Shown one piece after another: positions 1 through 64,000 of a DNA stretch of 64,000 bases. The notes under the pieces were generated by a model. That model was not told the origin of the DNA. It saw only the letters and a program-made list of their open reading frames with translations, and did no database searches. Location of the stretch: positions 124,001 through 188,000 of the forward strand of contig NZ_JABBPD010000008.1 in NCBI RefSeq assembly GCF_012927445.1, given 5' to 3'. The stretch's first letter is position 1; each line of letters begins with the position of its first letter. This DNA is from Rhodoferax sp. GTDB taxonomy: Bacteria > Pseudomonadota > Gammaproteobacteria > Burkholderiales > Burkholderiaceae_C. The translations under genes and the position numbers were made by a program.

Positions 1-1
1 G

Positions 2-556
2 GTCGTGGTCAGTCATGAAGATGTCACCCGACTCAAGGCGGCCGAACTGGCCAGTTTGACACTCGCCAACATTGACGCCTTGACCGGGGCGCTCAGTCGA
101 CGGAATTTCCTGAATTTGGCTGAGCAAGAATTGGCCCGTGCTGCTCGCTATGAATTGCCGCTCATGGTGCTGATGCTGGATCTGGATCATTTCAAGCACA
201 TCAACGACCATCACGGCCATGCCGCTGGCGATGTCGTACTGCAAGCGTTTGTGAAGACGGTGGCGGGTGTTTTGCGGGAGTCTGATTTGATTGGCCGCAT
301 CGGAGGCGAAGAGTTTGCGGTGTTGTTGCCCAGCACGACACTTGAAGGCGGGCGCTCGCTGGCGCAGCGAATTATTGAAAGTGTCCGTACCAGCCCGGTT
401 GAGGTGAATGGTGCGCTTCTCTCCTTCACGGTCAGTATTGGGGCCGGCTGTTTGTCCAGTGAGACGTCGTTTGCCAACTTATTGGGCTTGGCGGACGTTG
501 CGCTGTACAAGGCGAAAAATGGTGGCCGGGATCGGCTTGAAGTCGGGCTGGCATAG
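2..556 (+). CDS. Diguanylate cyclase (GGDEF), 5' end outside window
   Basis: Makes cyclic di-GMP from two GTP. The frame is already open at the first bases. The residues ahead of the domain (VVVSHEDVTRLK) resemble the last strand of a PAS/PAC sensor module, so the N-terminal part lies upstream and the GTG at 5 is not the real start. The GGDEF domain fills the rest. Its signature is GGEEF at 302-316, and an RxxD inhibitory site (RESD) sits five residues before it, so feedback inhibition by c-di-GMP is likely. No EAL domain follows. The stop lies 18 bp before ftsH, so the two may be co-transcribed. The sensed signal cannot be told from this fragment. Confidence 0.9.
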   Translation, partial: VVVSHEDVTRLKAAELASLTLANIDALTGALSRRNFLNLAEQELARAARYELPLMVLMLDLDHFKHINDHHGHAAGDVVLQAFVKTVAGVLRESDLIGRIGGEEFAVLLPSTTLEGGRSLAQRIIESVRTSPVEVNGALLSFTVSIGAGCLSSETSFANLLGLADVALYKAKNGGRDRLEVGLA

Positions 557-574
557 CCCTTCTCGGAAGGTGAC

Positions 575-2461
575 ATGGACAAGAAGCACACCTGGAACCT
601 TGGCTACTGGGCCATTGCGCTGATGCTGCTACTGCTACTCCAGGACGTCTGGCAAAGCGCGACGCAAGTGCAGACCGTACCCTACAGTGAGTTTGAGAAA
701 GCCCTGCGTGAGGGCCGCGTGGCCGATATCACCGTTTCTGACCGCACCCTTGTTGGCCGGCTAAAAATCCCCGATGGAAACAAGACCCTGCTGGTTGCGG
801 CGCGGGTAGAGCCCGACTTGGCGGCTCGACTGGAAAAATTTGATGTGCCTTACACCCGGGTCGTTGACAACACGTTCTTGAAAGACTTGATGTCGTGGAT
901 CGTGCCGGCGTTGGTGTTTTTTGGATTATGGTTTTTTCTGTTTCGCCGCTTTGCTGACAAGCAAGGCATGGGCGGATTTTTGTCGATTGGCAAAAGCCGC
1001 GCAAAAATTTACGCCCAGACCAATACGGGCATTACCTTTGCCGACGTGGCTGGCGTCGATGAAGCCAAGCATGAGCTGGAAGAGGTGGTAGATTTTCTCA
1101 AGCACCCGCAGGAATATGGTCGTCTGGGTGCCCACATTCCCAAAGGGGTGCTGCTCGTGGGGCCGCCCGGTACGGGCAAGACGCTGCTGGCCAAGGCGGT
1201 GGCGGGCGAGGCGGATGTGCCCTTCTTTTCGATCTCGGGAAGTGAATTCGTCGAGATGTTTGTCGGCGTCGGTGCTGCCAGGGTGCGTGACCTGTTCGAG
1301 CAAGCTCGACTGAAAGCTCCCGCTATTATTTTCATTGATGAACTGGACGCGTTGGGCCGCGCCCGCGGTGCCTTCCCCGGACTGGGCGGGCACGATGAAA
1401 AAGAGCAAACGCTGAACCAGTTGCTCGCTGAAATGGATGGGTTCGATTCGTCGGTCGGGCTGATTATTTTGTCGGCGACCAATCGGCCAGAAATACTTGA
1501 CCCGGCACTGCTGCGGGCCGGCCGCTTTGATCGGCAGGTGCTGGTGGATCGTCCGGACCGGAAAGGCCGTACCGACATCCTGAAGGTTCATGTGCGCAAG
1601 GTCAAGCTCGACGCGGTACTGCGGCTTGAGGACGTGGCTGCCCTGACCCCGGGTTTCAGTGGGGCTGACCTGGCCAACCTTGTGAATGAGGCCACGCTGG
1701 TGGCTACCCGGCGCAAAGCAGATCAGGTGACGATGCCTGATTTCACTGCCGCTGTGGAACGCATCGTTGCGGGACTGGAGCGAAGAAGTCGCGTGCTCAA
1801 CCCCAAAGAGCGAGAGGCCGTTGCGTTTCACGAGATGGGCCACGCCCTGGTGGCGCTGGCGCAGACAGGGACTGATCCTGTGCACAAGGTGTCGATCATC
1901 CCGCACGGCATCGGGGCATTGGGCTACACCATTCAACGTCCGACCGAAGACCGCTATCTCGTGACGCGGCCCGAACTGGAGCAGAAAATCGCCGTTCTGC
2001 TGGGGGGGCGGGCCGCTGAAAAATTGGTGTTTGACGTGCTCTCCACCGGGGCAGCTGATGACCTTGCCAAGGCGACTGATATTGCCCGCGACATGGTGAC
2101 CCGCTATGGCATGGATGAGGGTTTGGGCTATGTCGCCTACGAGCCTGCGCGCCAGCAGATGCTCGATCTACCGGCCGGCATGCTGCCCCGCGACAGCGCG
2201 GCATCGGAAGACACGCAACGGCGCATCGACAACGCAATCCGCTGCATTGTGATGGATGGTTTTGACCGTGCGAGCACCATTCTGAGCGCCAACCGTGAGG
2301 TGCTTGAGCGCGGCGCACGTTCACTGCTTGAGAAAGAAACGCTGGACGAGGCGGCACTCCGGGACTTGAGCGCTCAACTCCAGCGCGTCGATTCAAATCA
2401 GTCGCTGCAAATGAGGCTGCCGCTGGACGATCAACCTGCGCCAACGCGTCATCCAGCCTGA
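575..2461 (+). CDS. ftsH: ATP-dependent zinc metalloprotease FtsH (paralogue type)
   Basis: Membrane-anchored AAA+ protease that extracts and degrades membrane and misfolded proteins. In its 628 residues I see TM1 (about 10-26), a small periplasmic domain, TM2 (about 107-125), an AAA domain with Walker A GPPGTGKT (about 195-202), Walker B IIFIDE (about 250-255) and an SRH region (RAGRFDRQV), then the peptidase zinc motif HEMGH at about 419-423. A later Asp in [11 protein letters not shown] fits the third zinc ligand. The start has a good ribosome site (GGAAGGTGAC-ATG). The sequence before TM1 is short and the tail is proline-rich. Its position among stress genes suggests an accessory FtsH rather than the housekeeping copy, which normally sits beside rlmE; this is inference. 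Confidence 0.93.
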
Positions 2462-2530
2462 CAACAGCGCCGGTGAAGTGCGGCACTGTTGATGGAGTGA
2501 CCGTGTTGGCCACCTGACGGTTGCCGCTGG

Positions 2531-2572
2531 TTGCGATTCATCAATCGGTTTAAGCGTTTTTTTGGCTACGCT
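2531..2572 (+). promoter_or_regulatory. FNR-like site and promoter of the RNR-like gene
   Basis: TTGCGATTCATCAA at 2531-2544, then 22 bp, then the -10-like hexamer TACGCT at 2567-2572. The site would be centred near -41.5, the class II activation position of CRP/FNR-family regulators. Exactly 58 bp separate it from the ATG at 2603. The same site and spacings recur at three other promoters in this cluster. I infer the regulator from resemblance to TTGAT-N4-ATCAA. Confidence 0.7.
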
Positions 2573-2602
2573 GAATCTTTGTATCGATTTGGACCGCACA
2601 CC

Positions 2603-4360
2603 ATGCAGACGAACCCCTTTCATGCGCCAATCTCAGAACATGTCTGGCGTACCAAGTACCAGTGGTGTGAGGGCGGACACATGCAGGAGCCTTCCATCGA
2701 GGCCACTTGGGATCGGGTTGCTCTGGCAGTCTCGGGTGCAGAGGCGCATCACCACAACGATTGGCGCGAGCGCTTCCGGGCTATTTTGAGTGATTTTCGG
2801 TTCTTGCCTGCCGGCCGCATCCTGGCGGGTGCCGCGACCTCGCGCAGTACCACCTTGTTCAATTGCTTTGTCATGGGACCGATGGAGGATTCAATCCCCG
2901 GTATTTTCAATGCCTTGCGCGATGCCATGGTGACGCTGCAGGCCGGTGGTGGGGTCGGGATTGATTTCTCTACCTTGAGGCCAGCAGGTGCATTAGCCTT
3001 GTCCAGTGGTGGCGTTGCCACCGGGCCGGTCTCTTTCATGGCCATCTGGGACGAAGCGAACGCGGTGCTGGAAACGAACAACCTGCGCCGCGGGGCCATG
3101 ATGGCCACGTTGCGCTGTGATCACCCCGACATTGAGTCGTTTATAGACTCAAAAATTGCCAAAGGCGCATTGCCGCATTTCAAGATGTCGGTTTTGGTGA
3201 CGGACGAATTCATGCGCGCTGTTGAGGAAGACGGCCCGTGGCCACTGGTCTTTCCCTTGGGCGGGAATTCCATTCCCGTGGGCGGTGAGGTGTGTGAGCG
3301 GGTGTGGTCCGGTGGCATGACGCCACAGCTTTGTCTGGTGCATCGGCGCCTGCCGGCCCGCGCCTTGTGGGAAAAACTCCTGGAGGCGCAATATACAAGT
3401 TCTGAACCCGCAGTTCTATTCATTGACCGGATCAATAGTGCCAACAATCTTTGGTACTGCGAGAACCTGTATGCATCCAATCCTTTTGGCGAAATTCCAC
3501 TGCCCCCCTATGGGGCCTGTAACCTGGGATCCCTCAATTTGACCCGGTTTGTGCAGCATCCCTTTGCCGAGCATCCGCGTGTCGATTTTGGTGATTTGCG
3601 CGCCGTAGCTTCTGTTGCTACGCGGTTTTTGGACAATGTGCACGATATTTCCTTGTTCCCGCTCAAGGCCCAGGAGAAAGCAGCCGGTGCCAGCCGACGA
3701 ATCGGCCTGGGTGTTACCGGTTTGGCCGATATGTTTGCCATGCTGGGCTTGCGCTACGGCTCGCAGGCGAGTATCAATCTGACCCACCAGATCATGAGCA
3801 CGATCAGAGACACGGCCTACCGCACGTCCATCGCGATAGCGCAGGAAAAAGGAGCATTCCCGGAGTTTGACAAGATTAAATATGGCGCCAGCCCCTTTGT
3901 ACTGGCGCTTTCTCATGATATTCAGGATGCGATTTCTCAGCACGGCATTCGCAATAGCCATCTGCTGGCGGTGGCCCCCACGGGCTCCATCAGCTTGCTT
4001 GCCAACAATGTGTCGAGCGGTATTGAGCCCATTCATGCATTCAAGACCCAACGTTGCGTGCGGGGGGCTGATGGCCAGGAAGTAACTTTTGATGTGGAAG
4101 ATGCGGCGTGGTACCAGTACAAGGCGTTACATGGCGCCAGTGCCGTGCTGCCTGCGCACTTTGTGCAGTCAGCCGATGTCTGCGCCGAAGATCAGTTGCA
4201 CATGATGGCCATGGTGCAGTCCTGTGTGGATAACGCAATTTCCAAATCGTTAGTGCTGCCGGAAAGCGCCAGTGCACAGGACATAGGCCTGGTCTTGTTG
4301 CAAGCCTGGGAGCTGGGACTTAAAGGGATTTCGGTCTTCCGGACGGGACCGGGATCGTGA
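2603..4360 (+). CDS. nrdJ: Class II (B12-type) ribonucleotide reductase-like protein lacking the radical cysteine
   Basis: Homologous to adenosylcobalamin-dependent ribonucleotide reductase, which makes deoxyribonucleotides without oxygen. I chose the ATG at 2603 (585 residues) because the protein then begins like family members (MQTNPFHAPISEHVW) and the promoter spacing matches its neighbours. The half of the redox pair in FNCFV (C88) and the one in GACNLGS (C306) are present. The loop that is normally NPCGE reads NPFGE, so the thiyl-radical position is Phe295 (codon 3485-3487). The flanking Asn and Glu are kept. The protein ends at KGISVFRTGPGS, without the C-terminal CxxC tail. No ATP cone is seen. 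It may be a non-catalytic or repurposed paralogue; family membership is certain, function is not. Confidence 0.85.
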   Translation: MQTNPFHAPISEHVWRTKYQWCEGGHMQEPSIEATWDRVALAVSGAEAHHHNDWRERFRAILSDFRFLPAGRILAGAATSRSTTLFNCFVMGPMEDSIPGIFNALRDAMVTLQAGGGVGIDFSTLRPAGALALSSGGVATGPVSFMAIWDEANAVLETNNLRRGAMMATLRCDHPDIESFIDSKIAKGALPHFKMSVLVTDEFMRAVEEDGPWPLVFPLGGNSIPVGGEVCERVWSGGMTPQLCLVHRRLPARALWEKLLEAQYTSSEPAVLFIDRINSANNLWYCENLYASNPFGEIPLPPYGACNLGSLNLTRFVQHPFAEHPRVDFGDLRAVASVATRFLDNVHDISLFPLKAQEKAAGASRRIGLGVTGLADMFAMLGLRYGSQASINLTHQIMSTIRDTAYRTSIAIAQEKGAFPEFDKIKYGASPFVLALSHDIQDAISQHGIRNSHLLAVAPTGSISLLANNVSSGIEPIHAFKTQRCVRGADGQEVTFDVEDAAWYQYKALHGASAVLPAHFVQSADVCAEDQLHMMAMVQSCVDNAISKSLVLPESASAQDIGLVLLQAWELGLKGISVFRTGPGS

Positions 4361-4373
4361 GTCAGTTGAATGC

Positions 4374-4396
4374 AAGCCAGCAGCAAACCTGGCTTT
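4374..4396. terminator. Hairpin between convergent nrdJ-like gene and usp
   Basis: Seven-bp inverted repeat AAGCCAG / CTGGCTT with an eight-base loop, placed between two convergent stop codons. There is no clear T-run, so termination is only suggested. Confidence 0.35.
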
Positions 4397-4409
4397 GAAC
4401 GATTCAAGT

Positions 4410-4838
4410 TTACTTGGTAAGGAGCACCGGGACTGCTGACTGATGAATGACCCGTTGGGCCACCGAGCCCAGGATCATGTTGCCCACAGCGCCCATGCCC
4501 CGAGTACCCATGGCAATCTGGTCAACCTGCCTGTCGTTGGCGATGCGTACGATTTCATTGGCAATGACGCCATAAGCGCGTGCTGGCTCGCCAAGCTTGA
4601 GCCCTTGCGTCTTGGCTAACTCCGTAGCTTTGGTCAGGACGGCATTTTGCTGCTGTTTTTGATCTTCTTCTATCTTCTGAATAGTGGCAACGGTGTAGTC
4701 ACCATAAAAAATGGGCTCAGGGCTGACGCAGACCAGAATGGCCTCCAGGTCAAGGGAAGAGCGGGCCATTTTCCCAACGGCCTCAACGGCCCGGTTGGCA
4801 TGTTCAGATCCATCAACTGCAATCAAAATTTTCAACAT
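4410..4838 (-). CDS. Universal stress protein, UspA family
   Basis: Small cytoplasmic nucleotide-binding stress protein of 142 residues, one Usp domain. It starts MLKILIAVDGSEHA and carries the ATP-binding pattern G-2x-G-9x-G(S) (GTRG...LGS) near residue 117-130, so it belongs to the ATP-binding rather than the UspA-type non-binding class. The aspartate after the first strand (VDGS) is also present. It is the last gene of a probable operon groEL - host-attachment - usp, 56 bp after the preceding stop. Such proteins are commonly induced by oxygen limitation under FNR/ANR control, which fits the site upstream of groEL. The exact role cannot be read from sequence. Confidence 0.9.
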   Translation of the reverse strand: MLKILIAVDGSEHANRAVEAVGKMARSSLDLEAILVCVSPEPIFYGDYTVATIQKIEEDQKQQQNAVLTKATELAKTQGLKLGEPARAYGVIANEIVRIANDRQVDQIAMGTRGMGAVGNMILGSVAQRVIHQSAVPVLLTK

Positions 4839-4894
4839 ACTGTTCTCCTCTTTAGATATTTTTACTTAACCGTTTTAACTCAAGATGTCGCGCA

Positions 4895-5353
4895 CTAATC
4901 GGGTAGCTGCAAGGCATGGTTGACGCGCTCTTTCAACTCCGGACCCGTGTAATGCGTCAGATCGCTCGCGACACATTTGCGCAGAATTTTTTCAGTCGCA
5001 CTGGTTAAGCAGGGCCTGATCTCACCCAACATTGGACTGGAGGCAATCAGCACGAGTCCGTTGCAGCGTTGCTCTGCCACGGCCTCGTTGAGATAGGCCG
5101 CAAGTTGTCGGGCAAAACTGCCACGCTCTTTGGCGTGGGCCTCGGTGTGGGGTTCAAACTGCGTGCCCGCATGTCCCGTGCGACCATGCCCCTTGCCGGC
5201 TGCGCCTGTCAGATCGCCCCCACTGGCCTCGCTCGAAATGCTGGTTTGGGGAAAGACGAAATCAGCCAACTCGGTGAGTGCGTGATCAGGGGCATGGCGC
5301 TCGAAGCAACGGGCTCGATGGGCATCTGTTATTAATATCCAGGTCTTTTCCAT
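4895..5353 (-). CDS. Host attachment family protein (PF10116 type)
   Basis: A 152-residue soluble protein of the family named for an Agrobacterium-type host-attachment phenotype. It begins MEKTWILITDAHRARCFE, the usual opening of that family, followed by a low-complexity Gly/His-rich middle (about 45-75) and a C-terminal half with LVLIASSPMLGEIR and a final YTGPELKERVNHAL helix. No signal peptide is present despite the name. It lies 24 bp after groEL and ahead of usp. Family members often sit in stress and low-oxygen clusters beside universal stress proteins. A direct role in attachment should not be assumed here. Confidence 0.8.
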   Translation of the reverse strand: MEKTWILITDAHRARCFERHAPDHALTELADFVFPQTSISSEASGGDLTGAAGKGHGRTGHAGTQFEPHTEAHAKERGSFARQLAAYLNEAVAEQRCNGLVLIASSPMLGEIRPCLTSATEKILRKCVASDLTHYTGPELKERVNHALQLPD

Positions 5354-5377
5354 AATTTTTCTTTCCTCTTGCGCTTG

Positions 5378-7012
5378 TTAAAACACAGGTGCACCGGCAT
5401 TGGAGCCGAGCATTCCTTCGTCAGTTACTTGCTTGGGTGCCGTGGCAATCATGCAATCCGTGGTGAGAATCAGGCTGGCGATGGACGCTGCGTTTTGCAG
5501 TGCCAATCGTGTGACCTTGGCTGGGTCGATCACGCCCATTTGCAACAGATCACCGTAAGTGCGAGTGGCTGCGTTGTAGCCAAAGGCCTGGTCCGGCGAC
5601 TCGTCGACCCGGTTGAGAATCACGGATGGCTCATCTCCCGCGTTGCTCACGATGCGGCGCAGCGGCTCTTCAAGCGCGCGCGACACCAGGCGAATGCCTG
5701 AGGTTTCATCGAGGGTACTGCCTGTGAGTTCAGTCAAGACACGACGCGCCCGCAGCAAGGCAACACCGCCGCCTGGCACGATGCCCTCTTCAATAGCCGC
5801 ACGTGTGGCATGCAAGGCGTCTTCTACACGCAGCTTGCGCTCTTTCAATTCGGTTTCAGTGGCCGCGCCGACTTTGATCAGGGCCACCCCGCCGGACAAC
5901 TTGGCGGCACGCTCATCAAGCTTTTCACGGTCATAGTCACTGGTGGCCAACTCGCGTTCTCGACGAATGGTGGCAATCCGCTCGCTGATCACCTTAGGCA
6001 GACCAGCGCCACCGATTAACGTGGTGTTTTCTTTGGTGATCTCAGCGCGTGTGGCGCGTCCCAGATCTGAGAGTTTGACTTTTCCCAGTGTCAAGCCAAC
6101 TTCATCGCTGACCACCGTGCCTCCGGTCAGAACCGCAATATCCTGCACCATGGACTTGCGTCGATCACCAAATCCCGGCGCCTTGACGGCGCAGGTTCTC
6201 AGCGTGCCCCGGATCGTATTGATGACCAGTGCCGCCAGTGTGTCGTTGTCAACCTCCTCGGCGATCACCAGCAAGGGCCGACCTTCCTTCACGATTTCCT
6301 CTAACAGGGGTAGCAGATCCTTCAAGGACGTCAGACGGCCTTCACACAGCAAGATCGAGACGTCTTCCAATACTGCGCTTTGCCGTTCAGCATTATTGAT
6401 GAAGTAGGGCGATAGAAAGCCCCGGTCAAACTGCATGCCTTCCACCACTTCCAGCACACTGACCAAGCCGGAACCATCTTCGATGGAGATCGCGCCTTCG
6501 CGTCCCACCTTGTCAATGGCACTGGCCAGCAGGTCGCCAATCGAACGGTCATTGTTGGCTGAGATCGCTGCGACGTGCGCAATCTCCTGAGAAGTGGCAC
6601 AGGGCTTTGACATCCGTTTTAGTTCTGCAACCACCGTCTCGATGGCCAACTCAATGCCACGCTTTAAATCCATCGGATTCATGCCACCCGCCAGATAACG
6701 CAAACCCTCCTGAATCATGCCGTGGGCCAGCACCGTGGCGGTGGTGGTGCCGTCGCCTGCCATCTCGCTGGTACGGGCGGCTACCTCGCGCAGCAATTGC
6801 GCGCCCATGTTCTCAAACCGGTCTTCAAGCTCAATCGACTTGGCCACCAGTACGCCTGAGTTCACGATCTGTGGCGGTCCAAAGTCACGTTCCAGAATGA
6901 CGGTGCGCCCGCGTGGCCCCAAAGTCACTTTGACCGCCTCAGCCAACGCATCCACTCCGCGCCGAATTTTTTCTCGGGCGGCGTCGTGGAATATAAGCTG
7001 TTTGGGTTTCAT
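5378..7012 (-). CDS. groEL: GroEL-type chaperonin, orphan paralogue
   Basis: Chaperonin of 544 residues that folds proteins in an ATP-driven double ring. The signature regions are intact: [13 protein letters not shown] near residue 31, [11 protein letters not shown] near 86, GGGVALLRA, and [12 protein letters not shown] near the end. The start is the ATG at 7012; a TTG further upstream is less likely and would break the shared promoter spacing. Two things differ from housekeeping GroEL: no groES lies beside it, and the C-terminus ends SNAGAPVF, without the Gly-Gly-Met tail. It leads an operon with a host-attachment protein and a universal stress protein, so it is probably a condition-specific chaperonin. 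Confidence 0.93.
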
Positions 7013-7042
7013 GGTCTCAATACATTGGCCGACTATGTGCAA

Positions 7043-7084
7043 ATATTAGAGTTGGTGTTCAAGCGGCCGGTTGACAAATCGCAA
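7043..7084 (-). promoter_or_regulatory. FNR-like site and promoter of the groEL operon
   Basis: In the direction of groEL the site reads TTGCGATTTGTCAA (7084-7071). Twenty-two bp later comes TAATAT as a -10 element (7048-7043), and 58 bp separate the site from the ATG at 7012. The arrangement matches the RNR-like promoter exactly. Confidence 0.7.
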
Positions 7085-7123
7085 CGGCACCGGCAAGGCG
7101 TTTTTCGAGCCGATTCTGGCAAG

Positions 7124-7537
7124 TCACGTCGCATTTTTTCGATAGTTTTCGATGCCGCTCTTGAGCTGCTCAAGTGATTTGACGAACGACATTTTTAACT
7201 GAGTCCAGGACTCCACTGTGCCTGACTTCAGCGCCATCAGTTGCTGCTGCGTATCACGTAACTTGGTTTCAAGTTTTTCAATCTCTTCACCAAGCTGAAC
7301 TTTGGTTTGCTGGTTGGCCGATGCAACCTTTGCTTTAAGTTCTGCAATAACATTTCGCAGATCATCCAACTCCTTCTGTGCGGCTTGAGAATAGGCCTCA
7401 TGTTCTCCCTGGCTGACTTGGTCTGACGGCGCCGGTGGCTTCTGCAGTTGAGGTTGCGGTGGCTTGATCTTGTCGCACGCAACGCCGCTGAAGGCCAAAG
7501 CAATGACGACGCCGGTGGTGGATAACAATCGTTTCAT
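7124..7537 (-). CDS. Putative exported coiled-coil protein (possible lipoprotein)
   Basis: A 137-residue protein of unknown function. It has a basic start and hydrophobic stretch (MKRLLSTTGVVIALAFSG) followed by VACDK; the lipobox-like GVAC is imperfect, so lipid attachment is possible rather than certain. A proline-rich linker (about 27-40) leads into a long amphipathic coiled coil (about 48-105). It is 18 bp downstream of the glycine-zipper lipoprotein gene and probably translated from the same mRNA. I infer a periplasmic or outer-membrane-associated location. I do not recognise a named family. Confidence 0.6.
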   Translation of the reverse strand: MKRLLSTTGVVIALAFSGVACDKIKPPQPQLQKPPAPSDQVSQGEHEAYSQAAQKELDDLRNVIAELKAKVASANQQTKVQLGEEIEKLETKLRDTQQQLMALKSGTVESWTQLKMSFVKSLEQLKSGIENYRKNAT

Positions 7538-7555
7538 GGTGTTTCCTTTTTGAGC

Positions 7556-8017
7556 CTAATTGCGCACCTGCCAACTACCATCTGGCTGCCGACACGCGGT
7601 GCCGAATACCTTGTCTTTTCTGCCGGCAATCATGGCATCAATGCTGTAATCCCTGCAAGGTCCTGAGGCCGTCTCAAAGGTGCGCGTGGGCACCACTACA
7701 TATTGATTGCCGCTGTCCGGATTTCTCCATGACGAGGGCACACCCGTTCTGACGGTTTCAAGTGTCTGCGCGGTTCTCAGTCTGTCGACTTCGGCCATCG
7801 AGTTGCCGACTGAACCCCCCACCGCGGCGCCGGCAAGGCTTCCCAGAATGATGGCCGCAGTGCGTCCATCACCATGGCCAACTTGCGACCCTAGAACGCC
7901 ACCCAGCAAACCGCCAATCACCATGCCCGTTTGTTCCTGCTGGCTCTGGTAGTTTGCACACCCGGACAGCAGCAGGGCGCACATTCCGGCCATACCGAAA
8001 GATTTAAATTGCCACAT
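7556..8017 (-). CDS. Glycine-zipper lipoprotein, 17-kDa surface antigen type
   Basis: A 153-residue outer-membrane lipoprotein. The signal peptide ends in a good lipobox LLSGC (Cys about 20). A glycine-zipper pair follows (GGLLGGVLGSQVG and LGSLAGAAVGGSVG, about 35-75), and then a small C-terminal domain with two cysteines (GPCRDY, GTACRQ) and the final WQVRN typical of the surface-antigen family. Members are thought to sit in the outer membrane and affect envelope stability. It is the first gene of a two-gene operon reading away from the BON gene, with a CRP/FNR-like palindrome 80 bp upstream. Confidence 0.82.
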   Translation of the reverse strand: MWQFKSFGMAGMCALLLSGCANYQSQQEQTGMVIGGLLGGVLGSQVGHGDGRTAAIILGSLAGAAVGGSVGNSMAEVDRLRTAQTLETVRTGVPSSWRNPDSGNQYVVVPTRTFETASGPCRDYSIDAMIAGRKDKVFGTACRQPDGSWQVRN

Positions 8018-8320
8018 ACCAAAACTCCTTTAGTCCACATTGCTGGACGCACAATCATTTGACTTTTGTATGTTGCGCCCCACGCTGGGGAAAATATTGA
8101 GAAACGTCAAATACTCCGGCAGAAACTCTTTTCGGCCTCCCTCGTATGGGATCGGCTTGTTTGGGGTATTGCTACTGATAGGGGAAGACGCCATCTCGTA
8201 TGTCTTGTCAGACTTTGAGAATTCTCAAAAAAGAAAAATTCAGCTTTAACTAAAGTTGCCCGGGCGTTTGAAATTCATGCCGGCCTGACGGCGAAAAGCC
8301 ATACTTGGAGGAGATATCTT
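8018..8320. other. Divergent promoter region with CRP/FNR-like palindrome
   Basis: About 300 bp without a credible gene between the lipoprotein operon and the BON gene. It holds TTGAGAAACGTCAA at 8097-8110 (TTGA-N6-TCAA). This differs in its inner bases from the other four sites and lacks their -10 spacing, so I rate it lower. A 69-codon frame at 8040-8249 has no ribosome site and no recognisable domain. Confidence 0.5.
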
Positions 8321-8560
8321 ATGAGGTCAGATGCAGACTTAAAGGCGGACTTGATGGAGCGGCTGGACGCGATACCTGCCGTCAATGCTTCGGATATTGA
8401 AGTCATGGTTGACAATGGCTTGGTCACCTTGAGCGGTCAGGTTGACACGCATCAAACAAGATTTCAGGTCGAGCGAACGGCCCGGCGCGTGTCTGGCATG
8501 CGAGGTCTTGAGATCAACGTAAAACCCAGTCAGCTCGCTTCAAAAAAGCATCACCATTAG
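8321..8560 (+). CDS. BON-domain protein
   Basis: A 79-residue protein that is essentially one BON domain: an alpha helix (ADLKADLMERLDAI), then ASDIEVMVDNGLVTLSGQVDT with the conserved Gly and the turn before the second helix. It lacks a signal peptide, so it would be cytoplasmic, unlike OsmY. BON domains bind phospholipids or other membrane components and are common in osmotic and low-oxygen stress clusters. A strong ribosome site (TTGGAGGAG) precedes the ATG. It ends in a short Lys/His-rich tail. The role is inferred only from domain and context. Confidence 0.82.
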   Translation: MRSDADLKADLMERLDAIPAVNASDIEVMVDNGLVTLSGQVDTHQTRFQVERTARRVSGMRGLEINVKPSQLASKKHHH

Positions 8561-8589
8561 TCGATTTGATAACAAGTTATCTGGATTGA

Positions 8590-8620
8590 CAGCCCTGCGA
8601 CCTGCAGGGCTGAGGGTGGT
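8590..8620. terminator. Hairpin between BON gene and small coiled-coil gene
   Basis: Perfect nine-bp inverted repeat CAGCCCTGC / GCAGGGCTG (8590-8598 and 8604-8612) between convergent genes. A TTTTATT stretch follows seven bases later on the + strand, so it most likely ends BON transcription. Confidence 0.5.
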
Positions 8621-8625
8621 TTTAT

Positions 8626-8835
8626 TCAGCAAGCGGGACCTTGCGCCGACGTGATTTGTTGCAACAACTTTTGAACAACTTCCTCGGTGTTTTTTCGTTT
8701 GACCAGATCAGTTTCAAACTGCAAGTCTTTCAGGGACAGTGACAACTCGACGAGTGCATCGCGTAGTTCAAACAAGGCTGAACTGACCTCCTGCATTGCG
8801 CCTGCCATATTTGTTCTGGATTCTGAGTCTTTCAT
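8626..8835 (-). CDS. Small coiled-coil protein of the stress cluster
   Basis: A 69-residue soluble protein with heptad-like leucines and acidic/basic residues (ALFELRDALVELSLSLKDLQFETDLVKRK), probably one long helix with a C-terminal helical tail (TEEVVQKLLQQI). I placed the start at 8835 because a near-perfect AGGAGG ribosome site lies just before that ATG and because the FNR-like promoter is then 58 bp away, as for two neighbouring genes. I do not recognise the family. Its position next to lon and its promoter suggest a stress accessory or adaptor, which is inference. Confidence 0.65.
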   Translation of the reverse strand: MKDSESRTNMAGAMQEVSSALFELRDALVELSLSLKDLQFETDLVKRKNTEEVVQKLLQQITSAQGPAC

Positions 8836-8865
8836 TGCCCACCTCCTGATTCTTGACATGAACTA

Positions 8866-8907
8866 ACTTTAGCGAGGCCACACCGGTTGCTGGATGATTA
8901 ATCGCAA
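8866..8907 (-). promoter_or_regulatory. FNR-like site and promoter of the small coiled-coil gene
   Basis: In the gene's direction the site reads TTGCGATTAATCAT (8907-8894), one base short of the full right half-site. TAAAGT follows 22 bp later (8871-8866) as a -10 element, and the ATG at 8835 is 58 bp away. The site overlaps the last codons of lon. Confidence 0.6.
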
Positions 8908-11330
8908 ATTGGCGCGTTGACTTCGGCAATCGCTACGCGCACGGCTTCCTCGACGTCGTCCAAAAAAACGAACTCCAGCTGTTGTCGGGCTTGTTGCGGT
9001 ACATCTTCCAGGTCTTTTCTATTGCGCGTGGGGATCATCACAGTTTTGATACCGGCCGCCAGGGCCGCCAGTACTTTTTCCTTGATGCCGCCAACCGGTA
9101 AAACTAAGCCACGCAGACTTATTTCACCGGTCATTGCGACGTCGTTGCGCACCGGTCGGTCCATGAAGAGGGAGGCCAGTGCAATGAACATGGCGACGCC
9201 TGCGCTGGGCCCGTCTTTGGGAATCGCTCCGGCCGGGACATGGATGTGAACGTCTGTTTTTTCGAAAACAGCGGCGTCTAAATTTAACGTTGCCACTCTT
9301 GATTTCACCAGGGTCAGCGCCGCTTGCGCCGACTCTTTCATGACATCACCCAGTTGTCCGGTCAAGATCAGCCGACCACTGCCGGCGGTGCGGCTGGCTT
9401 CAATGAACAGAATGTCGCCCCCGACGGGTGTCCATGCCAAGCCGGTGGCAACGCCCGGCATGCCAGCCCGCAAGGCGACTTCATTCTCGAACTTGGCCAG
9501 CCCGAGGAGTTCTGCCAGGTCCGGCGCGTCAACGCGGGCCGTTTGGGTTTCACCCTCGGCAATGCGAACGGCGATACGGCGACACACGGCGCCAATCTGG
9601 CGCTCCAGACTGCGCACGCCCGCTTCGCGTGTGTAGTCGCGAATGATGGCGGCAATGGCGCCGTCCGTGATCTCCAGTTGTTCAGGCTTGAGACCACTTT
9701 CCGCGAGTTGACGCGTCACCAGGTAGCGGCGTGCGATCTCGCGTTTTTCTTCCTGCGTGTAACCAGCCAGGTGCAAGACCTCCATGCGGTCGCGCAAGGG
9801 GCCGGGGATGGGGTCGAGTATGTTGGCCGTGGCAATGAACAGAACTTGCGACAGGTCGTAGGGGACCGCCAGGTAGTTGTCACGGAAGGTGTTGTTTTGC
9901 TCCGGGTCCAGCACCTCCAGCAGCGCGGCTGACGGGTCGCCATGAATGCCGGTGCCGAGCTTGTCAATTTCATCGAGCATCATGACGCAGCCGCGGGTGC
10001 CGGCTTTTTTCAGCGCCTGAATGATGTTGCCGGGCAGGGCGCCAATGTAGGTGCGCCGGTGTCCGCGGATTTCTGCCTCGTCATGCACGCCGCCCAGAGA
10101 CACCCGTACGAATTTGCGGCCGAGGGCTTTGGCGATGGATTGCCCGAGCGAGGTTTTGCCGACCCCGGGCGGTCCCACCAGGCAAAGAATCGGGCCGTGG
10201 CCGCCGGGGTTGAGCTTGCGCACGGCGAGAAACTCGAGAATGCGTTTTTTTACCTGATCGAGTCCGAAGTGATCGGCATCCAGCACGCGACGCGCCTGCG
10301 CGACATCGATGGCATCTGGTTCCGGGGTTTTCCAGGGTAATTCGACCAGCCAATCGAGGTAAGTGCGGACCATCGAATATTCGGAAGATCCCTCCGGCAT
10401 GCGCTCCAGCCGTTTGAGTTCTTTCTCCGCCTGCTTCGCGACTTCTTCCGGCATGTTCGCCTCGGCGATCATTTTGCGCAGTTCGTTGACTTCAGCGGCA
10501 TTGCTGCCGCCGTCCTCCCCCAGTTCTTTTTGAATCGATTTCAGTTGTTCGCGCAGCAAGAACTCTCGCTCCCGCTGTCCCAGACTGGCTTTGGTGCGCT
10601 TGTCGATGTCGCGCGAGAGCTCCATGACTTCAATGCGGTGCATCAGCATTTCAAGCACCCGGTCCATCCGCATTTTGAGATCTACCTCTTCCAGCAAGGC
10701 CTGTTTCTCGGACGCTTTGATATCGACATAGCCGGCAACCAGGTCGGCCAGCATGCCGGGGGCATCGACGCCCTGGACTGCATTCACCATTTCCTGCGGC
10801 ACTTGGGGCAGCAGCTGCAAGACCTCAACGGCACGCTCCTTGAGCCGCATGAAGCGCGCCTCAATTTCCTTGTCGTCTTTAACCACGGCTTCAACAATGC
10901 GCTCAATTTTTGCGACGGTGAACGGGAATCCGTCCAGAAACCCGATCACGCGAAAGCGTTGCTGGCCCTGACAAATGATGTGGTGCGTGCCATCGGGTGT
11001 GGTGACGTAGCGCAGGATGGAGGCGATGGTGCCGACGCGGGACAAATCATCCGGCCCGGGGGCGTCCACCTCCGGGTTGCGTTGCATCAGGATGCCGATC
11101 GGCCGCTCCGCCTTGATTGCGTACTGAGCCGCTGCAATCGAGCTTTCACGACCGATGGCAATCGGCACAATCATGCCGGGAAACAGCACCATGTTGCGCA
11201 CCGGCACAATGGCCATCGCGTCATCGGGGATGGCGAGCGCTTCGCCGGATGCGTTCGCCAGCGCTGCCGCGTTGACCTTGTCCGCCTCGGGATTGGTATC
11301 TTTGTTTTCCAGCAGCTTAATCTGATTCAT
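8898..11330 (-). CDS. lon: ATP-dependent protease La (LonA)
   Basis: Soluble AAA+ serine protease that removes damaged and regulatory proteins. At 810 residues it is full length: N-terminal LON substrate domain (about 35-240), helical linker, AAA module with Walker A GPPGVGKT (386-393) and Walker B VMMLDEID, and a peptidase domain with the Ser-Lys dyad in DGPSAG (Ser709) and GGIKEK (Lys752). The start codon overlaps the hsp20 stop (ATGA), so the two are translationally coupled. The first 40 residues form an unstructured acidic extension. Because this lon lies in a stress cluster rather than beside clpX, it may be a second copy; the window cannot confirm that. Confidence 0.96.
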   Translation of the reverse strand: MNQIKLLENKDTNPEADKVNAAALANASGEALAIPDDAMAIVPVRNMVLFPGMIVPIAIGRESSIAAAQYAIKAERPIGILMQRNPEVDAPGPDDLSRVGTIASILRYVTTPDGTHHIICQGQQRFRVIGFLDGFPFTVAKIERIVEAVVKDDKEIEARFMRLKERAVEVLQLLPQVPQEMVNAVQGVDAPGMLADLVAGYVDIKASEKQALLEEVDLKMRMDRVLEMLMHRIEVMELSRDIDKRTKASLGQREREFLLREQLKSIQKELGEDGGSNAAEVNELRKMIAEANMPEEVAKQAEKELKRLERMPEGSSEYSMVRTYLDWLVELPWKTPEPDAIDVAQARRVLDADHFGLDQVKKRILEFLAVRKLNPGGHGPILCLVGPPGVGKTSLGQSIAKALGRKFVRVSLGGVHDEAEIRGHRRTYIGALPGNIIQALKKAGTRGCVMMLDEIDKLGTGIHGDPSAALLEVLDPEQNNTFRDNYLAVPYDLSQVLFIATANILDPIPGPLRDRMEVLHLAGYTQEEKREIARRYLVTRQLAESGLKPEQLEITDGAIAAIIRDYTREAGVRSLERQIGAVCRRIAVRIAEGETQTARVDAPDLAELLGLAKFENEVALRAGMPGVATGLAWTPVGGDILFIEASRTAGSGRLILTGQLGDVMKESAQAALTLVKSRVATLNLDAAVFEKTDVHIHVPAGAIPKDGPSAGVAMFIALASLFMDRPVRNDVAMTGEISLRGLVLPVGGIKEKVLAALAAGIKTVMIPTRNRKDLEDVPQQARQQLEFVFLDDVEEAVRVAIAEVNAPICD

Positions 11331-11731
11331 TTCAGTCGCTCGAGGGTGAGTTTCAGGCAGCCGTTTTCCAGCAGGATTTCAGTGAGTTGAAAGCTGCCGA
11401 AAGGCAATCGGATGCGGCGCTCAAAGCGCCCGTAAGGAATTTCCAGCCGGAGAATGGCGCCCGGGCCCAAGCTGGCCCCAAATGAACGCTCGCCGCGTAC
11501 CACAATTGCCTGCTGCTCCAGGGCAACTTCAAAGCGCTCCGGCGCGACTCCCGGTAACGCAATGAGCAAGCCAACCTCGCGGTCGTTCACATACATGTCG
11601 ACCGGCGGCTCCCAGCAGGGTGATTCGCTGGGCTGGCCAATCTGGAAAAACTGGCGATTGAGCCGGTCTGCCGTCTGAAGCAGTTCGACGGCTTCAGCCA
11701 GCATCCACGCGCTCGGGTCAGGGTGTCGCAT
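11327..11731 (-). CDS. Small heat-shock protein, Hsp20/alpha-crystallin family
   Basis: An ATP-independent holdase of 134 residues that keeps unfolded proteins soluble. The alpha-crystallin domain spans about residues 43-133: it opens PPVDMYVNDREVGLLIALPGV and closes with ENGCLKLTLERL, the usual last strands. The C-terminal I-x-I anchoring extension is missing, because the protein stops right after the domain. The N-terminal arm is short. It is the first gene of the hsp20-lon operon and shares its upstream region with the divergent cfa gene. Coupling a holdase to Lon suggests that bound clients are passed on for degradation, which is inference. Confidence 0.9.
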   Translation of the reverse strand: MRHPDPSAWMLAEAVELLQTADRLNRQFFQIGQPSESPCWEPPVDMYVNDREVGLLIALPGVAPERFEVALEQQAIVVRGERSFGASLGPGAILRLEIPYGRFERRIRLPFGSFQLTEILLENGCLKLTLERLK

Positions 11732-11785
11732 TCATTTTCCTTTTCTTTTCAGTTTCCTTCTGGCAACTATCGAGACTGTTTTGCA

Positions 11786-11855
11786 AGCGTAAGTTCCCCC
11801 CCCTTGTGGATGCTTGATAAATCGCAAAAGGGCCGGCTTCCACTGGTTCGACTAT
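11786..11855. promoter_or_regulatory. Shared FNR-like site between hsp20-lon and cfa
   Basis: TTGATAAATCGCAA at 11814-11827. Towards hsp20 it reads TTGCGATTTATCAA and is followed 22 bp later by TACGCT, the same -10 hexamer as at the RNR-like promoter; the hsp20 ATG is 82 bp away. Towards cfa, GACTAT lies at the same 22-bp spacing (11850-11855), so the site could serve both directions. Confidence 0.65.
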
Positions 11856-11910
11856 GGGCCAAGTCATTGACTGGCCATCGCGGCATGGTTCGGACCCAGG
11901 GAGATTGCAC

Positions 11911-13140
11911 ATGTTTTTTGAGAAACGATTTTTAAGAACTATCGACAAGATTCGCACGCAGGTGTCAGTGCCGCTGCGTATCGAGTTGTGGAATGGTCGT
12001 CAGTTTGACTTTTGCAGCAACCCCAGTGTGAAGGTCACCATACCGAGCTCATCGGCGCTGCGCTACTTCATATCGCCCAACCTGAACAAGCTGGGGGAAG
12101 CGTTTGTCGAGGGGCATATCCGGGTTGAAGGCTCCCCTAAAAATGTGTTCGAAGTGGCCGAGGGTTTGGCGCGCACCGTAACGGCCGAACTGCCCTCTGT
12201 TTTTCAGTGGCTGACGCATCACAGTCGGGATCAGGACCGAGAGGCGATTCAATATCACTACGATGTGTCCAATGACTTTTATTCGCTTTTTCTCGATCCG
12301 AATATGGTTTATTCCTGTGCCTACTATCGAGATGAGAAGGACACGCTTGATCTGGCACAAGGCCAAAAACTGGACCATATTCTGAACAAGCTGAGGCTCA
12401 AAGCCGGTGAAACTTTTCTCGATATTGGTTGCGGCTGGGGTGCCTTGGTGATTCGTGCGGTCGAAAAATACGGCGCCATCGCCACGGGCATTACCTTGTC
12501 ACAAAACCAGTTCGATCGCGCCCAGCAACAAATTCGTCTTGCCGGTCTGCAGGACCGGTGCCGGGTCTTGCTGTGTGACTACCGCGATCTGAATGAACGC
12601 GGGGCCTACGACAAGATCGCCAGTGTTGGCATGTTTGAACACGTCGGCCTGAAAAACCTGCCGGTCTATTTTGAAGCGGTTCACCGGCTTTTGAAAGATG
12701 ATGGCCTGATTCTCAATCACGGCATTACCACCAGCGATGTGGAAAGTCGCTGGATTGGTTTGGGGGCCGGTGAGTTTATCGATCGTTACGTGTTTCCTGA
12801 CGGGGAGTTGCCGCATGTTTCACTGGCGCTGAAAGAGATGGCCAGTGCGGGGCTGGAAGTGGTGGACGTCGAATCGTTACGGCGCCATTACGCACTCACC
12901 TGTGAAGCGTGGTCAAACAATCTTGAATCACACCGGGCTGAAGCCGAGCGCATTGCCGGTGAGCGGCGTTACCGCATCTGGCAGATCTACCTTGCCGGCT
13001 GCGCCTATGGGTTTTCCAAGGGCTGGATGAATCTTTACCAGGTACTTTGCAGCAAGGCCGAAAACAACGCGCTGAGACAGCAGCCGCTGACACGCGACTA
13101 CATGTACCCCCCGTCTGTCATGAGCCCCTCAGGTCCTTGA
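11911..13140 (+). CDS. cfa: Cyclopropane-fatty-acyl-phospholipid synthase
   Basis: Adds a methylene from S-adenosylmethionine across double bonds of membrane lipid acyl chains, which hardens the membrane against acid, drying and stationary phase. The 409-residue protein has an N-terminal lipid-binding part and a Rossmann methyltransferase with LDIGCGWG at about 170-177 (SAM binding). Conserved VYSCAYY, GMFEHVG and late SNNLESHRAEAERI blocks match the family. I took the ATG at 11911, preceded by AGGGAG, over an upstream frame-mate at 11854. It is divergent from hsp20-lon and probably shares their regulator. Confidence 0.92.
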   Translation: MFFEKRFLRTIDKIRTQVSVPLRIELWNGRQFDFCSNPSVKVTIPSSSALRYFISPNLNKLGEAFVEGHIRVEGSPKNVFEVAEGLARTVTAELPSVFQWLTHHSRDQDREAIQYHYDVSNDFYSLFLDPNMVYSCAYYRDEKDTLDLAQGQKLDHILNKLRLKAGETFLDIGCGWGALVIRAVEKYGAIATGITLSQNQFDRAQQQIRLAGLQDRCRVLLCDYRDLNERGAYDKIASVGMFEHVGLKNLPVYFEAVHRLLKDDGLILNHGITTSDVESRWIGLGAGEFIDRYVFPDGELPHVSLALKEMASAGLEVVDVESLRRHYALTCEAWSNNLESHRAEAERIAGERRYRIWQIYLAGCAYGFSKGWMNLYQVLCSKAENNALRQQPLTRDYMYPPSVMSPSGP

Positions 13141-13199
13141 CTGGCTGCGGGGTAAACGTTTATTTACAGCGCTCGTTCTGCTGGAGTATCGTTCGGGGG

Positions 13200-13376
13200 A
13201 TGAAAAAACAAAGATTCTGGAATGTCGACCTGCTTGAGTTGTTCAAACTCTGGCTCAGCGACCTGTCGACATTCTTGATGACCTTGGTAATGTTTCTCGG
13301 TCTGTCCTTGCCGGTCGTCATACCGGCACTGATCATGTGGTATCTCATGTCGACCAACTGGAGCATCAGTCCGTGA
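13200..13376 (+). CDS. Putative small membrane protein
   Basis: A 58-codon frame starting MKKQRFWNVDLLELFKLW, with a purine-rich GGGGG immediately before the ATG. Residues about 21-48 form one long hydrophobic segment (TFLMTLVMFLGLSLPVVIPALIMWYLM). It sits alone after cfa. The lysine-rich start followed by one membrane span looks like a real small protein, but no family is recognised. Confidence 0.4.
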   Translation: MKKQRFWNVDLLELFKLWLSDLSTFLMTLVMFLGLSLPVVIPALIMWYLMSTNWSISP

Positions 13377-13404
13377 GAACGGACGGTTGAAGTAGCAGGG
13401 CGCT

Positions 13405-14301
13405 TTAGCGTCGCAGTTTGAGCAGGTTGGCCGACAGCGCCGTGCCGCATACAATGATGACGCCACAGCTCAGCATCCATAGCGAGACTGCTTCGTTCAG
13501 AAAAATGGCACCGTAAAGCATGGCAAAGACCGGCACCACAAAGGTCACCGTCAGGGAGCGGGCCGGGCCCACGTTCTCAATCAAGCGGAAAAACAGAATG
13601 TAGGCCACGCCCGTGCACAGCACGCCGACGGCCAGCAGGGCCAGCCAGGCGGTGGTGCCCGGCATGCGCTGCGGCCACAGCCACAGGGTGGGCAGCGCCA
13701 GCCCCAGGGTGGCGCCCAACTGGCTGCCGGTGGCCGTCACCAGGGCGGGTAAGCCGTTCAGGTGGCGTTTGGTATAGCTGGCCGAGATGCCGTAGCACAG
13801 GCACGCCAGCAGGCAGGCCAGCACGGCCCAGCCGGTGGCCACCCCAGAGGCGTTGGGTTTGAAACTGGCTTTGTCCCAAGCCAGCAGGGCCACGCCGACA
13901 AAACCAATCACCAGACCCAGAATGCGCAGGCCGTGCGGCCGGTCTTTGAGCCAGACCCACGCGACCAGCGCGCCAAACAGCGGTGCAGTGGCGTTGAGAA
14001 TGGCGGACAGGCCGGTGCTGATGGACAGCAGCGCAAACGAAAAACAGGCAAAGGGAACGGCAGAGTTGAGCAGTCCGATGAAAAAGACTTTTCTCCAGTG
14101 CCGGGCCAGCTGTGGCCCCAGGCCGCGCCAGAGCAACAGGGGCAACAAAAACAGCGAAGCAATCGCCACCCGCACGCCAGCGGTCGGCAGGGCGCCGAAT
14201 TCGACAGCACCCAGACGCATGAACAGAAACGATGAACCCCAGATCGCGGCCAGCAGCACAAACTCGGTCAACCACGGTTTTTGGGGCTGGGGTGAATTCA
14301 A
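13405..14301 (-). CDS. EamA/DMT-family transporter
   Basis: Inner-membrane exporter of the drug/metabolite transporter superfamily, 298 residues, with ten predicted membrane helices arranged as two EamA repeats. The first helix carries AAIWGSSFLFMRLG, the usual opening motif, and the second repeat starts near residue 155 after a short cytoplasmic loop. The substrate cannot be inferred. Its TTG start overlaps the stop of ogt (TTGA), so translation is probably coupled to that gene. It ends convergently with the small membrane protein frame. Confidence 0.85.
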   Translation of the reverse strand: MNSPQPQKPWLTEFVLLAAIWGSSFLFMRLGAVEFGALPTAGVRVAIASLFLLPLLLWRGLGPQLARHWRKVFFIGLLNSAVPFACFSFALLSISTGLSAILNATAPLFGALVAWVWLKDRPHGLRILGLVIGFVGVALLAWDKASFKPNASGVATGWAVLACLLACLCYGISASYTKRHLNGLPALVTATGSQLGATLGLALPTLWLWPQRMPGTTAWLALLAVGVLCTGVAYILFFRLIENVGPARSLTVTFVVPVFAMLYGAIFLNEAVSLWMLSCGVIIVCGTALSANLLKLRR

Positions 14302-14792
14302 CGCGTGCCTTCGAGGTGCAGCAGGGCGGTCTTGCGCTCCAGTCCGCCGGCGTAACCGGTCAGGGCGCCGTTGGCCCCCAGCACGCGGTGGCAGGGCACA
14401 ACGATGCTCAATGGGTTGCGGCCAACCGCGCCACCCACGGCGCGTACCGCAGCGGGTTTGCCCACCCGTTGACTCAGCTCGCCATAGGTCACGGTGGCCC
14501 CGCTGGGGACGCTCAGCAGGGCGCGCCAGACGGCTTGCTGGAAATCGGTACCCCGGTCAAGCGCCAGGGGCAGCTCGAAGGTCGTGCGCTGGCCGGCAAA
14601 GTATTCGCTCAACTGGGTCTTGGCCAGCTGTAACACCGGGTGATCAGTCGCCACCGGCCAGGTCGAGGTGTCGGGCTGGTGGCGTTGGCCATCAAACCAG
14701 ACGCCGACCAATTGCTCGCCCGTGGCGGCCAGAATGATGGGTCCGAGCGGACTGTCATATCTTGCCTGCAGGGTGGATGTTCCATGTTTCAT
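14298..14792 (-). CDS. ogt: Methylated-DNA-protein cysteine methyltransferase
   Basis: Repairs O6-alkylguanine by irreversible transfer of the alkyl group to its own cysteine. The protein has 164 residues with start MKHGTSTLQARYDSPLGPI. The active-site motif PCHRV lies near residue 131-135, and the DNA-binding helix-turn-helix region (VTYGELSQRVGKPAAVRAVGGA) is intact. It is a stand-alone Ogt-type enzyme, without the Ada N-terminal domain. Frame-mates upstream of 14792 would add a segment unlike the family. It is the first gene of a pair with the EamA exporter. Confidence 0.93.
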   Translation of the reverse strand: MKHGTSTLQARYDSPLGPIILAATGEQLVGVWFDGQRHQPDTSTWPVATDHPVLQLAKTQLSEYFAGQRTTFELPLALDRGTDFQQAVWRALLSVPSGATVTYGELSQRVGKPAAVRAVGGAVGRNPLSIVVPCHRVLGANGALTGYAGGLERKTALLHLEGTR

Positions 14793-14832
14793 GTCAATTT
14801 GCCTTGTGGCCCCCGTGTAATATGTGTAACCA

Positions 14833-14849
14833 GCTATTAATTTGATAGC
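14833..14849. repeat. Short palindrome GCTAT-N7-ATAGC upstream of ogt
   Basis: A 17-bp imperfect palindrome with arms GCTAT and ATAGC in the ogt leader. The same core (GCTAT/ATAGC) appears in the elements inside waaC and waaA, so this may be a reduced copy of a dispersed palindromic repeat. Confidence 0.35.
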
Positions 14850-15054
14850 GTCTGTGGCGCCGTCCGGGGTAACATGGCTTGTCAATCTGACTGGACCTCA
14901 ACGGATGCCATGCAGAGAATGATACGCGTGCACTGGTCTGCAGCCCCGGTTGCTGCCGCCGCTTGACCGCTGTTCAGGGCCTTTCCCTGACGCGCTGGCG
15001 GCCTACAATCCAGTGCAAAAATTAATGACAAAATTCTTTTCAGGGAACCCTGCC

Positions 15055-16437
15055 ATGCAATTATCAGCTTCCATTTTCAAGGCCTATGACATTCGCGGTA
15101 TCGTGCCCGCCACGATTAACGAGGCAGTGGCCGAGGCGCTGGGCCGGGCCTTTGGCACCGTGGCGCGCAGTGAGGGCGAAACCTGTGTTGCCGTGGGCCG
15201 CGATGGCCGTCTCAGTGGCGCTGCTTTGAGCGCGGCGCTGATGCGGGGTCTGGTCGCCGCCGGGGTGGATGTGATCGACGTCGGCATGGTGACCACGCCG
15301 ATGCTGTACTTTGCGGCCAACACCCTGTGCACCAGCGGCATTCAGGTCACCGGTAGCCACAACCCCAAGGATTACAACGGCTTCAAGATGGTGATGGCCG
15401 GACGGGCGATTTACGGCGACGAGATTCAGGCCTTGCGCAGCATGATGGAAAACGAGACCTGGGCGTTGCTGCCGGGTGCCCAGATTCGGCAGATCGACGT
15501 GCTCGCGGCCTACCGGGAGCGCATCGTCGGCGACATCAAGTTGGCGCGCCCGATGAAAATTGTGGTCGATTCGGGCAACGGCATTGCCGGTGCGTCGGCG
15601 CCGGACATTTTGCGGGCCATTGGCTGTGAGGTGACCGAGCTGTTCAGCGAGGTGGATGGCAATTTCCCCAACCACCATCCCGACCCGAGCAAGCCCGAGA
15701 ATCTGCGCGACCTGATTGCCGCGCTCAAAGCGAGCGATGCCGAAATCGGTCTGGCCTTTGATGGCGATGGCGACCGGCTCGGCATTGTTACCAAAGAGGG
15801 CAACAACATTTATCCCGATCGGCAGATGATGCTGTTCGCGCAGGATGTGCTGTCGCGCGTGCCGGGCGGCACCATTTTGTTTGATGTGAAGTGTTCGCAG
15901 CGCCTGGCGCCCGCGATTGTGGCCGCCGGTGGCAAGCCGCTGATGTTCAAGACCGGCCACTCGCTGATCAAGGCCAAGATGAAAGAGGTCAACTCGCCGC
16001 TGGGCGGTGAGATGAGTGGCCATATCTTCTTCAAGGAACGCTGGTTTGGCTTTGACGATGGCACCTATGCGGGCGGTCGCCTGCTGGAAATTCTGAGCCA
16101 ATCGCCGGATGGCAATGCCGTGCTCAACGCGCTGCCCACCAGTTTTTCCACGCCCGAGTTGAATGTCAAATGCGCCGAGGGCGAGCCCCACATCCTGGTG
16201 GATCAATTGGTGGCGAGCGCCAACTTTGCTGCTCCTGCCGTGGTGTGCACGATTGACGGCCTGCGCGTCGACTGGCCCGATGGTTTTGGGCTGATTCGTG
16301 CGTCCAACACCACGCCGGTGCTGGTGCTGCGCTTTGAAGGCCACACGCCAGAAGCCCTGCACCGCATTGAAGGCGAGATGTTGGCGCTGTTGCGCACCGT
16401 CAAGCCGGGTGCTGTGCTGGATCAGGCCGCGCATTGA
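15055..16437 (+). CDS. Phosphomannomutase/phosphoglucomutase
   Basis: Interconverts hexose 6- and 1-phosphates to supply nucleotide sugars for LPS and exopolysaccharide. The 460-residue protein belongs to the alpha-D-phosphohexomutase superfamily, AlgC/ManB type. The phosphoserine loop is TGSHNP with Ser101, the magnesium loop is DGDGDR from residue 236, the sugar-specificity loop is GEMSGH, and the C-terminal phosphate-binding loop is RASNTTPVL. I chose the ATG at 15055 (MQLSASIFKAYDIRG) rather than one 35 codons upstream, because the family starts there and AGGGAA precedes it. waaC follows with overlapping stop and start, which points to LPS core synthesis. Confidence 0.94.
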   Translation: MQLSASIFKAYDIRGIVPATINEAVAEALGRAFGTVARSEGETCVAVGRDGRLSGAALSAALMRGLVAAGVDVIDVGMVTTPMLYFAANTLCTSGIQVTGSHNPKDYNGFKMVMAGRAIYGDEIQALRSMMENETWALLPGAQIRQIDVLAAYRERIVGDIKLARPMKIVVDSGNGIAGASAPDILRAIGCEVTELFSEVDGNFPNHHPDPSKPENLRDLIAALKASDAEIGLAFDGDGDRLGIVTKEGNNIYPDRQMMLFAQDVLSRVPGGTILFDVKCSQRLAPAIVAAGGKPLMFKTGHSLIKAKMKEVNSPLGGEMSGHIFFKERWFGFDDGTYAGGRLLEILSQSPDGNAVLNALPTSFSTPELNVKCAEGEPHILVDQLVASANFAAPAVVCTIDGLRVDWPDGFGLIRASNTTPVLVLRFEGHTPEALHRIEGEMLALLRTVKPGAVLDQAAH

Positions 16438-17510
16438 AGATTCTGATCGTCAAGCTCTCTTCGCTTGGCGATGTGGTGCATGCCATGCCGGCGGTGCAAG
16501 ACATCCGGCAGGCCTACCCCGAAGCGCAGATCGACTGGGTGGTGGAGCGTGGCTTTGCCCCGCTGGTGCAACGCTGCGCCGGCGTGCATCGCGTCATTGC
16601 GTGTGAGTTGCGGCGCTGGCGCAAGTCACCTTTCTCCACGCCGACCCGTCTGGCTTGGCAGGCCTTTAAGGCCGAGTTGCAACACGAGCAGTACGACGCA
16701 GTGATTGATCTGCAGGGACTGAGCAAATCCGCACTCGTGTCCTGGCTGGCGCAGCTGACGCCAAAGGGTCAGCGTTTCGGCCTGGCCAACCAGACGGAAG
16801 GCTCCGGTTTTGAAGCGCCCGCGCGCTGGGTGGCGGATGTGGCGATTGCGCTGCAACCGCACATTCATGCTGTCACGCGCTCGCGTGAGTTGTGCGCCCG
16901 CGCTTTGGGTTACGTCCTGCCAGAAATACAGTCTTTTGGGCTGCTAGCCCATGTAGATAAAGCGCCGATAGCTATCGAAAATGTAGCAAATGAAGCTGCT
17001 TGCCAGCATGGCGTTGTGGCGCTGGTGCATGGCACCTCCCGCGCCGACAAGCAGTGGCCGCTCGCGAATTGGCTTGCTTTGGGCCAGCGACTGAACGACT
17101 GTGGCTACGCCGTGGCTTTGCCGCATGGCAGTGATGAGGAGCAGCGATTTGCGCAGGAAATCGCCAGCGGTCTGGCGCATGTGCAAGTCTGGCCCCGGCT
17201 CGGGCTCGACGCCTTGACCGATGCGCTGGCGGGCTGCGCCGGGGTGATCGGCGTGGACAGTGGCTTGAGCCACATCGCGGTCGCGCTCGATTTGCCGCAT
17301 GTGCAAATCTACAACTTTGACACGGCGTGGCGCACCGGACCCCTTGTTGCTCAAGCGGTGTTGATCGACGGCCAAAGGCCGGCGCTGCGCCAGCGCAGTG
17401 TGTTTGCGCGGCCCACGCCGTCCGTGGACGTGGTCTGGCAGACCTGGCGGGCGGTGTCAGGGTCAGGGGCTGTTTCTGCGGCGCCATCGGCGGTCGTCGC
17501 GACGCTATGA
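16434..17510 (+). CDS. waaC: Lipopolysaccharide heptosyltransferase I
   Basis: Adds the first heptose to Kdo of the LPS inner core, at the cytoplasmic face of the inner membrane. The 358-residue GT9-family protein starts MKILIVKLSSLGDVVHAMPA, the classic N-terminal motif, and ends with the GVIGVDSGLSHIAVAL nucleotide-sugar site near residue 275. The TTG start overlaps the stop of the mutase (TTGA), and the stop overlaps the waaA start (ATGA). Residues about 166-186 (QSFGLLAHVDKAPIAIENVA) are not conserved in the family and correspond to a palindromic element shared with waaA. Confidence 0.93.
   Translation: MKILIVKLSSLGDVVHAMPAVQDIRQAYPEAQIDWVVERGFAPLVQRCAGVHRVIACELRRWRKSPFSTPTRLAWQAFKAELQHEQYDAVIDLQGLSKSALVSWLAQLTPKGQRFGLANQTEGSGFEAPARWVADVAIALQPHIHAVTRSRELCARALGYVLPEIQSFGLLAHVDKAPIAIENVANEAACQHGVVALVHGTSRADKQWPLANWLALGQRLNDCGYAVALPHGSDEEQRFAQEIASGLAHVQVWPRLGLDALTDALAGCAGVIGVDSGLSHIAVALDLPHVQIYNFDTAWRTGPLVAQAVLIDGQRPALRQRSVFARPTPSVDVVWQTWRAVSGSGAVSAAPSAVVATL
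16931..16992. repeat. Palindromic element inserted in frame in waaC
   Basis: About 62 bp with GCTAGC-type and ATAGCTAT cores, aligning without gaps to a segment of waaA at 18261-18322; by eye about 40 of 63 bases agree. It is translated in the same frame in both genes. Surrounding waaC sequence shows no such similarity to waaA. Confidence 0.55.
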
Positions 17511-18847
17511 CGCGCCTGCTGTATTCGTTGTTGATGCGGCTGGCCCAGCCGCTTGTGCGCCGCAAACTGGCGCGGCGTGGCGTGCAGGAGCCGGGTTACC
17601 TGGAGGCGATCGAAGAGCGCTTCGGTTATTACCCGGTCCAGCCCGAGGCGTCACAGGGCCCCACCATTTGGCTGCATGCCGTGTCGCTCGGTGAAACGCG
17701 GGTTGCCGCCGTGCTGTTGGCACGCTTGCGCGAGCGCTTGCCCGGCATGCGCCTGTTGCTCACGCATGGCACGGCCACCGGCCGCGCTGAAGGCGCCAAG
17801 CTGCTGCAGCCGGGCGACCTCCAGACCTGGCAGCCTTGGGATACCCCGGCGGCGGTGCAGCGTTTTCTCAAACAATTCAAACCCAGCATCGGCATCCTGA
17901 TGGAAACCGAAATCTGGCCGAACCTGGCCGCCGGCTGCCAGCAGGCGGGGGTGCCGCTGGTGCTGGCCAACGCGCGCTTGAGCGACAAGTCGCTGCGGCA
18001 GGCGCGCCGGCTGGCTTGGCTGGCGCGACCGGCCTATCGCCGTCTGGCCGCCGTCTGGGCGCAAACGCTGGATGACGCCGCGCGATTCTTTGCCTTGGGT
18101 GCCGACGTGCAGGGTGTCTTCGGCAATCTCAAGTTTGACGCCATGCCCAATGCCGAGCAGTTGGCCACCGGCCGCGCTTGGCGGCGCCGGGCCGGCCGGC
18201 CGGTCGTGATGTTCGCCAGTTCACGCGAGGGCGAGGAACTGGCATTGCTTCAAATATTAGCGTCTTTTAAGCCTCTAGCCCCCGTCGATAGTGCGCAGGA
18301 CGCTATTAATTCAGTAGCGAATCACGTGCAGTGGCTGATCGTGCCGCGCCATCCGCAGCGCTTTGACGCGGTGGCGGCGCTGATCGAAAGTCATGGTTTT
18401 AGCGTCTCGCGCCGCAGCGACTGGGCGGATGGGCCCGCCGCGGATGCGGGGTCAGCCACCGGCACGATCTGGCTGGGCGACTCCCTGGGCGAAATGGCGC
18501 TCTATTACGGTCTGGCGGATGTCGCCTTGCTGGGGGGAAGCTTTGAGCCGCTGGGGGGACAAAATCTGATTGAAGCCGCAGCCTGCGCCTGCCCGGTGGT
18601 GATGGGGCCGCACACTTTTAATTTTGCCGAAGCCGCTGCGCTGGCGCAAGCGGCCGGGGCTGCAATCAGGGTGTCATCGCTGCAGCAGGCGGTGGCCGTG
18701 GCGCAGCAGCTGGCGAACGACCCGGCGGCTCAGCAAGCCGTGGTCAGTGCGGCCGCCCGCTTTTCAAGCGCCCATCGCGGTGCGGTCGAAAAAACGGTCA
18801 GCGCGGTGCTGGCCTTACTGGGCCAACAGGGTGTTGACGCTCTGTAA
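17507..18847 (+). CDS. waaA: 3-deoxy-D-manno-octulosonic acid (Kdo) transferase
   Basis: Transfers Kdo from CMP-Kdo to lipid IV-A, an essential step of LPS assembly on the inner membrane. It has 446 residues from the ATG that overlaps the waaC stop. A membrane-associating N-terminal helix (LLYSLLMRLAQPLVRR) is followed by the GT30 domain with IWLHAVSLGETRVA near residue 50 and the GT-B C-terminal lobe with LGGSFEPLGGQNLIEAAACACPVVMGPH. Near residue 252-272 lies a non-conserved stretch (SFKPLAPVDSAQDAINSVAN) made by a palindromic element like that in waaC. The last 33 bp overlap the convergent tolC gene. Confidence 0.94.
   Translation: MTRLLYSLLMRLAQPLVRRKLARRGVQEPGYLEAIEERFGYYPVQPEASQGPTIWLHAVSLGETRVAAVLLARLRERLPGMRLLLTHGTATGRAEGAKLLQPGDLQTWQPWDTPAAVQRFLKQFKPSIGILMETEIWPNLAAGCQQAGVPLVLANARLSDKSLRQARRLAWLARPAYRRLAAVWAQTLDDAARFFALGADVQGVFGNLKFDAMPNAEQLATGRAWRRRAGRPVVMFASSREGEELALLQILASFKPLAPVDSAQDAINSVANHVQWLIVPRHPQRFDAVAALIESHGFSVSRRSDWADGPAADAGSATGTIWLGDSLGEMALYYGLADVALLGGSFEPLGGQNLIEAAACACPVVMGPHTFNFAEAAALAQAAGAAIRVSSLQQAVAVAQQLANDPAAQQAVVSAAARFSSAHRGAVEKTVSAVLALLGQQGVDAL
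18261..18322. repeat. Palindromic element inserted in frame in waaA
   Basis: Partner of the element in waaC. Shared blocks include GTCTTTT, CTAGCCC, GATA, GCTAT and GTAGC in the same order and spacing. It adds about 21 codons to the region between the two GT-B lobes without breaking the frame. Confidence 0.55.
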
Positions 18848-20146
18848 GTCGTCGGCCTTGAGCGTGCCGTTGGCCTGGCGCAACTTCAATCCGCCCACCA
18901 GCACGTCATAGCGCGCCTTGGCCAGATCGCGCTTGGTCTGGAACAGCTGGCTTTGGGAGTTGAGAACGTCGATGTTGATGCGCACACCGACTTGGTAGCC
19001 CAGCTTGTTGGCGTCCAGCGCGCTCTGGCTGGAAGCCTCGGCCGCTTCCAGCGCCTTGACTTGGCCTTGGCCCGACAGTACGCCGAAGAACGCCGTGCGG
19101 GTGCTCAACGCCACCGAGCGTTTGGCGCCGTCGAGGTCATTGCGGGCTTTCTCTTCCAGTGCCAGGGTTTCCTTGATGCGGTTCTGCGTAGAAAAACCGG
19201 CGAACAGCGGCAGGTTGAATGACAGGCCAATCGAGCCGGCATTGACGCGGGAGCCGCCGGGCCCATTAACGCTGCCATCCAGATTGTTGGTGGCGCCATA
19301 ACTGGCGACCAGATCCAGGGTCGGCTTGTGGCCGGCTTCTGCCTTGTTGGTCTCCAACTGCGCTACGTCCAGCGCAATCTGGGTTTGCTTGATGCTGGGG
19401 TGGTCGACTTCAGACTGCTGGACCCAGACGTTGACATCATTGGGCAACAACGCCGGCAGTGTCAGGGGCTGGGCCAGGGGTTGGGGCTGGGTATCGCTTT
19501 TGCCAGCCAGCTGGTCAAGGGCAATTTTCTTGACGCGGAGGTCGTTCTCGGCCGCGATTTCTTGTGCGGTCCCAAGGTCAAAGCGGGCCTGAGCCTCGCG
19601 CGTGTCGGTGATGGTGGAGGTGCCGACTTCAAAGTTGCGTTTGGCCGACGCCAGTTGTTCGCCTACAGCGGCTTTCTGGGCCTGGACAAAGGTCAGGCTG
19701 TCCTGCGCTGCCAGCACGTCAAAGTAAGCCTGGCTGACACGCACGATCAAATCCTGATCGGCGGCGGCCAACTGGGCTTGGGCGAGATCGACTTGTTTGA
19801 GACCTTGCTTGTAACCCGCCCAGTTGCCGGGACGGTACAAAGGCTGCGATGCGCTCACGGTGGCATTCTCGGTGCCATAGGAGCGGTCGCTTCGGGTGCC
19901 TGCGTCTGGAATGGCTTCTTGCGTGGAGCGTGAAACTCCGATCGCCAGACCCGCTGTGGGCAAGATACCCGCCTTGGCTTGGGCGCCCTTGGCCAGGGTG
20001 GCGTCATACAGCGACTTGGATGACTGATAAGACGCATCAAAGCCGCGCGCCGACTCGTACAGGTCCACCAAACTTTGCGCCTGCACCGGCAGGGCCAACG
20101 CAGCGCTGACGGCAACAAACAGGGGTAACAGACGGAACGTTTTCAT
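18815..20146 (-). CDS. tolC: TolC-family outer membrane channel
   Basis: Outer-membrane exit duct for type I secretion and tripartite efflux. The mature protein follows a signal peptide MKTFRLLPLFVAVSAALALPVQA. The remaining 420 residues form two outer-membrane-efflux repeats, recognisable from LVDLYESARGFDASYQSS at the start and the paired helices with VGTSTITD and VGVRINID, the equivalent beta-turn positions in each half. I chose the start at 20146, 443 residues in total. It is downstream of pcm and the rhodanese gene in the same direction, and its 3' end overlaps waaA by 33 bp, tail to tail. Confidence 0.94.
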   Translation of the reverse strand: MKTFRLLPLFVAVSAALALPVQAQSLVDLYESARGFDASYQSSKSLYDATLAKGAQAKAGILPTAGLAIGVSRSTQEAIPDAGTRSDRSYGTENATVSASQPLYRPGNWAGYKQGLKQVDLAQAQLAAADQDLIVRVSQAYFDVLAAQDSLTFVQAQKAAVGEQLASAKRNFEVGTSTITDTREAQARFDLGTAQEIAAENDLRVKKIALDQLAGKSDTQPQPLAQPLTLPALLPNDVNVWVQQSEVDHPSIKQTQIALDVAQLETNKAEAGHKPTLDLVASYGATNNLDGSVNGPGGSRVNAGSIGLSFNLPLFAGFSTQNRIKETLALEEKARNDLDGAKRSVALSTRTAFFGVLSGQGQVKALEAAEASSQSALDANKLGYQVGVRINIDVLNSQSQLFQTKRDLAKARYDVLVGGLKLRQANGTLKADDLQSVNTLLAQ

Positions 20147-20213
20147 GGTGAGCCTTAGAGTTATGTGCATCGGCAGTAGGGGCAGGCAAGTCAGAGCGTG
20201 TTGACCGGGAGGC

Positions 20214-20555
20214 TCAATATCTTGGAATGCTGGGGTCCAGCTCGGCGGACCAGGCGTTAATGCCGCCGGCAATATTGGCCACATGGGTAAAGCCCCTGGC
20301 TTTCAAAAAGGCCGCCACCTGCATGCTGCGCCCGCCGTGATGGCACAGGCAGGCAATCGGTTGCTCGGGGTCGAGTTCACTCAGCCGTGGCGGAATCACC
20401 CCCATCGGAATGGTGATTAGCTCAAAACCGTCCGCCTTGATGCTGGCCACCTGCAACTCAGAGGGTTCGCGGACATCCAACACCACGGGCGAACCATGGG
20501 CGCGAACTGTTTCGAGCCAAGCGGCCAATTGAGAGGGGCGAATTTGAGTAACCAT
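20214..20555 (-). CDS. Rhodanese-like sulfurtransferase
   Basis: Single-domain rhodanese of 113 residues. The active-site loop is CLCHHGGRSMQVA with the catalytic Cys at about 72 in CHHGGRS, a six-residue loop of the sulfur-transferring type. The rhodanese opening LDVREPSEL lies near residue 27. No signal peptide is present, so it acts in the cytoplasm; the sulfur acceptor is unknown. The start at 20555 lies 4 bp after the pcm stop, so the two are one transcription unit that continues towards tolC. Confidence 0.9.
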   Translation of the reverse strand: MVTQIRPSQLAAWLETVRAHGSPVVLDVREPSELQVASIKADGFELITIPMGVIPPRLSELDPEQPIACLCHHGGRSMQVAAFLKARGFTHVANIAGGINAWSAELDPSIPRY

Positions 20556-20559
20556 AGGT

Positions 20560-21213
20560 TCAAAAATGAAAAGGTGAAGGCTCGGGGAAATTGAGCAGGC
20601 GGGGCGCAACCGTATCCCAGGGCTGGCTGGTTTTGAAGGCGGTCTCGCCCGTGCGGGTAATGAGGGTGGCGCGCATCACGGGCTCATCACCCACGATGGC
20701 GATGAGCCGGCCGCCCACCTTGAGGTTGGCGAGCAGTGCGGGCGGCACTTCAGCCACCGAGCCACTGAGGACGATCACGTCAAACGGACCCTCTGCCGGG
20801 GTGCCTTTGGAACCGTCGAACTGCCGAACTTCGGCATTGGTGATGCCCGCTTTTTGCAGGTTGGTGCGGGCCATGGCGGCCAATTCCGGATTGATTTCCA
20901 GTGAAATCACGCGCTGGGCACGGTGCGCCAGCAGGGCAGCCATGTAGCCGGAGCCAGCGCCGATTTCCAGCACTTTTTCATGTTTTTGAACGGCAACGTC
21001 CTGCAACATGCGGGCTTCGACGCGGGGTGCGAGCATGCATTGACCGTGGCCCAAAGGGATTTCCATGTCGACAAAGGCCAGCGCTTTGTGCGCCAAAGGA
21101 ACAAAGTCTTCACGTTTGACGACCGACAGCAAGTGCAACACGTCCGCATCCAAAACGTCCCAAGGACGAATTTGTTGTTCGATCATGTTGAAGCGGGCTT
21201 GTTCAAAATTCAT
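20560..21213 (-). CDS. pcm: Protein-L-isoaspartate O-methyltransferase family protein
   Basis: SAM-dependent methyltransferase of the PCMT family, 217 residues. It would methylate isoaspartyl residues in aged proteins. It begins MNFEQARFNMIEQQIRPWDV and has the SAM loop VLEIGAGSGYMAALLA near residue 80 and IVLSGSVAEVPPAL later. In classical Pcm the catalytic motif before the SAM loop contains a TISxPH sequence. Here the equivalent region reads MLAPRVEARM, so activity as a true repair enzyme is less certain. It leads the pcm - rhodanese - tolC run. A short AT-rich promoter region lies at 21214-21260. Confidence 0.85.
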   Translation of the reverse strand: MNFEQARFNMIEQQIRPWDVLDADVLHLLSVVKREDFVPLAHKALAFVDMEIPLGHGQCMLAPRVEARMLQDVAVQKHEKVLEIGAGSGYMAALLAHRAQRVISLEINPELAAMARTNLQKAGITNAEVRQFDGSKGTPAEGPFDVIVLSGSVAEVPPALLANLKVGGRLIAIVGDEPVMRATLITRTGETAFKTSQPWDTVAPRLLNFPEPSPFHF

Positions 21214-21319
21214 TCAGGTACTCCAGGGGGTATGTTAACCGATTGTGTAAAATTTTACCCGGCGACGCTTTCAGCAAAATTTCTTTTAATGCCAATATTC
21301 GCGCACTGCGGCGATGCCG

Positions 21320-22042
21320 TCATTGCGCCAGGTCATCCATCGGTTCTTGCCGCAATATTTCAGCTGATGCAGGGTGGCTGCGCGGGCCCACACTCAGACC
21401 ATAGAGAAGCGTTTCAACCTGCACGGCGAGGTACTCTTCGGGAATCAGTTGCACACCCGCGGTGCAAGTGCCCAAAGAATGCTTCCACATGGCAAGAAAC
21501 AGCATCGGGGCCAAGACGATATAAACCCCGTACTTCATATCGATCGGGCGGAACTCGCCGCGGTCCACGCCGCGTTGCAGCACGCGCTGGATCAGTTCTT
21601 GACCTGGTTGGATCACCTCGTGCTCGTAAAAGGTGGCCAGATCCGGGAAGTTGCGTGCCTCGCTCATCATGAGCTTGGTGATGCCGGAGGCCTTGGTCGA
21701 ACCGATCCGCTCCCACCAGGCGGTCATGCAATAGCGCAGCATGTCGGCCGTGCTGCCTTGAAAGTTAACGAACTCGGCATTCCACTCGACGAAGCGACCG
21801 GAAATGTTCTCGCGGACTACGGCCTTGAATAATTCTTCCTTGCTGGCGAAATAAAGAAAGAGCGTGCCTTTGGATACACCGGCCCGTTTGGCGACCTCTT
21901 CAGAGCGGGTGGCGGCGAAGCCTTTTTCCACAAACAACTCGAGCGCGGCATCGAGCAGTTCGCCTGGACGCGCGTCCTTGCGACGCTCATGCTTGGCGGG
22001 CGCTCCCATGGAGGGGCTACAAATCAGCTTGGAAAGGGGCAT
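21320..22042 (-). CDS. TetR/AcrR-family transcriptional regulator
   Basis: A 240-residue repressor. The N-terminal helix-turn-helix is clear: [46 protein letters not shown], about residues 28-74. The C-terminal ligand domain has the aromatic-rich AWWERIG and a late [10 protein letters not shown] helix, a TetR C-terminal domain common in efflux regulators. The ATG at 22042 lies 5 bp from an inverted repeat, so autorepression is likely. No efflux gene lies beside it; tolC, two genes downstream on the same strand, is the nearest candidate target. Confidence 0.88.
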
Positions 22043-22046
22043 AAAT

Positions 22047-22070
22047 ATTAATGACTAACTGGTTATTAAT
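22047..22070. promoter_or_regulatory. Probable TetR operator
   Basis: Inverted repeat with perfect six-base outer arms ATTAAT (22047-22052 and 22065-22070) and matching inner AC / GT positions, 24 bp in all. It lies immediately upstream of the TetR-family start codon, as expected for autoregulation. Confidence 0.55.
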
Positions 22071-22233
22071 GTAGCTTCGGACCGGCGGACTGTCAATCAC
22101 GGAGAGGCCGACTGAGCGCTTGATCTGTCCTTACGCGAATCGGGGTTGTCGGGGCCACCGAATGAATAAAAATTCGCCGGCGCGTAAGATTCAAGGGGTC
22201 GATTGGACCACTCGCAGTGAACGGAGATTCCCC

Positions 22234-22776
22234 ATGTCAGATACCCTTCAAACCATCACCTTGGGTGGTGGCTGCTTCTGGTGCCTTGATGCTGTATTTG
22301 TCCGGGTTCGCGGCGTGGAGGATGTCGAGTCGGGTTACAGCAACGGGCAGACCGTGCAGCCCAGTTATGAGCAGGTTTGCACCGGCACCACGGGCCACAA
22401 TGAGGTTGTGAAGCTGGTGTTTGACCCGGCGCAGATCAGCTTGCGTGAAATCCTTGAGATTTTCTTTGTCATTCACGACCCGACCACGCTGAATCGGCAG
22501 GGGCATGACAGCGGCACCCAATACCGCAGTGGCATTTATTTTTCAACCCCGGAACAGGAAACGATTGCCCAGGACCTCGTTCGTGAGCTGAACCAGAGTG
22601 GGGTGTACAGCCAGGCCATCGTCACCGAGGTTTTGCCGCTGACCAACTACTGGCCGGCCGAGAGTTACCACCAGGACTTTTTTAAAAAAAATCCGGGCCA
22701 GGGCTACTGCGTTGCCGTAGCCGCACCCAAAGTGGCAAAGTTTCGCAAGACCTTTGCGCGTTTGGTGCGGGATTGA
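22234..22776 (+). CDS. msrA: Peptide methionine sulfoxide reductase MsrA
   Basis: Reduces the S-isomer of methionine sulfoxide in oxidised proteins. The 180-residue protein has the catalytic motif GCFWC near residue 12-16, followed by GYSNG and GHNEVVKLVFDP. A late cysteine in GQGYCVAVAAPK provides the usual resolving residue. The ATG at 22234 has GGAG upstream and starts eight residues before the conserved region; an in-frame upstream start would add an arginine-rich extension with no family support. It is divergent from the TetR gene. It is MsrA only, without a fused MsrB. Confidence 0.95.
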   Translation: MSDTLQTITLGGGCFWCLDAVFVRVRGVEDVESGYSNGQTVQPSYEQVCTGTTGHNEVVKLVFDPAQISLREILEIFFVIHDPTTLNRQGHDSGTQYRSGIYFSTPEQETIAQDLVRELNQSGVYSQAIVTEVLPLTNYWPAESYHQDFFKKNPGQGYCVAVAAPKVAKFRKTFARLVRD

Positions 22777-22981
22777 GCCATAACTTATTTTGTTTGCCGG
22801 GGCTGGTCCGCCGCGTCAGCCAAGGCCCGCAAGGGCCTTTCTGCTGTGGTGGCTGTTGATCGCGTCGCTGTTCAACGGCCTGGTACTGACAGTACACTTT
22901 GCGCTGATTACTTGCTGCAGCACAGAGAAAGCGGCAAACTACGTCATCACAAAACACTTGAATCAACCTTAAGGACGAACC

Positions 22982-23638
22982 ATGAAAACACTCGCATCAC
23001 GTAGTAGCACCATCGTTTTAAGCCTTAGCGTTACGGCTGCCTTATTGGCCAGCGGCTGCGCCGACATGACGCCGGCGCAGCGCAGTGCCGCCATTGGCGG
23101 GGGAGTGGGTGCCTTGGCCGGCGTTGCCATTGGCGACAGCCGGGAGTCTGCGGCCATCGGTGCCGGGGTTGGGGCGCTGGGTGGTTACATCTGGTCCACG
23201 CAGATGGCCAAGAAGAAGGCAGCCATGGAGCAAGCCACTGCCGGCACCGGTGTGGGGGTAACGCAGACGGCCGACAATCAGCTCAAGCTGAACATTCCGA
23301 GCGATATTTCGTTTGACACGGGCCGATCCAACATCAAGTCGAATCTGCAGCCGATCCTGGACCAGTTTGCGCAAGGCTTGAACAGCCAGCCCAATACCGA
23401 GATCCGTATCGTCGGACACACTGACAGTACGGGCTCCGAGGCCACGAACAACTCGCTGTCGGTCAATCGCGCTGCCAGCGCGCGTGACTACCTGGTTTCA
23501 CGCGGCGTGGACGGACGTCGTATCCAGATTGATGGCCGTGGTGAGCGCGAGCCGATTGCTGACAACAATACCGATTCTGGACGCGCCAAAAATCGCCGTA
23601 TCGAGATCTATCTGGCAGAGCGTGCGGTTGCCCGTTAA
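22982..23638 (+). CDS. OmpA-family lipoprotein with glycine zipper
   Basis: Outer-membrane lipoprotein of 218 residues that binds peptidoglycan. The lipobox ASGC puts the lipidated Cys at 26. A glycine-zipper segment (AAIGGGVGALAGVAIG and AAIGAGVGALGGYIW, about 36-72) may cross or sit in the membrane. The OmpA-like domain (about 100-215) has FDTGRSNIKSN, GHTDSTGSEATNNSLSVNRA and the final GRAKNRRIEI block that contacts diaminopimelate. The layout is like YiaD. A strong terminator follows, so it is monocistronic. Confidence 0.92.
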   Translation: MKTLASRSSTIVLSLSVTAALLASGCADMTPAQRSAAIGGGVGALAGVAIGDSRESAAIGAGVGALGGYIWSTQMAKKKAAMEQATAGTGVGVTQTADNQLKLNIPSDISFDTGRSNIKSNLQPILDQFAQGLNSQPNTEIRIVGHTDSTGSEATNNSLSVNRAASARDYLVSRGVDGRRIQIDGRGEREPIADNNTDSGRAKNRRIEIYLAERAVAR

Positions 23639-23658
23639 CAATCGGCAACTTACATCCC

Positions 23659-23682
23659 AAAAAGGGCTGCGGCCCTTTTTTT
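23659..23682 (+). terminator. Intrinsic terminator after the OmpA lipoprotein
   Basis: Stem AAAAAGGGC / GCCCTTTTT around a short loop, ending in a run of seven T, 21 bp after the stop codon. Confidence 0.85.
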
Positions 23683-23760
23683 ACGACCTTAGCTTGCAGA
23701 GGTGGCAAAGCACTGGGTCTTCTAAAATAGCTCTCTTTGCCATTACCTGCCTGCCTCGCC

Positions 23761-24504
23761 ATGAATATCACGGTTAACGAAGAACTGCTTGCCTACATCG
23801 ACCCCCTGACCCCCGACGAACACGACGCCCTGGAGCGTAGCTTGCTGGCCGAATGCTGCCGTGACGCCTTGGTGTTGTGGGGTGATGTGCTGGTAGACGG
23901 GCATAACCGTTATGGCATTTGCAGCAAGCACGGCATCCCTTTCAATACCGTGCAGAACAGCCGATTTGAGTCCATTGACGATGTCCATTTATGGATGATT
24001 GACCAGCATCTGGGGCGGCGCAGCGTGTCTGATTTTCAGCGTGGTGTGTTGGCTTTGCGCAAGAAGGACATCCAGGCCTCGCGCCAGCAGCAGTCGCAGC
24101 CGCTGAGTGAGCCGCCCGTTGCGGGAGCCAAGGCGCCGGAACCCTTGATCACTCGCGACGCCATCGCCAAGGCAGCGCGCATCAGCAGCAATACCATCAG
24201 TCAGATCGAAAAAATCCAGAAGTCGGCCACGCCCGAACTGGTGGCGGCCGTGAAGTCAGGCACGATTTCCATCAACGCGGCGGCCACCGTGGCCTCCTTG
24301 CCCGTTGAAGAGCAGGTGGCCGCCGTGGCCGGGGGGAAGAAAGAGCTGCAACAAGCCGCCCGGCAGGTACGCGAAGCCAAGGCCGGGGCACGCTTCGAGC
24401 CGGAATCGCCTGAAGGCGTGATTGCGCGACTCAAGCAAACGATCACAGAACTCAGTGCCGAGAACGCGGAGCTCCGGGCCCAGTTGGCGGCGCTGACTGC
24501 CTGA
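23761..24504 (+). CDS. ParB/RepB-like DNA-binding protein
   Basis: A 247-residue protein with a ParB-like N-terminal half: LTPDEHDALERSLLAECCRDALVLWGDVLVDGHNRY (about residues 13-48), where the GHNRY block corresponds to the ParB nuclease-fold motif. After a proline-rich linker comes a helix-turn-helix-like region (TRDAIAKAARISSNTISQIEKI, about 130-152) and a C-terminal coiled coil (VIARLKQTITELSAENAELRAQL). No parA gene or plasmid feature is nearby. Proteins like this occur in islands and phages as well as chromosomes, so a regulator of unknown target is as likely as a partition protein. Confidence 0.65.
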   Translation: MNITVNEELLAYIDPLTPDEHDALERSLLAECCRDALVLWGDVLVDGHNRYGICSKHGIPFNTVQNSRFESIDDVHLWMIDQHLGRRSVSDFQRGVLALRKKDIQASRQQQSQPLSEPPVAGAKAPEPLITRDAIAKAARISSNTISQIEKIQKSATPELVAAVKSGTISINAAATVASLPVEEQVAAVAGGKKELQQAARQVREAKAGARFEPESPEGVIARLKQTITELSAENAELRAQLAALTA

Positions 24505-24621
24505 TTTTTCTGATGCTGGACGGGGTGGTCACCCTCCGGCCCCAATAGTCCATCACATCGTCATCAAACGGCGACGCAGTCAATGCGTCATTTGCATACT
24601 CAAACACCCCTATACGTTGTC

Positions 24622-25227
24622 ATGGAAACATATATTTTGCTGATGTTGACCGCCTTTGGCGCCTACACGCTCAAGTCGAAAGACCAAAATCGGCGCATTG
24701 CCTTGTTGGGAAGTCATCTCGGGCAGCACCAGATTGAAAAACTGATGGAAAGTCTGACGGACGGCTACTTGCGGGCGTTGGGGGAGTCGAATCCAGACCG
24801 GCAGGCGCAAGTCTGGAATTTGTTGACAACTTCCGAGACCGTGCTCTGTGAGCAGTTCAACCGCTTTGTCACGGATTTTTCCAAGATTGAAGAAGCAGAT
24901 GCTCGCGTGAGTAAATTTGCCATAGCCATCCCGTATGCCGACAAGCTTTTTCCGAGTGCCACGTTTGACCTGCGTGAAGCCCTGCGCATTCATGCGCAAG
25001 GGATCACCAATGCCGCGAACAGCAGCCTCAATCAAACACCCAAAAGCAAAGCCTTCACGATGTCCGCCGAACTGTTTTTGATGCAGCACACTTGCCACTG
25101 GTTTTGCAGATCAAAAACCGTGGCCTCGGCACGAATGATGGCTCGACACAAAACATCGTATGACCAACTGCTGGCATCTGTGTCCCCTGCGACGCGTAAC
25201 GCTTATTGCGCCTTGATGGGGCGTTGA
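24622..25227 (+). CDS. Unknown membrane-anchored protein
   Basis: I do not recognise this 201-residue protein. It starts METYILLMLTAFGAYTLKSKDQNRR: one N-terminal hydrophobic helix, then positive charges, suggesting an inner-membrane anchor with the rest in the cytoplasm. The remainder is alpha-helical and hydrophilic, with five scattered cysteines and an HTCHWFCRS stretch near residue 160-168. A start 13 codons upstream (24583) is equally open, and neither has a clear ribosome site. Base composition is slightly less GC-rich than its neighbours. No operon partner is evident. Confidence 0.55.
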   Translation: METYILLMLTAFGAYTLKSKDQNRRIALLGSHLGQHQIEKLMESLTDGYLRALGESNPDRQAQVWNLLTTSETVLCEQFNRFVTDFSKIEEADARVSKFAIAIPYADKLFPSATFDLREALRIHAQGITNAANSSLNQTPKSKAFTMSAELFLMQHTCHWFCRSKTVASARMMARHKTSYDQLLASVSPATRNAYCALMGR

Positions 25228-25331
25228 GCACGACTGCTTGGAGTCCGAGTCGCCCATGACCGGCGAATCGACTGATTGAATCAAGATGATTCCGCGCCGG
25301 CGCGCAGCCGGGCGGAACTGGGTTCTTTATG

Positions 25332-26993
25332 TCAGTGAACGACCATCAGCGTGAAGGGGAATACATAAGCCTGCAGCGTGACAAGGATGCCCACCAGACA
25401 GGCCAGCGCGATCGAATGGAAGAACACATAGCGCAGGATGTCGCCTTCATGGTTGAACCAGCGCGTGGCGGTGGAAGCGACCACAATCGACTGGGCGTCA
25501 ATCATTTTGCCCATGACGCCGCCCGAGCTGTTGGCCGCGCCCATCAGGTTGGGCGACAAGCCCAACTGATCCGCCGCTACCCGCTGCATGCCGCCGAAGA
25601 GCACGTTCGAGGCGGTGTCGGAACCGGTCATCGCCACGCCGAGCCAGCCCATCAAAGTACCAAAGAACGGATAGAACACGCCGCTGTTGGCAAAGGCCAG
25701 ACCCAGCGTGGTGTCGGTGCCCGAAAAGCGGGTCAAGGTACCCAGACCCAGCATCAAGACAATGGTCATCAGCGAATAACGCACCAGCCAGAAGGTGCGG
25801 CCAAAGGAGCGCACGATCTCCATCGGTTTGTATTTCATGACCAGCGCGCCGATGATGGCCGCCAGCAAAATGCCGGTGCCGGTGGCTGACAGCAGATTGA
25901 GTACATAGACTGCGGCCTCAGGATGCGGCGTCGGCACTACCGGGGGCATCTTCATGATCAGGTTATGCAGGCCATCGATCGGGAACTTGGGGGCGAAAAT
26001 GTTGTTCAGGAAGTTCTTCACGGGCGGCAAGCCCCAGACAAACACGAACACAGTCAGGATGGCCCATGGCGTCCAGGCTTGAATCAGCTCAGCGCGCGAG
26101 TATTTCACAATAGCCACCGGCGCCTTGGCCTCGCCGCCGTCGGTCTCGTGACCCTTCAAGTTAGGGGAGGTCCAGATTTTCTTGGGCTGCCAGACGCGCA
26201 GGAACAGGATCAGCGAAACCATCGAGACGATGGCCGCAATGATGTCCACCAGTTCCGGGCCGATGAAGTTGGACACCAGGTATTGCGGGATGGCAAACGA
26301 AAGACCCGTGACCAGAATCGCGGGCCAGATCTCCATCATGGCCTTGCGACCCGCAAAGGCCCAAATCAACCAGAATGGCACCAGCAGCGAGAAGAACGGC
26401 AGTTGCCGCCCAATCATCGCGGTGACTTCCATCAGGTCGTAGCCATGGACTTTGGCCAACGTGATGACGGGCGTGCCCAGTGCGCCGAAGGCGACGGGTG
26501 CGGTATTGGCAATCAAACTCAGGCCCGAAGCGGCCAGCGGCGAGAAGCCCAAGCCGATCAAAATACCGGCAGTCACCGCCACCGGGGTGCCAAAGCCTGC
26601 CGCGCCTTCAAAGAAAGCGCCAAAGCAAAAGGCGATCAGCAGCAGCTGCAGGCGACGGTCATCGGTAATGCCCGACAGCGAGGCTTGCAGAATTTTGAAG
26701 CTGCCGTTTTGCTCCGCCAGTTGCTGCAAGAAGATGATGTTGAGCACAATCCAGCCGATCGGCAGCAGGCCGGTAAAACCGCCATACATGGCCGCCGTAC
26801 CCGCCATGCTGGCAGGCATGCCATAAGCGAATACAGCCACCAGCACCGCGGCCAACAGACCTAGACCGGCCGCAATGTGCGCCTTGATATGAAGAAATCC
26901 CAATGCCACAAGCATCACCACCACGGGCACGGCCGCCAGCAAGGTGGAAATGACCATATTTCCAAACGGGTTGTATACCTGTTGCCAGACCAT
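25332..26993 (-). CDS. lldP: L-lactate permease, LctP family
   Basis: Inner-membrane proton symporter for lactate, possibly also glycolate. It has 553 residues and about 13 membrane helices, starting MVWQQVYNPFGNMVISTLLAAVPV. Family blocks include FGAFFEGAAGFGTPVAVTA, NTAPVAFGALGTPV and the late GSDTASNVLFGGMQ and ANSSGGVMGKMIDAQSIVVA. The long loop around residue 275-295 is charged and cytoplasmic. No lactate dehydrogenase or lldR regulator is adjacent, so it appears to be expressed alone from the roughly 230-bp region upstream. Confidence 0.94.
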   Translation of the reverse strand: MVWQQVYNPFGNMVISTLLAAVPVVVMLVALGFLHIKAHIAAGLGLLAAVLVAVFAYGMPASMAGTAAMYGGFTGLLPIGWIVLNIIFLQQLAEQNGSFKILQASLSGITDDRRLQLLLIAFCFGAFFEGAAGFGTPVAVTAGILIGLGFSPLAASGLSLIANTAPVAFGALGTPVITLAKVHGYDLMEVTAMIGRQLPFFSLLVPFWLIWAFAGRKAMMEIWPAILVTGLSFAIPQYLVSNFIGPELVDIIAAIVSMVSLILFLRVWQPKKIWTSPNLKGHETDGGEAKAPVAIVKYSRAELIQAWTPWAILTVFVFVWGLPPVKNFLNNIFAPKFPIDGLHNLIMKMPPVVPTPHPEAAVYVLNLLSATGTGILLAAIIGALVMKYKPMEIVRSFGRTFWLVRYSLMTIVLMLGLGTLTRFSGTDTTLGLAFANSGVFYPFFGTLMGWLGVAMTGSDTASNVLFGGMQRVAADQLGLSPNLMGAANSSGGVMGKMIDAQSIVVASTATRWFNHEGDILRYVFFHSIALACLVGILVTLQAYVFPFTLMVVH

Positions 26994-27293
26994 GATTTTT
27001 TTCCTGAACGTTATATTGGGTTGACGCTGGCATGCGAGCGCGCCAGCGGTCGAGTGAGTGGGTAACTCATCGCGAACGAGACTATAGGGGCAAAGTAAGC
27101 CTCTCTCAGGTTGAAATTTCTTCAGGCGAGTCCTGACAATAATTCAGCCTTGTCGCGGATCGCAGCCTGAGCTCACGAGTTCAAGATTGCAGTCGTTCCG
27201 ATCGAGAGTGCAAACAGAACATGCTGAACTATAAAAAACCGCCCCGAAGGGCGGTTTGATACCGTAATGGCAGCGATCGCCGGGTTGGCTTGA
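26994..27293. other. Intergenic region: lldP promoter side and a terminator
   Basis: About 300 bp. It contains the terminator at 27231-27257 that ends the operon on the right and, left of it, the presumed lldP promoter. I found no gene and no clear LldR operator. Confidence 0.5.
27231..27257 (-). terminator. Intrinsic terminator of the diiron-fusion operon
   Basis: Read on the minus strand: nine-bp stem AAACCGCCC / GGGCGGTTT closed by a TTCG tetraloop and followed by a T-run. It lies 37 bp after the stop of the leftward operon. Confidence 0.85.
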
Positions 27294-28517
27294 CTACATG
27301 AAGTTGCGCGTATGCAGTGCGGACAGTTGTTGTGCGGTTTCTTTGCCAAAGCCCAGTTTTTCCAGGCGGGCCTGTCGTCCTGCGGCCATGTCCAGCATCA
27401 ACTCTTGCACCCGAACATAACCGGCGGCAATTGCCGTGGGTGTCAATTCTCCCGCTGCCAGCAGGATCAAGGCATCAAACACTTCTTCGTTTAGTCCGGA
27501 CGTGCCTGACAGGGCATCGTTGCGTGATTGCACGGCGTTCGCCAAACGGGTCCGGAACTGGGGTTCCTGTTCCAGCCTCGACATTAAATGCATCATGCCA
27601 AACGCCACGTGACGGGCTTCGTCCCGTGCCGCCAGCCGGGCAACCTGCCGGGTCACCGGGTCCGGCGCATGGGCATGCAGAAAGTGCAACAAGCTGACGA
27701 AAGTACCTTCGCCCAGCACCGACAGCAAAAATTGCGTGATGGAAAAATCAGGCTCATCCAGCAGTGTTTTCAGAGAAGTCTGGCCGCCGGCGGTCGAGAG
27801 TGCCGGCTCGCGGCCCTTCAGGCGCAAACGCCGTGTGAAGACGTGGATGTGCCGCGCCTCATCGGCCACCTGAATCGCCAGCAAGGCTTGTACTTCGCGA
27901 AAATGCGGATGCAATTGCCCCAGAAAACGTGCCGGCACAATCAAGGCAGCCTCTTCGTTTTCGATCATGTAGGTAAGCACCTGCACCACCGCATCTTCCA
28001 CGATGTCCGGCAACTCAAAAGGGGCGTCCCAGTCAATGACGGCATCGGGGTTCCATTGCGCCGCCACCGCCTGCTTGTACAGATCGGCGGCGCTGTCGGA
28101 CCAGACCTCCATTTTTTGATCGAGCCGGAAATGGATGGCAGGTGACCCCGCTTCCACCGTTGCGCCCCGCGCCGCCAAACCCCAGCAAGCCTGGGCTTGC
28201 CCGGCCACTGCGCCTTCAACCGTCGGGTCGGCGTGCCCCGTGTGCATGGCACCGCGCCAACGGCCGATTTCGGCCTCGCCCCGCCTTACGCGTGCCACCG
28301 TCCGCCCGTCCTGTTTAGACACGGCGAATTGATGCCCTTGACTGCGGCACCAAGCGGACAACTGGGCTTCCCATCCCGGGCAACGGCCGATCACACCGAT
28401 TTCGTCACCGGGTGGCACGTTCAATAGGCCGTGTTTGACCAATAAATGGGCGCCCGCATCGAGCCCCAAATTTTCAATATCGATAATCGGTAGCAAGGAT
28501 GTTTCCTTCAGCGTCAT
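27294..28517 (-). CDS. TusA-like domain fused to a ferritin-like diiron domain
   Basis: A 407-residue soluble protein that I cannot assign to a described enzyme. Residues about 10-75 resemble a TusA/SirA sulfur-carrier fold (VPPGDEIGVIGRCPGWEAQLSAWCRSQGH). Residues about 150-380 form a ferritin-like four-helix domain with two DEARH motifs, Glu220/His223 and Glu300/His303. Further acidic residues are available at Glu186-Glu189 (ENEE) and in GEGTF, which would complete a diiron site. Its first 44 bp overlap the PhnD-like gene. With the acyl-CoA dehydrogenase-like gene this suggests an oxygen-using modification of an imported compound, as inference. Confidence 0.7.
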   Translation of the reverse strand: MTLKETSLLPIIDIENLGLDAGAHLLVKHGLLNVPPGDEIGVIGRCPGWEAQLSAWCRSQGHQFAVSKQDGRTVARVRRGEAEIGRWRGAMHTGHADPTVEGAVAGQAQACWGLAARGATVEAGSPAIHFRLDQKMEVWSDSAADLYKQAVAAQWNPDAVIDWDAPFELPDIVEDAVVQVLTYMIENEEAALIVPARFLGQLHPHFREVQALLAIQVADEARHIHVFTRRLRLKGREPALSTAGGQTSLKTLLDEPDFSITQFLLSVLGEGTFVSLLHFLHAHAPDPVTRQVARLAARDEARHVAFGMMHLMSRLEQEPQFRTRLANAVQSRNDALSGTSGLNEEVFDALILLAAGELTPTAIAAGYVRVQELMLDMAAGRQARLEKLGFGKETAQQLSALHTRNFM

Positions 28518-29340
28518 AAAACTTTTCGTCGTCGGTCGCCCGAATCAGTAAATCGTAACCACTGGTGCGACCGGGCAGCCAGGTTTTGAGTCCTTCCAGT
28601 TCTAGCAGGGGCCGTACCAACGGGTCTTCCCAGCGCATGGCCAACAGCAACTCAGTGAAGCGGGCAATTTTGTCTTCGGGTGCGCCGGGGCTGACGGTGA
28701 AGTTGCAGTGATCGTAGATGCCGGTTCGCGCCACGATACGGGTGGCACTGGCCGGCAACAGGCCTTCACGCGAGAACGCTATGTGGTTGCCGTCGATCAT
28801 CCAGGCCGCATCAATTTCGCCGGCCATCAAGGCCAGTGCTGCCTCGCGTTCGCCGCCAATATGGTCGCCGTGTTTGCCGCCCAGCACGTCGAAGCGTCTG
28901 GCCGTGTAATCGCGCCCTGCGATCAAGCCATGTTGGCGCAAATGGTCGAGCGGAATCAGGTTGGCTTGTGGTGAATCGATGGCCCCGAAACCAATGACTT
29001 TGCCCGTCAACTGGGCCAATTCGTCCGCCTCTGCAACCGCTGAGTCGCTGCGCACCACCAGCACCGACGTGAGGTCGCAGTCGGTGTCGCGCATCGCCAC
29101 GGCGCGGGCTGTTTGACCGCGGGCACGGGCCATGCGATCGGCCCGGACCCAGGCCAGCGGCGAGTTCCAGGCGATGGCGATGCTGCCGTCGAATTGCGCT
29201 TCAACCTGACGTTCGTAGTTGGAATAAAGAACGTAGTCGAATTCAAAATCAAGACGTCGAAAATACTCTTTAAATCCTTCCCAGATTGTCACAACCTTGG
29301 GTGCATAAGCCACGGCACCCATCATCAATGGTGTTGTCAT
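28474..29340 (-). CDS. PhnD/SsuA-type binding protein without signal peptide
   Basis: A 288-residue periplasmic-binding-protein fold of the phosphonate/transferrin type: MTTPLMMGAVAYAPKVVTIWEGF at the start, IAWNSPLAWVRA, GKVIGFGAIDSPQANLIPL (hinge strand) and GEIDAAWMIDGNHIAF. No signal peptide or lipobox is visible and no ABC permease is adjacent. It may therefore act in the cytoplasm as a substrate-binding or enzyme-like protein rather than as a transporter component. The ATG at 29340 has TAAGGAG upstream. It is 10 bp after the acyl-CoA dehydrogenase-like stop and overlaps the diiron-fusion start. Confidence 0.75.
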   Translation of the reverse strand: MTTPLMMGAVAYAPKVVTIWEGFKEYFRRLDFEFDYVLYSNYERQVEAQFDGSIAIAWNSPLAWVRADRMARARGQTARAVAMRDTDCDLTSVLVVRSDSAVAEADELAQLTGKVIGFGAIDSPQANLIPLDHLRQHGLIAGRDYTARRFDVLGGKHGDHIGGEREAALALMAGEIDAAWMIDGNHIAFSREGLLPASATRIVARTGIYDHCNFTVSPGAPEDKIARFTELLLAMRWEDPLVRPLLELEGLKTWLPGRTSGYDLLIRATDDEKFYDAEGNILATDYRY

Positions 29341-29350
29341 CGTCTGCTCC

Positions 29351-30469
29351 TTAACCAAACACCGGCATGCCGCACACGGCCTTGCCAATAAAGTCGAACA
29401 ACACATCGGAAGTGGGCGCCATGATGGAGGCGGCCCGCGCATCGCGGAAGTAACGCTCCACGCCAACATCCTTGCGGAACGCCGCGCCACCGCAGACGCG
29501 CATGGCGGTGTCAGTCACCTGCAGGGCGGCTTCTGCCGCCGCCACCTTAACCTGCATCACGCGCAGCATGGCATCTTCACGACCGGCCGCCAAGGCCGCG
29601 ATCGTGTCATCACGCAAGGTGCGCGCCATATCGGCCTGGATACGGGCACGGGCAATGTAAGCGCGGATGGTGGGCAGATCGGCCAGCGTAGTGCCCAAAT
29701 GCTCCAGTTTGTTGCCGCTGACATGGGCGCAAGACGATTTGAGTGATGCCTCCATGAGGCCAATCGAGCAGGAGGCGATCAGCGTCGCGAAAACCGGCAG
29801 CACCGTGCCGATCATGATGTCAAAGCCACCGCCATCGGTTCCCAACATGGCCGAGTTCGACAGTCGCAGCGACTTGGCGGTCAGCGGCGAGGAGCGATTG
29901 CCGCGCAAGCCCATGCCATCGAAAAATTTGGGCTCGCTGAGGCCGGCCAGTTTGCTGTCAACCTGCCATAGGGTGCTGGCACCCGTGGCTGCGACAGGAC
30001 AGGTTGACCAGACGTAAGAGTTGGCCTCGCCCGCCGATGTCACCATCGTTTTGCTGCAATCCAGGACGACCTCGTTGCCCTCTTGGTGCGCGGAACCAAC
30101 GGGTGCCCAGAAGTGACTGCGCGAGCCGGTATCGGACCAGGCCAGCGTGGTCAGATGGTGACCCGCCGCAATGTCCTGCCGGGTTGCCTCGTTGCCGAAT
30201 TTTTCCAGCACGGTGGTGCCGCAATAGTGCATGGTCACCACCATGGCGGTGGAGGGGCAAGCCTCGGCAATCCGTTCCACAACCTGAGCCGCTTCTGCCA
30301 AGCCGAGTCCCATGCCGCCAACCGTGCTTGCACTGACCAGACCGAGGAGTCCCGCCTCACCAAGCGCCGTTATGGCGATGCGCGGAAACGCGCTATCACG
30401 GTCGGTGGCTTGCGCCGCGGGTGCAATCGTGTCATTCACGATGGCGGCGAGTTTTTGCAGATAAGTCAT
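29351..30469 (-). CDS. Acyl-CoA dehydrogenase-like flavoprotein
   Basis: A 372-residue member of the acyl-CoA dehydrogenase superfamily. It starts MTYLQKLAAIVNDTIAPAAQATDRDSAFP, has the N-terminal helical domain, a central FAD/substrate segment (LAWSDTGSRSHFWAP) and a C-terminal block (RDARAASIMAPTSDVLFDFIGKAV). I do not see the usual catalytic glutamate motif of beta-oxidation enzymes, so it may be a flavin monooxygenase or oxidase related to the DszC/SfnB group; this is a guess. It is the first gene of a three-gene operon with the PhnD-like and diiron-fusion genes. Confidence 0.8.
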   Translation of the reverse strand: MTYLQKLAAIVNDTIAPAAQATDRDSAFPRIAITALGEAGLLGLVSASTVGGMGLGLAEAAQVVERIAEACPSTAMVVTMHYCGTTVLEKFGNEATRQDIAAGHHLTTLAWSDTGSRSHFWAPVGSAHQEGNEVVLDCSKTMVTSAGEANSYVWSTCPVAATGASTLWQVDSKLAGLSEPKFFDGMGLRGNRSSPLTAKSLRLSNSAMLGTDGGGFDIMIGTVLPVFATLIASCSIGLMEASLKSSCAHVSGNKLEHLGTTLADLPTIRAYIARARIQADMARTLRDDTIAALAAGREDAMLRVMQVKVAAAEAALQVTDTAMRVCGGAAFRKDVGVERYFRDARAASIMAPTSDVLFDFIGKAVCGMPVFG

Positions 30470-30796
30470 GGCATCCTTTGGAAAAAAGAGCGCGACCAAG
30501 CAGCAGGATAAAACAGACTGGAGTTGGGACGGCTGGGCAAAAGCCCTGCGCAAAATGCGGGGGGATCGAACCAGGTCCGGTTATGCGTTTCGCACCTCTA
30601 AATGTCTGCTGACCTGCCCGTTGGCAGCGCTTTGAACGGTACTTTCCATCATGTTTATTCTTCCAACCAGCCACACGCAGGCCGTCTGACCCGATCCGGC
30701 TTCTGCTAAAGAAGTGAATTCGGCGTTACGGCGTGCCAGTTGGAAGTCAACACAACAGCAGCGGCAGTTTACCGCGAGAAAGTTGCGCGACAGCAG
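30470..30796. other. Leader region upstream of the acyl-CoA dehydrogenase-like operon
   Basis: About 325 bp without a supported gene. On the minus strand it holds a 17-codon frame (30652-30599) behind a GGAAG-type ribosome site and, closer to the operon, a GGGC-TTTT-GCCC hairpin. I could not match it to a riboswitch class. Confidence 0.3.
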
Positions 30797-31462
30797 CTAC
30801 GGGTGGTCCAGATCAATGATGGCCGCCAGCGGCACCTCGCCTGGCGCATCGTAGTGGGCGACCAGCCATGCTCGGTTCGGGTGGCTTGATGCGTCTGCCA
30901 GAAGTTCCAGCACAAAACCAATCGAAGCCTTGTCGAGCGCGGCAAAGGGTTCGTCCAGCAAGGTGACCGTTGCACCCGAGGCAAAGGCGGCGGCCAGCCA
31001 GACTTTGCGCTTCGACCCGGTGGACAGCATGTAAAGCGGCTTGTGCAGATGCGGCGTCAGTGACAAACCTTCGATCAACCCGGCCAAGACCTGCTCGTCA
31101 AATTGGGGGTAAAGGCGGGGCAGCGACTTGAAGTAGTCGACCGCGCTGAGCTGATCCCAGGTCTCTGACTGCGGGTCGGCCCAGAACACCTGCTGCCGGT
31201 AGCACAGTGGCTGATCGCTCAGTCGCATGTCGTTGATCTGCAGGACGCCGGCCTGGGCGGGGAGTTGCCCCGCCAGCAGCCGGAGCAATGTGGTCTTGCC
31301 GCTGCCATCGCCGCCACACACCAGCGTGACGCCGGACGGAATGCGCGCAGACAGATGGGTGAACAGTTCGCGTTGCGGGTAGCCGAAACGCAGACCCTCA
31401 ATGTGCAGAATGGCTGGCGTGGCAGGATGTTCGATGAAACGACCCTCGTGTTGGTTGCGCAT
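30797..31462 (-). CDS. ABC transporter ATP-binding protein
   Basis: A 221-residue ATPase subunit. It has Walker A GGDGSGKTT near residue 43-51, a degenerate signature LSTGSKRK in place of LSGGQ, Walker B VTLLDEPFAALD and an H-loop in LVAHYD. The STGxKRK variant is seen in export-type ATPases of the CcmA or ABC-2 kind. No permease gene adjoins it; the only partner is the EamA transporter gene 10 bp upstream in the same operon. It must pair with a membrane protein encoded elsewhere, or be an orphan. Confidence 0.8.
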   Translation of the reverse strand: MRNQHEGRFIEHPATPAILHIEGLRFGYPQRELFTHLSARIPSGVTLVCGGDGSGKTTLLRLLAGQLPAQAGVLQINDMRLSDQPLCYRQQVFWADPQSETWDQLSAVDYFKSLPRLYPQFDEQVLAGLIEGLSLTPHLHKPLYMLSTGSKRKVWLAAAFASGATVTLLDEPFAALDKASIGFVLELLADASSHPNRAWLVAHYDAPGEVPLAAIIDLDHP

Positions 31463-31472
31463 GGGCGTCTGC

Positions 31473-32357
31473 TTAAGCGTTGGTTCGCAGCAGGGCCGCG
31501 CGCAGGCGCGGCCACACAACGATCACCACCAGACCGCACAGCACCAGTGCGCCGGCTGCCAGCTTCCACAGGGGCAGCGGCTCACCCAGGGACAGTGCCG
31601 AGGCCCCCATGCCGAAGACGGGTACCAGCAGTGCCATGGGTGTGATCGTGGCGGCCGGATGCCGTGCCAGCAGCCAGTTCCACACACCGTAGCCGAACAG
31701 TGTGTTGCCGATGGCCTGCCACAGCACGCAGGCCCACACCCCGACGCTGGCGTGCATCACACCCGACGCCATGGCCTGCGGTCCTTCCAGCCACCACGAC
31801 AGGGCAAATAACGGTGGTACGGCGAACAGGCTGGTCCAGACCATGAAGCCGAGCATGTCGACGCGCCCCACCGTTTTAACCACCATATTGGCGCAGGCCC
31901 AGAAAAACGCCGCCGCCAGCACCAGGGCCAGACCCTTGACCGTGAGGGTGGCGTCCAGGTGCGAGGCAATGACGGCCAGCCCCGCCACGGCCAGCATCAG
32001 TCCTGCCAGTTGATAGCCCCGGACCCGTTCGCCCAGTGTCAGCAGCGACAAGCCGATGGTGAAGAAGACTTGGACCTGAATGACCAGCGAAGCCAGTCCG
32101 GGTGAAATATCGGCGCGCATGGCCAGGAACAGCAAGGCAAATTGCCCCACCCCCAGCAACATGCCAAACGCGGCCAGCTTGTGCCAGGGCACCGCCGGCC
32201 GCCGGATAAACAGCAACCAGGGCAGGGCGGAAAAAGCAAAACGCAGCGTGGCAAACAGAAAGGGTGGCAAACCATCCAGTCCCCAGCGGATAACGACAAA
32301 GTTGGTGCCCCAGACGAAGACAACGGACAGGGCGAGAAGAAGATGAGAGTAGGACAA
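31473..32357 (-). CDS. EamA-family exporter, YdeD-like
   Basis: A 294-residue inner-membrane protein with about ten helices in two EamA repeats. It begins MSYSHLLLALSVVFVWGTNFVVIRWGL and closes with SLGEPLPLWKLAAGALVLCGLVV, close to the O-acetylserine/cysteine exporter group of E. coli. Export of amino-acid metabolites is therefore plausible but unproven. It is first in a two-gene transcription unit with the ABC ATPase. Confidence 0.85.
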   Translation of the reverse strand: MSYSHLLLALSVVFVWGTNFVVIRWGLDGLPPFLFATLRFAFSALPWLLFIRRPAVPWHKLAAFGMLLGVGQFALLFLAMRADISPGLASLVIQVQVFFTIGLSLLTLGERVRGYQLAGLMLAVAGLAVIASHLDATLTVKGLALVLAAAFFWACANMVVKTVGRVDMLGFMVWTSLFAVPPLFALSWWLEGPQAMASGVMHASVGVWACVLWQAIGNTLFGYGVWNWLLARHPAATITPMALLVPVFGMGASALSLGEPLPLWKLAAGALVLCGLVVIVVWPRLRAALLRTNA

Positions 32358-32429
32358 AAAGGATGCTCCAGCGGGACGACACAGAGGTGCCCGCCGAGTT
32401 TAGCCCGCAACCTTTTTACCCCTACATTT

Positions 32430-33155
32430 TCATTTGCGAAAGCTGATGTCGCCGAACCAGGTGGTGACGCGCTCATTGGTGTTGTCGGAATCGCTGCCAA
32501 CGGCAATGCTGGTCACGGCCGGGGCATCAAAGCCGAAAGCATCTCGAAAATCTGCGTACACGTCGCGCGATTCAGTCATCCATTGGCCCACATGCGCCGG
32601 CCCGCTTTGCAGGACAATTTTTCGCAGTCGATGGGTGTAGGGGCTCCACGTCTTGTAACCGATGCGGTATTTGTTGTCCCACACGTAACACAGGGCCGCC
32701 GTCGGGACCTCGACGCCGGCCACCAGGCGCGCGAGTTTTATTTTGCTGCGATCGGCAAAAGACAGTGATTCCAGCGGGACATCAAAAAACACATACACCC
32801 GCGCTGAATGGTCGTCGTCGAGTTTGTCCTCCATGTCCGCTTTGTCCAGCATGCGGTTGACTTTCCAGCGCCATTCCAGCACCGCTTTGCCGCCGCCTGC
32901 GGCGTCCGATGCCGGCGCGGTGAGGGGAATGTCAAGGCTGCCAGCGCTGTTGTCGGAATCAACGCGCAGGACGGTCTTGCCTTCATCGGCCACCAGGGAA
33001 AAATTATTTCTGGCAATCTTCGGCAGGGTGACGATGCGAAATTCCTTCGGCAACGCCTGCCCCGGGGGCAGCGAAGAAAACGGTGGCGGCACCTCGCCAC
33101 TCCATGCGAGTATCGAGAACAGCAACAACGCTATCGGTGATAAACGGGTTTTCAT
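32430..33155 (-). CDS. DUF3047 exported protein
   Basis: A 241-residue protein with a signal peptide (MKTRLSPIALLLFSILAWSGE). The DUF3047 fold is recognisable from LEWRWKVNRMLDKADMEDKLDDDHSARVYVFFD, ALCYVWDNKY and the end GSDSDNTNERVTTWFGDISF. The family is widespread in proteobacteria without a known function and has a jelly-roll-like look. It stands alone, between the EamA unit and the zinc island, and has no visible Zur box. Confidence 0.85.
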   Translation of the reverse strand: MKTRLSPIALLLFSILAWSGEVPPPFSSLPPGQALPKEFRIVTLPKIARNNFSLVADEGKTVLRVDSDNSAGSLDIPLTAPASDAAGGGKAVLEWRWKVNRMLDKADMEDKLDDDHSARVYVFFDVPLESLSFADRSKIKLARLVAGVEVPTAALCYVWDNKYRIGYKTWSPYTHRLRKIVLQSGPAHVGQWMTESRDVYADFRDAFGFDAPAVTSIAVGSDSDNTNERVTTWFGDISFRK

Positions 33156-33264
33156 GATGGTTGGGGCAATGCTTGATTTTCAGCGTCTGGCGTTGAAGTA
33201 ATTTTGCCAGCAGTCACGGAGGTTGGCTAGGGGCTGGCGTTTGGTCCGGCGCTGCGGGTTTGCC

Positions 33265-34185
33265 TCAGTTCTGCTGCATCCCCTGCATCAATTGAGTCAC
33301 GTTGTGGCGCATCATCTTGAGGTAGCTGGCGCCCGCCTTATCCGGACCGGAGAGGGCGTCCACATACAGCTTGCCGCCAACGGTCACGCCCGTGTCTTTG
33401 GTGAGTTGTTCCAGCAGTTTGGGATTGCTCATGTTCTCCACAAAAACAGCCTTGATTTTTTCGCGTTTGATCTGGCGAATCAGAAGCGCCACTTGTTTGG
33501 CGCTGGGTTCGGCATCGGTGGACACGCCTTGTGGTGCCAGAAAGGTCAGTTGGTAGTGCTCTGCAAAGTAGCCAAAGGCATCGTGCGAGGTGATGACCTT
33601 GCGTTTGTCCTTGGTCAGCTGCGCAAACTGGCTCTTGGCCCAGTTGTCCAGGGTTTGCAGCTCCTTGATATAAGCCTCGCTGTTGCTTTTGAAGGTGGCC
33701 GTACCGGCGGCGTCCAGTTGGGTGAGCGCGGCCGCAATGTTGCGCACGTAAAGGATCACGTTCTCGGGGTTTTGCCACGCGTGGGGATCACTCTGGGCGT
33801 GCCGGCTGCCGTTCTCGGCGGGCAGGGTGCGGGTCGCCACGCCAAGGGACGCGACCAGCGTGGCGCCCTTGTAGCCGGCGGATCGGGTCAGCTTGTGCGC
33901 CCAGGGTTCAAATCCGAGGCCGTTGATAACCAGCAGCCTGGCGTGCAGGATGTTCCTGGCGTCCACGGGCTTCGGTTCGAAGACATGCGCGTCTTCGTCA
34001 GGCCCCACCAGGGTGGTGACCGTGACGCGCTCCCCCCCGACGACCCGCACCAGGTCAGCCAGGATGCTGAAGCTGGCGGTCACCGGCAATTTTTCGGCCG
34101 CGAAGCTGCTGGTTGGGTGCAGGCACAGTGCGGCCAGAACCACTGAAACCACCGAAGTCAATAATGGGCGTAACAAGCGTGGCAT
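33265..34185 (-). CDS. znuA: Zinc ABC transporter, periplasmic binding protein
   Basis: Captures zinc (or manganese) in the periplasm and hands it to the permease. The 306-residue protein has a signal peptide ending SSFAA, then the cluster A-I fold with metal ligands in GPDEDAHVFEP (His), DPHAWQNP (His), ITSHDAFGYF (His) and LYVDAL (Asp). The His-rich loop of many ZnuA proteins is absent, so metal choice rests on context: the operon faces zur across Zur boxes. The start at 34185 lies 54 bp after the permease stop. It is the last gene of znuCBA. Confidence 0.92.
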   Translation of the reverse strand: MPRLLRPLLTSVVSVVLAALCLHPTSSFAAEKLPVTASFSILADLVRVVGGERVTVTTLVGPDEDAHVFEPKPVDARNILHARLLVINGLGFEPWAHKLTRSAGYKGATLVASLGVATRTLPAENGSRHAQSDPHAWQNPENVILYVRNIAAALTQLDAAGTATFKSNSEAYIKELQTLDNWAKSQFAQLTKDKRKVITSHDAFGYFAEHYQLTFLAPQGVSTDAEPSAKQVALLIRQIKREKIKAVFVENMSNPKLLEQLTKDTGVTVGGKLYVDALSGPDKAGASYLKMMRHNVTQLMQGMQQN

Positions 34186-34238
34186 CGAATAGTCCTGATG
34201 GATGTGAAGAAATAAAAGCGGGTCGTGCTGGAACGTTT

Positions 34239-35162
34239 TCAGGCGACCCGGTGTGTGCGAGACCGATAACGGGGCAACCATCCTCCGGGCGCAAACAGCA
34301 ACGAGAAAAAATACAGGCTCCCCGCGCAGCCGATGATGGTCGGGCCCGAGGGCGTGTCCAGGTGGTACGACAGCAGCAGGCCTGCCAGGCCCGCCAGCAT
34401 TGCCTGTCCGCTGGCATTGAGCAGCTGGGCGGGCAGGGTGTCATGCCAGAGGCGGCTTGAGACGGCCGGCAGCATCATGAGCCCTACCGCCATCAGCGTC
34501 CCCAGGGTTTGAAAACCAGCCACCAGGTTGATGACCACCAGCATCAGAAAACCCTGTTGCCAGATCCAGCTGCGCCAGCCGCCCCAGCCCCGCTGGCCGG
34601 CCGCACTCAAAAACACCGGGTCAAAACTCTCCAGCACCAAACCGCGGTACAACCCGGCCAAGGCCAGCACACTGACGCTGGCGACGGTGGCCACCAGGTA
34701 CAAGCCTTGTGTGTCAACCCCCAGCGCACTGCCAAACAAGATGTGCAGCAAATCGAGCTGCGTGCCTTGTCTTGAAATCAAAGTCACCCCCAGCGCCAGC
34801 GCTACCAGGTAGATGGCGGCCAGGCTGGCGTCTTCTTTCAGGGCGGTGGAACGGCTGATCAGCCCGGCGATGGCGGCGACCAGCATGCCCGCAATCACGC
34901 CGCCTGCGGCCATCGCCGTCAGCGACAGGCCAAACAACATGAAGCCAATGGCCACACCGGGCAACACCGCATGGCTGAGTGCATCGCCCAGCAGGCTCAT
35001 GCGGCGCAGTGTCAGGAAAACACCCAGCGGCGCGGCGCTGAGCGACAACGCCAACGTGGCCACCAGGGCGCGGCGCATGAAGGCAAACTCCGCAAACGGG
35101 GCCAGCAGCAAGTCGTAGCTTCCCTGGGTCAGGCTGAGATAAAGGCTGAAGAAGCTGTCCAT
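34239..35162 (-). CDS. znuB: Zinc ABC transporter, permease
   Basis: A 307-residue inner-membrane permease of the ABC-3 family with eight or nine helices. Characteristic stretches are RRALVATLALSLSAAPLGVFLTLRRMSLLGDALSHAVLPGVAIG and AAGQRGWGGWRSW. The start and the ATPase stop share bases (TGATG), so synthesis is coupled. The C-terminus continues into a hydrophilic tail (PRYRSRTHRVA). It works with ZnuC and ZnuA to bring zinc into the cytoplasm. Confidence 0.93.
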   Translation of the reverse strand: MDSFFSLYLSLTQGSYDLLLAPFAEFAFMRRALVATLALSLSAAPLGVFLTLRRMSLLGDALSHAVLPGVAIGFMLFGLSLTAMAAGGVIAGMLVAAIAGLISRSTALKEDASLAAIYLVALALGVTLISRQGTQLDLLHILFGSALGVDTQGLYLVATVASVSVLALAGLYRGLVLESFDPVFLSAAGQRGWGGWRSWIWQQGFLMLVVINLVAGFQTLGTLMAVGLMMLPAVSSRLWHDTLPAQLLNASGQAMLAGLAGLLLSYHLDTPSGPTIIGCAGSLYFFSLLFAPGGWLPRYRSRTHRVA

Positions 35163-35902
35163 CAGGCGGCCACTTTCTCATCGGTGTTGCAGATCTCGGC
35201 CGTGTCGTCCCAGGCTTCGGCCCAGGCTCTGGCTTGCCGCAAGTGGGGCTCGGTGAGGACCTGCGCGGTATCGCCCCAGGCCACGACCTCGCGTGCCAGC
35301 AGCAGGGTTTGCGGAAAATGCTCGCGCACCTGCACGTCGTCATGCAACACGGCAATGACGGTGCGTTGCTGTTGGTGCCATTGCTGGACCAAGGCGAGCA
35401 AGGCGGCGGTGGTTTTGGAATCCATGGCGTTGAAGGGTTCGTCCAGCAAGATCAGGTCGGCGTCTTGCACCAGCACGCGGGCGAACAGGACGCGCTGAAA
35501 TTGGCCGGAAGACAGGGCACCGATGGGCCGGTGTTCAAAGCCCTCCAGGCCCACCGTGCGCAGGGCCGTCGTGACGCGCGCTAATAACGCTTGATTGACA
35601 CCGCCCCAGGCGCCGACGGTGGGCCAGCAGCCCAGCAGCACGCAGTCACGCACATCAATGGGGAAGCTGCGGTCAATATCCGCCTGTTGCGGCAGGTAAG
35701 CCATGCGCGTGCGTGGTGTGCTCACGGTGATCCGCCCGCCGGAGATAGGCAGCAGCGCCATGATGCTTTTGAGCAGTGTGCTTTTGCCGGAACCGTTCGG
35801 CCCAATCACGGCGGTGAGTGAGCCGGGCGCGAATTGGCCGCTGACATGGTGCAGGGCCGGGTGCTGACGGTAGCTGACCGTCAGGTTGTCCAGCGTCACC
35901 AT
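35162..35902 (-). CDS. znuC: Zinc ABC transporter, ATP-binding protein
   Basis: A 246-residue ATPase with Walker A GPNGSGKST near residue 38-46, signature LSSGQFQRV, Walker B LILLDEPFNAMD and H-loop VLHDD. The start MVTLDNLTVSYRQHPALHHV was chosen because the preceding in-frame stretch is Gly/Arg-rich and overlaps another frame. The C-terminus is extended (AEAWDDTAEICNTDEKVAA), as in many ZnuC proteins. First strong gene of znuCBA, controlled from the Zur boxes at 36094-36140. Confidence 0.92.
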   Translation of the reverse strand: MVTLDNLTVSYRQHPALHHVSGQFAPGSLTAVIGPNGSGKSTLLKSIMALLPISGGRITVSTPRTRMAYLPQQADIDRSFPIDVRDCVLLGCWPTVGAWGGVNQALLARVTTALRTVGLEGFEHRPIGALSSGQFQRVLFARVLVQDADLILLDEPFNAMDSKTTAALLALVQQWHQQQRTVIAVLHDDVQVREHFPQTLLLAREVVAWGDTAQVLTEPHLRQARAWAEAWDDTAEICNTDEKVAA

Positions 35903-36042
35903 GGCGCGGCGTCCAGGTTGGCCCAGGCCACGGCCAGCCACAGCAGCACCACAGCGGGCAACACGACCAGCACCCGCAGCCATGCGGGCCAGGCCAGCAC
36001 GCTACGAACCGGGGCGGAAAAAAAATGGGATGGAGATGACAT
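35896..36042 (-). CDS. Putative 48-residue membrane protein leading znuCBA
   Basis: MSSPSHFFSAPVRSVLAWPA at the start is followed by one strong hydrophobic helix (LRVLVVLPAVVLLWLAVAW) and a short end, NLDAAPW. Its stop overlaps the znuC start by 7 bp (ATGGTGA), the kind of overlap seen between coupled genes, and its start lies about 50 bp from the Zur boxes. No family is recognised, so it could be a leader that couples znuC translation or a small transporter accessory. Confidence 0.45.
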   Translation of the reverse strand: MSSPSHFFSAPVRSVLAWPAWLRVLVVLPAVVLLWLAVAWANLDAAPW

Positions 36043-36093
36043 GAAAAACCCGTCTTTACAAAGTGCGGACCTGCCGGTCTGGAGTTGCCGCAA

Positions 36094-36140
36094 TAATGCA
36101 ACTCGATTGCGGTATATTCTAATGCAACTAAATTGCATTA
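36094..36140. promoter_or_regulatory. Tandem Zur boxes between znuCBA and zur
   Basis: Two inverted repeats with centres 26 bp apart. The right one is perfect: TAATGCAA, five-base spacer, TTGCATTA (36120-36140). The left one has TAATGCAA and TTGCGGTA (36094-36114). AT-rich sequence between them includes TATATT. Their place between a zinc transporter operon and a Fur-family gene identifies them as Zur operators. Confidence 0.8.
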
Positions 36141-36170
36141 ATGGCAAGATCTGAGGCAATACAAACCACC

Positions 36171-36656
36171 ATGGCATCACTGAAACCAATGACCGATCCT
36201 ATTGATGCGTTGCTGACGGTGCACGGGTTGCGCCGCACCAGCGCGGCGCGCATGGTGCTGGGCTGGCTGCTGGCGCACCCCGAGATCAGCTACACCCACG
36301 CCCAGTTGCAGGCGGCGCTGCAAGGTGACAGCACGCTGGCACTGGACCGGGTGACCCTGTACCGCCTGATTGACCGGCTCACTCAGGTCGGCTTGCTGCT
36401 GTGCCGGGTGGATGCCAACCGGGTGCGCCGCTACCAGGCGATGCCGGCAAGCCTGCAGTCCATCCCGCACTTTGAATGCCAGAGCTGTCACCGTGACCGG
36501 CCTTTGTCGGGTGAGTTGCAGGGCAACGCCGGCGATCTGGAAAAAGCGGCGCAAGCGGCGCTGCAGGCACTGCGCACCCTGGGTTATCAGGGCGTGAGCA
36601 TGGATCTATCGTTGCGCGGGGTGTGTGCCGACTGCGCAACGAGCGGCCACCCATGA
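36171..36656 (+). CDS. zur: Zinc uptake regulator, Fur family
   Basis: Zinc-sensing repressor. The DNA-binding wing is GLRRTSAARMVLGWLLAHPEISYTHAQLQAAL...TLYRLIDRLTQVGLL, and the structural zinc site has paired CxxC motifs, FECQSCH and GVCADC. ATGs at 36141, 36171 and 36189 are all in frame. The first abuts the Zur box and so is unlikely, and I favour 36171 (161 residues) without a decisive ribosome site. Autoregulation is implied by the boxes directly upstream. Its stop overlaps the next ABC ATPase gene (ATGA), so that ABC system shares its transcript. Confidence 0.88.
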   Translation: MASLKPMTDPIDALLTVHGLRRTSAARMVLGWLLAHPEISYTHAQLQAALQGDSTLALDRVTLYRLIDRLTQVGLLLCRVDANRVRRYQAMPASLQSIPHFECQSCHRDRPLSGELQGNAGDLEKAAQAALQALRTLGYQGVSMDLSLRGVCADCATSGHP

Positions 36657-37321
36657 TCCGCACCCGTCAACTCAGCTACCAGTACCCCAACGGCCCTACG
36701 CTGAACTTTCCCGATGTGGATGTGGCACAGGGTGCCGTGGTGCTGCTGCGCGGCCCCTCGGGCTGCGGTAAATCGACCTGGCTGGCGCTGGTCGCCGGCT
36801 TGGTGGCCCCCACGGCGGGTGAACTGACGGTGGCTGATCAGCCGCTGAACGCACTTAAAAACGCAACTGCAGATGCCTGGCGGGCCAGGACGATCGGCTT
36901 TTTGCCGCAAAAATTGCACCTGAGCGCCGCGCTCGATGTGCAGCAGAATCTGGCCCTCGCGCAATGGGCCAGCGGCCAGCGCGAAGACCGAGCGCGTATC
37001 CATGCCGCCCTGAGCGCGCTGGGCGTGCAGGAACTGGCCCGGCGCAAACCCGCGCAACTCTCGGGCGGCCAGGCGCAGCGCGTGGCACTGGCGCGTGCCG
37101 TGCTGCTGCAGCCGCGCATCATTCTGGCGGACGAGCCTACCGCCAGCCTGGACGATGAGGCCGCCGCCGATGCGGTGGGCCTGCTGCTTGACACGGCCCG
37201 CGCACAAGGTGCCACCCTGGTGATTGCCACCCATGACGCCCGTGTGGCGGCGCTGATTCCGCCTGATGTAAAGGGTCAAATCGGCTTCCAGCCCTTGCTG
37301 CTCTTGCGCAACAAGCTATGA
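36653..37321 (+). CDS. ABC transporter ATPase of the zur operon (LolD/MacB type)
   Basis: A 222-residue ATPase with Walker A GPSGCGKST, signature LSGGQAQRVALARA, Walker B IILADEPTASLD and H-loop IATHD. It belongs to the MacB/LolD/FtsE branch that pairs with FtsX-type permeases, and the next gene encodes such a permease. Gene order resembles the zinc-depletion-induced PA4063-PA4066 operon of Pseudomonas aeruginosa. Translation is coupled to zur by an ATGA overlap. A role in zinc or metallophore handling, rather than in lipoprotein sorting, is inferred from context. Confidence 0.85.
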   Translation: MIRTRQLSYQYPNGPTLNFPDVDVAQGAVVLLRGPSGCGKSTWLALVAGLVAPTAGELTVADQPLNALKNATADAWRARTIGFLPQKLHLSAALDVQQNLALAQWASGQREDRARIHAALSALGVQELARRKPAQLSGGQAQRVALARAVLLQPRIILADEPTASLDDEAAADAVGLLLDTARAQGATLVIATHDARVAALIPPDVKGQIGFQPLLLLRNKL

Positions 37322-37331
37322 AAAGAGAAGC

Positions 37332-38534
37332 ATGAAAACCATTTTTCTGGCCTGGCGCTATCTCTGGTCGCGGCCGCTGGGCGCGGCGCTGAACCTGCTG
37401 CTGCTGAGCCTGGGGCTGGCGTCCATCACCTTTTTGCTGCTGGTCAGCCACCAGCTCAACACGGCCTTTGACCGGGATCTGGCCGGTATCGACGTGGTGG
37501 TGGGCGCCAAAGGCAGCCCGATGCAACTGATTTTGTCGGGCGTGTTTCACCTTGATGTGCCGCCGGGCAATGTGCCGCTCAAGGCGGTGCAGGCGCTGGA
37601 AAAACATCCGCAGGTGGCCAGCGTGATTCCGATCAGTCTGGGCGATAACTTGCGCGGCTTTCGCATCGTCGGCACCTCGCACGACTACCTGACGAACTAC
37701 CAGGCCACGCTGGCGCAGGGCCGCCTGTGGGATGCGCCGATGCAGGTGGTGCTGGGCGCCATCTCGGCCCGCAAGCTCGGTTTGGTGCTGGGGGACAGCT
37801 TTGTCGGTTCGCACGGTTTGGGCGCCGGTGGCCACACCCATGGCGACAGTCACTATGTGGTGGTCGGCATTTTGGCGCCCAACGGCGGCGTGCTGGACCG
37901 GCTGATCCTGACCGACACCGCCTCGGTCTGGAAAGTGCACGAAGACTACACCGCTGTCGATGCGGAGGACCGCCAGATCATGGAAGACGAGCGCGAGGTC
38001 ACCCTGGCCCTCATCCGCTACAAAACCCCCTTGGCTGCGATGAGTTTTCCGCGTTACATCAATACCAGTACCGAGATGCAGGCGGCGGCGCCGGCGCTGG
38101 AGATCACGCGCCTGTTGAGCATGCTGGGTATTGGCACCGATGTGCTGCGGGCCTTTGCCGGGGTGTTGTTGCTGACGGCGGGCTTGAGCGTGTTCATTGC
38201 CCTGTGGAACGCGGTCAGGGAACGCCGGGCCGATTTGGCGCTGTTGCGCATGTTGGGTGCGCCACCGTCCAAAGTCGCTACGCTGCTGATGGCCGAGGCG
38301 CTGTGGCTGGGGTTGCTGGCGGCAGGGCTGGGTCTGGCCGGCGGGCAGGCGCTGGCCGCCTTGATCGGCTGGCTGCTGCAGCTTGACAACTCCTTGCTCA
38401 TCGGCGGTTTGGTGTGGCCGCCGGAATTGCTGGTGGTGCCCTGTATGGCGCTTGGGGTGTCCCTGGCGGCGGCCATTTTGCCGACGCTGGGCGCCTATCG
38501 GGTCAGTGTGCTGGAACTTCTTCAATCAAGGTGA
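37332..38534 (+). CDS. FtsX-like ABC permease of the zur operon
   Basis: A 400-residue permease with one N-terminal helix (ALNLLLLSLGLASITFLLLVS), a large periplasmic domain (about 45-255) and three C-terminal helices, the MacB/FtsX layout. The periplasmic domain has a histidine cluster (GAGGHTHGDSHY, about 164-175) that could bind metal. The C-terminal block AALLPTLGAYR-like end (AAILPTLGAYRVSVLELL) is typical. It starts 10 bp after the ATPase gene. The substrate is unknown; with the neighbouring periplasmic proteins it is likely part of the zinc-starvation response. Confidence 0.85.
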   Translation: MKTIFLAWRYLWSRPLGAALNLLLLSLGLASITFLLLVSHQLNTAFDRDLAGIDVVVGAKGSPMQLILSGVFHLDVPPGNVPLKAVQALEKHPQVASVIPISLGDNLRGFRIVGTSHDYLTNYQATLAQGRLWDAPMQVVLGAISARKLGLVLGDSFVGSHGLGAGGHTHGDSHYVVVGILAPNGGVLDRLILTDTASVWKVHEDYTAVDAEDRQIMEDEREVTLALIRYKTPLAAMSFPRYINTSTEMQAAAPALEITRLLSMLGIGTDVLRAFAGVLLLTAGLSVFIALWNAVRERRADLALLRMLGAPPSKVATLLMAEALWLGLLAAGLGLAGGQALAALIGWLLQLDNSLLIGGLVWPPELLVVPCMALGVSLAAAILPTLGAYRVSVLELLQSR

Positions 38535-38538
38535 ATAT

Positions 38539-38787
38539 ATGAAAAAAATGCTTCTGGCCCTCGTATCTATTGCGCTGACAGCTACTGTTTCAATAGCGGC
38601 TGAAACCCAGCTCGACAAGGCTGCGAAGGACGATATTGCCCGTCACCGGGCCATGGCGGCCGCCCATGAAGCGGCGGCCAAGTGTCTGGAAGCGGGCAAC
38701 AAGGACGAGGTTTGTGAAAAAGAATTACAGGCCTCCTGCAAAGGCTTGGCCATCGGCAAGTTTTGCGGCATGAAGCACGAGCACTAA
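38539..38787 (+). CDS. Small periplasmic Cys/His protein of the zinc island
   Basis: An 82-residue exported protein. The signal peptide MKKMLLALVSIALTATVSIAA is followed by a helical mature part with four cysteines (KCLEAG, EVCEKEL, ASCKGL, KFCGMKHEH) and a histidine-ending tail. The residues could hold a metal ion or form two disulfides. The start lies 4 bp after the permease gene, so it belongs to the same transcript. I know no functional name. Confidence 0.7.
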   Translation: MKKMLLALVSIALTATVSIAAETQLDKAAKDDIARHRAMAAAHEAAAKCLEAGNKDEVCEKELQASCKGLAIGKFCGMKHEH

Positions 38788-38814
38788 GATCAAATGATTG
38801 TTGGGAGATATTCC

Positions 38815-39342
38815 ATGAAACCTGTTTCTGTTCAGTTGGCTGCACTTGTTCTTTCTCTGTCCGCCGGCCTTTTGCCTTTGAGCGGGCTGGCACAGCCCGG
38901 TTCGCCGGCTGCGGGCGGCATTCCGGCTGGCAGTGGCGCCGGTGTGCACAGCCCCAACAGCCCGTTCGCCCCCTTGCCGGAGCGGGCGGATGTGCTGCCC
39001 TGGTCCGTGTTGACCGAGGTCAAGACCAAAGCGGTCAAGAACCGCCTGCTACCCGTTTTTCCGGCCTCGGTCGTGGCGCTGAACCAGAAAACCCAGCGCA
39101 TTCAGGGCTTCATGATGCCGCTGGAGCCGGGCGAAAAGCAAAAGCATTTTTTGCTCAGCTCGGTGCCGCTGACCTGTTCCTTCTGCACGCCGGGTGGGCC
39201 GGAGAGCATGGTGGAAGTTAAAACCAAAACCCCGGTCAAATACTCGATGGAGCCGGTGACGGTGGAAGGCAAGTTCCTCGTCTTGAACGATGACTCCTAC
39301 GGCCTGTACTACCGCATCACCGACGCCGTCAGTGTGAAGTAG
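38815..39342 (+). CDS. DUF3299 exported protein of the zinc island
   Basis: A 175-residue periplasmic protein with a signal peptide ending SGLAQ. DUF3299 features are LPWSVLTEVKTK, INGFMMPLE-like QGFMMPLEPGEKQKHFLL and the motif VPLTCSFCTPGGPESMVEV with two cysteines. The Pseudomonas counterpart PA4066 lies in a Zur-controlled operon, and this gene has the same neighbours. GGGAG before the ATG at 38815 favours it over a start seven codons earlier. The molecular role is unknown; metal binding by the CSFC motif is a reasonable guess. Confidence 0.82.
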   Translation: MKPVSVQLAALVLSLSAGLLPLSGLAQPGSPAAGGIPAGSGAGVHSPNSPFAPLPERADVLPWSVLTEVKTKAVKNRLLPVFPASVVALNQKTQRIQGFMMPLEPGEKQKHFLLSSVPLTCSFCTPGGPESMVEVKTKTPVKYSMEPVTVEGKFLVLNDDSYGLYYRITDAVSVK

Positions 39343-39354
39343 GCAGCGCCTGTT

Positions 39355-39756
39355 TTGACTCTTCAACGCTTGTTGCTGCTGCATGGGGCGCCGCTTCGGG
39401 CCGGTGTGCTCGCGCTTGCCTTGCTGTTGAGTCAAAGTCTTGGACTGTTGCACGGCATCGTGCACGCGCCGTCGGGTGCCAGCGGGCATGCCGCGCAGGT
39501 GGTTCACGCGGTCGGTGACGCTGAGCACGGCGCTGACCGTTTTCTAGACCGGCTGTTCAGTGGCCACAGCAGCGAAGACGGCGATTCGGGTTGCCGCCTC
39601 TACGACCAGTCCAGCCACTGTGACGCCATGCCGGGCGTGCTGGTGTTGGCGCTGCCGCTGGCTCTAACGCCGTTTATTTTCTCTGTTCTCCCGGGCCTGG
39701 CGGTGGCCCGCTGGCACGCGCTGTTTCAAGCGCGCGGCCCGCCGTCGGTTCGCTGA
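39355..39756 (+). CDS. Histidine-containing membrane protein of the zinc island
   Basis: A 133-residue protein with a TTG start 13 bp after the DUF3299 gene. One hydrophobic segment at the N-terminus (VLALALLLSQSLGLLHGIVH) and another near the C-terminus (VLVLALPLALTPFIFSVLPG) flank a periplasmic loop with eight histidines and CRLYDQSSHCDAM. That Cys-x-Leu-x-Asp-Gln-x-x-His pattern is shared, as I recall, with unnamed proteins next to metal TonB receptors in other betaproteobacteria. A periplasmic zinc-handling role is inferred. Confidence 0.6.
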   Translation: MTLQRLLLLHGAPLRAGVLALALLLSQSLGLLHGIVHAPSGASGHAAQVVHAVGDAEHGADRFLDRLFSGHSSEDGDSGCRLYDQSSHCDAMPGVLVLALPLALTPFIFSVLPGLAVARWHALFQARGPPSVR

Positions 39757-39834
39757 ATCTCTCACTTTGAAGTCGCTGCCTGCCAGGCTGGTTGCTGGCG
39801 GGTGCGCATGTCTTTTCGATTCAACGGACCTTTC

Positions 39835-41838
39835 ATGAAAAAATTATCGTTTGCCCTGCTATCGCTGGGCTCCCTCTCTGCGGCCGCCGTGTTCGGCCAA
39901 ACCTCGCCCGCTGCCACGCTGGCCCCCATCACGGTCACCGGGAATCTCTTGGGTGCTACTGACCTGATAGCGCCTGTTGCCCAGTACGCGGGGGCTGAGC
40001 TGCTATTTCGTACCCAGAGCACGCTGGGCGAAACGCTCGATGGCACGCCCGGGATCAGCAGCACCTACTTTGGCCCCAACGCCAGCCGCCCCATCATTCG
40101 CGGGCTTGACGGCGACCGCATCCGCATTTTGAACAATGGCGGCGCCGTGGTGGATGCCTCCAGCCTGAGTTACGACCACGCGGTCACGGTGGACCCGCTG
40201 AGCATTGAACGCATTGAAGTGCTGCGCGGTCCCGGCGCCCTGCAGTACGGCGGCAGTGCCGTCGGCGGCGTGGTCAATGTGATTGACAACCGCATTCCGC
40301 GCGAAGCCATGTTTGACGCCAACGGGGGCATCACCGGCAAAGTGGACGTGGGCTTGACCAGCGGCAATGACGAGCAGGGCGGTGGTTTTTTGCTGGAAGG
40401 CGGTACGGATCGCTACGCCCTGCACGCCGATGTGTTTAACCGTACAAGCGGTGACGTCTCCGTGCCCGTCACGCTGGCTTGCAGCAAGCCCGGCGCGGCC
40501 TCCTCGGCGAACAAGATCTGCAATTCGGCCAGCGACACCCGGGGCGCTGCCGTTGGCGGTTCGGTGTTTTTCAAGCAGGGTTATCTGGGCGCGTCGGTCA
40601 GCAGTTTCCAGAGTGATTACGGTACGGTGGCGGAAGACGCGGTGACGATCGGCATGAAATCAGATCGTTATGCCCTGGAAGGCGAAGTTCGGGATTTAAG
40701 TGGCTGGTTTCAGCGTGTCAAAGGGCAGCTGGGCCACAGTGTCTACCAACATACCGAATATGAAGGTGCCACCGCTGGCACCGTGTTCAAAAACAACGGC
40801 ACCGACCTGCGGCTGGAAGCGCGCCACGCCCCATTGGGCGCCTTCGACGGGGTGCTGGGCTTGCAGAGCGATACCTCGCGTTTTTCTGCCGATGGTGAGG
40901 AAGCCTTTGCCCCCTACAGCCAAACCCGCCAGACTGCCCTGTTTGCCTACGAAGAACTGGCTACCGGCTGGGGCCGCTTAAGTGCTGGCGCGCGCCTGGA
41001 GTCGGTCAACGTTGAATCTTTGGGTAATCCGGTACTGGCCCGGTTTGCGCCGGCCAGCCGCAGCTTCACGCCGGGCAGTTACGCGCTGGGCGCCTTGTGG
41101 AACGTGGTGCCGGGCTGGCAACTCAGCACCAATTGGGCCTACACCCAGCGTGCACCCAAGGACTATGAGTTGTTTGCGGACGGCGCGCATCTCGCCACCC
41201 ACACCTACGAAGTGGGCAACGCCAATCTGGCGCTGGAGCAATCCAGCAACCTGGACCTGGGCGTGAACTGGCGGCATGGCGCCCATCGCTTCGGCGTCAG
41301 CGCCTTTGTGAATCAGTTCAACAATTACATCGCGCAGGAGGCGACCGGCAACAGTCGGGCGGACTTGCCTGAATACGCCTACACCCAGGTGCAAGCCCGC
41401 TTCACCGGGCTGGAAGCCAGTGGCAGTGTGCGACTGCTGGACAGTGGCCAGACCCTGGACCTGGAATTGCGCGGCGACCTGGTGCATGCCGTGAACCTCA
41501 GCACCGGCCAGCCGCTGCCCCGCATTGCCCCGGCCCGCGCAGGGGCCACCTTGCTGTGGGCGCAAGGTCCATGGATCGCACGCTTGGGGGCCAGCCATTC
41601 AACCGCGCAAACCGACGTACCCAGCGGCCAGTTAGGGACCGAGGCCTATACCCTGTGGCATGCGTCGCTGGGTTACCGCGTGAAGGCGGGGGCTGCCAAC
41701 CTGCTTTGGTTTGCCAAGCTCGACAACCTCAGTGACACGCTGGCTTATTCGGCCAGTTCCATCCTGACCCAAACGGCCGCAGGCAAGGCCCCGCTGCCAG
41801 GGCGTAGCGTGAAGGTCGGGTTGCAGGTCAGTTTTTAA
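39835..41838 (+). CDS. znuD: TonB-dependent receptor, ZnuD-like
   Basis: Outer-membrane gated channel of 667 residues. It has a signal peptide ending AVFGQ, then a TonB box-like APITVTG, the plug domain with GPNASRPIIRGLDGDRIRIL and VDPLSIERIEVLRGPGALQYGGSAVGGVVNV, and a 22-strand barrel ending LQVSF with a C-terminal Phe. Cysteines in CSKPG...KICNS (about 219-233) likely form a disulfide in an extracellular loop. Its position at the end of a Zur-controlled gene run points to zinc uptake, like Neisseria ZnuD; the transported form (ion or complex) is not shown. Confidence 0.85.
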   Translation: MKKLSFALLSLGSLSAAAVFGQTSPAATLAPITVTGNLLGATDLIAPVAQYAGAELLFRTQSTLGETLDGTPGISSTYFGPNASRPIIRGLDGDRIRILNNGGAVVDASSLSYDHAVTVDPLSIERIEVLRGPGALQYGGSAVGGVVNVIDNRIPREAMFDANGGITGKVDVGLTSGNDEQGGGFLLEGGTDRYALHADVFNRTSGDVSVPVTLACSKPGAASSANKICNSASDTRGAAVGGSVFFKQGYLGASVSSFQSDYGTVAEDAVTIGMKSDRYALEGEVRDLSGWFQRVKGQLGHSVYQHTEYEGATAGTVFKNNGTDLRLEARHAPLGAFDGVLGLQSDTSRFSADGEEAFAPYSQTRQTALFAYEELATGWGRLSAGARLESVNVESLGNPVLARFAPASRSFTPGSYALGALWNVVPGWQLSTNWAYTQRAPKDYELFADGAHLATHTYEVGNANLALEQSSNLDLGVNWRHGAHRFGVSAFVNQFNNYIAQEATGNSRADLPEYAYTQVQARFTGLEASGSVRLLDSGQTLDLELRGDLVHAVNLSTGQPLPRIAPARAGATLLWAQGPWIARLGASHSTAQTDVPSGQLGTEAYTLWHASLGYRVKAGAANLLWFAKLDNLSDTLAYSASSILTQTAAGKAPLPGRSVKVGLQVSF

Positions 41839-41963
41839 CCTTAAGAGACCTTATCTTTAGCGTGGTTGATCCAGGTCATATCCAAACCGGAACCTCTCGG
41901 TGATAGTCGCATCAGGGGGTTGTCACAAGGCCGCCCATTCATAACTTTTAAAGGACTGTCATC

Positions 41964-42107
41964 ATGAAGGCACTCACCGATCTTTTTTCCACCGACTATG
42001 GCCTGATGAGTGTGGCCGGCATCGTGTTCATGATCTGTATGGGCATCTGGTTCATCGCCTTCTTTAAACGCAAAATGAAAGAAGACGCCAAGGCCGCTGG
42101 CCTTTGA
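41964..42107 (+). CDS. DUF3149 small membrane protein
   Basis: A 47-residue protein: MKALTDLFSTDYGLMSVAGI then one membrane helix (VFMICMGIWFIAFF) and a basic tail (KRKMKEDAKAAGL). This is the compact DUF3149 pattern of betaproteobacteria. AAAGGAC provides the ribosome site. It lies 125 bp after the TonB receptor, probably under its own promoter. Function unknown. Confidence 0.75.
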   Translation: MKALTDLFSTDYGLMSVAGIVFMICMGIWFIAFFKRKMKEDAKAAGL

Positions 42108-42420
42108 TCGTTTGAGGCTGATATTGCCCGCTTGGGCGATGGTCAGTCGTTGCGTGTAGTCTCACGCGCGCGCTGGCGCTCTCCAAATGCGAGAGGGCTG
42201 GCGCAGTTTTTTTCGGCTCGTCTGCCATAAGCCATGGCCAGCGACGATGACGATTTGGCCTGTGCCGCAGCACATGGCGAGTGCGATATATTCACCCTTT
42301 GCACCTCAGACTCCCGCTCCAGCATCGCCTGTCCCGGGGCCGTCAACTTGCTGGCGTGCCAGTCGCCGTGCGATTTTCGGTACAGTCTGCGCTTCACATC
42401 TTTTAAACAGAATCGACCTG
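42108..42420. other. Intergenic region upstream of the VIT1-type transporter
   Basis: About 310 bp. Its only clear element is the hairpin plus T-run at 42171-42213. The rest has frames open on both strands but no ribosome sites or recognisable protein. Confidence 0.45.
42171..42213 (+). terminator. Probable intrinsic terminator after the DUF3149 gene
   Basis: CTCTC (42179-42183) pairs with GAGAG (42191-42195), flanked by GCGC-rich arms and followed by a run of seven T starting about 42207. Confidence 0.55.
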
Positions 42421-43110
42421 ATGCGACACATCGAACGACACAAAACACACCGCATTGGCTGGCTGCGTGCGGCGGTTCTTGGCGCCAATGACGGTATTGT
42501 TTCGACGGCCAGCCTGGTTTTGGGCGTGTCGGCCGCTGGCGCGAGTTCACAAAGTATTTTGATCGCGGGCGTTGCCGGCCTTGTCGCGGGGGCGATGTCG
42601 ATGGCGGCCGGTGAGTATGTTTCGGTGAGTTCGCAAGCCGATACCGAACACGCCGATCTGGACCGGGAGCGCAAGGAGCTGGCAGCGGATCCCGTGCACG
42701 AGCAGCAGGAGCTGGCGGCCATCTATGTGGGGCGTGGGCTTGATGAAGGGCTGGCCTCCGAGGTCGCCACCCAGTTGATGGCGCACGATGCCCTCGGCGC
42801 CCATGGGCGGGACGAATTAGGTATCTCCGAGACCTTGACCGCCCGGCCGGTGCAAGCCGCCCTGGCGTCGGCGGCTACTTTTTCTGTGGGGGCGGTCCTG
42901 CCGCTGCTGGTTGTGCTGTTGGTCCCGGTCTCTGTGCTGATGGGGGCGGTGGCAGGCAGCTCGCTCCTGTTTCTGGCGCTCTTGGGCGCGCTGGCGGGGC
43001 GCGTCGGCGGCGCGTCGGTGCTGACGGCGGCTGTGCGGGTGACCTTTTGGGGCGCCTTGGCCATGGCCTTGACCGCGGGGGTTGGCGCCTTGTTTGGGGT
43101 TGCCGCTTGA
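42421..43110 (+). CDS. VIT1/CCC1-family divalent metal transporter
   Basis: A 229-residue membrane protein with five helices. The first, LRAAVLGANDGIVSTASLVLGV, carries the family's GANDGIVST motif, and the second ends GAMSMAAGEYVSVSSQ. A cytoplasmic helical hairpin with many Glu and His residues (DTEHADLDRERKEL, about 80-135) is the usual metal-collecting domain. Members export iron or manganese from the cytoplasm. The long in-frame extension before 42421 is not used, because the family starts with RHIERHKTHRIGWLR. Confidence 0.88.
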   Translation: MRHIERHKTHRIGWLRAAVLGANDGIVSTASLVLGVSAAGASSQSILIAGVAGLVAGAMSMAAGEYVSVSSQADTEHADLDRERKELAADPVHEQQELAAIYVGRGLDEGLASEVATQLMAHDALGAHGRDELGISETLTARPVQAALASAATFSVGAVLPLLVVLLVPVSVLMGAVAGSSLLFLALLGALAGRVGGASVLTAAVRVTFWGALAMALTAGVGALFGVAA

Positions 43111-43229
43111 GTGGCTGTTGGCCAACGATCTCGTCACCTTAGTCCAAACCAATTGCCCCGGGTTCTTCCGTGCGCCACGCAGGCTGCAAGAGCCTGAAAC
43201 GCACTTCCCCATTTACCGCCCCAATTGCC

Positions 43230-44177
43230 GTGAACAATCCTGTCTTGTCAGCCCTGCTTCCTGTTGTCTTTTTGATTGCTATTGGTTTTATAGCTGGTCG
43301 CGCAGGCTGGATAAGGGCTGAGGCCATAAAAGACCTGTCAAACCTGGTGTTCATGGTACTCACCCCTGCGCTGCTGTTTCGCACCATGAGCACGGTGCAC
43401 GTCGAGCAACTCAACTTCAAGCCTGTGGCCATGTACTTTGTGGTGGCGGCGCTGCTGTTTGGTGGCATGCTGGTCTGGCAGGGCCTGACACGCCGGGCCA
43501 CGGTACTGGCGCTGGCGGCGACCTTCAGTAATACCGTGACCATCGGGATTCCGCTGGTCGGGCTGGCCTATGGCGATGCCGGGCTGGTGACCCTGTTTAC
43601 CCTGATCTCGGTGCACTCACTGGTGCTGCTGACCCTGGCAACTGTCGTGCTGGAGCTGGCGGTAGCACGCGAGGAAGCAGCCTCTGGCGCCGGCAGCGGT
43701 CGGCACATGCTGCTGACGGTGCTGGGCGCCGTACGCAACGGCATCATTCACCCGGTGCCGCTGCCCATCATCTTGGGTTTGCTGTTTGCGCAGACTGGCT
43801 TGCTGATTCCGGCGGTGCTGGACCGGCCGCTGCAGTTGCTGGGCAATGCTTTTGGTCCGCTGGCACTGGTGCTGGTGGGGGTGACGCTCACCAGCATTCG
43901 GGTGGGGCCGCATCTCAAGGGCGCCCTTGGTTTGAGCCTGATTAAAAACCTGCTGTTCCCGGCACTGGTAGCGGCGCTGAGCTGGTCGCTGGGCTTGAGT
44001 GGGCTGCCGTTAACCGTCATGATTGTGGCGGCCTCTTTGCCCACGGGCGCCAATGTGTTCATGTTTTCACAACGCTACGAGGTGGCAGAAGACCTGGTGA
44101 CGGCCAGTATGGCGGTGTCCACCGGGCTGGCGATACTGACCGTTTCGTTGGTGATGGCGCTGGTTGGGCGCTTCTGA
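43230..44177 (+). CDS. AEC-family transporter
   Basis: Inner-membrane protein of the auxin-efflux-carrier family, ten helices in two halves. NNPVLSALLPVVFLIAIGFIAGRAGWI opens the first half and SLPTGANVFMFSQRYEVAEDLVTASM is the conserved block of the second. I prefer the GTG at 43230 (315 residues). An upstream in-frame start at 43170 adds 20 polar residues not expected before the first helix. The substrate is often malate, malonate or other carboxylates, but that cannot be told here. It converges on pdxH. Confidence 0.82.
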   Translation: MNNPVLSALLPVVFLIAIGFIAGRAGWIRAEAIKDLSNLVFMVLTPALLFRTMSTVHVEQLNFKPVAMYFVVAALLFGGMLVWQGLTRRATVLALAATFSNTVTIGIPLVGLAYGDAGLVTLFTLISVHSLVLLTLATVVLELAVAREEAASGAGSGRHMLLTVLGAVRNGIIHPVPLPIILGLLFAQTGLLIPAVLDRPLQLLGNAFGPLALVLVGVTLTSIRVGPHLKGALGLSLIKNLLFPALVAALSWSLGLSGLPLTVMIVAASLPTGANVFMFSQRYEVAEDLVTASMAVSTGLAILTVSLVMALVGRF

Positions 44178-44197
44178 GCGCCCGGTGCTGGCCTAAC

Positions 44198-44860
44198 TTA
44201 GGGCGCCAGGCGTTCGCGAATCCACACCGGTTCATTGCCTTGCGCGCTGTCACTGGCAGGGCTCAAGGTATAACGCAGCCGGTCATGTAGCCGGCTCTTG
44301 CGGCCTTGCCAAAATTGCCAGTTGTCGGGTTTGAGACGGTAGCCACCCCAGTGCGGCGGACGAGGCGGATGGAGTAAGAACTGGGCGCCGTATTTGACGG
44401 CATTGGCCACCAACACGCCCCGTCCCGAGATGACCTGGCTTTGTGGCGAGGCCCAGGCGCCGATCCGGGAATCGAGCGGTCGGCTGTGAAAGTACTCGTC
44501 GCTCTCTTGCGCGCTGACGCGCTCCACCACACCCTCAATGCGCACCACCCGTTCCAGTTCCACCCAGTGGAACTGCAGCGCTGCAAAAGGGTTGCCGGCC
44601 AGTTCCTGGCCCTTGCGGCTGTCGTAGTTGGTGAACCAGGTGATGCCGTTTTCGTCATAGCCCTTGATCAGCACCACGCGGGTACTGGGCCGCAGATTGC
44701 TGGCCACCGTGGCCACCGTCATGGCATTGGGTTCGGGAACCTCTGAACTGATGGCTTCTTTCAGCCATTTTTCAAATTGCAGCAGCGGGTTGGTGTGCGA
44801 CGCGTCTTCATTCAATTCAGCGCGTTCGTAGCTTTTTCGGAGATCGGCAATGGAAGTCAT
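44198..44860 (-). CDS. pdxH: Pyridoxamine 5'-phosphate oxidase
   Basis: FMN-dependent oxidase that makes pyridoxal 5'-phosphate from the pyridoxine or pyridoxamine phosphate. At 220 residues it has the usual length. Family blocks are present: [35 protein letters not shown] (FMN binding), [19 protein letters not shown], and the C-terminal RLHDR...WIRERLAP whose final residues close over the cofactor. It is a single-gene unit convergent with the AEC gene, 20 bp between stops. Confidence 0.96.
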
Positions 44861-44926
44861 AAGGTCAGTATAGGCAGATGCCGGACCGGGCCGCCGTTGC
44901 GTGGCGCCTGCGGATTAGATTTCAGT

Positions 44927-45442
44927 TCAGTTTTTGGCGATGACGCCGCAGGCCATGCGCGGGCCCGAGTTGCCGGTGGGCTGGGTTTTGTAATCGTCGG
45001 GATCACGGTGCACGATCAGGCCACGCCCGAGCACGTCGCTTTTGCCGCTGCCGACAGACAGCGTGGCGGACTCGAAGCTGATGCGGGCGGTACCGTTGGC
45101 GTCAGCTTTCAGGCTGGGCAGGTCCCCGGCATGGTGTTCAGGCTGAGCGTGCGCTCCGTGTGCTTTGCCGTCGGGGTTGAAGTGGCCACCCGCGCTCATG
45201 CCGTCGCCGCTGGAACAATCACCTTTGTCATGCACATGAAAGCCATGCTCGGTATGGGGTTGAAGCCCTCGCACCTCGCCCGTGACCAGCACCTTGTCAC
45301 CTTTGGGGGTGAATTGAACCTGACCCGTCACGGCGTTGCCCTGGGTGGTCATCAACTGCGCCGAGGCGGTGGGGCCAGTGGGCGTACTGGCACAGGCAGT
45401 CACGAACAAAGCGGCGGCCACAGGGGCAATGAGTCGAATCAT
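44927..45442 (-). CDS. sodC: Cu,Zn superoxide dismutase, lipoprotein form
   Basis: Removes superoxide in the periplasm. The 171-residue precursor has a lipobox VTAC (Cys 17). Metal ligands are visible in GFHVHDKGDC, GGHFNPD and HHAGDLPSL, and the last copper histidine in GRGLIVHRDPDDY. The disulfide pair is the Cys in KGDCSSGD and the one in RMACGVI. The segment GKAHGAHAQPEHH carries extra histidines, as in bacterial monomeric and dimeric SodC. It is divergent from edd with about 200 bp between. Confidence 0.95.
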   Translation of the reverse strand: MIRLIAPVAAALFVTACASTPTGPTASAQLMTTQGNAVTGQVQFTPKGDKVLVTGEVRGLQPHTEHGFHVHDKGDCSSGDGMSAGGHFNPDGKAHGAHAQPEHHAGDLPSLKADANGTARISFESATLSVGSGKSDVLGRGLIVHRDPDDYKTQPTGNSGPRMACGVIAKN

Positions 45443-45541
45443 GGGAGTCTCCGTTGGTTGAAGTGCGAACTGAGAATGTAGGGTAATCCGAACGACCGCG
45501 CAACCCGACGACCGGTCAAATCAGTGCGACGCTTGAGTTTT

Positions 45542-45617
45542 GGTAACCATCTGGTAACAGCCAATGGCCCTATTGAGCGTCGTTACGGGTTACCATAGTG
45601 TTCGTAATTTAGTTACC
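45542..45617 (+). promoter_or_regulatory. edd-eda promoter with HexR-like site and repeated GTAAC/GTTAC half-sites
   Basis: CGTAATTTAGTTACC at 45603-45617 matches the published HexR palindrome TGTAATTAAATTACA at 11 of 15 positions. Upstream lie GGTAAC (45542-45547), GGTAAC (45553-45558), CGTTAC (45581-45586) and GGTTACC (45588-45594). The location 29 bp before the edd start suits repression by a sugar-phosphate sensor. Confidence 0.6.
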
Positions 45618-45645
45618 AACTTTTCGTCAGAAGGTGAAACACACC

Positions 45646-47469
45646 ATGCAACTCCATTCCACCGTAGCGGCCGTCACCGCGCGCATCCGCGAACGCAGCC
45701 GGGTAACCCGCAGCGCCTACCTTGAACGCCTGACGCTGGCCGCCCAGCGCAAACCCGGTGCCGAACGGCTGGGTTGTGCCAACGTGGCGCACGCGTTTGC
45801 CGCGCTCCCGATCAATGACAAATTCCGCGTGGTGGCCGAACGCGCACCCAATATCGGCATCGTGAACGCCTACAACGACATCCTGTCGGCCCACGCGCCG
45901 ATGCAGCATTACCCTGAAATCATCAAAGTGGAAGCCCGCAAACTGGGGGCCACCGCCCAGGTCGCTGGCGGTGTGCCGGCGATGTGTGACGGCGTGACGC
46001 AAGGCACGGCGGGCATGGAACTCAGCCTGTTCTCGCGCGACGTCATCGCCATGGCCACCGCCGTCTCCCTGAGTCACGATGTGTTCGATGCCGCGCTGAT
46101 GATCGGCGTGTGCGACAAGATCGTGCCCGGCCTGCTGATTGGTGCGCTGCATTTTGGCCACCTGCCGACCGTGTTTGTGCCGGCCGGCCCGATGACCTCG
46201 GGCCTGTCGAACAACGAAAAATCGAAGGTGCGCGAGAAGGCCGCGCAAGGCCTGGTAGGGCGGGCTGAATTGCTGGAGGCCGAGTCCAAGGCGTACCACG
46301 GCGCAGGCACCTGCACCTTCTACGGCACCGCCAACAGCAACCAGATGCTGCTTGAAGCCATGGGCCTGCATGTGCCAGGCACCGCTTTCGTCAATCCGGG
46401 TAACGCGATTCGTGACGAGCTGACGCGTGAAGCCGTGCGCACCGTGCTCGACATCACCAAGGCGCGTCGCTTTGCACCGATTGGGCAAGTGGTGGACGAG
46501 CGCTGCATCGTCAACGCGATGGTCGCCTTGCTGGCCACTGGCGGCTCCACCAATCATTTGATTCACTGGGTGGCGGTGGCCCGTGCGGCCGGCATCGTGA
46601 TTGACTGGGATGATTTCTCCGCGCTGTCGGAAGTGGTGCCCTTGCTGACCCGGGTCTACCCCAATGGCAGTGCGGATGTGAACCAGTTCCAGGCCGCCGG
46701 CGGCCCCGGTTTTGTGATTCGTGAGTTGCTGGACGCGGGGCTGATGCACGCCGATGTGCTGACGGTGCGGGCCGGCGGTCTGCGTGAATACACCGGCATT
46801 CCCGCCGTGAACACCGAGAGTGGCGCGTTGCAGTGGGTCGATGCCGGCGCCAGCAAAGATGACACCGTGGTGCGGCCGGCCAGTGCGCCTTTCAGCACCC
46901 ACGGGGGTCTGATGTTGTTGCAAGGTAATCTGGGGCGCAGCGTCATCAAAGTGTCTGCGGTGCCGGACGATCGGCATGTGATTGAGGCGCCATGCCGGGT
47001 GTTTGATTCGCAAGACGCACTGCACCTGGCATTCAATGCCAATGAACTCAATCAGGACGTCATCTGCGTGGTGCGCTGGCAAGGGCCGCACGCCAACGGC
47101 ATGCCCGAGCTGCACAAGTTGACGCCGCCGCTGGCCGTGTTGCAAGGCAAGGGCTTCAAGGTCGCGCTGGTCACCGACGGGCGCATGAGTGGCGCTTCCG
47201 GCAAGGTGCCGGCTGCCATTCACGTCTCGCCCGAAGCCGCCGCCGGCGGTCCGCTGGCCAAGGTGCGCGACGGCGATGTGATTCGTCTGGACGCCACGAC
47301 GGGCACGCTGGAAGTGCGGGTCGCCGCTGACGAATGGGCCAAGCGTGAGCTTGCCACCATGCCCGAGGCGCAACGCGCTGCCAATGGCCTTGGCATGGGC
47401 CGCGAGCTGTTTGCCAATATGCGCCGTAATGCCTTGGCGGCCGAAGAAGGCGCCTGCAGCTGGCTTTGA
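45646..47469 (+). CDS. edd: 6-phosphogluconate dehydratase
   Basis: First Entner-Doudoroff enzyme: converts 6-phosphogluconate to 2-keto-3-deoxy-6-phosphogluconate. The 607-residue protein belongs to the IlvD/Edd family and carries the iron-sulfur cysteines in [10 protein letters not shown] and [13 protein letters not shown], plus the C-terminal [21 protein letters not shown] block. I took the ATG at 45646 behind GAAGGTG. Edd rather than dihydroxyacid dehydratase is supported by eda directly downstream. The pair forms one transcription unit. Confidence 0.95.
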
Positions 47470-47506
47470 GTCAGCCGCTCCCTATTGTTGTTTAGTCGGA
47501 AAGTTC

Positions 47507-48148
47507 ATGATTACAAATTCAAAGTTGTCATCCCTGCAAGTGATGCAGGACGCCCCGGTCATTCCGGTCATTGTTTTGAATGACGTGGCCCACGCCGTGC
47601 CCATGGCGCGTGCTCTGGTCGCCGGTGGCATTCGCATGCTGGAAGTGACCTTGCGTACGCCCCAGGCGCTGGCCTGCATTGAAGCCATTGCCAAAGAAGT
47701 GCCGGAAGCCGTCGTGGGCGCCGGCACGGTGCGCACCCGGGCCGATGCGCAGGCCGCCGCCATGGCCGGTGCCCGCTTTGCGGTCAGCCCCGGTTACACC
47801 TCGGCGGTGGGGCAGGCCTGTCGCGATGCCGGGCTGGCCTTGTTGCCCGGCGTGGCGACCGGCAGCGAGATCATGATGGCGCAGGAGGATGGGTTCACCG
47901 AACTGAAGTTTTTTCCGGCCCTGCAAGCCGGTGGCGCGGCCATGTTGAAGGCGTGGGGCGGCCCATTTTTTGACGTTAAGTTTTGTCCAACCGGTGGCGT
48001 CACGCTGCAAAATGCGCCCGATTTTCTGGCGCTGCCCAATGTGGTTTGTGTGGGTGGCTCCTGGTTGGTGCCTGCGGACGCCTTGATGCAAGGCGACTGG
48101 GCGCGCATCACGCAGCTCGCACGCGACACCCTGAATTTAAAGAAATAA
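47507..48148 (+). CDS. eda: 2-keto-3-deoxy-6-phosphogluconate aldolase
   Basis: Splits KDPG to pyruvate and glyceraldehyde 3-phosphate. It is a 213-residue class I aldolase with the general base Glu in MLEVTLRT, the Schiff-base lysine in TELKFFPA and the phosphate-binding FCPTGGV. The start at 47507 lies 37 bp after edd. A longer in-frame extension that overlaps edd is discarded. Completes the Entner-Doudoroff pair, giving a glycolytic bypass often used by Comamonadaceae that lack phosphofructokinase. Confidence 0.95.
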   Translation: MITNSKLSSLQVMQDAPVIPVIVLNDVAHAVPMARALVAGGIRMLEVTLRTPQALACIEAIAKEVPEAVVGAGTVRTRADAQAAAMAGARFAVSPGYTSAVGQACRDAGLALLPGVATGSEIMMAQEDGFTELKFFPALQAGGAAMLKAWGGPFFDVKFCPTGGVTLQNAPDFLALPNVVCVGGSWLVPADALMQGDWARITQLARDTLNLKK

Positions 48149-48161
48149 GGTCTTGAGCGCC

Positions 48162-49049
48162 TCAGGGAATTATTTTTCGCACCTGTACATCCACCTCCAT
48201 GCCCAGGTAGTCCTCGATGGAACCGTTCCATGAGCCACTGACCGGCGACGCCAGACTGGCGTGTCGCGCCACGCCGACACGAATCAGGTTGTTGCCGCCG
48301 ACCAGATTATTGGTGGGGTCAAACGGTATCCAGCCCGCTCCGGGCAGGTAGACCTGCAGCCATGCGTGTGTCGAGCCTGGGCTGCTGGCGATGTCTGTGC
48401 CGCTGTCAAGCCCCGGCGAGTACAGGTAGCCCGAGACGAATCGGGCCGCATAACCGAGCCGGCGTACGGCTTCAATCATCAGCGTCGCAAAGTCACGGCA
48501 AGTGCCACTTTGCATGCGCAGCGTATCGAACGGTGTTTGCACGCCTTCGTCAAACCGGGCTTGGTACTGCATCGTGTCGCGAATGAATTGCGTCATCGTT
48601 ACCAGCAGTTCACGCGTGCCGATCACATCCTGGCCGACCGTGAACTGGTTTGCCCAAGCCAGCAGCTGGCCGTCGGGGTCGTCGTAATACGGTGTCAGGT
48701 AATGCGCAAGCACCAACTGTTCCTCGGCGTCGTAATCGAACGGAAAGGTCTGTGCTCGCGGACTCAATGGAAAGTCGAGCGCACGTGTGCCGGTGTGTTC
48801 GACCGAAAACGAACACACGATTTTGAGTTCACTGGCCGGGCTTTGCGGCTGTATCAGCGCCACCGAGTTGGAGTAGGCGTCCTGGATCAGACGAATGTTC
48901 ACTGGCGCGGGCGAAACTTGCAAGTCGGTCGCCAGCACCCGCAGGTCATGGCTGTCGCGCGGGCGAAACAACACCTTGTGCATGCCTAACGTTATCGGCT
49001 GCGCGTAGCGGTAATGGGTGGTGTGGGTGATGTCGAAGAAGACAGACAT
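48162..49049 (-). CDS. Transglutaminase-like cysteine peptidase family protein
   Basis: A 295-residue cytoplasmic protein. A bacterial transglutaminase-like N-terminal beta domain (FDITHTTHYRYAQPITLGMHKVLFRPRD) precedes the core, where the triad is Cys in SGTCRDFA, His in STHAWLQVY and Asp in PFDPTNN. Such proteins often accompany alpha-E and circularly permuted ATP-grasp genes of a putative amide-forming system, but none are adjacent here. Enzyme activity may be hydrolysis or amide formation. It converges on eda with only 13 bp between stops. Confidence 0.88.
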   Translation of the reverse strand: MSVFFDITHTTHYRYAQPITLGMHKVLFRPRDSHDLRVLATDLQVSPAPVNIRLIQDAYSNSVALIQPQSPASELKIVCSFSVEHTGTRALDFPLSPRAQTFPFDYDAEEQLVLAHYLTPYYDDPDGQLLAWANQFTVGQDVIGTRELLVTMTQFIRDTMQYQARFDEGVQTPFDTLRMQSGTCRDFATLMIEAVRRLGYAARFVSGYLYSPGLDSGTDIASSPGSTHAWLQVYLPGAGWIPFDPTNNLVGGNNLIRVGVARHASLASPVSGSWNGSIEDYLGMEVDVQVRKIIP

Positions 49050-49099
49050 TTAGAGGTTCCCCATAAGCGGCTGCACGTTGCAGTTTCAACTCGCCGTGT

Positions 49100-49510
49100 T
49101 CAGCGCAGGCCGGTGCCCGTTGCCTGTTCAGCGCGCTGAATCAGTTCGATCTTGTAGCCATCGGGGTCGGTCACAAAGGCAATCACGGTGGTGCCGCCCT
49201 TGACCGGGCCGGCCTCGCGCGTCACGTTGCCGCCAGCGGCCCAGATTTTTTCGCAGGCTGCGTAGACGTCCGGTACGCCGAGTGCCAGATGGCCAAAGGC
49301 CGTACCGGGTTCGTACGAATCAACGCCCCAGTTGTAAGTGAGTTCAATCTCGGCGTGCTCCGGATTGCTGCCATAGCCGACGAAGGCCAGCGAGTATTTG
49401 TACTCCGGATTTTCCGAGGTGCGAAGCAGTTTCATGCCCAGCACCTGGGTGTAGAAGTCAATCGAGCGTTGAAGATTGCCAACGCGCAGCATGGTGTGAA
49501 GAAATCTCAT
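49100..49510 (-). CDS. gloA: Lactoylglutathione lyase (glyoxalase I)
   Basis: Converts the methylglyoxal-glutathione adduct to S-lactoylglutathione. The 136-residue protein begins [30 protein letters not shown]. Metal ligands are His5, Glu in [11 protein letters not shown], His in FGHLALGV and Glu in YKIELIQR, the nickel/cobalt-type arrangement of proteobacterial enzymes. Its start overlaps the stop of the thioesterase gene by four bases, so the two are co-expressed. Confidence 0.95.
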
Positions 49511-50058
49511 GTGGTTGATTGTGGCGGAAACTCAAACACCAGACAGGTCGTGGTGGCATGGGCATAGAGCGTGCCGTCCGGACCGAACAGCCTGGCTTCT
49601 GCTGTGGCCAATTGACGCCCGCAGTGAATGACTTTGCCTTCAGCGCGTACCCGCGTGACCTTGGGCGTCAGGGCGCGCACGATGTTCACACTCAACTCGG
49701 CCGTGGTGTAGCCCTGGCCAGGCGCCATGCGGGTGTGCACCGCGCAGCCCAAAGCCGAATCGAGCAGGGTGGCAAACCAGCCGCCGTGTACCGTGCCCAT
49801 CGGGTTCAGGTGAGCCACCCCGGGCGTGCCTTGAAACACGGCGTGACCGTGTCCCGCTTCCACAAGGGTGAAGTCCAGGGTTTGCGCAATGGGTGGGTAA
49901 GGTAACTCGCCATGCAGCATCGCTTGCATCAACTCCAGCCCGGTTTTACCCGCGATTTGATCGGGCCGGGCAACGCCGGGTCCGGCACCGGCGTCCATTG
50001 TCGTCCGGATGGTTTGCTCCTGGGCAATCCAGGCGTCAAGGTGGTTGGGTTTGGTCAT
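49507..50058 (-). CDS. PaaI-family thioesterase
   Basis: Hot-dog-fold thioesterase of 183 residues. The signature [24 protein letters not shown] lies around residues 85-108, with the usual catalytic region after the HGG turn. [15 protein letters not shown] and TCLVFEFPP form later strands. I placed the start at 50058, the first ATG after the divergent regulator region; an upstream in-frame extension would run into that operator. It is coupled to gloA and divergent from a MarR regulator, which probably controls both. Its acyl or aromatic CoA substrate is unknown. Confidence 0.85.
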
Positions 50059-50083
50059 GATGGCTTTCACTTTACCGTTAAAT

Positions 50084-50111
50084 TTGTATATGCAATTATT
50101 GTATCTACAAT
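50084..50111. promoter_or_regulatory. Candidate MarR operators
   Basis: A perfect palindrome ATTGTA-TC-TACAAT (50098-50111) and a near palindrome TTGTATATGCAA (50084-50095) sit side by side in the 60-bp region between the thioesterase and MarR genes, overlapping the likely promoters of both. Confidence 0.6.
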
Positions 50112-50118
50112 GATAATT

Positions 50119-50601
50119 ATGAGCGAAAACAAACTTTCCCCTCCAGCAGTCGTTGCGGCTAAGTTGCAGGGCTGTACCAATCTCAAGCTGCGTCAGTTGA
50201 CGCGGCGCATCACGCAGCATTACGACGCTGAGCTGAGCCAGGCCGGACTCAAGACCACCCAGTATTCACTCTTGTCTCATGTGCTCAAACTGGGTCCGAT
50301 CCGGCCCGGCGATCTGGCGCAGGCCATGAAAATGGAAGCGTCGACGCTGACGCGCAATCTCAAACCACTGGTCGCCGCTGGCTGGGTTCAACTGGGTGAA
50401 GGGGTGGATGGGCGCAGTCGCCTGATCACTATCACGCCGGCCGGTTGCGAGAAACGCCAGGCAGCCCAGCGGCATTGGAAAATGGCGCAGACCAGTCTTA
50501 ACCGTCTGCTGGGTATGCCGCGCATGTTGGCACTGCACGCCTTGATCGATGAATCGCTGGTGCTTTTGGCGAACTCCACAACGGGTGAAACAGCTGAATA
50601 A
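50119..50601 (+). CDS. MarR-family transcriptional regulator
   Basis: A 160-residue winged-helix regulator. The DNA-binding part reads LGPIRPGDLAQAMKMEASTLTRNLKPLVAAGWVQLGEGVDGRSRLITITPAG (about residues 57-108). N- and C-terminal helices form the dimer interface. ATGs at 50110 and 50119 are both possible and differ by three residues; the first would overlap the palindrome. It is transcribed away from the thioesterase-gloA unit and towards a decayed transporter gene, which was probably its original partner. Confidence 0.9.
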   Translation: MSENKLSPPAVVAAKLQGCTNLKLRQLTRRITQHYDAELSQAGLKTTQYSLLSHVLKLGPIRPGDLAQAMKMEASTLTRNLKPLVAAGWVQLGEGVDGRSRLITITPAGCEKRQAAQRHWKMAQTSLNRLLGMPRMLALHALIDESLVLLANSTTGETAE

Positions 50602-50627
50602 CCCACTGGCATCCAGAAATCGTCCCC

Positions 50628-51097
50628 TTGCCTGCTGCGTTCTTGCTTAAAGGTAATTCTGCGCAGTCGGCGTCCGCCGGGCAAAAACCAGTGGGGGTGC
50701 TCGACGCCATCCGGGATGCCCTGCACCATCCGAGTTATTTGATGCTGGCGGCCGGATTTTTTGTTTGCGGCTTTCACGTTGCCTTCTTGGCCACGCATCT
50801 GCCAGGGGTGATTGCCGCGTGCGGCTTGCCGGTGCAGTTTGGCGCCTAGTCGCTGGCCATGCTGGGGTTTTCAATATCGTGGGCAGCATCGCCATGGGCT
50901 GGGCAGTTGGACGCTGGCGCATGAAGTCGCTGTTGTCACTGGTTTATGCCACGGAGGCTTTTTGGGGGCCTGGCTCGGCGGCTGGGTGTTTGAGGCTACT
51001 GGCAATTACAACTGGATCTGGTATGCCGACATCGTGCTGGCGCTGGGGGCCGCGTTGATTCACATGCCGATCCGGGAGGCGAGGGTGTCACAGATAA
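50628..51097 (+). pseudogene. Remnant of an MFS transporter gene
   Basis: Three pieces of one MFS protein survive in three different frames. Piece one (HHPSYLMLAAGFFVCGFHVA... to a TAG at 50847-50849), piece two (NIVGSIAMGWAVGRWRMKSL, about 50870-50945) and piece three (GGFLGAWLGGWVFEATGNYN...LIHMPIRE, about 50951-51080). The first half of the protein is missing, as is a stretch between pieces two and three. Homologues, as I recall them, run continuously through these motifs. Frameshifts, the stop and deletions make it non-functional. Confidence 0.8.
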
Positions 51098-51126
51098 AAA
51101 AAGGGCTGATCTTGCGACCAGCCCTT
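51095..51126 (-). terminator. Intrinsic terminator of the phasin gene
   Basis: Read on the minus strand: AAGGGCTG / CAGCCCTT stem (51126-51119 and 51108-51101) with a ten-base loop, followed by TTTTTTT. It lies about 175 bp after the phasin stop. The intervening 51127-51300 holds no gene I can support. Confidence 0.65.
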
Positions 51127-51300
51127 AAGGGATCCCTGAACCTGAAGGTTTCGAAAGGACCCGAGGAGACAACCTGTAGAAACTAGGCGTTTCTAAAAAA
51201 TCTAACTTGGCTGAAGTATCTCAGGGTTTTCCCTGATTTGGTAGAGGCAAAGCAACATAAAGTAATTTGTCTCTGCGATACATCATGCCAATGTAATCAA

Positions 51301-51843
51301 TTAACGCTTTTTAGCGCCAGTCTTGACCGCATCCACAGCGGAGGCGGTAGCCGAGTTGAAATTGGTTTCAGCAGCTTCGGTCGCTTGCTTGACCGCCTTT
51401 TGCACCGATTCCAGTGCGTTGTTGGCAGCATCCACCGCGCTCTTCATCACGGCAACAGCAGACTCCGAGCCAGCGGGAGCATTTTTAGCAGCGGTGTCCA
51501 CCAAGCCCATAAACTTCTTCTGTGCTTCAGCAGTTTGACCTTCAAGCGCCTTGCTCAACTCAGCGGTAGAGCCAGAGGCGATGTCATACAGGTGACGGCT
51601 GTAAGCAGCGGTCTTTTCAGCCAAAGGCTGAAGCATGGCCGATTGCAGGGCCATCAATTCTTGTGCATCTTTCACACTCAACATGGCTTTGGCATTCTCG
51701 GCGGACTCGGCCAGAGCGGCTTTGGAAGCGGTCAGGTTGAGTTCAACAATCTTCTCAACGCCTTCAAACGCTTTGGAAGTCAAACCCAGCAGAGTTTCGA
51801 TGCTTGCTTTTTGTGAAGCCATAATTTGTTCGACGGTCAACAT
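51301..51843 (-). CDS. phaP: Phasin, polyhydroxyalkanoate granule protein
   Basis: Amphipathic protein that coats polyhydroxyalkanoate storage granules and controls their size and number. The 180-residue sequence starts [36 protein letters not shown], the phasin family opening, and is almost wholly alanine-rich helix with no cysteine. The lysine-rich end ([12 protein letters not shown]) is typical. It is monocistronic, with an upstream region carrying TGC-N3-GCA palindromes and a terminator downstream. Expression is probably high and tied to granule formation through a PhaR-type repressor. Confidence 0.92.
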
Positions 51844-51909
51844 ATAAATATCTCCAATGAATGTGAGGTAAAAAAGTATCTGCGCCGAAACCTTGCTGTG
51901 ACTTGGTTT

Positions 51910-51984
51910 ATGTTGCAGTGCAGCATGAATTAATTATAGGGTGATCCCGAAACACTGCAAGCAATTTTTATTGCGATGCAACAT
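51910..51984 (-). promoter_or_regulatory. PhaR-type operator candidates upstream of phaP
   Basis: ATGTTGCAGTGCAGCAT (51910-51926) and ATTGCGATGCAACAT (51970-51984) share TTGC-N3-GCA. This resembles the CTGC-N3-GCAG operator known for PhaR of Paracoccus. The first is an almost perfect 17-bp palindrome. Confidence 0.5.
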
Positions 51985-52039
51985 ATTAGACCGCATATTC
52001 TAGAAAAGGGCGCTCGGCTAGCTCCGACACAATAGCGTC

Positions 52040-53008
52040 ATGAAGGCTTTTTACTCGGATCATTTTGTCTTGCCCCTGCCGCCGGGGCATCGCTTCCCTA
52101 TGGCCAAGTACGGCATGCTGCGCGATCACTTGACGCGGGATTTTCCAGCCGTTGAATTGATGGCGGCACCCTGTGCCAGTGATGGCGAGTTGGCACTGGC
52201 GCACAGCCCGGCCTATGTCGCATCAATCGCAGACGGCACATTGGACGCCGCGGCCCTGCGTGAGATTGGTTTTCCCTGGAGCACTGCCATGGTGGAGCGC
52301 TCGCGCCGCTCTGTCGGGGCGACGGTGGCGGCGGTGCGTTGCGCCTTGGTGGACGGCATTGCCGCCAATCTGGCCGGCGGCACGCACCATGCCTACGCGG
52401 ACAAAGGTGGTGGTTTTTGTGTCTTCAACGACGTGGCGGTGGCCGCGCGGTTGATGCAGGCCGAGTGGGGCCGCAAAACTGGCTTCCACCCTGCGGGCAT
52501 CGCCGATGCGGCTCTGCGTCCGCCACTGCAGGTGGCGGTGATCGATCTGGATGTTCACCAGGGCAATGGCACGGCGCACATCTTCAAGGGTGATGACAGT
52601 GTGTTCACGCTGTCGCTGCACGGGGACAAGAATTTTCCGTTTCGCAAAGAATGCAGTGATCTGGATGTGCCGCTGGCCGATGGATGTGGTGATGTCGACT
52701 ACCTGATGGCGCTTGAGCGTGCGCTGGACGAGCTGGGCAACCGTTTCAATCCGGGGCTGGTGATCTATCTGGCCGGAGCTGACCCGTTTGAGGGGGATCG
52801 TCTGGGCCGGCTCAAACTCAGTGCTGACGGTCTGGAAGCGCGCGATCGGCGGGTGTTTGACTGGTGCTTTGCCCGGCACATTCCGCTGGCTTTCGTCATG
52901 GCGGGGGGCTACGGGGTGAAGATCGAAGAAACGGTGCAAATCCAGCTCAACACCTACCGTGTCGCGCTCGCGTATTGGCAGCGTTGGCAGGCTTTGAAGG
53001 CCGCTTGA
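52040..53008 (+). CDS. Histone deacetylase-family hydrolase
   Basis: A 322-residue zinc-dependent amidohydrolase of the arginase/deacetylase fold. Active-site motifs are GGTHHAYADKGGGFCVFND (paired histidines), VIDLDVHQGNGTA (zinc Asp and His) and GADPFEGDRLG (second zinc Asp). In bacteria such enzymes act on acetylated polyamines or small amides, and some on lysine. The Tyr of the classical GGY loop is seen in MAGGYGVKIEE. It is the first gene of a probable run with the thioesterase and nitroreductase genes. Confidence 0.88.
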   Translation: MKAFYSDHFVLPLPPGHRFPMAKYGMLRDHLTRDFPAVELMAAPCASDGELALAHSPAYVASIADGTLDAAALREIGFPWSTAMVERSRRSVGATVAAVRCALVDGIAANLAGGTHHAYADKGGGFCVFNDVAVAARLMQAEWGRKTGFHPAGIADAALRPPLQVAVIDLDVHQGNGTAHIFKGDDSVFTLSLHGDKNFPFRKECSDLDVPLADGCGDVDYLMALERALDELGNRFNPGLVIYLAGADPFEGDRLGRLKLSADGLEARDRRVFDWCFARHIPLAFVMAGGYGVKIEETVQIQLNTYRVALAYWQRWQALKAA

Positions 53009-53044
53009 ATGCTTTGCACTGGCGCACTGGCAAAATCAGACTAC

Positions 53045-53491
53045 ATGACGCAAATCAAACCTGAAAAACCGCAACCCGAGCCGCGCACTGCCTACAAGGT
53101 ATTTCGCACGTTGGGTACCCGCTGGATGGACAACGACGCCTACGGCCATGTCAACAACGTGGTTTATTACAGCTGGTTTGACACCGCCGTGAACGCCTAC
53201 CTGATTGAGCAGGGCGTGCTCGACATTCACCACGGTGAAACCATCGGTCTGGTGATTGAGACCCAATGCAATTATTTTTCGCCACTGGCTTTTCCGCAGA
53301 CGGTGGAGGCCGGAATTCGTGTGGCCCGGCTGGGTTCCAGCAGCGTGCGCTATGAAATCGGTCTGTTTGCCCAAGGCGAACCGCTCACCGCCGCCAAAGG
53401 CCACTTTATCCATGTGTATGTCGACAAGCAAACGCGTCGGCCGGTGCCTTTGCCTTTCAATCTAAAAACTGTTCTGGAGACCCTTGTATGA
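53045..53491 (+). CDS. Acyl-CoA thioesterase, 4HBT/YbgC-like
   Basis: Hot-dog thioesterase of 148 residues. The signature is TRWMDNDAYGHVNNVVYYSWFDTAVNAYL with the catalytic Asp of the 4-hydroxybenzoyl-CoA thioesterase type (DNDAYGHVNN). VIETQCNYFSPLAFP and GSSSVRYEIGLF are the following strands. Two starts are open, 53009 and 53045; the second begins just before the conserved region. Its stop overlaps the nitroreductase start by four bases. The acyl substrate is unknown. Confidence 0.88.
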   Translation: MTQIKPEKPQPEPRTAYKVFRTLGTRWMDNDAYGHVNNVVYYSWFDTAVNAYLIEQGVLDIHHGETIGLVIETQCNYFSPLAFPQTVEAGIRVARLGSSSVRYEIGLFAQGEPLTAAKGHFIHVYVDKQTRRPVPLPFNLKTVLETLV

Positions 53492-54183
53492 CCCAAACCA
53501 TTGTGGATGTGGCGATCACCTCGCGCATGTCCGCCCGTGCCTTTACCCCGCAGCCTGTTCCGCGTCAGACTCTCACCGAGTTGCTGCAGGTGGCCAGTCG
53601 GGCACCATCGGGCACCAACACCCAGCCGTGGAAGGTCTATGTGTTGCAGGGCGCCAGCCGCGATACCTTGTGCGAAAAGGTGTGCGCCACTCACGATGCA
53701 ATTCGTGCCAACCCGGCGCTGGCCGCTGATTACCGCGAAGAATACGACTACTACCCCGAAAAATGGGTCAGCCCTTACATTGATCGCCGCCGCGAGAACG
53801 GCTGGGGCCTGTACGGTCTGCTGGGCATTGGCAAGGGTGACAAGGACAAGATGCATTTGCAGCATCAGCGCAATTACAAGTTCTTTGATGCGCCGGTCGG
53901 CCTGATGTTCACGATGGACCGCGTCATGGGTCGGGGCTCGCTGATGGACTACGGCATGTTCATGCAAAACATCATGGTGGCGGCGCGCGGCCGCGGTCTG
54001 CACACCTGCCCACAGGCGGCTTGGAACGGGTTTGCCAAAATCATCCTGCCGCACATCGGGGCAGGCGCGGACGAAATGCTGGTCTGCGGTATGGCATTGG
54101 GCTATGCCGATGAAACCGATGTGGTAAATACGTTTCACACGCCCCGCGTGCCGGCGGAAGAGTTCACGCACTGGCTGGATTGA
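53488..54183 (+). CDS. Nitroreductase-family flavoprotein
   Basis: FMN-dependent oxidoreductase of 231 residues. The N-terminal motif SRMSARAFTPQPVPRQTLTELLQVASRAPSGTNTQPWKVYVL binds FMN phosphate, and the C-terminal GLHTCPQAAW and MLVCGMALGYADE are standard. NADPH-dependent reduction of nitro compounds, quinones or enones is possible. The insert around residue 85-130 (REEYDYYPEKWVSPYIDRRREN) is longer than in short nitroreductases. It is translationally coupled to the thioesterase gene. Confidence 0.9.
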   Translation: MTQTIVDVAITSRMSARAFTPQPVPRQTLTELLQVASRAPSGTNTQPWKVYVLQGASRDTLCEKVCATHDAIRANPALAADYREEYDYYPEKWVSPYIDRRRENGWGLYGLLGIGKGDKDKMHLQHQRNYKFFDAPVGLMFTMDRVMGRGSLMDYGMFMQNIMVAARGRGLHTCPQAAWNGFAKIILPHIGAGADEMLVCGMALGYADETDVVNTFHTPRVPAEEFTHWLD

Positions 54184-54279
54184 GGGCGCTCACCCGGTGA
54201 GTCGTTTTTTCTTTGGCCCGACCGCGCAGACCGGTTATTTGCGCGGGTGGCGGGGCAACATCACTCTTAAAGCTTGCGC

Positions 54280-55515
54280 ATGATCATCACCAGCCTTCTC
54301 GATACCGATCTTTACAAGTTCACCATGATGCAGGTGGTCTTGCACCAGTTCCCGGGTGCGCAGGTGGAATACAAGTTCAAGTGCCGCAACCCGGGCATTG
54401 ATCCCGCTTCCGGTCAGGCTGCACATAACCTGGCCGCGCATGTGAACGAAATTCGCGATGAAATCGGCGCACTCTGCCGCTTGCATTTTCAGGATGCCGA
54501 GCTGGCCTATTTGCAGTCGATGCGCTTTATCAAGAGCGACTTTGTCGACTTCTTGGGGCTGTTCAAGCTCAACGAAAAATACATCGCCGTGACCGCCTTG
54601 CCCTCGGGCGAGATCGACATCACCATCCGGGGCCCGTGGCTGCACACCATCCTGTTTGAGATTCCGGTGCTGGCCATCGTCAACGAGGTCTACTTTCGCA
54701 ATACACAAAAACAGCCGGATCTGATGGAGGGACGGCAACGGCTGGACGTCAAGATTGAGCAGTTGCGTGCAGACGGTTTAAGTGATCTGAAAATTGCCGA
54801 TTACGGCACGCGCCGCCGGTTTTCAAAAGCTTGGCATGAAGAAGTCTTGCGTGTGCTGGCCGCTCGTTTGGGTACCGGTCAGAGTCCTGGCCATGCCACC
54901 GGCGCGGCGGGTCAACTGGCCGGTACCAGTAACGTATGGTTTGCCATGCACCTGGGCCTCACGCCACTGGGCACCATGGCGCATGAGTTCCTGCAAGCCT
55001 GCCAGGCGCTAGGCCCACGTTTGCGTGACAGCCAGATCTATGCTTTTGAGTCATGGGCGAAAGAATACCGGGGCGACTTGGGCATTGCCCTGAGCGATGT
55101 CTACGGCATGAGTGCCTTTTTGCGCGACTTTGACCTGCTGTTCTGCAAGCTGTTTGATGGTGCCCGGCATGACAGCGGCGACCCTTTCCTGTGGGGCGAG
55201 CGCATGCTTGAGCATTACGTTAAAAACCGGGTTGATCCGCGAACCAAAACCCTGATATTCAGCGACGCGTTGACCGTGCCGCGCACCATCGAGCTCTACC
55301 AGCAGTTCCAAGGGCGCTGCCAGTTGGCCTTTGGTATCGGCACCAACCTGACCAATGACCTGGGTTATGAGCCGCTGCAAATCGTCATCAAGATGGTGCG
55401 TTGCAATGGCCAGCCGGTCGCCAAACTCAGCGATACACCGTCCAAGGATATGTGTGACGATGAAAAATACCTGGCCTATTTGCGCCAGGTGTTTGATATT
55501 CTTCCGCCGGCCTGA
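54280..55515 (+). CDS. pncB: Nicotinate phosphoribosyltransferase
   Basis: Salvage of nicotinate to nicotinate mononucleotide for NAD synthesis. The 411-residue protein begins [37 protein letters not shown]. Further motifs are [19 protein letters not shown]-like [19 protein letters not shown] with the phosphorylatable His region, [23 protein letters not shown] and [17 protein letters not shown]. An in-frame TTG two codons earlier is possible but the ATG is preferred. It lies about 100 bp after the nitroreductase. Confidence 0.95.
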
Positions 55516-55555
55516 CGCCTCGCGTTAGCCGGCCTTGCGTTTTGGAAACAACTAT

Positions 55556-56965
55556 ATGAAATTTGCACATTGGATGGCTGCGGCCACCGTGTTCGCGCTG
55601 CCGGGGCTGGCTCGTGCCGCTGAGTTGGACGGCAGCCAGCTCTCGCCCCTGTGGGGTGTGCCGTTTGCCGGCATCCTGCTGTCGATTGCCCTGGTGCCGC
55701 TGCTCGCACCGCACTTCTGGCACCACCATTTTGGCAAGGTGATCGCCGCCTGGGCATTGGCATTTTTGTTGCCGTTTGCTGTGGTGTTTGGCCCGGCGGT
55801 GGTCGGGGCCAATTTAGGGCACGCGCTGCTGGCCGAGTACATTCCGTTCATCCTGCTGCTGACCGCCTTGTTCACGGTAGCTGGTGGCATTTTTATTCGG
55901 GGCAACCTGCACGGTAGTCCGGGGCTCAATACGGCCATCCTGGCGATTGGCGCGGTGCTGGCCAGCGTGATGGGCACCACGGGTGCCTCCATGTTGATGA
56001 TTCGCCCGTTGATCCGCGCCAATGACAACCGCAGGCATACCGCCCATGTGGTGGTGTTTTTCATCTTCATTGTGTCGAATGCCGGTGGCTCGCTGACGCC
56101 GCTGGGTGATCCGCCGCTGTTCCTGGGCTTCCTCAAAGGCGTGGATTTTTTCTGGACCGTGCGGCACATCTTTCCGGAAACGCTGTTTCTGGTGGGGACG
56201 CTGCTGGCGCTGTTTTTTGTGCTGGACAGCGGGTACTACCACCGGCGCGAGGATATCCGGCCAGTGGACCCGACACCGGACAACAGCCGCATCGGCTTCG
56301 AGGGTGCAGCCAACTTCTGGCTGCTGGGTCTGATTGCGGCCTTGGTGCTGCTCAGTGGGTTATGGAAATCAGCCGTGGTTTTCCATCTGTGGGGCACCGA
56401 GCTCGGCTTGCCTGGACTGGTGCGGGACGCGGGCTTGATCGTTGTGACGCTGGTGTCGCTCCTCCTCACGCCCCAGCAAGTGCATGAGGACAACCAGTTC
56501 TCCTGGGGTCCGATGCAAGAGGTGGCCAAGTTGTTCGCTGGTATTTTCCTGACCATCATTCCCGTGATTGCCATGCTCAAGGCTGGTGTCAACGGGCCGT
56601 TTAGCGCGATTGTTGCGGCCGTCACCCGGCCTGACGGCACGCCCGACCCGGCCATGTATTTTTGGGCCACTGGCGCCCTGAGTTCATTCCTCGACAACGC
56701 GCCCACTTACCTGGTGTTCTTCAACACGGCGGGCGGCGACCCCCAGGTGCTGATGAATACGCTGGCACCCACCCTGGCCGCCATTTCAGCGGGCGCCGTC
56801 TTCATGGGCGCCAATACCTATATTGGCAACGCCCCCAACCTGATGGTCAAGGCCATCGCTGAAGACCGGGGCGTCCGGATGCCCGGATTCTTTGGTTATA
56901 TGGCGTGGTCGGGTGCGGTCCTGATTCCGTTGTTCGTCCTCATGACCTTCATTTGGTTCCGTTAA
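55556..56965 (+). CDS. Sodium/proton antiporter, NhaD type
   Basis: Inner-membrane ion transporter of 469 residues with about 12 helices and an N-terminal signal-like helix (MKFAHWMAAATVFALPGLARA). Blocks typical of the ion-transporter NhaD/citrate superfamily are VMGTTGASMLMIRPLIRAN, FIFIVSNAGGSLTPLGDPPLFLGFLKG and ALSSFLDNAPTYLVFFNTAGG, then GAVFMGANTYIGNAPNLMVKAI. Sodium export is inferred from family. It starts 40 bp after pncB and is followed 11 bp later by the dehydrogenase gene, so these may share a transcript. Confidence 0.88.
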   Translation: MKFAHWMAAATVFALPGLARAAELDGSQLSPLWGVPFAGILLSIALVPLLAPHFWHHHFGKVIAAWALAFLLPFAVVFGPAVVGANLGHALLAEYIPFILLLTALFTVAGGIFIRGNLHGSPGLNTAILAIGAVLASVMGTTGASMLMIRPLIRANDNRRHTAHVVVFFIFIVSNAGGSLTPLGDPPLFLGFLKGVDFFWTVRHIFPETLFLVGTLLALFFVLDSGYYHRREDIRPVDPTPDNSRIGFEGAANFWLLGLIAALVLLSGLWKSAVVFHLWGTELGLPGLVRDAGLIVVTLVSLLLTPQQVHEDNQFSWGPMQEVAKLFAGIFLTIIPVIAMLKAGVNGPFSAIVAAVTRPDGTPDPAMYFWATGALSSFLDNAPTYLVFFNTAGGDPQVLMNTLAPTLAAISAGAVFMGANTYIGNAPNLMVKAIAEDRGVRMPGFFGYMAWSGAVLIPLFVLMTFIWFR

Positions 56966-56976
56966 AGAAAGCTTCC

Positions 56977-57948
56977 ATGAATAAACCCAAAATCCTCGTC
57001 GCCCGTGCCGTCTTTCCTGAAGTACTTGCCAAACTGGCCCAGCACTTTGATGTCGAATCGAACCAGACCGATGAACTCTGGACCCCTGTGCAGCTGATTG
57101 CCAAATTACAAGGCAAGCAGGGCGTCTTCACCACCGGCAGTGAACGGATTGACGCTGCGCTGTTGGCCGCTTGCCCGTCCTTGAAAATCTGCGCCAACAT
57201 GGCGGTGGGTTACAACAACTTCGATCTCGACGCCATGACCGCGGCGGGCGTGCTGGGCACCAATACGCCCGATGTGCTGACCGAGACCACGGCCGATTTC
57301 GGCTTTGCCCTGCTGATGGCCACGGCGCGCCGCATGGCCGAAGCCGAACATTTTTTGCGGGCCGGGCAGTGGACCCGGTGGAGCTACGACATGTTGGCCG
57401 GCTCCGACATTCACGGCAGCACGCTCGGCATTCTGGGCATGGGCCGCATCGGGCAGGGGATTGCCCGACGCGGGGCGCTTGGTTTTGGCATGAAGGTGAT
57501 TTATCACAACCGCTCCCGCCTGGACGCCGCCACCGAGGCGGAATGCAAAGCCAGTTTTGTCAGTAAAGAAGAGTTGCTTAAAACCGCGGACCATCTGGTC
57601 CTGGTGCTGCCGTACTCCGCATCCTCGCACCATGCCATTGGTGCGCCAGAGTTGGCGCAAATGAAGCCCACCGCCACGCTCATCAACATTGCCCGCGGCG
57701 GCATTGTGGATGACGCCGCTTTGGCCGCCGCCTTGCGCAACAAGACCATCGCCGCCGCCGGGCTCGATGTGTTTGAAGGCGAGCCCAGCGTGCATCCCGA
57801 CTTGCTGACGGTTCCGAACGTGGTGCTGACCCCCCACATTGCCAGCGCCACCATGCCAACACGCTTGGCCATGGCTAACTTGGCGGCGGACAACCTGATT
57901 GAATTTTTTATGAAAAATAAGGCGCTAACCCCCGTTAATCATGCGTGA
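56977..57948 (+). CDS. D-2-hydroxyacid dehydrogenase (glyoxylate/hydroxypyruvate reductase type)
   Basis: NAD(P)H-dependent reductase of 323 residues. It has the nucleotide loop LGILGMGRIGQGIARRG near residue 148-164, the catalytic Arg in INIARGGIVDD, Glu in DVFEGEPSVHPDL and His in VVLTPHIASAT. The MAVGYNNFDL segment is typical of the GhrB group, so glyoxylate or hydroxypyruvate is the likely substrate. The ATG at 56977 follows a GAAAG stretch and comes 11 bp after the antiporter stop. Confidence 0.92.
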   Translation: MNKPKILVARAVFPEVLAKLAQHFDVESNQTDELWTPVQLIAKLQGKQGVFTTGSERIDAALLAACPSLKICANMAVGYNNFDLDAMTAAGVLGTNTPDVLTETTADFGFALLMATARRMAEAEHFLRAGQWTRWSYDMLAGSDIHGSTLGILGMGRIGQGIARRGALGFGMKVIYHNRSRLDAATEAECKASFVSKEELLKTADHLVLVLPYSASSHHAIGAPELAQMKPTATLINIARGGIVDDAALAAALRNKTIAAAGLDVFEGEPSVHPDLLTVPNVVLTPHIASATMPTRLAMANLAADNLIEFFMKNKALTPVNHA

Positions 57949-57956
57949 GTAGCTAT

Positions 57957-57973
57957 TGAATATATAGCATTAA
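57957..57973. repeat. Short GCTAT/ATAGC hairpin between convergent genes
   Basis: TAGCTAT-TGAA-TATATAGC-like hairpin in the gap between the dehydrogenase and tpsB stops. The arms are those of the palindromes near ogt and in waaC, so it may be another reduced copy; it may also help end transcription. Confidence 0.3.
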
Positions 57974-57981
57974 AGGTTTTC

Positions 57982-59697
57982 TCAAAATCGTCGGCTAACT
58001 TCCACCCAGGCCCGCGTGGCGTTGGTGCTGCCCACCAAAGCCGGGGTGGGGCCGACCGGTGTAGCGACATACGTCTTGGCGCCCCACTGGTCGGGGCCGC
58101 TCCAGTTAAGGCCAACGCCTGCGCCGCTGAGGGCTGCGCTGTTTTCTCCCGTTGCCCACGTGTTGTGATTGACCGTCACATTGGCGCTGTCGATGAATGC
58201 CAGCGCCAGCCATTGCCCACCCCCGGCTTGGCCCAGATCGTGCCGGTATTCAGCACTGACAAAATAGCCGCTGTCACCCGACACGGCGCCCATGTCATAA
58301 GCCCGCACCGTGTAGGGCCCGCCCACACTCATCTTTTGCGACGAGTCCAGGTTGGTGTCGGACCACTGACCCGAGAAGGCGAGGTACAAGGTGTTGGCGG
58401 AACCCAGACCCTGCAGGCGGGCCAGGCTGACATTCCATTTGGAGAAATTGCCTTGCGTCCTGACGGTGGCCGCGTCGGCCAACTGGGCCGCATTGTCATC
58501 AAAACCAACACGTCCTGCGGTCCAGCCCAGACTCCAGGTGTTGATGCCGCCAGCCCCGAGCAGGTCTCTGGCATCGCCGGTCAGGCTGAGCGTCCAGTTC
58601 TCCAGACGCCGGTCCGTGCGGATAGAACTGGCATCCACGTGATCGCGCAGTTGCAGTTCGTCATATTGAATCTGCCCGTACAAATTAAAGTCCCGGCTGC
58701 GCAGTAACGTCTGCTTGCCCCACAGGCTGCTGACCTCCGCCGTGCCATGCGCGTTCAGTGCCGCCAGTGGGGCGCCCAAGGTGTAGTCCAGCGCCGAATA
58801 GGCGCCACCCAGTCGTGTACCCTGCCCATTCAACATCGACTCATAGGCCAAGCGGCCATAGTTCATGCCGCTGCCCGAGCTGAGCCCGCTCACGCTCAAA
58901 GTGTCGCCATGGTGTAGCGGGTTATTGAGGCTCAGCGTGCCGCCGATGCGCTCGCGTCCGGTGTAGCGGTTGCCGTAACCGTCTAACACTACATTGCCCG
59001 AAATAACGGGCCCCGGCGTGGTCTCAACCAGCAAGTCGGATGTGCCGACCGCATCACCCGGCTTCAAGGTAGCGTTGACCACGACGCCTGCGAAATCGAA
59101 TATCAGCAACAGCGCATGGTCCATCTCAGCCTGGTCGATGGCTTGCCCGCTCTGCAGAGGCGCTAGGGTGGCTTGCAGTAAATCCGAACTCACCAGACTG
59201 GTATTGTCCAGCTTGACCTTGCCATAACGCGCCTCAATGACCTCGATGTGCACCACGCCAAGGGCAATGGTCTGCGCCGGGATGATCGCCCGGGCCAGCG
59301 GATAACCTTGGCTTTGGTAGTACGCCGTGATGCGGGCAGCCAATTCACCCAGCTGGGGCAGGGTGAGCGTTTGGCCTTGCGCGTTGGCCACCAACGCCAG
59401 CAGGGTGGGTGTGTCAACCCGCGTGTTGCCCACGATCTGGATACTTTGCACCAAGAAAGGCGCGCTGGATGGCAGTTTGGAGCCGTCGGTTTGCTCAATG
59501 GTCAGCCCGGTGCCGCTGGCAGAGGGCAACGGCGGCATGGAAGGCTGAATCTGCTGCAGGATGGCGCCCGCATCGGGTATGACCGGGCCCGCCGCCTGGG
59601 CGGCCAGTGGGGCAAAAGTCAGCAGCAATGCTGCTACCAGCGGCGAGACGGTTTGCATTGGGGTAAAAATATTTTTCAGGGGAAATCTCTTATTCAT
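57982..59697 (-). CDS. Two-partner secretion transporter TpsB (FhaC/ShlB family)
   Basis: Outer-membrane pore of 571 residues that exports the TpsA protein encoded just upstream. It has a signal peptide ending AAQAA, a proline-rich linker with the N-terminal plug helix region (about 40-75), two POTRA domains (FLVQSIQIVGNTRVDTPTLLALV, about 83-155; VIEARYGKVKLDN, about 160-235) and a 16-strand barrel. The conserved barrel-loop motif appears as SVGGPYTVRAYDMG, with Ala in place of Gly in VRGY. The C-terminus ends SRRF with the expected Phe. Its start overlaps the tpsA stop by 8 bp. Confidence 0.93.
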   Translation of the reverse strand: MNKRFPLKNIFTPMQTVSPLVAALLLTFAPLAAQAAGPVIPDAGAILQQIQPSMPPLPSASGTGLTIEQTDGSKLPSSAPFLVQSIQIVGNTRVDTPTLLALVANAQGQTLTLPQLGELAARITAYYQSQGYPLARAIIPAQTIALGVVHIEVIEARYGKVKLDNTSLVSSDLLQATLAPLQSGQAIDQAEMDHALLLIFDFAGVVVNATLKPGDAVGTSDLLVETTPGPVISGNVVLDGYGNRYTGRERIGGTLSLNNPLHHGDTLSVSGLSSGSGMNYGRLAYESMLNGQGTRLGGAYSALDYTLGAPLAALNAHGTAEVSSLWGKQTLLRSRDFNLYGQIQYDELQLRDHVDASSIRTDRRLENWTLSLTGDARDLLGAGGINTWSLGWTAGRVGFDDNAAQLADAATVRTQGNFSKWNVSLARLQGLGSANTLYLAFSGQWSDTNLDSSQKMSVGGPYTVRAYDMGAVSGDSGYFVSAEYRHDLGQAGGGQWLALAFIDSANVTVNHNTWATGENSAALSGAGVGLNWSGPDQWGAKTYVATPVGPTPALVGSTNATRAWVEVSRRF

Positions 59698-62600
59698 TCA
59701 CGTTAACCATAGCGACCGGCAACCGCATGCCGCCGTTGACGATTTGCAAGGCGGGACCTGTGCTGCCGATCGTCATGCTGGTGTTTGCTGCGGCGATGTT
59801 GTCTGACTTGGAGGCGGGTGCATCGCCTGTTGAGGCTTGGCTCAGGTTGTTGCTGCTCTGTGTCACCTTCATGGAGGGGGACAGACTGATCGCGAGAGGT
59901 TGAACACTGGTCTGGGGAGAGAAAACGTTTGCGGCGAGTTGCGTTATCACTAGATTAATTTGTGCTGGTGCTGGTGCTGGTGCTGGTGCTGGTGCTGGTG
60001 CTGGTGCTGGTGCTGGTGCTGGTGCTGGTGCTGGTGCTGGTGCTGGTGCTGCGGCATTGATGGTTAAACGTCCGCCAGCTATGTCATAGCCTTGCTGGGT
60101 GGAGTAGTAGCTATTGAGATACGTACCCGCATTGGTCCCTTTCGCAGCTATGCCCGAGACACCGCTGAGGGCGGTAGTTGTGCCAGCTTGCTCGGTTCCG
60201 TTATAAGTAGCGGATGCATCGCTGAGCGTCAAGCCAGTCATGAAGCTGGTGAGCAAGGGCGTCGTATTGCCTTCATAAATGCGCCAGACGGCTCCGCTGC
60301 CGCCGGTATTGGCGATGCTATTGGGGGTGGCCGTATTCCAGCTGCTATAGCTGGCCATCTGCATCATTTGTGAACTGGCCAAGCCGGTCACACCCGATTG
60401 CGAGTCCCAAGGATAACCAATACCCGTTGCCCTATTACTTGTCGTCGTATCCCATAAGCTATTTGATATGGATCCTCCTGTCTTACTCCCAATCAGACCA
60501 CTGCCATAAATAACGTTAGATTTTGTGGCATCTATTAGTCCCGCAGCGTAGGCGTTAGCGATGGCCCCCCCACTCATCAACCCGACCAGTCCACCGATAG
60601 CATTCGAACTGGGGGTTCCACCGCTGGAAACAGTACCAATTGCATAGGAATTAGCAATGGAGCCGGCGGTGTTTTGTCCAACAAGCCCGCCCACATTCAC
60701 ATTTCTGCCATTACCGGTTACGGCACCGGCTGCGTAGGAGTTTGAAATCGTGCCGCTGTTAATGCCGACCAAACCCCCTACCGAAGTACCCCACATCCCT
60801 GAAGATAACGTTGCAGAAGAGTATGCATTGCTGATAAAGCCGGTGTTAACACCAACCAGCCCCCCGAAAGCGTTGTCATCAGGCCCTGCGTTGGTAATTG
60901 TGCCGGTGCTGTACACATTGCTGACGCGACCAGCATTGGTGCCGGTTAGTGCGCCAAAGGGGATTAGATAATTGTTGTTGCCATAACCTTGCTTGATGAT
61001 GGTCACACCTGTCAGTCCAAGGTTTTTCACGGTACCCGCTGCGCCAATTTGTCTAAACAGACCGGAGTCGATCAGCGCATTACTCTGCCTCAGGTTGCTA
61101 ATGGTGTGTCCAAGTCCGTCGAACGTGCCTGTGAAATTACTGGTTGAATTCCCGATCGACACAAATCCCGCGCTGCCCCAAATATCGGTGCTGATGCCGC
61201 CAATGAGTCCGGTCGCTGCAGCATTGACATTGCTCCCGAGGGCGTAATTCGAAGTGGGTGCCATCGCCATCAGTTGCAACTGATGAGCGTTGTTGATAGT
61301 GGTTGAGTATTCGGATGCCAGCATGGGACGGGTCGAGCCCGCTGAACCGCCCGCATTATTCAAACTGCCATCGGCGTCGACCATGACCCAGTTGTTACCC
61401 GTTGCGCCGGGCGTATTGGTAAAGTTGAAGCCAGTGAAATTGGCGGCGGTTTGCATCTGGGCGGTGGTCAAGCCCGTTGCTCCGGTCGTAGTCCCGCTTG
61501 CGATGCCCGCCAAGGTTGGGTTAACGGTCGAATCCCAGAAATTGTTGACCACCGTGCCCGTATTCGTATTCTCGCCCACCAGTGCACCGATTTTCGCTCC
61601 ACTTCCGGTAACGCGACCCGTGGCGAAGCTGTTGCTGAGCTTGCCGAAGTTGCCCGGGGAGACGTAGTTTCCACCAATCAGCCCACCCACGGAGCTACTG
61701 CCGTTGACGTTGCCGGTGGCATAACTGTTGGTGATCGTGCCGAGGTCGTTAAAGCCTACCAACCCGCCCACATAGCTTCCGCCGCTGACGCTGCCAGCAC
61801 TGTAGCTGTTGCTAAGGGTTTTGTTGCCGCCGCTGTAATGCTTTGCGCCCACCAGGCCGCCGACATAGCTGTTAATGCCGGTAACGCTGGCCGTGGAGTA
61901 ACTGTTGCTAATGGTGCCGCTGTCATCGCCTACCAGCGCACCTACCCAGCCCATGCCGATCACACTACCGCCAACCAGACCCACGTTACGGATAACGGCC
62001 GCCGCGGTAGTGGAGCCAAAAAGGCCCACATTATTCACGGTCGCCCGGTTGATGGTGAGCCCGGAAATTGAATGCCCCAAACCGTCAAACGTGCCACTGA
62101 AAGCGGTTGTTTGGGTTCGGTTATTGCACATGCCAAACATAATGCAGGAGAAACTGGTATCCGGGATGGTCGTCACTCGAATAATCGGCGCAAAGCCCTC
62201 GTTGGCGTTCCAGCCTGAAGTTGCCGAAGCATCGATGTTGCTGCCAAGAACGTAGTTGCCACTCAGATCGCCGTTCATGCCCTGCAAGTCGGTGCCCGTG
62301 GTGCTGCCCGAAGTGCCCAGGCCGGTGAGAACGGTGTAATTTTTGATGGTCCCGTTAGACCCCAGCTTGGTGCTGAAGTTGGGGCCAGCCCTAAGGTTGA
62401 CCGACGCATTCACGTTGTAGGTAGCCTCAACGCCACCAATCACGCCATCGGTAGCGCCCTGTCCATATTTCAGCGCCAGTTTGCCGCTGGTGCCGGTAGA
62501 GGTAATGGACTGGTTGATGTTGATGTTGCGGTAGGCGTCCAGCGTCAGGGTGTTGTTGGCACTCCAGCTCACCGCGTCGTTGACGAAGATGTCGCCATTG

Positions 62601-63778
62601 GTGCCTGCGGTGCCAATAAGGTTGGTTGCAGATGCGGTAGGCGATGTGGCTGTTTGAATCGTGATGCTGTTGGTGGCCAGCAAATTACCGAGCGCTGCGC
62701 CGGTGATGTCGCCGCCAGCAGTGGCAATGGTGAAGTCCACCGGGTCAATCAGCCAGGTGCCGGTTTTACCGGCAGGCGCAGCGGTGGTCATTTGGGCATC
62801 GTTGGCGATCTTGACCTGGGCCGCACTGGTTTCAATAAAACCGCCATTCCCCCCATTCGGTGCGCTCGCATCCAGCGTGCCGCCGACATTAACCGTGCCC
62901 GCTGCCATGCCGCCCACCAGAATGATGGTGCCTTCGTGGTTCTCCACCGTACGCGCCTCAATGACCCCGGTGTTGTTCACCACGCTGGCCAACAGCGCAT
63001 CTTTGGCACCCGCATTCATGACGACCAGGCCGCCATCCGCGCGGATCAGCCCACCGTTCTCCGCCTGACTGTTGAGCACGCTCTGGTCGATCTGCATCTT
63101 GACCAGGCTGTTGCCATTGAAGTTGAGCGTGACGGCATTGCCCGCACCCAGCGCCACCGTGCCGAGCGGGGTGGTAATTGTGCCCTGATTGCTGACCGTG
63201 TTGCCCAGCAGCGCCACATAGCCACCACTTGCCGCGTTGATCGTGCCCTGGTTGACGATGCTGCCTGTGCCCGTGCCGCTGAACGAGCGCATGGCGCTAT
63301 TCAGGCTGGCGTCATTCAAATCCAGCGTGGAGGCCACCAGCGAGCCGACATTGACCTGGGCGCCTTGCCCGAACAGGATGCCGTTGGGGTTGATCAAATA
63401 CACCTGCCCGTTGGCGTTGAGCTGGCCGAGGATTTGGCTGCCGTTGGTGTCAAAAATGCGGTTGACTGCAATGGCGCTGGCCGAGGGCTGCACAAAGTTG
63501 ACAGTCTCTGACTTGGCGATGTTGAAGCTTTGCCAGTTGAGTGACAGGTTCTGCGTCGACTGCGTGATGGTGGTGGTGTTGCCCGACTGCGCAATGTTGC
63601 CCGCCCCGGAAACCACTTGTCCGCCCGCTGGTGCCGCCTGCGCAAAGCTGGCTGTGAGCGACAGGGCGGCTGCCACGAGCTTGCGGCTGGAGCCCTTGCC
63701 CCGACCGCGGGCCGATTCGGCGACTGCCACCCAGGCGTTCAAGACCTGGTTCCAGACGATGCGATAGATGTGGTTCAT
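59690..63778 (-). CDS. Filamentous-haemagglutinin-type exoprotein TpsA with GLUG repeats
   Basis: Secreted or surface beta-helix protein of 1362 residues. An extended signal peptide (MNHIYRIVWNQVLNAWVAVAESARGRGK, the ESPR type) precedes the hydrophobic core and AQAA cleavage region. The TPS secretion domain follows (about 52-330), with LSLNWQSFNIAKSETVNF and INPNGILFGQGAQVNVG. The body has two blocks of GLUG-type repeats (GGLVG...ISNSYATG; about 570-760 and 930-1140), which suit a beta-helical stalk. Near residue 1240 comes an Ala-Pro repeat and then a 95-residue tail. No toxin domain is recognised; adhesion is the likely role. Confidence 0.9.
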   Translation of the reverse strand: MNHIYRIVWNQVLNAWVAVAESARGRGKGSSRKLVAAALSLTASFAQAAPAGGQVVSGAGNIAQSGNTTTITQSTQNLSLNWQSFNIAKSETVNFVQPSASAIAVNRIFDTNGSQILGQLNANGQVYLINPNGILFGQGAQVNVGSLVASTLDLNDASLNSAMRSFSGTGTGSIVNQGTINAASGGYVALLGNTVSNQGTITTPLGTVALGAGNAVTLNFNGNSLVKMQIDQSVLNSQAENGGLIRADGGLVVMNAGAKDALLASVVNNTGVIEARTVENHEGTIILVGGMAAGTVNVGGTLDASAPNGGNGGFIETSAAQVKIANDAQMTTAAPAGKTGTWLIDPVDFTIATAGGDITGAALGNLLATNSITIQTATSPTASATNLIGTAGTNGDIFVNDAVSWSANNTLTLDAYRNININQSITSTGTSGKLALKYGQGATDGVIGGVEATYNVNASVNLRAGPNFSTKLGSNGTIKNYTVLTGLGTSGSTTGTDLQGMNGDLSGNYVLGSNIDASATSGWNANEGFAPIIRVTTIPDTSFSCIMFGMCNNRTQTTAFSGTFDGLGHSISGLTINRATVNNVGLFGSTTAAAVIRNVGLVGGSVIGMGWVGALVGDDSGTISNSYSTASVTGINSYVGGLVGAKHYSGGNKTLSNSYSAGSVSGGSYVGGLVGFNDLGTITNSYATGNVNGSSSVGGLIGGNYVSPGNFGKLSNSFATGRVTGSGAKIGALVGENTNTGTVVNNFWDSTVNPTLAGIASGTTTGATGLTTAQMQTAANFTGFNFTNTPGATGNNWVMVDADGSLNNAGGSAGSTRPMLASEYSTTINNAHQLQLMAMAPTSNYALGSNVNAAATGLIGGISTDIWGSAGFVSIGNSTSNFTGTFDGLGHTISNLRQSNALIDSGLFRQIGAAGTVKNLGLTGVTIIKQGYGNNNYLIPFGALTGTNAGRVSNVYSTGTITNAGPDDNAFGGLVGVNTGFISNAYSSATLSSGMWGTSVGGLVGINSGTISNSYAAGAVTGNGRNVNVGGLVGQNTAGSIANSYAIGTVSSGGTPSSNAIGGLVGLMSGGAIANAYAAGLIDATKSNVIYGSGLIGSKTGGSISNSLWDTTTSNRATGIGYPWDSQSGVTGLASSQMMQMASYSSWNTATPNSIANTGGSGAVWRIYEGNTTPLLTSFMTGLTLSDASATYNGTEQAGTTTALSGVSGIAAKGTNAGTYLNSYYSTQQGYDIAGGRLTINAAAPAPAPAPAPAPAPAPAPAPAPAPAPAPAQINLVITQLAANVFSPQTSVQPLAISLSPSMKVTQSSNNLSQASTGDAPASKSDNIAAANTSMTIGSTGPALQIVNGGMRLPVAMVNVNE
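59963..60050. repeat. Hexanucleotide tandem repeat coding for Ala-Pro
   Basis: The unit TGCTGG is repeated about 14.7 times without a mismatch over 88 bp. On the coding strand it gives an Ala-Pro run between the repeat body and the tail of TpsA. Changes in copy number keep the frame, so they would vary linker length only. Confidence 0.95.
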
Positions 63779-63915
63779 GACGGTTATTTAGTTGGCAATG
63801 CGGACTTTCGCAGGATACCGAATCGCCTTGATCCAACCTTGCATTAGCTTGCATAGCCTTGCATTTTGATATTTCAATGTGCCACTCAAAGCACGCGCCA
63901 AGCTAACATCCACGC
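63779..63915. promoter_or_regulatory. Divergent promoter region of tpsA with phased CTTGCAT repeats
   Basis: CTTGCAT occurs three times, starting at 63838, 63848 and 63858, exactly 10 bp apart and so on the same helix face. The region separates tpsA from the divergent partial gene at 63916. Confidence 0.6.
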
Positions 63916-64000
63916 ATGACAGCACGATTGATACGTTGGTTCTTGATAAGTCTGGTACTGGCCCTGGCGAGCGCACATGTCACGGCAAGTGACCTTGTGA
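63916..64000 (+). CDS. Start of an exported protein, 3' end outside window
   Basis: The first 28 codons are MTARLIRWFLISLVLALASA followed by HVTASDLV: a basic start, a hydrophobic core and an Ala-x-Ala-like cleavage region, that is, a signal peptide. The frame is open to the end of the window. The protein's family cannot be told. Being divergent from tpsA, it may be a regulator-sensor or accessory of the secretion locus. Confidence 0.6.
   Translation, partial: MTARLIRWFLISLVLALASAHVTASDLV

Follow-up and report, generated by a model that had tools for sequence, protein, structure and literature searches.

Why should several neighbouring stress genes of a Rhodoferax-like bacterium from water share one promoter element, and which protein would read it? 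The question arises from a stretch of 64,000 nucleotides (the window), about which an earlier note had claimed that four promoters carry an oriented FNR-like site, exactly 22 bp before a -10-like hexamer and in three cases exactly 58 bp before the start codon.

Four sites with one geometry

Read directly, the window has TTGCGATT-N2-TCA(A/T) upstream of four genes within 9.3 kb. All four share TTGCG as their distal half; the proximal half is ATCAA, GTCAA or ATCAT. The sites, their -10-like elements and the genes concerned are the following.

2531..2544, + strand: nrdJ site TTGCGATTCATCAA, class II FNR-like, kept in relatives
2567..2572, + strand: -10-like TACGCT of nrdJ, 22 bp past the site
2603..4360, + strand: NrdJ, adenosylcobalamin-dependent (class II) ribonucleotide reductase (TIGR02504 over cut-off), start 58 bp from the site
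7071..7084, - strand: groEL2 site TTGCGATTTGTCAA
7043..7048, - strand: -10-like TAATAT of groEL2
5378..7012, - strand: GroEL2, a GroEL paralogue (chaperonin; PF00118, TIGR02348 over cut-off)
8894..8907, - strand: small coiled-coil gene site TTGCGATTAATCAT, ending in TCAT and overlapping the final codons of lon
8866..8871, - strand: -10-like TAAAGT of the small coiled-coil gene
8626..8835, - strand: 69-aa protein of the small coiled-coil gene (coiled-coil being the earlier note's description)
11814..11827, - strand: hsp20-lon site TTGCGATTTATCAA
11786..11791, - strand: -10-like TACGCT of hsp20-lon
11327..11731, - strand: Hsp20B, Hsp20 family protein (PF00011)
8898..11330, - strand: Lon protease (TIGR00763 over cut-off)

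The 69-aa protein has no NCBIfam match. All four hexamers read as the earlier note gave them, each 22 bp from its site, and when gaps of 5-44 bp were scanned no TAnnnT was found at any other distance from any of the four. The distances to the start codon are indeed 58, 58, 58 and, for hsp20B, 82 bp. With start sites as predicted, a centre near -41.5 and 21-22 bp to the -10 element would place these promoters in CRP/FNR class II. They do not carry the canonical FNR/Anr box TTGAT-N4-ATCAA, from which positions 4-5 of their distal halves deviate, and the NnrR box TTGCG-N4-CGCAA is absent from all four.

Chance is ruled out as their origin by dinucleotide shuffling: TTGCGATTNNTCA[AT]+N22+TAnnnT occurs four times in the window and never in 300 shuffles of it, and the site without its -10 element averages 0.02 per shuffle (maximum 2). 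The earlier note had proposed a scan of the whole genome and had seen a danger to its idea in a motif common at random positions. The exact form TTGCGATTNNTCAA has four copies in the 3.94-Mb genome, three of them inside the window; with up to one mismatch allowed there are 39 places, where the reversed control has 8, so that the loose motif alone is not rare. Once the -10 element is included, TTGCGNNTNNTCAA+21-23+TAnnnT occurs at four places genome-wide (hsp20A, nrdJ, groEL2 and hsp20B), against none for the reversed control, and all four fall in one region, C4:115972-135827.

The locus around the sites

A regulon confined to 9 kb, as first proposed, is too small. A fifth site lies before a BON-domain gene missed earlier, and further members lie left of the window. 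Within the window the additional features are these.

575..2461, + strand: FtsH protease, upstream of nrdJ within the same locus
4410..4838, - strand: universal stress protein, downstream of groEL2 (PF00582)
4895..5353, - strand: host-attachment-like protein (PF10116), its gene flanked by groEL2 and the universal stress protein gene
8215..8228, + strand: BON-gene site TTGAGAATTCTCAA, with TAAAGT (8251-8256) at 22 bp
8321..8560, + strand: BON-domain protein of 79 aa (PF04972)

In several relatives the BON-gene site is TTGCGAATTCTCAA. A small RNA had been considered behind the 8215 site, an idea abandoned once the BON gene was recognised. A sixth site, TTGCGAGTTATCAA, precedes an hsp20 gene left of the window, and the regulon has two hsp20 genes on that side, at distances of about 8 and 13 kb from the window start. 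Before ftsH no site of the scanned form was found in this genome. Just left of the window, three regulatory genes stand side by side: one for a histidine kinase with a PAS domain (HisKA_3), one for a response regulator of the LuxR type, and one for a homologue of FNR that we call CRPx. Sites outside the locus are lopsided too, TTGAG..ATCAA being one example.

Conservation in relatives

Relatives retain the site upstream of the orthologues of nrdJ, hsp20A, groEL2, the small coiled-coil gene and hsp20B. This makes a conserved regulon likely, and together with the geometry it bears out, at the level of sequence, the proposal of an FNR-family class II regulon centred near -41.5. The spacings are less rigid than the window suggested. 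The gap to the -10 element is 21 or 22 bp, with 21 in 18 of the 35 distal-TTGCG sites from relatives and this genome; TACGCT is the -10-like element in 8 of 12 site-bearing nrdJ promoters. Leaders, measured from called ORF starts and without those orthologues in which the called start lies upstream of the site, are 48, 51 and 57 bp for nrdJ, 55, 59 and 27 bp for groEL2, 58, 58, 51 and 43 bp for the small coiled-coil gene (58 in two of four) and 69, 69 and 39 bp for hsp20B. The 58-bp leader is not conserved in general, and we reject it as a constraint.

Nor is the asymmetry strict, as had been supposed. Orthologous promoters may have TTGAG or TTGTG in place of TTGCG, and reversed and symmetric versions occur at the same spacing. 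Half-sites have been exchanged at the promoters of the BON gene, the small coiled-coil gene and an AMP-binding enzyme (TTGAGAAATATCAA here, TTGCGAATAATCAA in G667). Upstream of recognised orthologues we counted 52 sites that match TTG-N8-CA(A/T) and are followed by TAnnnT at 21 or 22 bp, after removal of identical 44-base stretches; orthologues without such a site are outside the total, which includes two nrdJ-like sequences of 42% and 52% identity. TTGCG is in the distal half only at 35, CGCAA in the proximal half only at 5, both are present at 5 and neither at 7. Because many of these stretches were chosen by the motif itself, a separate count was made of loci fetched by CRPx homology alone (L126-L142): distal TTGCG only in 13 of 14, proximal CGCAA and both in none, neither in one. 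Position 6 is A in 34 of 40, and position 7 is T or A in 32 of 40.

For GroEL2 itself, among 399 genomes of the order there are at least five copies in at least four genomes other than this one at 70-80% identity, the remaining matches listed being at 66% or less; of those five copies, only one of G114 has a class II site close upstream (TTGATCATGCTCAA).

Candidate regulators

The earlier note had suspected a particular member of the CRP/FNR family, and CRPx, encoded in the locus, is a plausible candidate. It lacks the N-terminal cluster cysteines: the CxxC is missing from it and from 16 distinct orthologues inspected (L126-L141). It scores 114 bits against the Fnr model (cut-off 228) and 43.7 bits against the curated FixK model (cut-off 300), and hence counts neither as an Fe-S oxygen sensor of the FNR type nor as FixK; the adjoining response regulator reaches 103 bits against FixJ (cut-off 255). 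The genome also encodes Anr (L031), an Fe-S type FNR with an N-terminal CxxCxxxxxC, KVACSNCNLRELC; the CxxC is present in five of five Anr proteins inspected. Both proteins have the identical recognition core ETVSR, so their sequences do not explain TTGCG. They also have in common the dimer-helix stretch SREIVxE. For Fnr1 and Fnr3 of Herbaspirillum seropedicae, the accessible part of the published account states that their interaction depends on residues of the dimer helix (PMC5934665), and on our reading SREIVxE may correspond to these residues.

How closely does the motif follow CRPx? The genomes reached through CRPx are this one and 19 found by homology, including two Oxalobacteraceae-type records at 45% identity. 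They hold 61 motif matches (one place is counted on two contigs), and 19 of the 20 have a match; the reversed control gave one match among the 21 genomes of that scan. In a draw of 200 genomes from the family, the 197 without close CRPx have 32 matches, and the reversed control has 16 in all 200. Among 89 genomes drawn from the genus, the motif occurs in all 14 known to carry CRPx (recognised by identical match places; 49 matches) and in 27 of 70 others (43 matches), with 5 reversed-control matches in the 89; five genomes were set aside, as CRPx had been noticed there only through the motif. Two of the 27, G667 and G673, later proved to carry CRPx. In G629, G634, G640, G650, G653, G670, G676, G678, G687 and G688 the motif is present and the fetched stretches, which are parts of the genomes, contain no CRPx.

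Three genomes of the family draw have the motif without close CRPx: G027 (7 matches), G061 (2) and G173 (2). The latter two encode another cysteine-less FNR homologue, at about 32% identity. In G027, nine CRP-type matches exceed the cut-off, and of the eight that were read just two, Anr and a DNR-like protein, carry a recognition motif of the FNR type. Conversely, G213 has CRPx at 72% and zero motif matches. We reject CRPx as the proven only binder on the strength of these four genomes. Since CRPx and the motif part there, Anr alone and Anr with CRPx are both viable; and as CRPx shares a locus with its supposed targets, their co-occurrence is in part co-inheritance.

What might bind the sites

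The reading that we prefer, with a probability of roughly 0.55, is that these are class II activator sites of the FNR type in a low-oxygen or energy-stress locus under a kinase-CRPx cascade, with CRPx binding with or without Anr. From sites centred near -41.5, the Hsp20s, GroEL2, Lon (with FtsH nearby), the oxygen-independent ribonucleotide reductase, universal stress proteins and the BON protein would be switched on. The cascade would most likely run from the PAS histidine kinase and the LuxR-type response regulator left of the window to CRPx, which, alone or together with the Fe-S type Anr, would occupy the sites and make contact with RNA polymerase.

It is possible, if on the whole unlikely, that Anr alone binds all the sites, with TTGCG a tolerated variant and CRPx acting elsewhere. 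Anr was found in this genome and in each of the four compared with it, three of which have the motif but no close CRPx, and lopsided sites such as TTGAG..ATCAA are found beyond the locus as well. The half-site exchanges at the three promoters named above point the same way, a single tolerant Anr being able to account also for the swaps between TTGCG and TTGAG at orthologous promoters. However, TTGCG is largely a feature of the locus (4 of 5 sites there against 1 of 30 elsewhere, among all 35 TTG-N7-TCAA matches of this genome), G121 has Anr yet only a single motif match in 4.9 Mb, and within the genus the motif tracks CRPx, though that relation is confounded by the presence of the locus. We hold it doubtful that the sites are bound by oriented heterodimers, with CRPx occupying the distal TTGCG and Anr the proximal TCAA, an arrangement that would require two signals at once. 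This would be a special case of the preferred reading. It would suit the prevalence of distal TTGCG only (35 of 52, and 13 of 14 in the CRPx-chosen set), the agreement in dimer-helix residues and the Fnr3-Fnr1 precedent in H. seropedicae, as far as the available text describes it (PMC5934665). Reversed and symmetric sites at the same spacing speak against it, as do the three genomes with the motif and no close CRPx, and the Fnr3 half-site preferences (C/G at 6, C/T at 7) do not recur in the present sites. A full two-signal gate, in which the kinase cascade feeds CRPx and the lopsided sites, with CRPx distal and Anr proximal, allow chaperones, proteases and the oxygen-independent reductase to be made only without oxygen and with a second signal, we regard as marginally less likely still.

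A nitric-oxide type regulator, DNR/NnrR-like, is an improbable binder, the candidate here being L035. NnrR boxes do have TTGCG halves: the accessible portion of a Bradyrhizobium study gives nnrR-dependent boxes TTGCGCTATCGCAA and TTGCGCGAGCGCAA and a hybrid TTGCGCGACATCAA before rpoN1 (PMC6710368). Symmetric TTGCG-N4-CGCAA sites also precede the encapsulin-associated ferritin gene of this genome (a class II site) and the nrdJ-like and cfa genes of G688. But the four window sites all lack a CGCAA half. Other Bradyrhizobium boxes listed in the same study pair TTGCG with CGCAA or ACAA (PMC6710368), where the partner here is TCAA. Orthologues of L035, and of the CxxC protein L038, another candidate that we rejected, occur in G121 with its one motif match. 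Heat-shock control of the groEL, lon and hsp20 promoters by sigma-32 or CIRCE is suggested by the gene functions only and is very improbable. The first 13 kb hold no match to a sigma-32-like TTGA[AC], 11-16 bp, CCCCAT. A search of the first 16 kb for CIRCE gave as its best candidate a sequence with 5 mismatches near 12.9 kb, which is not where these promoters lie.

Similarity to known systems

In the arrangement of its regulators the locus is reminiscent of FixL-FixJ-FixK: a PAS kinase, a LuxR-type response regulator and a cysteine-less CRP/FNR protein adjoin, and FixK, too, is not known to carry the Fe-S cluster. The kinase, however, is of the HisKA_3 type, and the response regulator and CRPx stay below the FixJ and FixK cut-offs. 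The mycobacterial DosR/DevR hypoxia regulon comprises Hsp20 and a class II reductase besides a LuxR-type regulator. It includes six universal stress proteins (PMC8509486), and the present locus, as a putative low-oxygen regulon with such proteins, resembles it; the final activator here is apparently FNR-like instead of a response regulator.

By analogy, the nearest known counterparts would be the lxa locus in Burkholderia cenocepacia and, in H. seropedicae, the hybrid sites of Fnr1 and Fnr3. Partial texts describe lxa as a stress-gene block that includes a heat-shock protein, universal stress proteins and an FNR protein of its own, and report FNR-box-like motifs before many low-oxygen-induced genes (PMC4505428, PMC9104464, PMC8509486). 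The Rhodoferax locus, with two universal stress proteins, heat-shock proteins and CRPx, would be of this type, a likeness at the level of descriptions; it differs in that Burkholderia FNR proteins, in the text seen, retain the cluster cysteines (PMC4505428) that CRPx lacks. The Group III Fnr sites of H. seropedicae are described, in the sections available, as lopsided, with a distal half unlike the proximal one and universal stress targets (PMC5934665). Hybrid half-sites, universal stress genes and two FNR paralogues are common to both systems; both Herbaspirillum proteins, though, are of the Fe-S type, and the preferences at positions 6 and 7 differ, so that our sites share the hybrid layout and overall fall outside that group.

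Implications

The locus looks like a further case of a survival gene cluster whose general type is already known; what is unusual is its lopsided site. No published description of the Rhodoferax locus or motif was found among the titles and abstract openings listed; with the subscription literature mostly out of reach, this is weak evidence of absence. If the preferred reading is true, Rhodoferax would have a conserved regulon in which both protein quality control and the supply of DNA precursors are tied to a signal of the FNR type. It would also offer a natural set of orthologous promoters with exchanged half-sites, useful for learning how FNR paralogues, one with an oxygen-sensing cluster and the other lacking it, partition their DNA sites or use them in common.

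Sites and gene content

All four FNR-like sites of the earlier note were found as described when the window was re-read. Read towards the gene, they are:

TTGCGATTCATCAA, site of nrdJ (class II ribonucleotide reductase)
TTGCGATTTGTCAA, site of groEL2 (a GroEL paralogue)
8894-8907, TTGCGATTAATCAT, site of the 69-aa coiled-coil gene, overlapping the final codons of lon and its stop
TTGCGATTTATCAA, site of the hsp20-lon pair

The claimed distances to the start codon are also correct (58 bp for nrdJ, groEL2 and the 69-aa gene, 82 bp for hsp20-lon). TAnnnT lies at a gap of 22 bp in 4/4 sites, as had been noted, and no other distance from 5 to 44 bp gives one; the complete pattern of site, gap and TAnnnT occurred in 0 of 300 shuffles. 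Class II CRP/FNR sites, centred near -41.5, demand such 22-bp spacing to the -10 element. Further members are:

8215-8228, + strand, TTGAGAATTCTCAA, BON gene site, TAAAGT at 22 bp
8321-8560, + strand, BON-domain gene of 79 aa, downstream of that site
C4:115972-116012, left of the window, TTGCGAGTTATCAA, hsp20A site, 21-bp gap
C4:111253 (L041:11253-11859), left of the window, third hsp20, reversed hybrid TTGACAATCCGCAA, 22-bp gap
C2:826504 onwards in the genome under study, G000 (L125:2505-2925), encapsulin-associated ferritin-like gene (TIGR04535), symmetric TTGCGATTTCGCAA, TACGCT at 22 bp

The BON gene, whose neighbours are on the other strand, fell below the length limit of the ORF list and was overlooked. 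The four sites do lie within the proposed 9-kb regulon, but its members extend to the BON gene, hsp20A and the third hsp20. The ferritin gene is far from the locus.

The 3.94-Mb assembly (10 contigs, the window being G000:C4:124001-188000) has 39 places matching the bare motif with at most one mismatch, against 8 for the reversed control. There are 35 places with TTG-N7-TCAA and TAnnnT 21-23 bp beyond it (control, 8). Among these 35, TTGCG is found in 4/5 locus sites versus 1/30 elsewhere (Fisher p 0.0005), the sole outside case sitting within an ORF. The genome has four copies of TTGCGNNTNNTCAA followed at 21-23 bp by TAnnnT, each within C4:115972-135827.

Conservation and half-site exchange

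Close orthologues of CRPx, the CRP/FNR protein coded just left of the window, occur in 3/200 family genomes, our own counted, and named records with a close copy are mostly Rhodoferax or unspecific beta-proteobacterial bins, so the source is taken to belong in or close to Rhodoferax. Across 19 CRPx loci in named genomes (17 at 64-92% identity, 2 at 45%) the site is kept, where readable, upstream of the nrdJ, hsp20A, groEL2 and small-gene orthologues. Loci fetched through CRPx alone have distal TTGCG in 13/14 sites and neither half in 1/14. Over all stretches, many of them picked by the motif itself, the 52 sites divide into distal only (35), proximal only (5), both (5) and neither (7). The strict asymmetry proposed earlier is not borne out as such: half-sites vary at orthologous promoters. 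The distal half of the BON gene is TTGAG in our genome, G200 and G609, and TTGCG in G202, G652, G216 and G027; an AMP-binding enzyme, treated as orthologous from aligned starts, has TTGAGAAATATCAA in our genome versus TTGCGAATAATCAA in G667. Nor is the gap fixed beyond the window: among the 35 distal-only sites it is 21 bp in 18 and 22 bp in 17. In G688 (L341:13279-18362) nrdJ-like and cfa promoters carry symmetric TTGCG-N4-CGCAA, not hybrids.

Which protein binds

The hsp20A-ftsH interval codes a HisKA_3-containing PAS histidine kinase, a GerE-domain response regulator, CRPx itself, a universal stress protein and, as named from sequence, a CheB/CheR-like and a PAS-GGDEF protein. The CheB/CheR-like gene shows up as several overlapping frames (L042:5276-7586), is a single frame of 862-881 aa in relatives such as L314 and L326, and may be interrupted or misassembled here. 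CRPx matches the Fnr model, but under the cut-off, and the structurally solved proteins nearest to it in sequence are FNR-type regulators, followed by FixK2. A search of CRPx for N-terminal cysteines found none; C126 and C143 are invariant across three aligned orthologues (alignment A2), and a redox role for them is conceivable. The genome also codes an Fe-S type Anr, DNR-like L035 (both names assigned from sequence) and others. ETVSR, the recognition core, and SREIVxE, a stretch of the dimer helix, are the same in CRPx and Anr.

Location and co-occurrence make CRPx a candidate binder of the sites. Its gene lies in the same locus, and 19 of the 20 genomes that are our own or were reached by CRPx homology have at least one motif match (61 in all), the exception being G213, whose CRPx has 72% identity. 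Among family genomes, the 197 others have 32 matches (reversed control, 16 in 200), 11 of them in G027, G061 and G173. In a genus draw of 89, all 14 genomes with CRPx already known, our own included and recognised by identical match places, have matches (49), as do 27 of 70 others (43; reversed control, 5); five whose CRPx was found through the motif were set aside. However, G027, G061 and G173 lack a close CRPx despite 7, 2 and 2 matches. G061 and G173 have a different cysteine-less FNR homologue (about 32% identity), and G027 (L213:919-3422) keeps the kinase at 59% and the response regulator at 81% with no CRPx adjoining. Since Anr is present in all three, it has to be counted among the candidates and is a possible binder. 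In H. seropedicae, residues of that dimer helix control a specific interaction between Fnr1 and Fnr3, which may work on hybrid sites (PMC5934665).

Possible role

Of the kinds of system already known, the B. cenocepacia lxa locus comes closest: it codes an FNR protein of its own and six universal stress proteins, and FNR-box-like motifs stand ahead of many low-oxygen genes (PMC4505428, PMC9104464, PMC8509486). Kinase, LuxR-type regulator and cysteine-less CRP/FNR protein recall FixLJ-FixK, although proteins of this locus do not reach the curated models. The boxes listed for Bradyrhizobium NnrR-dependent genes include TTGCG halves, one in a TTGCG..ATCAA hybrid (PMC6710368). The kind of locus is therefore already known; of interest are the lopsided, exchangeable half-sites together with a cysteine-less partner.

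The sites, their spacing and conservation and the gene content are shown directly; the signal, the activation and the binder are inferred. Most likely, oxygen lack, or a signal sensed by the PAS kinase, increases the amount of active CRPx and/or Anr, which would bind the sites and recruit RNA polymerase via class II contacts. Chaperones, proteases, universal stress proteins and oxygen-independent ribonucleotide reductase would then be made in larger amounts, an output that would fit survival, not growth.
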